Virus record (IMG/VR): IMGVR_UViG_3300045902_000154
Location: 1-31,135 of that record
Source of the DNA: a virus
Strand: one strand, 5' to 3'
Length of the DNA: 31,135 nucleotides
The position numbers and the translations under genes were made by a program. Shown here piece after piece: positions 1 to 31,135 of the stretch. The notes under the pieces were generated by a model, which saw only the letters and a program-made list of their open reading frames with translations, made no database searches and was not told where the DNA came from. Numbering within the stretch: position 1 is the stretch's first letter; every line of letters starts with the position of its first letter.

Positions 1-322
1 AGATCGAGAGACCCTCCGGCAGACAGGCTACAGCCAGCAGGCAGCGTCGTCAGTCTGCCGAGATCGAGAGACCCTCCGGCAGACAGGCTACAGCCAGCAG
101 GCAGCGTCGTCAGTCTGCCGAGGAGGAGCGACCCTCCTGCAGACAGACTGCAGCCCTCCGGCAGAGACGTCAGTCTGCCGAGATCGAGAGACCCTCCGGC
201 AGACAGGCTACAGCCAGCAGGCAGCGTCGTCAGACCGCCGAGATCGAGAGACCCTCCGGCAGACAGGCTACAGCCAGCAGGCAGAGACGTCAGACCGATG
301 AGATCGAGAGACCCTCCGGCAG
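1..322 (-). repeat. 60-bp tandem repeat, five units plus a partial sixth
   Basis: Exact 60-bp periodicity: units at 1-60, 61-120, 121-180, 181-240 and 241-300, with the first 22 bases of a sixth at 301-322. Units 1 and 2 are identical; unit 3 is the most diverged. The period is a multiple of three and matches a 20-residue protein repeat on the minus strand, so these are coding repeats of the LRR gene. Such an array is prone to copy-number change by slippage or recombination. Confidence 0.95.
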
Positions 323-407
323 TAATCGCATCCCCTTCGCGAGTTGCCGAGGAATCCTGCCGGAGAACCAGTGTGTACAGGTCGTCAATCTTCGTGTTCG
401 CACCCAT
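1..407 (-). CDS. Leucine-rich-repeat protein, C-terminus cut by window edge
   Basis: The reading frame starts at an ATG at 407 that overlaps the TAA of the upstream gene (TAATG) and stays open to the left edge, giving 135 codons. After about 30 N-terminal residues (MGANTKIDDLYTLVLRQ...) the protein becomes an exact 20-residue repeat with the pattern LTxLPxGCSLSAGGSLxLGR. The regular L-x-x-L-P spacing resembles bacterial leucine-rich repeats, which form curved solenoids used for protein binding. Five full repeats and the start of a sixth are visible; more may lie outside. The third unit differs most (LLL in place of LDL, PEG in place of PAG). There is no signal peptide or membrane segment. Its position at the end of the protease operon would suit a virion, host-binding or moron role, but this is inference. 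The repeat class is fairly secure; the function is unknown. Confidence 0.72.
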   Translation of the reverse strand, partial: MGANTKIDDLYTLVLRQDSSATREGDAITAGGSLDLIGLTSLPAGCSLSAGGSLDLGGLTTLPAGCSLSAGGSLDLGRLTSLPEGCSLSAGGSLLLGRLTTLPAGCSLSAGGSLDLGRLTTLPAGCSLSAGGSLD

Positions 408-655
408 TACTGCCCCTTCGCCTGAAAGTAGGCTATTACCTGTTCGTAAGTCTTCACTAAGTGATCGTGGTCAAAGTCATCCGGTTGTGCCTTCCGCTCC
501 GGCATATTCGGATCTCGAAGCTCGCTTGCGATTACCTGCAGCTGCTGTGGGGTTCCGGTCCAGTCGATACGCACGCTGCCCTGATTCGCGTCATACAGGG
601 CTTCGTAAGTGTCGCAACAAGAGCAGTGGCTATAGCGAGCAATGTCAGTGCTCAT
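407..655 (-). CDS. Hypothetical protein, 82 aa
   Basis: A small acidic protein that begins 13 bases after the stop of the lipoprotein protease gene and whose TAA overlaps the ATG of the LRR gene. Near the N-terminus it has a short Cys cluster (HCSCCDTY), followed by a mixed alpha/beta-like stretch (RIDWTGTPQQLQVIASEL) and a charged segment rich in Asp and His. I do not recognise the family. There is no signal peptide or membrane helix. The tight packing suggests it is translated from the same message as its neighbours. No Shine-Dalgarno sequence is obvious, so coupling to the upstream gene is possible. Confidence 0.6.
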   Translation of the reverse strand: MSTDIARYSHCSCCDTYEALYDANQGSVRIDWTGTPQQLQVIASELRDPNMPERKAQPDDFDHDHLVKTYEQVIAYFQAKGQ

Positions 656-667
656 GTTCGATGCCGT

Positions 668-1813
668 TTAGTTAGCGACCGCCTTGACCCGATCCACAGT
701 AGATCGGCCACTGAACCCATACAGAATCCGCCGCGTACCACCTGCATCCATGAACTCAATCGCCGGGTAACGAGTGATGCCGGGCCGACTGTCAATCACC
801 TCGACGTTCGCCCAATCCCATTCGCCAGCCGCAACCGACCGCTTCAGCAACTCGCAGGGAGCACACGCAAAATCTGCATGCGTCATCCAGACAGTAGGCC
901 GCTCCCCAGACCCGACCAGCACATTTTCAGAAACTTTCCCGATATCAACCGGGGCCGGCGCGAAGAACCCATTCCGGTGATCGTATCCGCTCCAGCCGCC
1001 AAGTGTGCCCACAACCCGACCATGCTCGTCATAGACCGGACTCCCACTGTCGCCCGGATAGACTCCCGGGCCGTCCAGAACACGAAACCGGACCTGCTGC
1101 ATTCCCTGATACCGCTCAAGCCTCTCCACGCGGCCACGGAACCGCTGCCCAGTCCGACCCGACACAAAATACACCGCCTGACCAGAACGCACGCCAGAAC
1201 CCACCACACGCGGCAGAAACGATACGCCATCGACCTCAACGACACTCATGTCCCGATCCGGCAACGCACGCACACGGCATGGCAGCCACCGGCCACGAAC
1301 CCGAATCGATCCGGCACCGCTCCCGATGTGCCGCACACTCAACGCCCGATTGCCACCGAGACCGAACGCCACGCCCGAACGGCCACCGACGACTAGAGGA
1401 TAATATTCGGCGGACTCCATTCCGCCTGACGGGGCCAGCTCTGTTCCGCGCCCGCTCGTCTCCGCATTGTCTCCTGCCTGCAGAGGTGATCCCTCCGGAG
1501 TTTCGATCTCCCGACCGTCCGGAATCACTATCAGCGGATCTACGGGGCCAGCGGGATTCGGCTCCTGCTCCCTTACCCGGATCTCTCGCAACAGCTCCTG
1601 AATCGACTGCGTGTTCTCCTCGATGGCAAAGACCATCTGATCCAACCGGCTCAACGCATCGACTTGATGCTGCACCGACGCCGCTGCCGAGACCGAAGCC
1701 GATTCAGCCGCGATTGCCTGACGCCGCAATAAATCGATCTCCGAGAACACTACCGGAGATGTTGCCTCCGGACTGCAACCAGCCAACAGGACGCATAGGA
1801 CCAGATATCGCAT
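668..1813 (-). CDS. Lipoprotein with trypsin-like protease and thioredoxin-like domains
   Basis: A 381-residue protein with a short hydrophobic signal ending in a lipobox (LAGC, lipidated Cys13), so it is predicted to be membrane-anchored outside the cytoplasm. Residues about 25-85 are helical and may form a coiled coil, followed by a Pro/Glu-rich linker. Residues about 135-295 look like a chymotrypsin-fold protease: candidate His162 (SVRHIGS), Asp186 or Asp188 (LPDRDMSVVEVD) and Ser256 in the motif GDSGSPV. Residues about 305-381 look like a thioredoxin fold with CAPC at 317-320 and a likely cis-proline at Pro350 (RYPAIEF). An SD-like GGAG lies about 10 bases before the ATG. It follows the papain-like protease gene by 15 bases. 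Inference: it cleaves and perhaps reduces envelope or surface proteins, either during lysis or as a lysogenic-conversion factor. Confidence 0.75.
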   Translation of the reverse strand: MRYLVLCVLLAGCSPEATSPVVFSEIDLLRRQAIAAESASVSAAASVQHQVDALSRLDQMVFAIEENTQSIQELLREIRVREQEPNPAGPVDPLIVIPDGREIETPEGSPLQAGDNAETSGRGTELAPSGGMESAEYYPLVVGGRSGVAFGLGGNRALSVRHIGSGAGSIRVRGRWLPCRVRALPDRDMSVVEVDGVSFLPRVVGSGVRSGQAVYFVSGRTGQRFRGRVERLERYQGMQQVRFRVLDGPGVYPGDSGSPVYDEHGRVVGTLGGWSGYDHRNGFFAPAPVDIGKVSENVLVGSGERPTVWMTHADFACAPCELLKRSVAAGEWDWANVEVIDSRPGITRYPAIEFMDAGGTRRILYGFSGRSTVDRVKAVAN

Positions 1814-1828
1814 TGTGTTCGCTCCGTC

Positions 1829-2683
1829 TCAGGATGTTTGCCGCTTGTTGCCTGTCATCACGCTGACAGTCGGATCGTAATATCGTTCCACAGCCTTACT
1901 CGGAACAAACCCATATGCCCCGTACCGATTCCGTTGCAGCAGCGACTTCCACCAGCCTTCAGTTACCCAGAAATGATTTCCGGGAACTCTCGTATTCGGA
2001 TACTGCCCCGAGTCATGGCTATTGAACACCTCAAGCTGCCACTCGGTTCCCTTCCTCCTCGCCCAGCCAATCGCCATCGCATGGCCACCACCCGAATCAG
2101 ACCAACGCAACGCCGTGTCCGCACTGTCGCCGGTCACGCCCCATGCACGCGGGTTGTACGGACACCCGAAATGAATCGCACCACCCACCGCGATAATGGC
2201 CAGACACGTCCTGAAATCGGGAGCTGTCACGACCTCGCCAGTGTGGATCTGAGCCTTCGCCGCGTCCGCATGCCGTGCCCATTGTGCAGCAAATCCACGC
2301 GGATCGTACGGACCGTAAGGCCATGCCGATTCGAGCGGGCACCCGTCCCGAGTCATCATCTTCACGCCCGATTGCATGGACGTTCCCTGATCGCGACCGA
2401 CACCGCCGTCGTACTGCTCGCATCGCAAGTACGCCGCCGCACGACTGAGCTGCACCACGTTTCCGGTCTCAGCCAGAATGCACAACTCACGCGATGACGT
2501 TGCCGAATGAGCCTGACAGTCGTTGCGATGCTGACGCTCGAATCGGTACTGCTTCCGTGGATCATCACGGGCCAATAGCCGCGCCTCCCAGTCACGCAGA
2601 TCGCTCAGATTGAACGACGCTGCACGCGGCAAGTCCGCCTCAATCTCAGTCCGCAAGGCATCGTTCTGAATCAATCCCGGCAT
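1829..2683 (-). CDS. Papain-like (C1-type) cysteine protease
   Basis: A 284-residue protein with the layout of a papain-fold peptidase. The candidate nucleophile is Cys56 (QHRNDCQAHSA, compare the Q...C motif of papain), the base His201 (GGGHAMAIGW) and the polar residue Asn221 (VFNSHDSG, compare NSWG in papain). Between them lies a segment like the family's YPY region (CPLESAWPYG, about 115-124). No signal peptide is visible, so export would need a holin or lysis. The ATG at 2683 has GAGGG about 9 bases upstream and lies inside the end of the Phd antitoxin gene. The family is assigned from motif order; whether the target is a host protein, the cell envelope or a phage protein is unknown. Confidence 0.7.
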   Translation of the reverse strand: MPGLIQNDALRTEIEADLPRAASFNLSDLRDWEARLLARDDPRKQYRFERQHRNDCQAHSATSSRELCILAETGNVVQLSRAAAYLRCEQYDGGVGRDQGTSMQSGVKMMTRDGCPLESAWPYGPYDPRGFAAQWARHADAAKAQIHTGEVVTAPDFRTCLAIIAVGGAIHFGCPYNPRAWGVTGDSADTALRWSDSGGGHAMAIGWARRKGTEWQLEVFNSHDSGQYPNTRVPGNHFWVTEGWWKSLLQRNRYGAYGFVPSKAVERYYDPTVSVMTGNKRQTS

Positions 2684-2871
2684 CGCGCAGCCCTCTTTTT
2701 GTCGAGACGTTCGAGTCGTTCCAAATCGTCAATCGGGACAATCGCCGCCACGGATTTCCCATGACGGGTAATCTCGATTCGGTCGCCTTGATAAATCACC
2801 ACGTTGAGCATCTCCGAGAGATTCTCCCGCAGCTCAGCCGTGCTGATTGTCGTTGTCTGCCGCTCTGTCAT
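2671..2871 (-). CDS. Phd/YefM-type antitoxin, no adjacent toxin
   Basis: A 66-residue protein with a typical Phd/YefM N-terminal DNA-binding domain: STAELRENLSEMLN, then GDRIEITRHGKSVAAIVP and the acidic helix IDDLERLERL. Proteins of this family neutralise a partner toxin with the C-terminal tail and repress their own promoter. Here the tail is short and basic (DKKRAARCRD). The ATG overlaps the stop of the CysH-like gene (ATGA), and its stop overlaps the papain-like protease gene. No Doc, YoeB or PIN toxin lies beside it. It may repress this operon or neutralise a host toxin; both are inference. Confidence 0.85.
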   Translation of the reverse strand: MTERQTTTISTAELRENLSEMLNVVIYQGDRIEITRHGKSVAAIVPIDDLERLERLDKKRAARCRD

Positions 2872-3602
2872 TTTCTCACCATTCTGTGTGACTCAATTCT
2901 TCCTAGAACGTCCCCGTAATACTCGCGCTCCCACTGAGATCGCCCATGTCCTTCGCCTCTCGCTCCGCCAAGGCTAGCAACCCTCAACTGCTGTCTCGTC
3001 CATCTTCCGCCGCCATTCATCGCGTACGCTGGATGCACAGGAAGATTCTTTGCGTAAAGGATTGCGAACACATCCTTGGCTGTCAGGTACGCCAGCGGAC
3101 ACACGGTTGCTCGCGTAGTGATGCCATGTGTCCAGACTCGCAGATACCTCGATGACGACTCCTCAGCCCTGACCCCTGTCATTGCGAGTTTTCCATGTCG
3201 GCGCGAAGCCTCCTGCACTCCACACTCTAAGGTTCCAGTCGCATGCCATCCCGTCTCATCGAGAGTGCAGGCCACCGTGATCTCCTCATATGTTTGCAGG
3301 CCAGTGCGATTGTATACGTCGCGAACAATTTCACACTCCGGGTTGTAAATTGGCAACACCTTAATCCAGACCAGTGGCAGCTTGGGGCACACCACACTAG
3401 CCATGTGAGCCAACACAACAGAATCTTTTCCCCACGACACGGAAACGTAACCTGCATCTGCTGCCGATTCACGCATGTACTCAAGGCAGCGATTATAGTT
3501 CCTCCATAGCATCGCAGAGTTCGAATGAGCGGCATCCGCCCTCTCCTGCTCCGCCCAGATGGCCAAGTCTCGCTTTGTGTGCCTTGCCGATTGAATTAAC
3601 AT
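2868..3602 (-). CDS. cysH: CysH-like PP-loop protein of type IV-B CRISPR-Cas
   Basis: A 244-residue protein of the PAPS reductase/adenine-nucleotide alpha-hydrolase family. The PP-loop is at residues 54-61 (SVSWGKDS), followed by the family's G-x-R-x-x-E-S motif at 143-149 (GVRAEES) and the CPL...DVFAILYAKNLPVHPAY region at about 168-193. The ATG at 3602 overlaps the end of csf3 by 7 bases. A longer upstream extension in the same frame would run deep into csf3 and is unlikely to be translated. A cysH-like gene is a hallmark of type IV-B CRISPR-Cas loci, where its role is unknown. No other sulfate-assimilation gene is nearby, so a CRISPR-linked role is more likely than cysteine biosynthesis. 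Confidence 0.86.
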   Translation of the reverse strand: MLIQSARHTKRDLAIWAEQERADAAHSNSAMLWRNYNRCLEYMRESAADAGYVSVSWGKDSVVLAHMASVVCPKLPLVWIKVLPIYNPECEIVRDVYNRTGLQTYEEITVACTLDETGWHATGTLECGVQEASRRHGKLAMTGVRAEESSSRYLRVWTHGITTRATVCPLAYLTAKDVFAILYAKNLPVHPAYAMNGGGRWTRQQLRVASLGGARGEGHGRSQWEREYYGDVLGRIESHRMVRK

Positions 3603-4327
3603 GGTACGGCTATCTCCACGTGAAATGACCGCTCCCAGTATGGTGGACAGCAGCCACCGTACCACGGCCTCCACCCAATGACGTTGTCTGTGATAAGGTT
3701 CACTGGCAGTCGCCGCATCAGGACTTGGCCGCATGGAGAATCGGCAAACCACGAATAATCATGCTCAATCGGCTCAACTCTCCATTCAACAACCCTGCCG
3801 TACCCGTGCGCTGACTTCTTGCCCACTGCGCTGACCCGCTTCAGCCATCGCCGCAGAACACTCATTGGAGCATCCCCGAGATCCTTTCTGCTCCTCAGCG
3901 CCGCGAACCAGCAGATGCGATCAACAACTGTTGTCCTCAGTGGCAAATACCACGACTTGTACTCGCCGCCAGTGATGTTCACCTTCCCAGTTCTATCGCC
4001 CGCGCCCATCGCCGGGAGCATCTCCAGCGGGAACCGCTTGGCTATGTAGTCGTGATGCTCAGAGTGTTCCGGCAGAATGCAGGAAGACACTCTTGGGATC
4101 ACCAACTTGCCGTGCGACTCTCGCTCAAACGGTGTCCACAGAGTGCCCGGTTTGCTGATCGCATCTGCCCTCGACATCCTCGCTAGATGCCTTCCACCAG
4201 AACTCTCTGAAATCGTTCGCTGCCGCTGCGCAATACACCACTCAACAACTGCGTCCAGTTCAGGACCATAGCCCTCAGCCGACAACACAAGTGGAGACGT
4301 CAGCATCGCAGTCACTTTCACGTTCAT
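3596..4327 (-). CDS. csf3: Csf3 (Cas5-like) subunit of type IV-B CRISPR-Cas
   Basis: A 243-residue protein matching the Cas5-like Csf3 pattern. It has an N-terminal RRM-like strand and loop (MNVKVTAMLTSPLVLSAEGYGPELDAVVEW) in which the predicted base-pair-capping loop follows the first strand. A Gly-rich segment lies at 168-179 (VGKKSAHGYGRV), and the C-terminal block MRRLPVN...CCPPYW resembles the family's R-x-L-P...PPYW region. In known type IV complexes Cas5 caps the 5' end of the guide RNA. The ATG overlaps the csf2 stop as ATGA, and its own stop overlaps the start of cysH. Its position directly after csf2 supports the call. Confidence 0.87.
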   Translation of the reverse strand: MNVKVTAMLTSPLVLSAEGYGPELDAVVEWCIAQRQRTISESSGGRHLARMSRADAISKPGTLWTPFERESHGKLVIPRVSSCILPEHSEHHDYIAKRFPLEMLPAMGAGDRTGKVNITGGEYKSWYLPLRTTVVDRICWFAALRSRKDLGDAPMSVLRRWLKRVSAVGKKSAHGYGRVVEWRVEPIEHDYSWFADSPCGQVLMRRLPVNLITDNVIGWRPWYGGCCPPYWERSFHVEIAVPC

Positions 4328-5166
4328 GACGCAATACTCCTGACAATCTCCCTGCACGACTCGCGGTTTGCTTCCCGGCTGGCAACGTAGGCAGCGACAC
4401 ACGATTCCACATTAGCGGTACTGTCAACGTAGCACGCGAACCGTCCGTGCCCGCGCGATCCCTGACCACCTAGCACGCCGCCCGAACCCTGCCACATCGA
4501 GATGGCATTGAGCAGGCAGCCTGCCAGCACATCTGTCGAAAAAGTGATGCGAAACTCGGCTAAAAATATCGCACCGGGTATCACACATGTGCCACCGAAC
4601 GGCATCGATGAGTTGCCAGTGTAGTCTGACTCACCATGCAGGCCAGACACTCCAGATAACAGTGGGTCATGCCTGAAATACTGCCATCGCCCAACAAACT
4701 GCGAAGCCGGGCCAACCGACTTCCATTCGTCGCACTGCAACTCCGGGTACATTGCCTGTGCGCGGCTAGCGTTTTCTCGACAAACGAGAATGCCTCGGTC
4801 TGCGCTCATGGCACCTGGGATAATGTCATCTGCCGTCGAGCATCCCAGTAGTGCCAGTGCAGGAAATGTGCTGGCAATGTCGCCACGAATCTGCAACGAA
4901 GGCTGCCCGCCCTTCGATCGCTCATTCCCGCCACCGTAGAGCAACGCCACTTCTCGCTTTGTTAAATCGGACCATCCCAAGTCATGCGCTGCATGAATCC
5001 GGACCATTTTCCGAAGCGCGTTCCCCGACAGGACTGGAACATTCACGATTCCGCACGGAGTCTGCACTTGCTCAGTGTTCACGAGCGACTCATTCCCGAC
5101 AGACCCCCTCTGGTGAGTCACAGGAGACAGGGCCTTCAGCATCAATCTGATTCTGTCTTGTCTCAT
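4324..5166 (-). CDS. csf2: Csf2 (Cas7-like) backbone subunit of type IV-B CRISPR-Cas
   Basis: A 280-residue Cas7-like protein expected to polymerise along guide RNA as the filament backbone. The N-terminal strand (DRIRLMLKALSPVTHQ) is followed by a loop and the conserved VNVPVLSGNALRKMVR (41-56), typical of RAMP-fold Cas7 proteins of types III and IV. A Gly-rich region at 227-243 (GSGGVLGGQGSRGHGRF) is the other family signature. The ATG at 5166 overlaps the TAA of cas11 (TAATG), which selects it over an upstream in-frame alternative at 5226. The stop overlaps csf3 by ATGA. The gene is more AT-rich than the replication genes. Confidence 0.88.
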   Translation of the reverse strand: MRQDRIRLMLKALSPVTHQRGSVGNESLVNTEQVQTPCGIVNVPVLSGNALRKMVRIHAAHDLGWSDLTKREVALLYGGGNERSKGGQPSLQIRGDIASTFPALALLGCSTADDIIPGAMSADRGILVCRENASRAQAMYPELQCDEWKSVGPASQFVGRWQYFRHDPLLSGVSGLHGESDYTGNSSMPFGGTCVIPGAIFLAEFRITFSTDVLAGCLLNAISMWQGSGGVLGGQGSRGHGRFACYVDSTANVESCVAAYVASREANRESCREIVRSIAS

Positions 5167-5609
5167 TATGCACCAGCCTTTTTGCTTCTGTTTGCCTCGA
5201 ATTGCTGACGGCCAAAAACAATGCACGGAAGCAGGTGAGTCGCCATGTATCGCGTCACCGCTGTCGCCTCGTCTCCGCTCATGTGGTACAGGGACTCCTG
5301 AATCTGCACGAGCCTCTTGTTGCCCACCACAGCGTTGGCGTCTGCCATCACGTGATTAAGGCATGTGCTCACGAACCCTATCATGTCTCCTTGCGACGAT
5401 TCCTCAATGGCTTTCTCTAGTGCCGATTTAGTGCGATCCCATATCGTCACAGGATCTAGCCTATCGCGATTGAACGCTATCGCAATCAATTCCACAATGT
5501 CCGTTGCTTTCGCTCTGCATGATTCTGAGAACTCTGACTCGTAGCTGGTGATGTCGCAGAGTCCAGCAAGCTCCCTTCGGAATCTTGCCGCGTCAAACTT
5601 TTCAAGCAT
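5166..5609 (-). CDS. cas11: Cas11-like small subunit of type IV-B CRISPR-Cas
   Basis: A 147-residue protein that looks almost entirely helical (EKFDAARFRRELAGL... EKAIEESSQ... GFVSTCLNHVMADANAVV), as expected for the small helical Cas11 subunits that line the belly of class 1 effector complexes. The start at 5609 is chosen because a very strong Shine-Dalgarno (AAAGGAGGAGG) lies just before the ATG; an in-frame ATG-like start at 5681 lacks this. This start places the first 124 bases inside csf1 in another frame. Cas11 sequences are poorly conserved, so the call rests on size, helicity and position between csf1 and csf2. Confidence 0.78.
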   Translation of the reverse strand: MLEKFDAARFRRELAGLCDITSYESEFSESCRAKATDIVELIAIAFNRDRLDPVTIWDRTKSALEKAIEESSQGDMIGFVSTCLNHVMADANAVVGNKRLVQIQESLYHMSGDEATAVTRYMATHLLPCIVFGRQQFEANRSKKAGA

Positions 5610-6268
5610 GTGACCTCCTCCTTTGATGGTGCCAAAAAAGCAACCAACTGAAACACCGGCTCGTCTACGCGATCGAACCATCTAGACAGCTCAATGGCTG
5701 TGTCCACTCCATGCACTTCGCTTAGTTTCATGAATCTCGCTGGTGTCAACTCGCCAAGCAGTGCTGGCTTACCAATCGCTACTACAACCTGCGAAGCCAT
5801 GTCAAACAGCCTGAGGATTTCGATCGCGTCGTAAGCGATTGTCATATCCTCGAACTGCAGCGCGGGCCATCGCTTATCTGTAACGACCGGAGTCTTGTAG
5901 AGAATGACTTTCTGGCCACTCTTCGCGATGCAAATTCCATACGGCGGCTCTGGCGGATTCATGACAGAATTCCGCAATTCCGCTATGTGCGATTTGCTGT
6001 ACGGACGCATTCCACGCGAGTCTATGACCCACGAATAGTTCCTCGCTTTCTGCTTCTTCTCGTGTCCAGCAATATCCATCGACTCTGACTGACTCAACTC
6101 GCAGCCAGCGCAGCGATACTTGCCAGATCTGTTGGCCACATCCCTCCAGTTCACAAACAGCGAACTGACCTTAAACTCCCTGTCTGCTGGGAGTCCGCAA
6201 AAAAAGCACCTGTCGCTGCCTTTGATTGGCAAACCATGCACCATCGCAACAAGCTCACCAATCCTCAC
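5486..6268 (-). CDS. csf1: Csf1 (Cas8-like) zinc-finger subunit of type IV CRISPR-Cas
   Basis: A 260-residue protein with the N-terminal four-Cys zinc finger that marks Csf1: Cys21-F-F-Cys24 and Cys53-A-G-Cys56, separated by a segment containing FVNW. Csf1 is the signature large-subunit-like protein of type IV effector complexes. The start is GTG at 6268, overlapping the upstream TGA (GTGA) with GGGGG upstream; an internal ATG at residue 9 is the alternative. Residues 220-260 (Ser/Gln-rich, low complexity) lie in the region that overlaps cas11 and may be a non-conserved tail. Absence of dinG and cas6 nearby, with cas11 and cysH present, places the system in subtype IV-B. Confidence 0.88.
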   Translation of the reverse strand: MRIGELVAMVHGLPIKGSDRCFFCGLPADREFKVSSLFVNWRDVANRSGKYRCAGCELSQSESMDIAGHEKKQKARNYSWVIDSRGMRPYSKSHIAELRNSVMNPPEPPYGICIAKSGQKVILYKTPVVTDKRWPALQFEDMTIAYDAIEILRLFDMASQVVVAIGKPALLGELTPARFMKLSEVHGVDTAIELSRWFDRVDEPVFQLVAFLAPSKEEVTCLKSLTRQDSEGSLLDSATSPATSQSSQNHAERKQRTLWN

Positions 6269-6666
6269 TGATCACCCCCAATCCGACGCCACTGCATGAC
6301 GCCGCTATGAATCCACTCTGCCAACGCCTCACGATCACCCGCCTTCACCCTCGCCTCTAACGCCGCGTCGACCACCTCAGCGGCCGCTGCATGAGCCAAC
6401 TGCGCACGCTTAATCCACTCTGCCTGCAGGTCTGCACCGGACTTACTCGGATCACGCACCAGACCGGCAAAATCATCGTTCCGACCCAGCTGCCGGGCCA
6501 GTAGTCGAATATAGGCATCGGCCACTTCCCGCCCACTCGAATCCTCCCGGATCTCGATCGGTCCCGGAGCCGGAGTCACAGACTGATCACGTTGCAGATC
6601 CATTCCGGCCATGATCCCGAGACCGAACATCACCGCCTGCAGCACCGATTTCCGCAGCTCATTCAT
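6265..6666 (-). CDS. Small membrane-anchored hypothetical protein, 133 aa
   Basis: It has a short hydrophobic N-terminal segment (VLQAVMFGLGIMAGM, about 8-22), then a soluble Ala-rich helical domain (AQLAHAAAAEVVDAALEARV). The layout suits either an inner-membrane protein with one N-terminal anchor or a spanin-like protein. The ATG at 6666 overlaps the stop of the upstream gene by 8 bases (ATGAATGA), and its own stop overlaps the GTG of csf1, so csf1 translation is probably coupled to it. I do not recognise the family. It may belong with the two membrane genes upstream as a lysis cassette. Confidence 0.65.
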   Translation of the reverse strand: MNELRKSVLQAVMFGLGIMAGMDLQRDQSVTPAPGPIEIREDSSGREVADAYIRLLARQLGRNDDFAGLVRDPSKSGADLQAEWIKRAQLAHAAAAEVVDAALEARVKAGDREALAEWIHSGVMQWRRIGGDQ

Positions 6667-6892
6667 TGCCAGAATCCTTTGTCAGCAACGCCTCAATCCG
6701 ATCCAATTGACGCCGGATCGCAGACAGATCAGTCAGCCGCACCGTGGCCGCTGGAGGAGCCGAACCATTGCCAGACCTCCACGCCGGAAGCAAGCCGATC
6801 AGCCACTTGGACAGACCAGAGAACCACGGCCAACCCACCTGCAACACCAGCAGCACGGCAGCGGCAACAACAGCGATCGTCGATTGGCTCAT
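6659..6892 (-). CDS. Small single-TM protein, holin-like candidate, 77 aa
   Basis: The ATG at 6892 is preceded by GGGGAA at good spacing. An N-terminal helix (STIAVVAAAVLLVLQVGW, about 4-21) is followed by a second, weaker hydrophobic stretch (WLIGLLPAW) and then a polar helix (LSAIRRQLDRIEALLT) that could form a coiled coil. Size and topology suit a holin or a spanin partner, but such proteins cannot be named on sequence alone. It lies 47 bases after a 33-residue membrane peptide gene and overlaps the next gene. Confidence 0.62.
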   Translation of the reverse strand: MSQSTIAVVAAAVLLVLQVGWPWFSGLSKWLIGLLPAWRSGNGSAPPAATVRLTDLSAIRRQLDRIEALLTKDSGNE

Positions 6893-6939
6893 ATTTTCCC
6901 CGTCCAAAACATACACCGTGTACGCCTCGCAGTCGATAC

Positions 6940-7041
6940 CTAGTCCCGATCGAATATCAGTATCCCCAGCCACCCGATCATGATGGCCAGCAACATGCCA
7001 GACAGCATGCCCAACACATACTCGATTCCGTAGTCACTCAT
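6940..7041 (-). CDS. 33-aa single-TM peptide
   Basis: A short frame starting ATG at 7041 with GAGGTG 5 bases upstream and ending TAG at 6940. The peptide is MSDYGIEYV followed by a long hydrophobic stretch (about 10-30) and a charged end (DRD), so it is probably a membrane microprotein. It is the first gene after the long non-coding region and so could be the first gene of the accessory operon. It may be a holin or antiholin, or simply a leader peptide. The strong SD and hydrophobicity support it; no homology is claimed. Confidence 0.6.
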   Translation of the reverse strand: MSDYGIEYVLGMLSGMLLAIMIGWLGILIFDRD

Positions 7042-7120
7042 GATGCACCTCAAAAGACTGTAGATTGATACCCAAACTCGACCACACATAATTCTGCAAA
7101 TTGTCGGCAATGCCTGAGCG

Positions 7121-7145
7121 CACCGACCCCGCAGAGGGGTCGGTG
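7121..7145 (-). ncRNA. Perfect 10-bp stem-loop
   Basis: CACCGACCCC at 7121-7130 pairs perfectly with GGGGTCGGTG at 7136-7145 around a 5-base loop. The stem is GC-rich and would be very stable. No T-run follows on either strand, so it is not a standard intrinsic terminator; it could be an attenuator, an RNA end or an RNA-protein binding site. Confidence 0.7.
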
Positions 7146-7279
7146 ATCCTGCAAACCGCCGTAAGCCGTCGCTTCGATCGTCACTGGTTTTGATTACGCA
7201 GTCGTAACGATACCCGTCACTGCGCCCTCAGTCTCTCGACTGGACCAGGCCGTTCGTCGTCACCTCACCTGATCGCGGG

Positions 7280-7303
7280 AGCTGCATCGTATCGGCTGCA
7301 GCT
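7280..7303. repeat. 7-bp inverted repeat (AGCTGCA/TGCAGCT)
   Basis: Arms at 7280-7286 and 7297-7303 are perfect reverse complements with a 10-base loop. It is adjacent to another stem-loop at 7308-7347, so the two together could fold into a compact RNA or serve as protein-binding sites in DNA. Confidence 0.55.
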
Positions 7304-7307
7304 GCGT

Positions 7308-7347
7308 GCCTGACTCCAGCTGTTACGCTGGTGATGCCACGTCAGGC
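7308..7347. repeat. Nested stem-loop (GCCTGAC/GTCAGGC with inner CCAGC/GCTGG)
   Basis: Outer arms at 7308-7314 and 7341-7347 are perfectly complementary, and an inner pair at 7316-7320 and 7327-7331 closes a 6-base loop. It lies just downstream of the end of the GNAT gene on the minus strand and may be a transcript-end structure or part of a non-coding RNA. Confidence 0.55.
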
Positions 7348-7376
7348 AATGGCTCTGGTTGTTCCGCTAATCAGGT

Positions 7377-7868
7377 CTATTGCCGCTGCTGTTCCCGCCT
7401 CTTTTGCAATGGGTATGTCGAGCCGTCCCACTCGAACACGATCACGTCATGACCGTCCAACTCGTGACTACCAATTGACCGCCAGCCGAACTCACGCAGG
7501 AACAGCTGGCCGTCGAGGTTCACACCCATCACGGTTGATTGCACCGACTCAATTCTGCTGGGAAGCTCCATCGTAAGGCACCGCTGCAGCAACTGCGATC
7601 CGATCCCCTGCCGCCTGTTCTCTGGGCGCACGCAGACATCAATAAACGCAATCGGACCACAGCAATCAACACGTCCAAAGCCATACACATCCGCGCCGCA
7701 ATCAACCCACACAACAACACTCTGCGTCCTGTCCCGCAATGCGTCCCTGAGCAGTTTCCGTCCGTTGTAAAGGTCTCCGTAGCAAGCGTGATCCAGCAGG
7801 CAGATATCGTCCAGATCCTTGCGAGTTGCCGTCCGCACATGCATCCACGGATTATTGAACCGCCTCAT
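7377..7868 (-). CDS. GNAT-family N-acetyltransferase
   Basis: A 163-residue acetyltransferase of the GCN5-related type. The N-terminal part (MHVRTATRKDLDDICLLDHACYG) is the usual first strand and helix, and the acetyl-CoA-binding motif A is visible as VCVRPENRRQGIGSQLLQRCL, with R-x-x-G-x-G as RRQGIG. The C-terminal strand GVNLDGQLFLREFGWRSIG is typical of RimI-like members. The ATG at 7868 overlaps the upstream stop as ATGA; longer starts would run through that gene. The substrate could be a protein N-terminus, a small molecule or a toxin. Phage GNATs can modify host proteins or antibiotics, but nothing here tells which. Confidence 0.85.
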   Translation of the reverse strand: MRRFNNPWMHVRTATRKDLDDICLLDHACYGDLYNGRKLLRDALRDRTQSVVVWVDCGADVYGFGRVDCCGPIAFIDVCVRPENRRQGIGSQLLQRCLTMELPSRIESVQSTVMGVNLDGQLFLREFGWRSIGSHELDGHDVIVFEWDGSTYPLQKRREQQRQ

Positions 7869-8392
7869 GATGCGTCTCCCGTCCGTTTTGCACGCTGTTC
7901 CTTGATCCGAAACAGCCTTTCCCACCGCTTGCCACCGAAGCCAGTTGCCTTCCCATTCAGACGCCGGGCCTCTCCATCCTCTCGCAACGTCCGGGCAATC
8001 GCATCGATCAGTTTCTCTTTCCCCTGCCGAACGACACCCAGCAGCACGCACATATTCTGCTCGTGCTCGTGACCCCATTCCCGATTCGTCAGGCCGTCGA
8101 TAATCAGCCTGATGTGCGAATCGAAATCAGCAGCAGGCATCTTCTCCCGATGCTCCTCCGACGCCAAATAAAGCCCGAGGCACACCCACTGCAACGCCTC
8201 CTCACGCTCGATGTATTCTGCCATGTCCAGCTCTATTGCCTTTCGCTCCAAACCGATCACAGCCTGATCACGCTCACGCAGGCTCATCCACTGCTCGACC
8301 ATCCTGAATCGAGTATGCAACTGCTCCCAGTCCGACCAGTCGCGGCACTCGTTCAGGCACTGAAAAAAACGCTCAACCCGGATCTGGCTCAT
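7865..8392 (-). CDS. Hypothetical phage protein, 175 aa
   Basis: A largely helical, charged protein (ERFFQCLNECRDWSDWEQLHTRF..., ending KRWERLFRIKEQRAKR). There is no signal peptide or membrane segment. The ATG overlaps the stop of the preceding gene as ATGA, and its stop overlaps the GNAT gene. It lies in the recombination and replication block, so a DNA-metabolism or regulatory role is plausible, but the family is not recognised. Confidence 0.65.
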   Translation of the reverse strand: MSQIRVERFFQCLNECRDWSDWEQLHTRFRMVEQWMSLRERDQAVIGLERKAIELDMAEYIEREEALQWVCLGLYLASEEHREKMPAADFDSHIRLIIDGLTNREWGHEHEQNMCVLLGVVRQGKEKLIDAIARTLREDGEARRLNGKATGFGGKRWERLFRIKEQRAKRTGDAS

Positions 8393-8796
8393 GCATGCTC
8401 CGACTTAAACACGGCCTTCGAACCAAGCCGCTTCAGGAGCGATTTCCGCAGCGGTGTCCCAGCTGCAGGAATGACCCGCACAGCAATCACGTTGTCACCG
8501 AATGCTTCCACAACCCGGACCTGCAGCGTGATCGTTTTGCCGATCCACGCTGACCCCGGCGGATGCCCAGTGATTAAATGCACCAGCCTCATGTTCGTAT
8601 CACACATCGCCAGTTGCTTAGACTTGCCAGCGAACCGGAGAATCCATTTATCGACCGGCTTGCCATTCGCCGCCCGAATCGTTCCCGGCTCGATGACCTC
8701 GCTGATCTGCACTTTGACAGTCTGAAACTGGCCACCCTGCAGCAGGTCTTCGGCGTAGAGGAAATCGGTACCGTACTCGAATTTCGAATCACTCAT
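8389..8796 (-). CDS. Hypothetical phage protein with beta-rich core, 135 aa
   Basis: The ATG at 8796 is preferred because GAGGAG lies about 7 bases upstream and it overlaps the upstream stop by 8 bases; longer starts run back into that gene. The sequence alternates hydrophobic strands (FQTVKVQISEVIEP, KWILRFAGKSKQLAM, GKTITLQVRVVEAFGDNVIAVRVIP) and ends in a basic tail. This resembles a common small phage protein of recombination gene clusters, whose members contain ...WIGKxIxLxV...GxxVxAxRIxP. A nucleic-acid-binding role is inferred from the neighbours, not from a known motif. Confidence 0.65.
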   Translation of the reverse strand: MSDSKFEYGTDFLYAEDLLQGGQFQTVKVQISEVIEPGTIRAANGKPVDKWILRFAGKSKQLAMCDTNMRLVHLITGHPPGSAWIGKTITLQVRVVEAFGDNVIAVRVIPAAGTPLRKSLLKRLGSKAVFKSEHA

Positions 8797-8986
8797 CGAT
8801 CCGCTCCTCGCAAGGGCTAGCAAGATGTTTGCGGAGATCACTTGCCACACGCAGCCATGTCTCCTCTGACACATATCGACCGTTGATCAGGCCGACTTTC
8901 ACTGCCGCTCCCGGACCGTGCCGCTCCATCGATTTGAATGGTTCAATCACGTCCACCAGATCCAGAGTTTTGAAACGAATCAGCAT
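8789..8986 (-). CDS. Hypothetical protein, 65 aa
   Basis: The start at ATG 8986 is chosen over an upstream in-frame start at 9013, because GAGGTG lies 5 bases before it and the upstream RusA-like gene has ended by 8994. The protein has a beta-like start (MLIRFKTLDLVDVIEP), a Gly-containing middle (AAVKVGLINGRYVSEETW) and a C-terminal helix. No family is recognised. It may be a small accessory protein of the recombination block. Confidence 0.6.
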   Translation of the reverse strand: MLIRFKTLDLVDVIEPFKSMERHGPGAAVKVGLINGRYVSEETWLRVASDLRKHLASPCEERIDE

Positions 8987-8993
8987 AGGCACC

Positions 8994-9365
8994 TCACTGT
9001 TGGTCAAACTCAAAAATCACATCAACAGCCGGTCCGCATTTTCTCCGGCTGCTGTCCTGCTCACCGATCACACCCGTGACCCATTTCGGGCCGTCGTCAT
9101 GCAACAGCCCGACCGCCACCATCGCATCTTCAATTTCCTTCCAATTGCCACGCAACACCGAGCTGAAGTCCCATAGCCGTTGACCCGGACCCAGCACACG
9201 CACCACCCGGATTCGAACCGGCGAGCTAAACGGACGCATGCAACAGATCATAGACCGCAGCAACGACTCGGCCAGATTGCGAGTTTTATTACTACGCCAG
9301 AACGCATGCCCACGCCCATCGTTGTTGTTCGTTAATTCCATCGGCAACGGAAACACGATCCTCAT
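8994..9365 (-). CDS. RusA-like Holliday-junction resolvase candidate
   Basis: A 123-residue protein with the size and N-terminal start (MRIVFPLPMELTNN) of RusA-type endonucleases. The conserved RusA core (D-x-D-N-x-x-K ... D-D) would correspond to the region LWDFSSVLRGNWKEIEDAMVAVGLLHDDGPKW, but the DxDN motif is not intact, which weakens the call. RusA resolves branched DNA during phage recombination and packaging. The context supports it: it overlaps (ATGA) the RecE-like nuclease gene and lies in a recombination cluster. It may be a divergent or specialised member. Confidence 0.5.
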   Translation of the reverse strand: MRIVFPLPMELTNNNDGRGHAFWRSNKTRNLAESLLRSMICCMRPFSSPVRIRVVRVLGPGQRLWDFSSVLRGNWKEIEDAMVAVGLLHDDGPKWVTGVIGEQDSSRRKCGPAVDVIFEFDQQ

Positions 9366-10174
9366 GCGTCATCCTCATCGAAAACGTCCATCTCTCCCGA
9401 GTACGCATAGGCCGGCAATTCGAGCTGCTGCAGGTCGTCCGCAATCCCCGGGAAATGGCCAGTCTCCACGCACTCGGCAACACGCTCGATGATGCCGCTC
9501 GCGATCTTCCAGCCCTCTTCCAGTTGATGCTCCGACATCTCGTAAACCACCACATCAAACGGCGGTTTCTTCTCTGCCGCGACAAACAGAACCTTGCCGG
9601 GATCTTTGCCAGTCGTCTCCCGGAACCATCGCCAGTAACAAGCCATTTTGACGTGATAGCCGAACGATGCAGCCGACGCACCGAACTGATACGCCCGCGC
9701 ATCCCGGCACGTCTTCAGATCCATCAGGCAATTAAACCCCGGCGTCGTACCGATCCAGTCGATACGCCCCTTGCAACGCAGGCCATGCTCCACCGTCTGC
9801 ACCGTGTACTCAAACAACCCCTGCTCGATATAGCGTTGCACCAGCGGATGCTTCACCACGCTCTGAGCCACAGCCGCAGCCGCTTCCGATTGCTTCTCTG
9901 TCATGATCAATCGGCCTGCATTCTCCGCCTGAAAAGACACCCACTCCTTGCCGCGACGCACGCCATCCCACACCGCCACTTCATCCAGCACACGGTCCGG
10001 TTCGAAGCACAACATATGCGTCAATGTCCCGATGCGCATATCGTCCGTCTCCTCTCCGGGATTGTTCCACGCATGCAACAGGTGCTTCATCGAGACCCGC
10101 CCGTGAACCAACGTCGACGGATTCAGCGCCTTGATTTTGCGGTACTCGGCAAACGTGATATCTGGTCTCTGCAT
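9362..10174 (-). CDS. RecE/YqaJ-like PD-(D/E)XK exonuclease
   Basis: A 270-residue nuclease of the phage RecE/lambda-exonuclease superfamily. The order of motifs fits: a G-T-x-x-H motif at 49-53 (GTLTHML), Asp139 in CKGRIDW, then D152-x-K154 in LMDLKTCRDA, followed by the Q/Y helix (AYQFGASAASFGYHVKMACYWRWF). Such enzymes resect dsDNA ends 5' to 3' for single-strand annealing recombination. The SD AGGAG at good distance from the ATG overlaps the helicase stop codon. The partner annealase (RecT/Erf) is not recognised in the window. Confidence 0.85.
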   Translation of the reverse strand: MQRPDITFAEYRKIKALNPSTLVHGRVSMKHLLHAWNNPGEETDDMRIGTLTHMLCFEPDRVLDEVAVWDGVRRGKEWVSFQAENAGRLIMTEKQSEAAAAVAQSVVKHPLVQRYIEQGLFEYTVQTVEHGLRCKGRIDWIGTTPGFNCLMDLKTCRDARAYQFGASAASFGYHVKMACYWRWFRETTGKDPGKVLFVAAEKKPPFDVVVYEMSEHQLEEGWKIASGIIERVAECVETGHFPGIADDLQQLELPAYAYSGEMDVFDEDDA

Positions 10175-10185
10175 CGATCATTCTC

Positions 10186-12135
10186 CTAAAACGCTGCATC
10201 ATCGTAGTTATCAGATCGCACCTGCTGCGGTCTGCTGTTCTGTCTCGCCATCGCCTTGGCTGCGGAGTCCGAAATCGTCTCCCACTTGCCGTTATCATTC
10301 TTCCGGACCCAGCCCTGTTCACGCTCCACACGCTGGCCAGTGACCGCACATCGCCCGGCAAACTTATTGCGGATCAGCCCTTTGATCGGCGCACCATTCG
10401 ATTGCTTCTTGATATAGGCATCAATCACCGCCGTCGCCTGTTTTTTGCTATACGCCATCGCCGTTGCCGGATCGACGCCGTACATCTTCACCAGCAGATT
10501 CACTTGCTTCTGCGTTGCCCCAGTCGGTGTCGGCTTGTAATCGGCAAAGGCATCAAACCTCTTGCCCATGAACATCGGAACCGGATCGCGTGTATATTCA
10601 CCAGCAGACGCATAGACTCCCGACGCCTTGACCCGACGCTCCTCCTCAGCCCGTTCCCGAGCCTCACGCATCTTCCGGGCCTTCTCTTCAGCCTCGGCTA
10701 ATCGCTCCTCTCTCGTCTGCGTAATCAGCGCCTGCATGTCCGCCGCTACCTGATCACGCAACGCCCGATCCATCGCCGCCAATAGATCCTCGTCATCCAG
10801 CGGCAATCCACTCAACACACTACCCAATGTCTGCTGCTTCAACGCACCCGATGCGCCCACGAAATCCATCACAAGGCAGAACGGTTTAGCACTCGCTGCA
10901 ATCGCCGCCCGCCGCTTCTCGGCAGTCTCCGGACCGTCCACAGTTCCCGGCAACGGTCGCGTCCCCCGCCCGATCATCTGCAGGTAGAGAGACTCCGATT
11001 TCGTAGGCCGTGCAATCGCCACAATCTCGATCTGCTGCAGGTCAAATCCCTCAGTGCAGACCCCGCAATTCACAAGACCGACCGATTCACCGGACCGCAT
11101 TCGCTTGAGAATCCTGCGCCGTTCATCGTCATTCGTGTTACCCAACAGCAATTCGATTCTGCCGTTGAGATGAGGGTAAGAATCCAGCTCAGAAGCCAGT
11201 TTCTCCGCATGCGCCACCGAGGCCGCAAACACGATGAATGTCTTGCCACCCTTCGCCTCGTTCGCGACCGGATACGCCACCTCATGCAGCAGCCGCTTCT
11301 CCTCGTCTGCACTTCCACCGAGATAGGCCTTCTCAAGATCTTCTTCGCGAAAGTCACCGCCCCGCGTCTTCTCAATCGACGCAGAGAACTTCAACGACTC
11401 GCACCGCACGAACATCTGCCGCAGCGGAACCAGCCAGCCCTCGTCAATCGCGACCGGTAACGGGATTTTGTCCCACGCCTCATCGAATATGTTGTGCATC
11501 CCGACATCATCAGCACGCCGTGGAGTTGCCGTCACACCGAGATGCCGCACGTCCGGATTCTGCGTGAACCACTGATAGACCTGCCGATACATGCGGGCAG
11601 TTGCGTGATGCGCTTCATCCGTCACGATCAGCGAAAAGTCACCCGGATGAAACTGTTCGTATCGCGGAACCTTGCCACGCCCGCCGCAATATGCACAGGC
11701 CGCATCGTTCAACTGGCCAGTTCCCCTGCATGGTCCACATCGTTTCTTGGACACCAGCGTCTGCACCGATGCACAGACCACTTCTGCAGCCCTCGATGCC
11801 GTATTGTCGGCCATCTCCAGTTCGCCGGACATCCCAGCCCGAGCACTATGCCCGACCGCCTGCGTGAGCAGCTCCCGACGATGGGCCAACAGCAGGATCC
11901 GCTTGCCGTTCGCCTTCGCCCAGCGTCTCATGACCTCCGCAAATACAACGCTTTTCCCGGTTCCAGTCGGCAGCACCACCAGAGTCGATTTAATGCCGGA
12001 CATGAACTGCTCGATCGACCAGCAGACGGCATCGATCTGGTACGGTCGCAGGGTGATTGCCGCGTTCCGTGCAGCCTCTGCGCGCAGGGCCTCTACGTCG
12101 ACGATCTTCGGTTCGAACAGTTCATGCTGCCGCAT
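10186..12135 (-). CDS. SF2 DEAH-type helicase with inserted zinc module
   Basis: A 649-residue superfamily 2 helicase. It has Walker A PTGTGKS (56-62), DEAH (173-176), TATPRRAD at about 202-209 and motif VI QMIGRGTRPLPG. Between motifs Ia and II sits an insert with two Cys pairs, CGPCRGTG (133-140) and CAYCGGRG (147-154), resembling the CxxCxGxG zinc units of DnaJ. The C-terminal part after about 480 is a long charged helix (EERLAEAEEKARKMREARERAEEERR) and a small basic domain. Restriction-helicase-like phage proteins of this kind usually serve replication or recombination. The ATG has a GGAG about 8 bases upstream. Confidence 0.87.
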   Translation of the reverse strand: MRQHELFEPKIVDVEALRAEAARNAAITLRPYQIDAVCWSIEQFMSGIKSTLVVLPTGTGKSVVFAEVMRRWAKANGKRILLLAHRRELLTQAVGHSARAGMSGELEMADNTASRAAEVVCASVQTLVSKKRCGPCRGTGQLNDAACAYCGGRGKVPRYEQFHPGDFSLIVTDEAHHATARMYRQVYQWFTQNPDVRHLGVTATPRRADDVGMHNIFDEAWDKIPLPVAIDEGWLVPLRQMFVRCESLKFSASIEKTRGGDFREEDLEKAYLGGSADEEKRLLHEVAYPVANEAKGGKTFIVFAASVAHAEKLASELDSYPHLNGRIELLLGNTNDDERRRILKRMRSGESVGLVNCGVCTEGFDLQQIEIVAIARPTKSESLYLQMIGRGTRPLPGTVDGPETAEKRRAAIAASAKPFCLVMDFVGASGALKQQTLGSVLSGLPLDDEDLLAAMDRALRDQVAADMQALITQTREERLAEAEEKARKMREARERAEEERRVKASGVYASAGEYTRDPVPMFMGKRFDAFADYKPTPTGATQKQVNLLVKMYGVDPATAMAYSKKQATAVIDAYIKKQSNGAPIKGLIRNKFAGRCAVTGQRVEREQGWVRKNDNGKWETISDSAAKAMARQNSRPQQVRSDNYDDAAF

Positions 12136-12140
12136 CGCCG

Positions 12141-13070
12141 TTACTCCATCTTCGCGCCGCGTGCAATCAACGCCTGTTTGACCTTATTCGACATAATGAC
12201 GCCGCGACGTAGCCATCCCAGATTGCGACACGACACGCAACCGGACCCATCGCACATCGGGCACGTTGTCCAGAACCTCGCACACGCTAGACCAGCATCC
12301 AGATTGTCGACCTCCAGTTCCTGCGGGAGATGCTCACCACCACGCAGACCGCGTAACCGCTTCAGTTCCCTTTTGACGCCCGACACCATCGACCGCAGAT
12401 TCGTGATTGCCGCCGATGTCTGCGCCACCTCGTGAATCGACTCCGGAATCACCAGCCCGAGTTCGTCTCGCAACTCCTCCTTGACCGGCTCTGACTTCGG
12501 GGCCGGAAACAGTTTCTCGCGTGCAGCTCGGACAGATTTCGCGGTCAGCTTCGATCCGTCCGCTTGTGCCGCTTCCAGCACGGCGTTGATCTGGTCCCGA
12601 GTCAGTCCGGAAAGCTCGCGCGTGACTCGCTCCGGAAGTTCCAGCCTCTGTTTCCGCTCGGCTGGCTTAGTCTCTCCGTTTTTGTCGCCAGTTTTGTATC
12701 CCAAGGGATACAAAACTACCCCATCTTCACTTTTCGGCTTCCCTAGATTTCCATTTTGCTCCGCTTCGCTTGAATCGTCCGGCTCTGAATCGGCTCCTTC
12801 ATCGCTGGCCACATCACCGGCTATCAACGCCAGCACCTCAATGTGCATGATCTGGCGATGAGCCCACAACCGCCCCTTGTTCAGCTTCTCTCGGCAATAC
12901 TGCTCAAACGTCGGATACTCAGCCCGATACAGCTTCTCGTCTCGGATCACCTGCAACGCACGGGCCACCATCTCACCGCCACGATTGATGTCCGCCTCGC
13001 ACGCCTCCAGTTTCCGAGCCTCCGCCACGCTCAACTCGACCGACACACTCACCTGCAGTTGTTTACCCAT
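12141..13070 (-). CDS. ParB-like/replication-associated DNA-binding protein
   Basis: A 309-residue protein. The N-terminal region (about 40-90) contains the common plasmid and phage pattern of a helix followed by LYRxxYPTFEQYCREKLNKGRLWAHRQI, seen in ParB-like and replication-associated proteins with HTH-type DNA recognition. The middle is charged and disordered (EGADSEPDDSSEAEQN). The C-terminal third has a coiled-coil-like helix and a zinc-like motif CPMCDGSGCVSC. It lies between the HTH protein and the helicase, six bases upstream of the latter. A role in origin recognition or helicase loading is inferred. The match is a pattern rather than a confirmed family hit. Confidence 0.6.
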   Translation of the reverse strand: MGKQLQVSVSVELSVAEARKLEACEADINRGGEMVARALQVIRDEKLYRAEYPTFEQYCREKLNKGRLWAHRQIMHIEVLALIAGDVASDEGADSEPDDSSEAEQNGNLGKPKSEDGVVLYPLGYKTGDKNGETKPAERKQRLELPERVTRELSGLTRDQINAVLEAAQADGSKLTAKSVRAAREKLFPAPKSEPVKEELRDELGLVIPESIHEVAQTSAAITNLRSMVSGVKRELKRLRGLRGGEHLPQELEVDNLDAGLACARFWTTCPMCDGSGCVSCRNLGWLRRGVIMSNKVKQALIARGAKME

Positions 13071-13141
13071 TGAAATCCATCATCGCCAAGACACGAAATC
13101 AGCCAGAGCCGGATGGTAGACTGCAAACGGACCCGGACCAC

Positions 13142-13966
13142 TTACGATTCCGGATTTTTTCGCTGCACACGCCTCGCCCAGTCCGGGGCCACGAACTTCT
13201 CGTACGGAACCCAAAACATGCGGTCCTGTTTTCCGGTCCGATAAACCCGCTTGGCGTACCGATAAGCCCGCACCGTGTTCGATACGTCGCGCGGATGCAC
13301 ACCCATTGCAGCGCCCACATCGCGAGCCATGTAGCCACAGACCAGCAGATGGCTATAGCACGCAGCCAGCAGCGGAACCATACGCTTTTCCGCCAGCCGA
13401 ACCTGCTTCGATGCGAACAAGTGCGCCGGATCAACTCCATGCTGTGACGACCACCGGAACACGTCCGTGTAAATCAACGCAAATTCACCGACCGCCGCAA
13501 TTGACTCGTAAGCTATTTTCGCCCGCTCGACAACATCCAGTTTCGGCGCGAACTTCGCCATGTACTGCTGATGCTCCGTCAACTCACGATCAATGCGGGC
13601 CTGAGCTTCCATCGCCAGCCACTCGCGATACAGATTGCACAGCCGCTCGAATCTCGGCAGACCACTCCACTGAGACAGAAACGATTCTCGAGCATCTTCC
13701 GGTTCAACGCCGCTGTATTCGCAGAGCCAACTGTATTTGATCCGATCATTCTCCGGCCACGCATCATGCAGCCACCGCAACGCAAACAGAGCGTGCTTCA
13801 GGGCCTCTTTCTGCACCGGCGTTGTGTCACGCGGCCTGCATTGCGGATTCGTCCCGCAGTAGAGATCGATATCCATTTTGGCGATGTGCAGGACCGCCAT
13901 CAGGGTATTGTGCAGGCCGTCCATGTCCGCCCGCTTGAGATCGACAGGGTAATTGACCGCGTGCAT
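13142..13966 (-). CDS. Hypothetical protein with HTH-like segment, 274 aa
   Basis: The start at ATG 13966 is chosen because AGGAG lies just upstream and it gives the full-length frame. A 31-bp duplication just upstream creates a second, out-of-frame start with the same SD. The protein is mostly helical (HALFALRWLHDAW..., LCNLYREWLAMEAQARIDREL). Its C-terminal region (HLLVCGYMARDVGAAMGVHPRDVSNTVRAYRYAKR) resembles a helix-turn-helix, which suggests a DNA-binding or regulatory role. I do not recognise the family. It is the first gene of the DNA-metabolism block, separated from the glycosyltransferase by about 100 bases. Confidence 0.65.
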   Translation of the reverse strand: MHAVNYPVDLKRADMDGLHNTLMAVLHIAKMDIDLYCGTNPQCRPRDTTPVQKEALKHALFALRWLHDAWPENDRIKYSWLCEYSGVEPEDARESFLSQWSGLPRFERLCNLYREWLAMEAQARIDRELTEHQQYMAKFAPKLDVVERAKIAYESIAAVGEFALIYTDVFRWSSQHGVDPAHLFASKQVRLAEKRMVPLLAACYSHLLVCGYMARDVGAAMGVHPRDVSNTVRAYRYAKRVYRTGKQDRMFWVPYEKFVAPDWARRVQRKNPES

Positions 13967-14011
13967 TTCGGCTCCTGCTGTAATTGACCGCGTGCATTTC
14001 GGCTCCTGCTG
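13950..14011 (-). repeat. 31-bp perfect tandem duplication of a translation start
   Basis: Two identical 31-base copies, 13950-13980 and 13981-14011. Each carries, on the minus strand, an AGGAG Shine-Dalgarno followed by ATG CAC GCG GTC AAT TA. As 31 is not a multiple of three, the upstream ATG reads out of frame (starting MHAVNYSRSR), while the downstream ATG gives the real gene. Two adjacent initiation sites thus compete. Confidence 0.9.
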
Positions 14012-14067
14012 GGTAATCGTTCCGTGTCCGATGGTAGACCGCAGCAGGCATCCGGCAACACGCCATT

Positions 14068-15123
14068 TCACAAATCTGCAGCCATCTCAGATGACCGCTG
14101 CTCAGACCACAACGCCGCCTGCTGGATCGCCTCAGCAGCCCACCCCTGCGCCCGCTGGTGATAGTGGCGAGCGTACAACGCGGAACTCGGCAGACTCCGG
14201 ACGTGCCAGTAGTGCGGCACCTTGTCCAGCGTGTGGTTCCGCTCCGGACCCAGCAGCCGGATGCCATTCCCGACCGTGTACCCCAACTGATTCAATGCGT
14301 GATTGAACCCGCATTCCGTATCAGGCCAGTTGACGCGCCGGGAATCGTAATACTCCCGGACCGCAGACGGACCAATCGCTGAACAGGCAGCCAGCATCGA
14401 ATGGTTCAGGTCTCCGATCCGGTCCCGATCAAACAGCGTGAAGGTATGACTGACCATCTGCCGGTAGTTCCAGTGTCCATGCTCCCGGCGCGGAGACATC
14501 TGATAACCGACTGCCACCGTGCGTTGATCGAGTTGCCGGACCAGATCCCACACCGAGAACGGACTGGCGGGGAGACAATCGCTGTGAGTCTGCAGCAGCA
14601 GGGCCGTTGAGCAGGCATCCCAGATCACCTGCATCGCATCGCAGACCGGTTGAGAGAGATGCACCGGCTGAGGATCGCTCGGCAGCGTAATCAGCGTCAC
14701 GTCCGGCTCCTGAGCCAGTTCCCGGAGCCTGTCCAGTTCCGGTTGCAGCGTCCCCGTATCGACCAGCAGGAACCGGGGGACGATCCCCCGCTGCAGTCGA
14801 TGGAGATCGAGGACTGCGGACAGCAGGTCAATCTGCCCGCGCACAGGGATACCGATGGTGACCTCGACCGGATCGGCAGGGAGATCGTAGCGGGCCAGCA
14901 GCGGTTTCGGCTGGTCGTATTCCCGGCAATCGCGACATGCGGCCGGGGTGCAGTGTCCGTGATATCCGCACGCATGGATTGCCTGCACTCCGCCGCAGCA
15001 ATTGGCCGGTTCGTGCCCGAGGAGCCGTCCGAGGTGGAGACAGGCCGGACGTTCCGCCTTGACCTCGACAGGGGCCGTCTCGCTGAGATGCAATGTTCGT
15101 CCGCCGATCCTGACCGTGCGCAT
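14068..15123 (-). CDS. GT-A-type glycosyltransferase with Cys-rich N-terminus
   Basis: A 351-residue protein. Residues about 28-66 contain a Cys/His-rich segment (Cys28, 42, 43, 52, 58, 63, 66), a feature I associate with planctomycete and Gemmata-type genes. The rest looks like a GT-A glycosyltransferase: VTIGIPVRGQIDLLSAVLD (about 88-106), then FLLVDTGT and a DxD-like segment LLLQTHSDCLPAS. It would transfer a sugar from a nucleotide donor to a protein, glycan or DNA acceptor. It lies at the end of the tail gene block (TAATG overlap with the tail fibre-like gene), so glycosylation of tail or host surface is a reasonable guess. Confidence 0.68.
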   Translation of the reverse strand: MRTVRIGGRTLHLSETAPVEVKAERPACLHLGRLLGHEPANCCGGVQAIHACGYHGHCTPAACRDCREYDQPKPLLARYDLPADPVEVTIGIPVRGQIDLLSAVLDLHRLQRGIVPRFLLVDTGTLQPELDRLRELAQEPDVTLITLPSDPQPVHLSQPVCDAMQVIWDACSTALLLQTHSDCLPASPFSVWDLVRQLDQRTVAVGYQMSPRREHGHWNYRQMVSHTFTLFDRDRIGDLNHSMLAACSAIGPSAVREYYDSRRVNWPDTECGFNHALNQLGYTVGNGIRLLGPERNHTLDKVPHYWHVRSLPSSALYARHYHQRAQGWAAEAIQQAALWSEQRSSEMAADL

Positions 15124-16943
15124 TATCCCTCAGCATTGACGAGATAGATCGGTGCCGACGGAGTCCACACCTGAGAACCATCTTGAATTCTGTAGTTCAT
15201 AGCGTCCGGAAATGCGTTATTCATTTGATCGAAGTGCCAATTGCTAGTGTCTTCGTCGACACCAATTGCAGTCATCCACCAAGTATCTCCGGGAGACGGT
15301 GATGTGTATGTGTAGTACCGGCAGGCAACAAACTTTATCGCGATCACTACTGGGAAATTGAATGGTGCAGAAGACAGCGGTGGCTGCTCTGTCAGCTCAA
15401 ATGTTCCACTCATCCGAAGAACCATTCGCCGCGTGGCAGTGACAGGGTAATTCGGCGGCGGAACGTATTCATCCGGCAACGGAGATTGATTTAGCCCGCA
15501 GCCTGCATACAGTTCGCAGTACGATCCCGTATAGTATGTGTTCCCGAATGTCAGCTTGAATTTCTGGTGGACTGTGTTGCCGTCCCAATAGACGTCAATG
15601 TCAAATTCCTCGTCTGCAGCAAATCCCAAGTTGGCCCTCCATAAGACGCTATTTGAAGTGCGGTTAAATAATCGCAACACCTTCATTCTCATGAAGATCG
15701 AGTGTGCTGCCTCTCGCGCGTGCGTGTAGTTGATTCTTGTCTCCAGATCATATGGAAAGTCGATCCATCCAGAGAACACATTGTCTGCATTGGTCTGAAT
15801 TCCCACCACGTTGGGAAGCGGATCGAATTCCCGAACATTCGGGGATGGACAACTCAGCGAAGTGCGATCAATCGCCGGGAAGAGGCAGTAATTGCATCGT
15901 GTCGGTGGATCCACATAATCAGTCTCGTAAGGGCTGAAGTCTCCACGCCGCTTGCTCTCCGTATCGAGAATGTGCATTGAATTCGTTCTATCCGGCTGAG
16001 GCGTGAACGGATGCGAGCAAACCCACGTCACATCAATCTGATCGTCGCAATTCGGCTCCACGTCATCGGCCATTGCGATCCTCAGTTTCCAGCCGTAAAC
16101 AGGATCTTCCGTCAGTACCGCGAAATACTCATCCTCAACCACCGGAGACGAATCAGGGCACGTCCGAGACATCGGCGGGCTGACCCATGTATTGACTGGC
16201 GTGTCTGTCTCCCAGACCAGTTGAAACCCGCTGAGGGTCAGATCCTCGCCATCGAACGACGACACAACGACACCGTTCTCAGCCAGCCATTCCAGCACAC
16301 CGACGAACACCCACCGATACGGCTGATTGTGCGAGAACTTCTCCGGCACCTGAGGCGGGAAATATCCGTACCGCTGCAGACATTGACAGACCGCCGTTGA
16401 ACCGGAACCTCCGCCGGTGTCCGGAATCGACGACGAAAACCGCACGGCGCATTCCTGCTCGCCCAGCTCGTCCGGAACATACAGCAGTTCAATCGGTCCG
16501 TCCTCATCGGACCGCAGCACATACTCCCCCTCAACTGCACTTGCCCGACGATGCCCGCTGTTCTGCACATCGACAATCGCCATGCACACGCCGGACACCT
16601 GCACGGACACGACATCGCCATCCGCAGCCGGATCTCTCAGCAGCCCGAAATATGACCCTGCATACGGTGCAACTCCGGTCAGCCACATATGCTCATTCGA
16701 CAGGTCCGCAATCGCCTTGCCGTCGAATGCCAGCACCTCACCACGCCGCCGACTCGATCCGCTCGCATTCAGGCACTTGAGCAGATCCGTTTGCCGACCC
16801 TTCAGCGGATCCGGAGCACCAGCCGACAACCGACTCTGCTCGTAGTCCCGACCAGCATCAATCATGCTGTTCCAGAGCTTTGCCCGTGGCGGAACAAACG
16901 GAGCACCGGGAGACGCCTTGCCGTCCGAATTCAGTGGTGTCAT
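15123..16943 (-). CDS. Large distal tail protein, chimeric, receptor-binding candidate
   Basis: A 606-residue protein after the other tail genes, the usual place for receptor-binding or tail-tip proteins. The N-terminal about 250 residues (KLWNSMIDAGRDYEQSRL...) are GC-rich in DNA. The C-terminal half, rich in Tyr, Asn and Cys (for example NRTSNSVLWRANLGFAAD, TYYTGSYCELYAG), is clearly more AT-rich: the 60 bases from 15181 are 40% GC against 65% from 16741. This suggests modular exchange of the C-terminal domain. No known fibre motif is seen, so the role comes from position. The ATG overlaps the upstream stop by ATGA. Confidence 0.6.
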   Translation of the reverse strand: MTPLNSDGKASPGAPFVPPRAKLWNSMIDAGRDYEQSRLSAGAPDPLKGRQTDLLKCLNASGSSRRRGEVLAFDGKAIADLSNEHMWLTGVAPYAGSYFGLLRDPAADGDVVSVQVSGVCMAIVDVQNSGHRRASAVEGEYVLRSDEDGPIELLYVPDELGEQECAVRFSSSIPDTGGGSGSTAVCQCLQRYGYFPPQVPEKFSHNQPYRWVFVGVLEWLAENGVVVSSFDGEDLTLSGFQLVWETDTPVNTWVSPPMSRTCPDSSPVVEDEYFAVLTEDPVYGWKLRIAMADDVEPNCDDQIDVTWVCSHPFTPQPDRTNSMHILDTESKRRGDFSPYETDYVDPPTRCNYCLFPAIDRTSLSCPSPNVREFDPLPNVVGIQTNADNVFSGWIDFPYDLETRINYTHAREAAHSIFMRMKVLRLFNRTSNSVLWRANLGFAADEEFDIDVYWDGNTVHQKFKLTFGNTYYTGSYCELYAGCGLNQSPLPDEYVPPPNYPVTATRRMVLRMSGTFELTEQPPLSSAPFNFPVVIAIKFVACRYYTYTSPSPGDTWWMTAIGVDEDTSNWHFDQMNNAFPDAMNYRIQDGSQVWTPSAPIYLVNAEG

Positions 16944-17740
16944 GCGCCGAATCCTAGAGCTGCTGCCATGTCGATTTCCTCGTACACCCGATCCACATAG
17001 ACATACTGCGGAATCCGTGTTGGCCTATCCTCACCGTCCGCCACCGTCACCGTGTCACGATAGCGAACCCACGCCACATCCCACGCTTTTTTCGCGATTC
17101 CGCCCACGCTCCCAATCGTTACGCCCGTCTCGTTCTTGGCCATCGCAAATTGATAACTCACGCTCGCATCCGCACTCGTTCCATCAGACCCCCGAGCACC
17201 AAGAAACAAGACCTGACCCGGACTATACGACAGGAACGGCGTGCTGTTGACCGTCCCGGTGATCTCGCTGAGAGCCTTGGCAAAGGCCAGCGTCACAATC
17301 CCCAGCGGATGCCGATATGTGACGTTGATCTTCATCGCCGGGATCACGATCTCGGCACCGCGAACCTCATCGCCATCAACGGCAATGACCCCCTGCTGAT
17401 CCGGTGCCGTGTCTGCTGGATACCGGGCCACCTCCTCACGGGCCTGCGTGATATGCACCGTCCCGCCCGTCGTATCGAAATCCCATGTCCATTCGCCAAC
17501 CTCGCTCTGCCGCGTTCCGTACGGGACTTCCACCATCCATTGATTATATGCCGCCCGCCGCATCCGCACATCGTTGCGGTACAAGACGCCGTATGGAGTC
17601 GCAACCAACGCCGCAGTTGACACCAACGCGAACGATGTGGCGGTCTCGACGTCGAACACATCAACAACCTTGTAACGGTACATTGCCGATGGCGGATTGC
17701 CATTCATCTCAATGCCGTCAGTGATCGGAATGATTCTCAT
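16940..17740 (-). CDS. Phage tail-associated protein, 266 aa
   Basis: A 266-residue protein directly after the tape measure gene (ATGA overlap), where distal tail or baseplate-hub proteins usually lie. The sequence looks beta-rich (YRYKVVDVFDVETATSFALVSTAALVATPYGVLY; VAWVRYRDTVTVAD), with no enzymatic motif and no membrane segment. The ending GFGA overlaps the next gene. It resembles hypothetical tail genes I associate with planctomycete phages. The role as distal tail or tail-tip component is inferred from order only. Confidence 0.6.
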   Translation of the reverse strand: MRIIPITDGIEMNGNPPSAMYRYKVVDVFDVETATSFALVSTAALVATPYGVLYRNDVRMRRAAYNQWMVEVPYGTRQSEVGEWTWDFDTTGGTVHITQAREEVARYPADTAPDQQGVIAVDGDEVRGAEIVIPAMKINVTYRHPLGIVTLAFAKALSEITGTVNSTPFLSYSPGQVLFLGARGSDGTSADASVSYQFAMAKNETGVTIGSVGGIAKKAWDVAWVRYRDTVTVADGEDRPTRIPQYVYVDRVYEEIDMAAALGFGA

Positions 17741-19764
17741 GCGTGATGCAAGCTCCAGCCTTTGACGGTCGAAACCAGCTCGCCCATCATCTCGATATCG
17801 TCCTCTCCCTGCTCAGTCAGCTTGGACAATGCTGATAACTGCTTCTGCTCGAAGCTCCGCGTTGCCGTCGCTGCCAATGCTGCCAACGAAAAGCTCGCGA
17901 CCGATGCACCGCCAGAGACCACTTCCGGCAACCCATCGTCACCACCCGCTGCTGCAGACCGCACCGACGACATAGCCGATGTTTGCTTGGCCGCATCAGC
18001 CCGCAGTTTCTGCAACTCCTCCTGCAGTTTCCGCACGCTCTCACTGACCGCTTTTGCCCGCCCGCCAGTTCGTGATTCCAACGCGCTGCCAGTTGCGTCA
18101 ATACTCTCTGCCATCTGCTCATTCATCGCCTCGCCTAAAGCTTTGACACGCTCCCGCAGACCAGCAATAAACGGATCCTCAGCACGGCCACCGCCCACAT
18201 CAGCAGCCATCCCACGAGCACGCCGCTGCTGCTCAATCGCCCGGCCACGCTCAACCTCCTGCTGCATGTTGACGCCGCTGATCTGCTCGAATGCCCACCC
18301 CAGAGCACCGCCGCCAGACGCCGCTTCCAAGATCAAATCACTGATTCCGTTGACGACCTGCTGCCACTTCGCGAGCACCGCATCAGCCGCACCCGTAAAC
18401 AGACTGACCATGCCGCCCGCCACGTTCGCCAGCGTATCCAGAATCGCAGCCCCCAATGTGGACCACGCGCCGGCAAAGTCCCCCGTCAATAGCTCCTCCG
18501 CCAACGTCCCCCACGTCTCGCCAAACAGAGCGTGGATCGCGTCGAGAGTCTGAGCAAACGCCAACTGCAGACCCGTCATCGCCACACGTCCGGCCAATTC
18601 CAGATCTCCAGACCGCAACGCATCGAGAATGCCCCCGATTGTCGATGAAGCCGTCTCACTGATCGCACCGAATGCACCGGTGACAATCTGCCGCAGACCG
18701 GAGACAGCATCCCGTCCAGCCGTCGTCATCGTTGCCCATGCCGCACCAGCAGCAATCAACGCACCGACCACAGCACCCAGCGGAGTCAACAGCAGACCGA
18801 ACGTCACACCAATCGCACTGAACACGGCAGCAACCATCGTCCCTACGCTCGCAATGGCCGACAGCGCAGTCAGGAACCCGCCGATCACCACGCCGGCGCC
18901 GTAGATGGCCGCACCTGCAGCAATGATCGCCGTCCCGACAGCCGCCAGCACGGCACCGACCTTCAGCGCCGTGACGATGAGTGGTTTGTTCTCGGAAATG
19001 TACTTCCTCACCGTCACAACCACACGCGTGGTTGCGTCGGCAACCTTCATGAACGCCGGGGCCACCGCGTCGCCGATCTCATATTTCAGCGCCTCGACGA
19101 CACGCCGGACGCGATTAAACGCATCGTTGATATCCGCCGCGTTTTTGATCGACTCGGGAGACGGAGACAATCCCAACTCCCGAGCCTCTGCCCGCAGCTC
19201 CTTGATAGACCCCAGCATCGGGAGCAGTTGTCGTCCGCTGCCACCCAGCAGCTTCATCGCAACAGCCGCCCTCTTCGATGGATCTTCCACGCCTGCAATG
19301 GCAGCAGCAACCGTCTCGAATTGCCGCTCCGGCTTGATCGATTGAATATACTCCAGACTCAGTCCAATCTCATTCAGTACGTCACCAACAGGGCCGCCCG
19401 CTGCAAGCAAGCTTCCGCCAGCAGACAGCCGTTTCTGCAGAGTCTTGATTGCCGACTCGACATCCTCGATCGAACCGCCAGACTGCTCGGCAGCGAACCC
19501 CAGTTCTGACAGCGCGGCAGCTGCAACGCCTGTGCGGCCAGACATCTTGTCGAGCGCATCACCGGCATCCGAGAATCTCTTGACCATCAGGCCGAACGTG
19601 CCCACGATGCCGGTCCCGATGGCACTGACGCCCGCACCCACGGCCATCATCGATTTGCCGAACGACTGCAGTTCCTTCTTGGCCTTCGCCAACGCCGCAG
19701 TGGTCTCATTCTTGACGAACAATGAGACGTAAGCACGGCCAGCCATCACATCCGCTTTAGCCAT
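17737..19764 (-). CDS. Tail tape measure protein
   Basis: A 675-residue protein with the profile of a tape measure protein: long amphipathic helices (LAKAKKELQSFGKSMMAVG, LSELGFAAEQSGGSIEDVE), a central hydrophobic region with several likely membrane segments (VGAVLAAVGTAIIAAGAAIY, about 265-350) and a helical C-terminus. Such proteins set tail length and help pass DNA through the host envelope. At about 0.15 nm per residue this predicts a long tail of roughly 100 nm, so a siphovirus-like morphology is suggested. The SD GGAGAT precedes the ATG. Its position after two small chaperone-like genes fits. Confidence 0.9.
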   Translation of the reverse strand: MAKADVMAGRAYVSLFVKNETTAALAKAKKELQSFGKSMMAVGAGVSAIGTGIVGTFGLMVKRFSDAGDALDKMSGRTGVAAAALSELGFAAEQSGGSIEDVESAIKTLQKRLSAGGSLLAAGGPVGDVLNEIGLSLEYIQSIKPERQFETVAAAIAGVEDPSKRAAVAMKLLGGSGRQLLPMLGSIKELRAEARELGLSPSPESIKNAADINDAFNRVRRVVEALKYEIGDAVAPAFMKVADATTRVVVTVRKYISENKPLIVTALKVGAVLAAVGTAIIAAGAAIYGAGVVIGGFLTALSAIASVGTMVAAVFSAIGVTFGLLLTPLGAVVGALIAAGAAWATMTTAGRDAVSGLRQIVTGAFGAISETASSTIGGILDALRSGDLELAGRVAMTGLQLAFAQTLDAIHALFGETWGTLAEELLTGDFAGAWSTLGAAILDTLANVAGGMVSLFTGAADAVLAKWQQVVNGISDLILEAASGGGALGWAFEQISGVNMQQEVERGRAIEQQRRARGMAADVGGGRAEDPFIAGLRERVKALGEAMNEQMAESIDATGSALESRTGGRAKAVSESVRKLQEELQKLRADAAKQTSAMSSVRSAAAGGDDGLPEVVSGGASVASFSLAALAATATRSFEQKQLSALSKLTEQGEDDIEMMGELVSTVKGWSLHHA

Positions 19765-19775
19765 TGCTACATCTC

Positions 19776-20132
19776 CTATTTCACGACCGGCAGCGAAGGC
19801 AAGTGCGGGTTCTCGCGCCGAATCCGCTCGACCTCCGCATCAACCCTCGCCTGCATCTCCGGAGTCAATTCCAGAGGCTTACCAACCGACGATTCGCCAA
19901 TCACTCCGGTCTCTAAATACCGTTCCACATCCACGCCATGCGACAACGCAATACAGGCCAACTGCACATGGTCGATTCTCCGCTGCCGCAAGACCCCCTC
20001 AGCCATCATCCACAGCTGCCGCAGCGTATGCTTCCGAGCCGAAACGCCCACGATCCCGGCGTATCGATAGCACGCCTCGGCACCGTCCGCATCGTCGATC
20101 ACATACACGAGGTGATGCCCCTCGTAGATCAT
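19776..20132 (-). CDS. Tail assembly chaperone candidate (gpT-like position), 118 aa
   Basis: The ATG at 20132 overlaps the upstream stop as ATGA; the longer frame runs through the upstream gene. The protein (MIYEGHHLVYVIDDADGAEACYRYAGIVG..., then RQLWMMAEGVLRQRRIDHVQL) has an acidic helical C-terminus. Lambda-like tails encode gpG and gpGT just upstream of the tape measure protein, sometimes joined by frameshift. Here two genes sit in this slot with a 4-base overlap, and I see no clear slippery sequence. The role is inferred from position. Confidence 0.6.
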   Translation of the reverse strand: MIYEGHHLVYVIDDADGAEACYRYAGIVGVSARKHTLRQLWMMAEGVLRQRRIDHVQLACIALSHGVDVERYLETGVIGESSVGKPLELTPEMQARVDAEVERIRRENPHLPSLPVVK

Positions 20133-20608
20133 GTGCCAACTTCGCGGCCCATCTCCCGAATCGCTTCCCTCATCACCTGATCCGCCTTCCGGTCGATCAA
20201 CTTCATCAACTGCGGATCGTTCATCATCGCCGCAATCTTCTCCTCCGCTATCTGGTCGAGCTTCAAGGCCATTTCGTCGTACTTCGCAATGACCTCGCGA
20301 ACGTGAGAAGCGCGACCAGACGGGAAAAAACTGATAACCGCCTCCCGCAACGCTTCCAGCATCGGATCTGGTGGAGACGGCAACCGCTTCGCAAACTGCA
20401 CCGCACTCAGTTTCCGTTCGGCAATCTGCTCCCGGCACAGCACCGAGATTACCGTGACCAGCACCAGCGGATCATCACGCAACCTCAGCAGCGGATCTTT
20501 GTCAATCGCCACCAGATTCACGCCATGCTCATCACGAATCTCCTCGATGGATGGCGCATCCAACATCACCACCCACTCGTGCCCCAGACGGTCCTTGAAA
20601 CTCGGCAT
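20129..20608 (-). CDS. Tail assembly chaperone candidate (gpG-like position), 159 aa
   Basis: Starts at ATG 20608 (MPSFKDRLGHEWVVMLDAP); a TTG one codon upstream is the less likely alternative. The protein is acidic and helical, with a long charged C-terminal helix (AKYDEMALKLDQIAEEKIAAMMND). It lies between the tail-tube candidate and the tape measure gene, as chaperones normally do. The 4-base overlap with the next gene favours coupled translation. No close family match is claimed. Confidence 0.62.
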   Translation of the reverse strand: MPSFKDRLGHEWVVMLDAPSIEEIRDEHGVNLVAIDKDPLLRLRDDPLVLVTVISVLCREQIAERKLSAVQFAKRLPSPPDPMLEALREAVISFFPSGRASHVREVIAKYDEMALKLDQIAEEKIAAMMNDPQLMKLIDRKADQVMREAIREMGREVGT

Positions 20609-20621
20609 CAATCACCATTCA

Positions 20622-21254
20622 CTACGGAGTTGCATCGTAAGTACCGATCACCTGCAACTGATAGACCTCAGTCGAAGACGACCCGGCATGTGTCACCAAC
20701 ACATAGGAGACAGTACCGCCGAACGGATCGGAGTCACCACCGGCAATGTCGATGACCTTGGGCGCATTCGAAACCAGATCCATCGCCACCAGCAGCGAAT
20801 CGTCCGAGTCGAAAAACTCCACGCGGGCCGGAACCTGCAGGCTGCGATTCGCGGTCCGGAACTCAATCGCCGCAATCGCCACGTCTGCACCCGGAATATG
20901 AATCCCGGCCTGCAATTGTTTCATCACCGTGATCGCAGTCCCCTGATCCGGCAAATTGTCACCGGTCCCGCCATCGAACGGAACACTGTTGCCAGCCACC
21001 GTCCCGACAATTGCTCCGTGCTGAACACCGCCATCCCAGTAGATGTCAACCACATCGCCGTCCGTGATGCCGTGTCCCGTCCCGAGAGTCAGCGTTCCTG
21101 TGTCGTTGTCCGTCCGCGTCGAGAGCGTACCAGCCTTCGCGGCAGGCAGCGTCTCAAACAGACTGATACCCGCGCTTCCGGTCCTGATGATGCTCGACTG
21201 GATCGACAGCCCAGCACCGGAGACAGACACGCTATATGTCACATTCATGGACAT
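20622..21254 (-). CDS. Structural tail protein candidate, 210 aa
   Basis: A beta-rich protein with many short Gly/Asp/Thr-rich turns (DNDTGTLTLGTGHGITDGDVVDIYWDGG), suggestive of a virion structural protein. Located between the tail-tube candidate and the chaperone genes. The ATG at 21254 has GGGGA about 7 bases upstream. It may be a second tube or a tail decoration protein. The C-terminal half (VEFFDSDDSLLVAMDL, PFGGTVSYVLVTHAG) may hold an Ig-like fold. Function not established. Confidence 0.6.
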   Translation of the reverse strand: MSMNVTYSVSVSGAGLSIQSSIIRTGSAGISLFETLPAAKAGTLSTRTDNDTGTLTLGTGHGITDGDVVDIYWDGGVQHGAIVGTVAGNSVPFDGGTGDNLPDQGTAITVMKQLQAGIHIPGADVAIAAIEFRTANRSLQVPARVEFFDSDDSLLVAMDLVSNAPKVIDIAGGDSDPFGGTVSYVLVTHAGSSSTEVYQLQVIGTYDATP

Positions 21255-21282
21255 TGCTTATTCCCCTGCCGTCATCCGGCTA

Positions 21283-21708
21283 TTAGGCGTTGAGAAGTGG
21301 AGCACGCAGAGAAGCCGACAACGCCACCACCTCGATATCGATTGTCTGCTCGCCCTTGAGTGGAGCACCCTGCGTCATCTTGATCACGCAATCGGCATCG
21401 AGACCAGTTGCGCCCGTGGCACGAATGAATCGCAACGCAATCGGATTGCCAGTCGATGCCGCAGCAGCCATCGCCACAATCGCGGTATCGTTTGAATCCA
21501 CGATCATATTGAACGTGACCTTGCCGGTCAGTGCCACCGCCTCACCCGTATTGATCGGCACACTGTTGCCGTCACCTGCAGACGTTGTTGATCCGGTCTC
21601 AACGTCGATATCGAATGACGCATCGACACGATTCAGCACCTGCGTTGCAGCAGTCGCCCCCTTGGTCCCGTAGTACAGCAGACCCTGATATCCCATCTTC
21701 TTTGCCAT
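21283..21708 (-). CDS. Tail tube (major tail) protein candidate, 141 aa
   Basis: A 141-residue protein (MAKKMGYQGLLYYGTKGATA..., GKVTFNMIVDSNDTAIVAMAAAAS) with the size and beta pattern of small phage tail-tube proteins. It lies after the tail-terminator-like gene and before the chaperones and tape measure, the usual major-tail slot. It has a clear SD (AGGTG). The candidate next to it (20622-21254) is the alternative for the same role. Confidence 0.62.
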   Translation of the reverse strand: MAKKMGYQGLLYYGTKGATAATQVLNRVDASFDIDVETGSTTSAGDGNSVPINTGEAVALTGKVTFNMIVDSNDTAIVAMAAAASTGNPIALRFIRATGATGLDADCVIKMTQGAPLKGEQTIDIEVVALSASLRAPLLNA

Positions 21709-21724
21709 GTGTCACCTCTCAGGG

Positions 21725-22120
21725 TTACTCGCCGATTCGACCCGCGAACCAATCCGCGAATCTGTCCAAGTTTCGATCCAACGCCGGACCCGATGTAGGC
21801 CGCGCCGGGTAATCTGTTCCAAATCGCGATGTCCCAAACTCATGGGCCTCCATCGCATCACCCACAAACGAATATCGCGGACCGATCACCGCCGCGTCAC
21901 CATCCACAGCCGCATAAATCGACCGCTTCACGTTGCCACGCCGTCCCCGCGTCCGCACCGGACTCCCCGGCTCTGCTGGATCCTGACTCTGTTCAATGCT
22001 CCCGATGATGTCCTTGCGGATCGACATGGCCGCATGCCGCACACCGCTATAGGCCGTCTTCTGCACCGCTTTCTCAACGGCACTCATTTCGTCGAGAAAC
22101 TCCCATTTGAACTCAAACAT
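21725..22120 (-). CDS. HK97-gp10-like head-tail/tail completion protein
   Basis: A 131-residue protein with a basic N-terminal helix (MSAVEKAVQKTAYSGVRHAAMSIRKD), a central motif with SPVRTRGRRGNVKRSI and a beta segment with YSFVGDAMEAHEFGTSRFG, as seen in HK97-gp10-type proteins, where the AHEFGT-like motif is frequent. These finish the tail-head joint. Its TAATG overlap with the upstream gene and its position before the tail tube fit. A GGAGG SD is present. Confidence 0.7.
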   Translation of the reverse strand: MFEFKWEFLDEMSAVEKAVQKTAYSGVRHAAMSIRKDIIGSIEQSQDPAEPGSPVRTRGRRGNVKRSIYAAVDGDAAVIGPRYSFVGDAMEAHEFGTSRFGTDYPARPTSGPALDRNLDRFADWFAGRIGE

Positions 22121-22602
22121 TACGCCTCCATGTGCAGCTGATACCGCACCCGCAAGACGCCCAAGTAAATCCCCTCTCGCAGCCGCTGGTAATCGCAGTA
22201 CGTTCGGACCGATGCCGAAAGCCAGTTTGCCACACTGCCGCCGGTCAAACTGATCTCCTCATCGCGGGCCTGACACAACACCCGCTGCACCTGCTCCAAC
22301 AGCGCCAGCATCGCATCTACCGCCGCATTCTCCACCCGTCCGACACTCCCCTTGTCTGCTGAAACGAATCGCTTCCGGATGGCCACGTCATACGCCACAT
22401 CGGTTTTCTGCGTGCTGTACCCATCCAGTTCCACCATGTTGTTTTCACTGGACACGAACACGACATCAACCGCGACATCCTTCAAGTCGGAGAACTTATC
22501 GTCCCAGTCTGGATACGATCTCCGGACCGTCGGCAAACCCGGGATCTCTGCCGCATTCAGCAGACCCGCAATTGCATCAGCCAAGTCAATCACCAGAGCC
22601 AT
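22120..22602 (-). CDS. Tail terminator/completion protein candidate, 160 aa
   Basis: The ATG at 22602 overlaps the upstream TGA (TGATG); an upstream in-frame start at 22632 is less likely. The sequence (LVIDLADAIAGLLNAAEIPG..., RYQLHMEA at the end) has an N-terminal helix and later strands, as in gpU-like tail terminators, which cap the tube and join it to the head. Assigned by size and position between the connector and gp10-like genes. Confidence 0.6.
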   Translation of the reverse strand: MALVIDLADAIAGLLNAAEIPGLPTVRRSYPDWDDKFSDLKDVAVDVVFVSSENNMVELDGYSTQKTDVAYDVAIRKRFVSADKGSVGRVENAAVDAMLALLEQVQRVLCQARDEEISLTGGSVANWLSASVRTYCDYQRLREGIYLGVLRVRYQLHMEA

Positions 22603-22970
22603 CAGACAATCCGCTTCGTATGAATCAGCCACTCGTTCCCAGCCGACTGGTATTCCACAGCAGGCTTGTTCGGATCGTATGGCTGGACCTCATAAACCTC
22701 GCTGCCGTCGTGAATCCGATCACCGACACGCGGCACGATCAGATCACCATCGACAATCACCGCATCGACCGGAAGCAGGTAGTCCCACATCGTGATTGTG
22801 ATCTCGATGCCGTACTCAGCACCAATCGCCGCATAGTCCCGGGCACCCCTCCGAGCCGGAATCAGACCAGAGACGTTGACGCCGCGTTCGATCCGCACCA
22901 TCACGCCGAACTCACGCTGCAATGCAGGCAGCCCCAACGTGCTGAACACCTGATCGAATCGAGACGCCAT
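22602..22970 (-). CDS. Head-tail connector/stopper candidate, 122 aa
   Basis: The start is uncertain: ATG at 22970 follows the upstream stop (TGAGATG); an in-frame GTG at 22982 overlaps that gene. The protein (RFDQVFSTLGLPALQREFGVMVRIERG..., ending PAVEYQSAGNEWLIHTKRIV) has the beta-barrel-like strand pattern and size of head-closure proteins. It lies in the connector region. No sequence family is claimed. Confidence 0.6.
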   Translation of the reverse strand: MASRFDQVFSTLGLPALQREFGVMVRIERGVNVSGLIPARRGARDYAAIGAEYGIEITITMWDYLLPVDAVIVDGDLIVPRVGDRIHDGSEVYEVQPYDPNKPAVEYQSAGNEWLIHTKRIV

Positions 22971-22971
22971 C

Positions 22972-23193
22972 TCAGCCACCACCGCCCGGAGGAATCATCC
23001 GCGTTCGACGCAATCCGAACGTCGGATTCTTCGCCGCCTTCTGAGCCGCCAGATAGTTCGCCGCCTCGATCAGATCCTTGATCGGCAATCGTTGCACAGT
23101 CCGGCCATGCTCGCTCGACGAAGCAACCATGCCCTTCGCGATCTCCTCAATCGCCTGTTCAATCGACTCGATAGGTTCCAGCGGCTCACTCAT
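22972..23193 (-). CDS. Small head-tail joining (gpW-like) protein candidate, 73 aa
   Basis: A small helical protein (IESIEQAIEEIAKGMVASSSEHG, DLIEAANYLAAQKAAK) with a basic C-terminal tail (GLRRTRMIPPGGGG). Size and helical character fit gpW-like adaptors that bind below the portal. The start is ATG 23193 rather than the GTG just before it, with AAAGG at good distance. Position between the decoration and connector genes supports the guess. Confidence 0.6.
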   Translation of the reverse strand: MSEPLEPIESIEQAIEEIAKGMVASSSEHGRTVQRLPIKDLIEAANYLAAQKAAKNPTFGLRRTRMIPPGGGG

Positions 23194-23208
23194 CACAGCA
23201 GCCTTTCA

Positions 23209-23583
23209 TTAAACAGATGTTGGCGAATGCAGGGCCTTGCAGACGCTGTTCGCTCCACCGCCACCATCGGCCACCACGAAGCCGAACACCGCGTTGTTGG
23301 TTCCAGTCGTCGTGACCTTGTTGACGGAATCGCTCCACCAGACCTTGGCACCATTGACCGCGTTATTCAGGTTCACCACCTCGTAGATGCCGCCGCCCAA
23401 TGACAGCGAACCGGCCACGTTGTTCGCGATGGCCAGCGGTGCGATTGCCACGTATGCACCCGTGCCAGTCGTGTTCGCCTCCACTGTCCCGATCACAATC
23501 ACCTGACCCTCAGCCACCGCGCCGCCTGTTGGCGTATAGCTGATGTTGACCGGTGAACCGCTTACGAAAGTCGTCTCTGCCAT
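23209..23583 (-). CDS. DUF2190-like capsid decoration/stabilising protein
   Basis: A 124-residue beta-rich protein. Its start (AETTFVSGSPVNISYTPTGGAVAEGQVIVIGTV) and the Gly/Ala/Val-rich pattern match small capsid-associated proteins of the DUF2190 type, which decorate or stabilise the shell. The SD GGGGG lies about 10 bases before the ATG. It sits between the glycosyltransferase and the connector genes. The Gly-rich tail (VVADGGGGANSVCKAL) may be flexible. Confidence 0.75.
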   Translation of the reverse strand: MAETTFVSGSPVNISYTPTGGAVAEGQVIVIGTVEANTTGTGAYVAIAPLAIANNVAGSLSLGGGIYEVVNLNNAVNGAKVWWSDSVNKVTTTGTNNAVFGFVVADGGGGANSVCKALHSPTSV

Positions 23584-23588
23584 TTTCG

Positions 23589-24347
23589 TTACCCCCTTGT
23601 TGTTCCTGCCAGTTGTGGCAAGACGCTCTCAGAAACGTAGTGAGAATCAAACCGCTCTGATCCCCACGCGTATGTATTCATGTAGGACGCCTCACCCACA
23701 TGCTCCACCGCCACACTCCGAGTTGCACCGACACGCAACCCCAGTTCATGGCAACGTCGACTGAAGTACCAATCTTCCGGCTCAACTTGTGGCCGATAGC
23801 GTCCCAACTCCTCATCGAAGATAATCCGATCATTGATGGTGAAGTGCATGCCGCTCGCCCACTGAGGATCGAAACGGCAGACCCAACACCCCGTATTGAT
23901 CAGCAGTCGCCCGCCCACGTCCTCGCTCGTGAACGTCTCCGGCAACTCATACAGTTCGTGCATCGTGATCCGGCAACGTGGATTCCAGTTGCTGTCATCG
24001 CTCGCAATCGCAAGCGACGTCAACCCCTGCCCCGACTTCATCGGGACCGCAACCCCCAGCACGTCCAGTTCCTGCTCCTCCATCTCTGCAATCAGCTTGT
24101 CGAGCCACCATTCTTCCGGCCCCACATCATCATGCAGCATGGCAAAGTACGCGACCGGCTTCCCGGTTCCAACCAGATTCAGCGCGGTACACCACAGGCC
24201 ATTGAAGTTCGCTGCCAACAACGAATTCGTTTGGTAGCCAACAATGACCTTGGACATATCACGCCGGGCACGCCACAGACCACGGCTCGATGAGGCTGTC
24301 ATCTTGCCGTATGAAGGCATCCCCAGAAATGCTAGTCGGTCACTCAC
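23589..24347 (-). CDS. GT-A-type glycosyltransferase within the capsid module
   Basis: A 252-residue protein. Features of a GT2-like glycosyltransferase: a nucleotide-sugar-binding start (KVIVGYQTNSLLAANFNGLW), a DxD-like acidic motif in AMLHDDVGPEEWWLDKL, LLINTGCWVCRF and a C-terminal PEDWYFSRRCHELGLRVG. The start is GTG at 24347 with GGAG 8 bases upstream, overlapping the upstream stop. Encoded between the capsid and decoration genes, it may glycosylate virion proteins, though a host-directed role is possible. The sugar donor and acceptor cannot be read from sequence. Confidence 0.75.
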   Translation of the reverse strand: MSDRLAFLGMPSYGKMTASSSRGLWRARRDMSKVIVGYQTNSLLAANFNGLWCTALNLVGTGKPVAYFAMLHDDVGPEEWWLDKLIAEMEEQELDVLGVAVPMKSGQGLTSLAIASDDSNWNPRCRITMHELYELPETFTSEDVGGRLLINTGCWVCRFDPQWASGMHFTINDRIIFDEELGRYRPQVEPEDWYFSRRCHELGLRVGATRSVAVEHVGEASYMNTYAWGSERFDSHYVSESVLPQLAGTTRG

Positions 24348-24633
24348 TCTTTGCTCTCCGCCGCCGAGGTACAGGAATCACAGGTTCTGGTTCGTCGAAG
24401 ATCACCGGTTCCGGCACAGCATCCAGATCCTGCATGGGATCAGTCACTTCCGGACGCGGCTTCGGCTGAGGAGCCTCCACCGCTTCGGCTTCCTGATCTG
24501 GCTCAACCTCGATGGCGATGTTCATCGCAATCAACCGCCGAGCCAGATCGTCTTCCACTAACCCGATCTCGTTCGCCAGCAGACTACACCCCAAGCGAAC
24601 GGACGGGTTACGCAGCATCAGAATCTTGATCAC
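24340..24633 (-). CDS. Small Pro-rich protein after the capsid gene, 97 aa
   Basis: The GTG at 24633 overlaps the capsid stop (GTGA). The N-terminal half (KILMLRNPSVRLGCSLLANEIGLVEDDLARRLIAMNIA) may be a small folded domain; the second half is Pro/Glu/Asp-rich and ends in a basic patch (VPRRRRAKSE), probably disordered. Similar proteins in phages sit next to the major capsid gene and may serve assembly or head-tail joining. Family not recognised. Confidence 0.6.
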   Translation of the reverse strand: MIKILMLRNPSVRLGCSLLANEIGLVEDDLARRLIAMNIAIEVEPDQEAEAVEAPQPKPRPEVTDPMQDLDAVPEPVIFDEPEPVIPVPRRRRAKSE

Positions 24634-26681
24634 GAATCACCCCCGTCTGCGCGGACACCGCCGCGATATTCCTGTTTCCGCACGCCGATGTCGCAGTAGC
24701 CACGCATCTGGATCCCGAGCGTGTTGAACTCGGTATCAGCAGACTCGACAGTCGGCTCCACCCGACCGTACAGGGCCGCAATCTCGATTACCGGCAACAC
24801 TGACGGATCTGCCAGCATGTACCAAGCCGCCGCATCGTAGCCGCTGAAGTTCGCGTCGCTCATGTACTCGCTGCTCTCGACGCGATAACGGCCAACGAAC
24901 GGATTGAAGTTTGGAATCGTTGTGTTGGCTCCAGTCACCATCAACGATGGACTGACCAGCGAGACTGCCCGATTGTACAGAGCAGGCGGAACCAGCAGGA
25001 TTGCCGGCCGGACACCGAGCGGGAATCCGTTTGGATCTTTCTGCTCGCGGAAGATCTTCTCAGTAGTATCCAGTCCCTCCAGCGTCATGTTGGCAACGCC
25101 CGTATTGACGTTGTTGTTGCCGCCAGTGAAGAAGGATGCGTTGTCGAGAAACTCTGTCCAGAAGATCCGGTTCAGTGCCCTTGCACCGCCCAGACCCAGC
25201 TTGCGGGGAGTGTCCGTCAACGCGCCCAGATCGTCATTGATGAAATCCTCACGCGCGACAGCCAGCATCCGGCCATAGGTGTCGGCCTTGTTGCTGTACG
25301 TCACTTCTCCCAGCGTCCCATGAGTGATCGGACCGCCTTTGCCAACCTTCTCGTACTCCACGTCAGCCAGCAGGCTGGTAGTTGTGATCGTTTTGAAGTC
25401 GTTGACAGCACGAATCGCAGCCACTCGCAGAGGAGTCATGTCAACCGACTCCCAGCCCACCCGCAGGAACTTGTTCGCCACGTTCGACAGGATCGTCGCA
25501 ATGCTGATCGTTGAGAAACCAGCAGCATGAATCTGCCGACCACCCTGCTTGTCGAATGCAGCCTGCAGGGCATCGATGGTCACCTTTGTGCTGTAATCGC
25601 TCCGGTACCCCTTCGCTGTTGCAGCAGTCAGGATCAGCTGGTTCAGTCCGATCTGACCCCGGAACCGATCGTGAGCAGCCTGCAGCGTCTGATCGTCGAA
25701 AGCCTTCTCGATGTTCGGCAAACGGCCAGCCTGACAGATCGCCGCTTCCAGAACCTTCGAAGTCAACCGCTCGTCACGTCGCCCGGCCATCGGCATACGC
25801 GCATCGGGAACACTGGCCTCGAGCAACTCCAGGCGGAACTTGTCGACATCCCACTTGGCTTCGATAGCCTGATCGGCCAGTTCCTTGATCGCGTCGATGT
25901 TGTGAGGCTGCGAATCACAAGCCTTGAACGCATAGTCAAGGATCTTGTCGCACCGCTCCTTTTCGAGCTTCTTGGCTTCAAATCCGGATGCACTCAGGGC
26001 CGGTTTCTTGACCGCCTTCCGGCCCTCGTAACTGGCTTTCAGTTCCTCGATCTGCTGATCGTTCATGCCGCTTGCGTCGATGCTCAGCGACTCCAGCCAT
26101 GCCTTAAATTCTGCGTCCATTGCAACCCCACTTGTGATGGATGGAGCAGCCGCAGCCGCTACCGTCGCCGTCGTGTTATCGTCCGCACCGTGCGAAACGA
26201 AACCGAAACCCTTCAACGTCCCCGAGCGAATCACATACGCCGGGCCCGTGATCTCCTGTCCGTTGACCGTCACTTTCTTGTCGGCTGCAATCTCCTGCAC
26301 CCGACCCACTGTGACCTCCAGACTCGCTTGCCACTGGTAGCCGTCCAGAGCCGAGTTAATGACCTCATCCCGATACGGTGTAGCCGCACTTGCCACACCG
26401 TTCGCAATCAACTGTTTCCCATCGTTGACCACCTCGAAATTGCCGACCCGCTTGGTGCGGTCATGATCGAGATTCGCAACAAGAACCTTGCCGTATTTCA
26501 GGCTGGCCAGATCGACGGCAACCGGTAAGTCCCAGCCCCCGACAACCAACGTGCCACCCGTATAGAACGTCGCAGAGAACCGCTTCGGGGCCGGACGTGA
26601 TACGTCACCCTCGACCGGCTCGCCTGCCGTGATCTCCACCGGCGCACTCAACGCGCATAGCTTGTTCTTACTCAACGCCAT
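24630..26681 (-). CDS. Prohead protease and Mu-gpT-like major capsid fusion protein
   Basis: A 683-residue protein starting at ATG 26681 (MALSKNK), with a GTG three codons upstream as alternative. Residues about 20-170 look like an S78-type prohead protease: the candidate His in LVANLDHDRTKRVGNF and Ser in YQWQASLEVTVG. Residues about 285-680 are a major capsid protein of the Mu gpT/HK97 type, with the family's GEVTYSNKADTYGRMLAVAREDFINDDLGAL segment. The linker between (about 175-285) is Ala-rich and helical and may act as the scaffold. Protease, scaffold and shell are thus in one chain, which must self-cleave. It overlaps the end of the portal gene. Confidence 0.85.
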   Translation of the reverse strand: MALSKNKLCALSAPVEITAGEPVEGDVSRPAPKRFSATFYTGGTLVVGGWDLPVAVDLASLKYGKVLVANLDHDRTKRVGNFEVVNDGKQLIANGVASAATPYRDEVINSALDGYQWQASLEVTVGRVQEIAADKKVTVNGQEITGPAYVIRSGTLKGFGFVSHGADDNTTATVAAAAAPSITSGVAMDAEFKAWLESLSIDASGMNDQQIEELKASYEGRKAVKKPALSASGFEAKKLEKERCDKILDYAFKACDSQPHNIDAIKELADQAIEAKWDVDKFRLELLEASVPDARMPMAGRRDERLTSKVLEAAICQAGRLPNIEKAFDDQTLQAAHDRFRGQIGLNQLILTAATAKGYRSDYSTKVTIDALQAAFDKQGGRQIHAAGFSTISIATILSNVANKFLRVGWESVDMTPLRVAAIRAVNDFKTITTTSLLADVEYEKVGKGGPITHGTLGEVTYSNKADTYGRMLAVAREDFINDDLGALTDTPRKLGLGGARALNRIFWTEFLDNASFFTGGNNNVNTGVANMTLEGLDTTEKIFREQKDPNGFPLGVRPAILLVPPALYNRAVSLVSPSLMVTGANTTIPNFNPFVGRYRVESSEYMSDANFSGYDAAAWYMLADPSVLPVIEIAALYGRVEPTVESADTEFNTLGIQMRGYCDIGVRKQEYRGGVRADGGDS

Positions 26682-28215
26682 CGTCTGCACCCCCGCTACC
26701 TGATTCCGTTCCGTTCAGACCCAGCAGACTGACCACCGCTGGCAACACATGCTGCGGCAGATTCAACAGCATGTTGATCTTCCGTTGCGTATCGACATCA
26801 ACACCGTTCGCCGCTGCCATCTCGATCAGTTCATCTTCGTAATCCAAGCCACTGGCCGAATACTCCGAAGTTAAAGATGTGGTCCCGTTCTTCAGCCGCT
26901 TATCCGATGCGTCCGCCTCTGCCACAATGTCCGCCGCTTGGTGCTTCGGCCAGTCCCATTCGTGCGGCATCAACGCTGCATCAACCGCTTCCGGATTGCC
27001 ACCGAACCATCCGTATGTAACGACAGCCATCTCAAACCAGACGGCAAACAGTTGATCCAGAACCACGTCATTACAGTCGGCTCTGTCAATATCCAGTGAC
27101 CCGTAATAGGTCTGATGATCCAGCCGACCTGATGCGTAGTTGTATGACGATGAATCGCAGGCCGCCTTATTGAACGGCATGTTTTTCGGTCGAGCCTGTT
27201 CGTTGATCAGACTCCGCATGAACATCTCATGGTTCGCGGTAGGCTGCTCGGCTTTCAACTGCTCGACGCCATGCCCAGACGGCAACGCAGTGAGCACCTG
27301 TCTTTCGTATTCCATCGTGGACATGGGCGCGACCATGTCCATTTCTTCTGGTTCGAACTGCGTCTTCAGGAATACTGGATGACTCGCAATGTTCTCAGAT
27401 GCACTGACAACAGACTCCCGCCATCGCCGGCCAGCAGCACCTGCATTGAGCGTAGATGTCGTCTCGGGAATACCTCGATGTTGACCCGGACGCCGCATCC
27501 GGAACCAATGCAGCACATACTTCGCCGGAACCCGCTCCGATTGAGTCAGCAACCCGAATCCATTGCTGCTTCCGGGATGCTCCTTCAGGAATTCGTAGTA
27601 TGTCGGATTGCCAAAATCATCGAACTCGATCCCGTCAATCTTCCCCTTTGTCCCGAACGGCAGATACGGCGTTGCACACTGTTCCGTCTCGTGCAGCACC
27701 AGATCAATCTTGACCGCATCCCTTAGATTCCGGTTCTCTCGCAGTACGGCAAACGCCTCGCCGTCCGTATGTTTCGCATGCGCCATGCACCACAACTTCC
27801 GCCGCAACTGCACAGCCTTCGACCACCGCCACCATGCCGCCTCGACCATGCGATTGAACGCCTCGCTGGCCGTCTGCATCCGCAACGTTGGACCGATCCC
27901 AACCAGATCGTTCGTGTATGTGGCCGCGATTCCGTCCGCATACCCGTTGTTCCAAACCTCGTAACGCGACCGCTGAACAAGCTTCGACCGCACATGCGGA
28001 GAGTTAGCAGAGTCCGCGTCTAATGCGTCTGCGTTCGCCCAGTACCGTCGATGCTCGTCAGTGTCACGCGCCGCATCGTAACTGCCATGCGCCTGCTGAC
28101 GCTGCTTCAGTTGCCGCTGCCGATCCAATGCCTCAGCCAGATCCTGACGGACGCGCGAACGCTTTGGCAACGGACGCCCGAACGAGTCCAGAATCGGTGA
28201 AGCCTGCATGATCAT
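26668..28215 (-). CDS. Lambda-type portal protein
   Basis: A 515-residue portal of the lambda gpB/PF05136 type. Clear segments are the N-terminal YEVWNNGYADGIAATYTNDLVGIGPTLRM, the middle KYVLHWFRMRRPGQHRGIPETTSTLN and SYNYASGRLDHQTYYGSLDIDR. The dodecameric portal is the DNA entry pore of the capsid. Start at ATG 28215 or, six bases later, ATG 28209; no strong SD is visible. It follows an intergenic stretch with repeated GTCTA sites. Its 3' end overlaps the protease-capsid fusion gene. Confidence 0.92.
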   Translation of the reverse strand: MIMQASPILDSFGRPLPKRSRVRQDLAEALDRQRQLKQRQQAHGSYDAARDTDEHRRYWANADALDADSANSPHVRSKLVQRSRYEVWNNGYADGIAATYTNDLVGIGPTLRMQTASEAFNRMVEAAWWRWSKAVQLRRKLWCMAHAKHTDGEAFAVLRENRNLRDAVKIDLVLHETEQCATPYLPFGTKGKIDGIEFDDFGNPTYYEFLKEHPGSSNGFGLLTQSERVPAKYVLHWFRMRRPGQHRGIPETTSTLNAGAAGRRWRESVVSASENIASHPVFLKTQFEPEEMDMVAPMSTMEYERQVLTALPSGHGVEQLKAEQPTANHEMFMRSLINEQARPKNMPFNKAACDSSSYNYASGRLDHQTYYGSLDIDRADCNDVVLDQLFAVWFEMAVVTYGWFGGNPEAVDAALMPHEWDWPKHQAADIVAEADASDKRLKNGTTSLTSEYSASGLDYEDELIEMAAANGVDVDTQRKINMLLNLPQHVLPAVVSLLGLNGTESGSGGADDGVE

Positions 28216-28245
28216 TCATGCACATTCGCACGCCCGATTCAGGCC

Positions 28246-28284
28246 GTCTAGACGAATATCAGCAACTATCGTCTATGTGTAGAC
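28246..28284. promoter_or_regulatory. Cluster of GTCTA/TAGAC palindromes before the portal gene
   Basis: In the gap between the zinc-ribbon gene and the portal gene there is a perfect palindrome GTCTAGAC (28246-28253) and an inverted repeat GTCTA-TGTG-TAGAC (28271-28284). TAGACGA at 28249-28255 and TCGTCTA at 28269-28275 also pair across a 13-base loop. Repeated symmetric half-sites suggest an operator or RNA hairpin controlling portal and capsid expression. No promoter was identified with confidence. Confidence 0.4.
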
Positions 28285-28289
28285 AGTAG

Positions 28290-28523
28290 TTAAGAATCGC
28301 TGTCCACGTCGCGTAAATATCGCTCACGGGCCTGCAACGTGACCACCTTCCGGCCACAGTTCCGACACTGTCGATAACGCTGCACACCGATGGAGAGCTG
28401 CTTGGTCGCATACGTCCGGAAGTCCATGCACCCGCACTTGTCGCACACCAGCAGACCGGATTCGTCCTGCGTCATGGACTCAGCCTGCATCTGCTGCAAC
28501 GTCTTCCGCGACTTGTTTTTCAT
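28290..28523 (-). CDS. Zinc-ribbon protein, 77 aa
   Basis: The ATG at 28523 overlaps the terminase stop as ATGA. A zinc ribbon is formed by CDKCGC (27-32) and CRNCG, with Arg/Lys-rich surroundings (RYRQCRNCGRKVVTLQARERYLRDV). Small zinc-ribbon proteins of phages may activate transcription (as Ogr/Delta do) or take part in packaging. Its position next to the terminase, just before a GTCTA-repeat cluster and the portal gene, makes a regulator of late structural genes possible but unproven. Confidence 0.72.
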   Translation of the reverse strand: MKNKSRKTLQQMQAESMTQDESGLLVCDKCGCMDFRTYATKQLSIGVQRYRQCRNCGRKVVTLQARERYLRDVDSDS

Positions 28524-30526
28524 CGGGCCTTCGCCGCCATGTCCCGGAGTGATAACGGCTGCTTCTTCTTCGCCTCGCGCTGCTGCTGAAACGTCACAGC
28601 TTCGCCAGCACATAACGCCGCATACGTCGCATCCAGCCAGTGATTGTTGCGGTCAACACGCTCCCACACAATCACCACGCCCCGACCTTCAATATACTTC
28701 TCGACCTGCTTCTCTGCCGTGAGATGTCGGCAGAACTCGGCATGCTCCGAATAACTGGCGGCCTGATACAGAGTCACCGCCAACGCAGATTCTGGTGGCA
28801 TCCCCACCCGCTGATGCAGTTCGCTTTTCCAGTGATCGGAATTGATGTGCACCAGCATCACGCCCGGAACCACCTTACCATTCCGCTTGACCTTCGCCAC
28901 ATGGAAATTGCTCCCGACATACAGCATCCCGTCCCGCTTCGTGTCCGGCGTCTTGTACCGAGTCATCCCCCGCTGGCCGTCCGCATAACCCTTCGTCGGT
29001 CGATACATCTCCGCACCCAGATCCCGACCCAACGCACTGTTCAGTTTGCCGCAGAATTCATAGATCGCGTCTGTATGCTCATGGTATCCGGAGTCAACCC
29101 ACACCTGCGCTGGCTTGATGTTCCGCCCGTCCGCCGTGTTCCACCCCTGCCCGTAGTACGCCGCCAGTTCAGTCATCGCCTGCATCAATCCACGATAGAC
29201 GCCCAGCTTGTCACTCTGCACCGGATGCTTGCCGTACTCGATGACCCGCACGCCGCTTTCGCAGACAGCCAACGCCGTCCAATGCAGCATCCGCTTGCCC
29301 GTGTCCACGCCGATCACCAGTGATTGCACATCGTCCGGAACAACCCCCTTTTTCCAGCTGCTCACTCGCTGCTCAATCTCCCCAGCATCAAGCGGAGTCA
29401 TCTCCACTTCCGGCGGATCATACGGCAACGCCCAAAGGAATTGCCGCATCTTCCGCTCTGCATTCTCCCGATCCCTCGCACGATGAGCCTGCCATTCCTC
29501 GGCACCCAGATCGGCAATCGTCGTGAATGGATTGTCAATCGCTGACCACCGCAAGCCACATGTTTGCGTCTCCGGATAGTCCCCGACCAACTCACCAGCC
29601 GGAGTCACGGATTGACCCTGATGAGCAATCACAATCCTCTGCCAGCCCGACCGCCGATCCTCCTCGCTCCATCTCGCCTCGCACGCTGGACAGACCACAT
29701 ACGATTCCCTCGCCGCCTGCTCACTCGTCTGTGCATCCTCCCAGCCCCGCACATGCTCACGCTCAGGAGTCACATACGCCCCGCAATACGGACACGGACG
29801 CAGCAGACGACCATTGCTGCCACCCGTCACCTCCTGCCAGATCCGGCCACGCTCGATCGACGCCGTACACTCCAGATAGACCCGCTTGCCAACCCGACCG
29901 AATGCACCTGCCCGCGCCTCAAGCTGCTCGATTTTGTCCGATTCCCGACTGCGCGAACCGGACTCATCCATTCCGTCAACTTCGGTAATCGCCACAACCC
30001 GCGTCGTGTAACCAGATCGCGTCTTGTCACCGCCGCCACTCGTCATGAATCGCAACGTTGCCCCGTTCCGAAACGTGATCGCCCGCTTCACCTGACCGCC
30101 ACGCGAACCCTCACCGCTGACCGGCAACAGATCCCGATAATCGCTCGCCTCGATCACCGGCAGGAAATCCTCCGACCACTTGTCGTTCGCCATGTCCATC
30201 GACGGCAAACCCACTACCACGGTCTCTTTCAACTCAAACAGGTGGTACAAGACAGGCAGCACATAACACATCAACGTCTTGCCGTTCTGCGTAGGGCCCA
30301 CCACCGCGAATCGAGACCAACGCCCGCTGTCAATCTCGCGATAGAACGCACCCGAGAACGGATGCCGATGATGTCGATACCGCTGCCCCTGCCACGGTCC
30401 ATTCGGCAACCGGATCACAGCCTCTGCCCAATCGTGAATCGTCCGTACGACCGGAGCCCTAGACAGCTCCAGACACCAGCCCAGAGACTCAATCAGGCTC
30501 GCGACAGGCAATTCAGCTACCTGCAT
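28520..30526 (-). CDS. Terminase large subunit, lambda GpA family
   Basis: A 668-residue terminase of the GpA family. It has a Walker A variant GPTQNGKT (77-84), Walker B VVAITEVDGMDE (about 177-188), two zinc-like Cys pairs (CPYCG... and CPACEARW) and a C-terminal nuclease domain with Asp residues in VIGVDTGKR and VWVDSGYHE. It packages DNA and cuts concatemers. The ATG overlaps the terS end by 14 bases. GpA-type enzymes usually work at cos sites; the cos site should lie near or beyond the right edge. Confidence 0.93.
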   Translation of the reverse strand: MQVAELPVASLIESLGWCLELSRAPVVRTIHDWAEAVIRLPNGPWQGQRYRHHRHPFSGAFYREIDSGRWSRFAVVGPTQNGKTLMCYVLPVLYHLFELKETVVVGLPSMDMANDKWSEDFLPVIEASDYRDLLPVSGEGSRGGQVKRAITFRNGATLRFMTSGGGDKTRSGYTTRVVAITEVDGMDESGSRSRESDKIEQLEARAGAFGRVGKRVYLECTASIERGRIWQEVTGGSNGRLLRPCPYCGAYVTPEREHVRGWEDAQTSEQAARESYVVCPACEARWSEEDRRSGWQRIVIAHQGQSVTPAGELVGDYPETQTCGLRWSAIDNPFTTIADLGAEEWQAHRARDRENAERKMRQFLWALPYDPPEVEMTPLDAGEIEQRVSSWKKGVVPDDVQSLVIGVDTGKRMLHWTALAVCESGVRVIEYGKHPVQSDKLGVYRGLMQAMTELAAYYGQGWNTADGRNIKPAQVWVDSGYHEHTDAIYEFCGKLNSALGRDLGAEMYRPTKGYADGQRGMTRYKTPDTKRDGMLYVGSNFHVAKVKRNGKVVPGVMLVHINSDHWKSELHQRVGMPPESALAVTLYQAASYSEHAEFCRHLTAEKQVEKYIEGRGVVIVWERVDRNNHWLDATYAALCAGEAVTFQQQREAKKKQPLSLRDMAAKAR

Positions 30527-31073
30527 TGTCCATGCTCCTCACGATCGATGCGCACTCATCCAGAGCGTCGTTGATCTCCCGATGTGCCTCGACGCCGAAC
30601 CGCCTGCCAATCGACTCACCCAGCTTGCGAATCACACCAGCCCACATCGACAACACGTCCCGGCACTTGCTCTTGTCGATCAGGTTCCCTCGCCGTTCCT
30701 CCAAGTCCAGTTCGGCATGCTGCGCCTTCGCCAGACGGTATCGCTCCAACGCCGGAGACTCGCCCTCGCCCAGCAACGGATCGTCAGACGCCTGAATCCG
30801 CGAAGAACCCGGGCCCTCTGTCCGCAACCACTGCGCGATCTTGTCTAGCCGATACGCCTTCGGTGCGCCCGGCATGTTTTTCCGAGTCCACGATTTCACG
30901 GTATCAATCGAGACACCGAAGAACTCCGCAACCTCCAACTGGCTGTCAGCCGTCCACACAATCCGCGTGTCACACTGCGAATCCAGATCCTTCAACTGAA
31001 GCCGCAACGCCCGGGCACGCTTCACGAACTCCGGCTGGCTGGCGTTAACCGCTTTGCGACCACGATTCGCCAC
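30513..31073 (-). CDS. Terminase small subunit, Nu1-like
   Basis: A 186-residue protein with a winged-helix/HTH segment at about 46-70 (ELEVAEFFGVSIDTVKSWTRKNMPG), followed by LDKIAQWLR, as in Nu1-type small terminases that recognise the packaging site. The C-terminal half is helical and mediates binding to the large subunit. The start is GTG at 31073, with only a weak SD. It lies directly before the large subunit. The HTH and order make the call fairly firm. Confidence 0.82.
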   Translation of the reverse strand: MANRGRKAVNASQPEFVKRARALRLQLKDLDSQCDTRIVWTADSQLEVAEFFGVSIDTVKSWTRKNMPGAPKAYRLDKIAQWLRTEGPGSSRIQASDDPLLGEGESPALERYRLAKAQHAELDLEERRGNLIDKSKCRDVLSMWAGVIRKLGESIGRRFGVEAHREINDALDECASIVRSMDNAGS

Positions 31074-31135
31074 GTGTAATGAATCCAGTTCGGGTTACTC
31101 ACGTGCAAAAAATCTGAAGTGGGGAACGGGAAACC
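31074..31135 (-). other. Non-coding edge upstream of terS
   Basis: 62 bases upstream of the terS start, cut by the window edge. CACGTG palindromes occur at 31071-31076 and 31100-31105. No clear promoter or cos site can be assigned from so short a stretch. Confidence 0.4.

Follow-up and report, generated by a model that had tools for sequence, protein, structure and literature searches.

Background

Modular phage receptor-binding proteins combine a conserved N-terminal base with non-homologous C-terminal parts that are exchanged between related phages, as described in a section of PMC10684548, and similar N-terminal head-binding domains are reported among P22-like tailspikes in part of PMC2629481. 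Another kind of base is the beta-tulip domain; according to passages in PMC7602432, gpD, TW1 gp56 and phi29 gp8.5 are beta-tulip proteins, trimeric on capsids, and in phi29 gp8.5 the beta-tulip base carries an extra C-terminal part. Glycosyltransferase genes are also known from phages; the gtrABC serotype-conversion cassettes of P22-like prophages are described in part of PMC2629481 as mobile surface-sugar transferase genes, and in the mycobacteriophages Che8 and Rita phage-encoded glycosyltransferases have been proposed to modify virion proteins (work cited in a passage of PMC11256854), the modified protein being the major capsid protein according to the same passage.

The gene analysed here encodes a 606-aa protein of an uncultivated phage and belongs to a new family of modular fibre/adhesin genes with a beta-tulip-like base. 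Like the modular receptor-binding proteins, the family has a conserved N-terminal base and non-homologous, apparently exchanged C-terminal parts (the N-terminal domain is shared by 39 complete genes and the C-terminal parts can be non-homologous even in close relatives), but its base has no match in Pfam or PHROGs and is predicted to form a beta-tulip-like barrel. The predicted fold of codons 51–176 is in turn like that of phi29 gp8.5 and the lambda gpD-like proteins, and the extra C-terminal part is like that of gp8.5, while the family is set apart from gp8.5 and gpD by the location of its gene behind the tape measure within the tail module, by a helix before the barrel and by a C-terminal part that varies between relatives. 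A fibre with a swapped tip is of a textbook kind; what is added is a two-gene cassette, consisting of a 266-aa protein and the beta-tulip-like fibre, with 265 IMG/VR stretches recovered from one peptide pattern. No report on this cassette was noticed in the literature, as judged from titles and the beginnings of abstracts. With the cassette as a marker, candidate host-range genes can be picked out in phages that have not been cultivated.

Gene order and features of the window

The window, i.e. the whole stretch of DNA analysed, is the 31,135-base IMG/VR virus record IMGVR_UViG_3300045902_000154. On the minus strand the genes follow each other in the order small and large terminase, portal, capsid with a protease region, small genes and tape measure, followed by the 266-aa gene, the 606-aa gene (15123–16943, minus strand) and a 351-aa glycosyltransferase-like gene, and thereafter by two unknown genes, a helicase, an exonuclease and others. 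The features of the region are:

17737..19764, minus strand: tail tape-measure protein (phrog_8462, E 2.1e-34)
16940..17740, minus strand: upstream 266-aa gene, the conserved partner, with relatives in IMG/VR and a predicted mostly beta structure
16419..16943, minus strand: conserved N-terminal domain (codons 1–175) of the 606-aa protein, from homology in relatives and the predicted fold
16386..16424, minus strand: Gly/Ser-rich linker and homology junction (about codons 174–186); alignments with relatives end at codons 167–183
15126..16418, minus strand: variable C-terminal part (codons 176–606, 431 aa), candidate receptor-binding tip; no relative matched
15092..15991, no strand: lowest-GC 900 bases of the window (50.0%), from the GC scan
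14068..15123, minus strand: probable glycosyltransferase with a Cys-rich N-terminal module (351-aa protein, distant homologue)

A twin record, IMGVR_UViG_3300044998_000154 (22,191 bases), does not differ from the window in the 14,856 nt that were compared and stops within the 351-aa gene (window 14909); it is not an independent relative.

Relatives of the cassette

The first relative, L006 (IMGVR_UViG_3300037606_000121), shares much of the head-tail block with the window; identities are 35–66% for portal, capsid, six small genes and the 266-aa gene (62% for the last), the tape measure matches in two short pieces only, and two small genes after the capsid have no match within the stretch compared. 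Against the 606-aa protein L006 aligns over residues 5–183 only, at 51% and up to a Gly-rich linker found in both, and its counterpart ends at 273 aa.

Two routes were used to find further relatives. An alignment of the terminase led to 80 loci, and 34 of those records were searched with the full 606-aa query, which matched six of them (two near-identical), always within codons 5–181. A six-row alignment of the 266-aa protein yielded the 265 confirmed IMG/VR stretches encoding relatives of it, a number of stretches and not of distinct viruses, from which 80 loci were kept, the twin of the window included. Profile searches identified the N-terminal domain downstream of the 266-aa gene in 74 of these 80 loci, in some of them cut by the end of the contig; in the remaining six the locus stops no more than about 130 nt from the 266-aa match. 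The two genes are separated in L154 and L181 by further sequence, about 1.9 and 0.6 kb, respectively. After removal of four duplicate loci the 77 proteins were reduced to 51 representatives of <90% identity, 39 of which, including that of the window, are complete.

The 606-aa protein has no usable match in Pfam, PHROGs, NCBIfam, PDB or INPHARED (the PDB rows, E 0.73–0.81, are at chance level), and none of the INPHARED phages matched the 266-aa protein of the window or one other member of its family. PHROGs matched none of 47 proteins of the 266-aa type nor any row of the fibre alignment (44 rows, of which 43 are N-terminal domains only), and profile searches of PDB sequences with the 266-aa and fibre alignments returned chance rows only, with nothing below E 0.76 for the fibre. 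Two scans of bacterial genome contigs, one with the full 606-aa protein and one with an N-domain alignment of two rows instead of the larger alignments, gave no relative, so that relatives in bacterial genomes may well exist, and plasmids gave no match with one 266-aa relative. When looking for diversification by reverse transcriptase, no RVT_1 match was found in the 39 records, many of which are short fragments.

A conserved N-terminal domain and variable C-terminal parts

Alignment of the N- and C-terminal parts separately, as proposed in an earlier reading of the DNA made from the sequence only, showed that the N-terminal part of the 606-aa protein matches its relatives to about codon 181 and that the C-terminal part matches none. 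The N-terminal domains of the 39 complete genes form one family (a single blastp component), while their C-terminal parts, ranging from 41 to 762 aa, fall into five groups (2, 5, 7, 2 and 5 members), one of which (F2) is joined by partial matches of 43 to 335 aa, and 18 singletons. A Gly-rich stretch at the homology junction is also present in L119 and L143. The nearest complete relatives of the window by N-terminal domain, L119 (52%) and L121 (48%), have C-terminal parts of 101 and 162 aa without similarity to that of the window, and codons 176–606 gave no phmmer match (E up to 1) among 14,607 frames; these came from 189 of 197 loci, since eight were copies of the window or of its twin and had been removed.

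Sharing of the C-terminal part was compared with N-terminal identity among the 33 complete representatives with a C-terminal part of at least 60 aa, where 432 of the 528 pairs had an N-terminal alignment of at least 120 aa. At an N-terminal identity of at least 60% all 15 pairs share their C-terminal part, at 50–60% 10 of 32, at 40–50% 4 of 102, at 30–40% 1 of 188 and below 30% none of 95, although these pairs are not independent and the seven members of group F3 give most of the sharing. The halves are thus not always found together with matched divergence, as the 50–60% class shows.

The common C-terminal part in all pairs of at least 60% and the fall of sharing with distance are also consistent with a C-terminal part that diverges fast without any exchange, selection eroding its similarity while the base stays conserved. 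This is, however, a very improbable explanation when the related C-terminal parts are considered, since these are in most cases about as alike as the N-terminal domains or more so (e.g. 49% in the C-terminal part at 53% in the N-terminal domain), so that absent similarity is not just the result of faster divergence. In L146 and L196 a C-terminal fragment of 96 aa is even more alike (70%) than the N-terminal domains (53%). A break at the boundary itself can be seen in L196 and L150, which are sisters (100/100 support) in a tree of the 266-aa protein; their DNA can be aligned collinearly in a single match (6,134 nt, 86.8%) that runs up to L196:9471, the N-terminal domain ending at 9469 according to the profile, and the identity is 0.65–0.70 over the last 300 bases of the domain and then 0.39. 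Between their C-terminal parts, 367 and 46 aa, no similarity was detected, an abrupt change which also argues against gradual erosion.

The same tree, containing 38 rows (L115 gave no profile match), needs seven changes for the whole C-terminal labelling, five being the least possible. Groups F2 and F5 interleave with three changes each, of which at least three and two, respectively, are forced by the starred branches. The C-terminal groups are nevertheless strongly clustered (0 of 200 shuffles were as low), which shows that inheritance is also common.

Taken over the family, the alignments show that a conserved N-terminal domain is joined to variable C-terminal parts and where the junction lies, they show one boundary break in close relatives, and they support exchange of the C-terminal parts. 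The proposal in the sequence-only reading of a mosaic gene with module exchange is thereby supported for the gene family, with its variable C-terminal parts and the L196/L150 break; no exchange is seen for the window's own C-terminal part, to which no relative was found.

GC content within the 606-aa gene

The drop in GC inside the 606-aa gene is real. The 60-base values that had drawn attention to it were exact (0.40 at 15181–15240, 0.45 at 15301–15360 and 0.65 at 16741–16800), and GC is 59.5% over codons 1–290 and 50.5% over codons 291–606. The lowest 900-base stretch of the window, 15092–15991, has a GC of 0.500 against a window mean of 0.578, the next-lowest non-overlapping stretch being 5353–6252 at 0.509. 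The C-terminal half had from the 60-base values been described as AT-rich, which fits in that its GC is low for the genome, but 50% GC is not AT-rich and the 60-base windows are extremes. In a single-change-point fit the best position was codon 268 (window about 16138), with a GC of 0.604 before and 0.504 after, but it is only loosely fixed, as codons 225–384 fit within 2 log units; the gain in log-likelihood was 8.96, compared with a mean of 2.33 and a best value of 9.65 among 500 shuffles, which were scanned at every third base and the gene at every base. The change point lies about 90 codons from the homology junction at about codon 176.

The expected GC was calculated from the amino acids, using the codon frequencies of the window's remaining genes. 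For codons 1–290 a GC of 0.592 was predicted and 0.595 observed (z 0.4), while for codons 291–606 the prediction was 0.537 and the observed value 0.505 (z -3.6), so that amino-acid composition accounts for 5.5 of the 9 points of the drop between these two parts. The drop would then be explained by the amino-acid make-up of this particular C-terminal module together with a modest difference in codon usage.

It is possible, though doubtful, that the drop instead reflects a recent import of the C-terminal part from a phage or host of lower GC, which would be compatible with an exchangeable tip. The 3 points by which codons 291–606 fall under the amino-acid expectation agree with such an import, as does the size of the drop when compared with relatives; among 26 complete representatives with a C-terminal part of at least 100 aa, the -8.2 points of the window are second only to the -8.4 of L170. 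Against it, other genes in the window deviate as much from the expected codon usage (z -4.5 for a PAPS-reductase-like gene and -3.9 for 5486–6268; the neighbouring glycosyltransferase-like gene deviates in GC by z +3.7), codons 176–290, which lie past the homology junction and are already variable, have the GC expected of them (0.580 compared with 0.581, z -0.1), and the searches yielded no donor. In the same 26 representatives the C-terminal part is lower in GC than the N-terminal part in 13 only, with a mean difference of -0.7 points (Wilcoxon p 0.62). The view that low GC is typical of exchanged modules was dropped for this reason; low GC is a poor marker of the variable part, although the window's own C-terminal part is unusual.

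Predicted structure and putative location on the particle

The model of the 606-aa protein has a mean pLDDT of 51. In the N-terminal domain a helix (21–40) is followed by a beta-barrel (54–169), with pLDDT block means of 75–98 for residues 51–170, whereas most of the C-terminal part is below 50. Prediction of the C-terminal part, suggested earlier as a check for a receptor-binding module, thus gave a poor model in which no receptor-binding fold was recognised; a stretch of five strands (420–475) has block means no higher than 51–60, and the folds it matched are of mixed kinds. Codons 51–176 are predicted to form a beta-tulip-like barrel, as judged from the fold matches of the model.

When comparing the barrel with known structures, the best match was a chain of HFTV1 (8qsy_JJ) with Z 10.2, rmsd 3.4 and 111 aligned residues, a Z only modestly above the 7 to 8 often reached by models without kin. 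Further matches are 9kzj_H (Foldseek E 4e-4), the base of the phi29 head fibre gp8.5 (6qyy_A, E 1.5e-3, target TM 0.61), a fragment of phi29 gp12 (3gqh_A, Z 8.1), small chains of capsid entries from Sf11, FCWL1 and T1, and entries of Pa193 and TW1 titled decorating and stabilizing proteins; from their size the untitled small chains of the capsid entries are presumably decoration proteins as well. Among viral models the barrel matches cyanophage tail-fibre-like proteins (E 1.1e-4 and 3.9e-4) and, more weakly, DUF2190 proteins (E 1.7e-3 and 5.7e-3). The designation distal tail protein in the sequence-only reading is therefore too specific, the N-terminal domain resembling head-decoration and head-fibre folds as well as fibres; PHROGs and Pfam gave no match, and the folds ranked highest for the base belong to capsid-entry chains, although a Dit relationship could simply be missing from such lists.

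Together with the family architecture this suggests that the 606-aa protein is probably a two-part virion fibre or adhesin with a conserved base docking on the particle and an exchangeable, host-binding C-terminal module. The N-terminal 175 residues, with the helix and the beta-tulip-like barrel, would form the conserved and probably trimeric base, which would dock on the particle, the likeliest site being the tail tip, next to the 266-aa protein. The remaining 431 residues would be a replaceable C-terminal module, most likely binding the host surface, and the phages of the group may acquire, lose or swap it by recombination at the end of the barrel. The trimeric state, the tail-tip location and the binding of a receptor are here proposed from the comparisons above. 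Two observations do not fit easily, namely that the best matches of the base come from capsid entries, which makes a head location possible, and that some C-terminal parts are only 41–49 aa, so that a large tip is not needed by all members.

A head fibre or capsid decoration protein, with the beta-tulip-like base on the capsid and the C-terminal part projecting as an accessory binding domain, would account for the small capsid-entry chains among the best fold matches, several of them titled decorating or stabilizing, and for the match to the gp8.5 base. Family members as short as 201–224 aa exist and resemble stand-alone decoration proteins. This location is still considered unlikely, as the gene directly follows the tape measure and the 266-aa gene and is not beside the capsid gene, the linkage to the 266-aa gene is kept in the 74 loci mentioned above, and phi29 gp12 and tail-fibre-like viral models match the barrel too.

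The partner of the putative fibre, the 266-aa protein, is well predicted (pLDDT 86) and mostly beta, but resembles known folds only weakly (Foldseek E values from 0.09 upwards), with Z up to 6.3 in a second look and 6.2 for the best phage baseplate row. Phage hub or baseplate and tube domains are among these matches, but a role as hub, Dit or tube is no more than possible, as ribosomal S24e ties with the phage 80alpha baseplate.

Neighbouring glycosyltransferase genes

Downstream of the fibre gene 89 ORFs from 29 loci were surveyed, within 4 kb and excluding ORFs >1,300 aa, and Pfam identified nine GT2 and five group 1 glycosyltransferases, four methyltransferases and three radical SAM proteins. 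In whole records PF00535 or PF13692 was matched in 10 of 39, with 23 matches of which four are below the curated cut-off, and all 23 begin 3–6,363 nt downstream of the end of the fibre gene. The chance of such a downstream-only placement is about 5e-7 if placement is uniform and the records independent, a figure that takes no account of the usual position of accessory genes behind tail genes. A functional link between the glycosyltransferase genes and the fibre gene is only suggested by these data.

The adjacent gene of the window had earlier been taken as a glycosyltransferase, and recognised glycosyltransferase genes do recur downstream of the fibre in the group, but the window's own 351-aa protein is without a Pfam or PHROGs hit. 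It matched no Pfam family (E up to 10), neither PF00535 nor PF13692, no PDB sequence and nothing meaningful in PHROGs, and no match was found in the 34 terminase-selected records in a search run without a positive control. An unannotated ORF of LR756511 (595 kb) is 29.9% identical over 75% of the protein (E 6e-17). The 351-aa protein also shares a Cys-rich N-terminal module with a GT2 protein in the relative L144, situated at the same site as the 351-aa gene; the two modules align with a score of 70 compared with 29 for shuffles (sd 5.6, maximum 53), a likeness that had been picked by eye before testing, while the catalytic parts of the two proteins do not exceed chance, scoring 39 against 36 for shuffles (sd 5.2). 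A regular expression for the module found nothing in the loci. The 351-aa protein is a likely, though tentative, glycosyltransferase.

As in the gtrABC phages, a putative surface-sugar transferase gene is carried by the phage; it differs by its Cys-rich N-terminal module and in lacking any match in Pfam, and no gtrA or gtrB partner was named when a number of window proteins were scanned against Pfam and PHROGs in general. Unlike in Che8 and Rita, glycosylation of the virion is suggested by the gene neighbourhood only. Since glycosyltransferases recur behind the fibre, it can be tested whether the exchange of adhesins is connected with the modification of glycans. A more speculative and rather improbable extension is that a fold of the capsid-cement type has been taken over for the tail tip, where it forms a trimeric socket, and that the clustered glycosyltransferases glycosylate its interchangeable tips; if true, socket and glycosyltransferases would make up a combined protein-plus-sugar diversification cassette in a large group of uncultivated phages.

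Two minor observations were made on the relatives. Several of the variable tips are Cys- or Ser-rich. DUF1559, which is typical of Planctomycetes and may bear on the host, was matched in three of the 39 records, in one of them over the cut-off.

Features in and downstream of the fibre gene, and repeats in a relative

Inspection by eye of proteins encoded downstream of the fibre gene revealed that different Cys-rich, zinc-ribbon-like modules recur in the window and in four loci of related phages, where they precede the recognised or probable glycosyltransferase part of the same protein. One Cys-rich motif is common to the proteins of L119 and G010 (the latter handle being attached to L113 5178-6086).

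Downstream proteins with a Cys-rich module (by eye)
Window 14068-15123
L144 12392-14089
L119 12922-14226
L113 6071-7633
L128 12142-13578

Low-complexity stretches, rich in Ser/Pro or Gly/Ser, were found within or downstream of the fibre gene at four loci and are possibly linkers or sites of sugar attachment.

Ser/Pro- or Gly/Ser-rich low-complexity stretches
L113 5178-6086 (G010)
L143 10637-11584
L136 13124-14383
L181 14447-15727

At L114 4495-14416 (G035) a profile search showed a second, weaker match to the conserved N-terminal domain within the fibre gene, which is followed by an ORF of 2,789 aa. The relative L006 (IMGVR_UViG_3300037606_000121) harbours a 241-aa ORF (18801-19526) built from many near-identical short repeats, and long repeats coding for Ala/Pro or Gly on both strands (76-2037).

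Other genes of the window

The 686-aa protein encoded at 24633-26690 matches a Pfam phage capsid family; in PHROGs it matches both head-maturation-protease families and those named "major head and protease protein". The strongest negative deviations in codon usage are those of a PAPS-reductase-like auxiliary gene (2871-3752, phrog_2302) and a gene of no assigned function (5489-6268); the second lowest-GC stretch is situated at 5353-6252.
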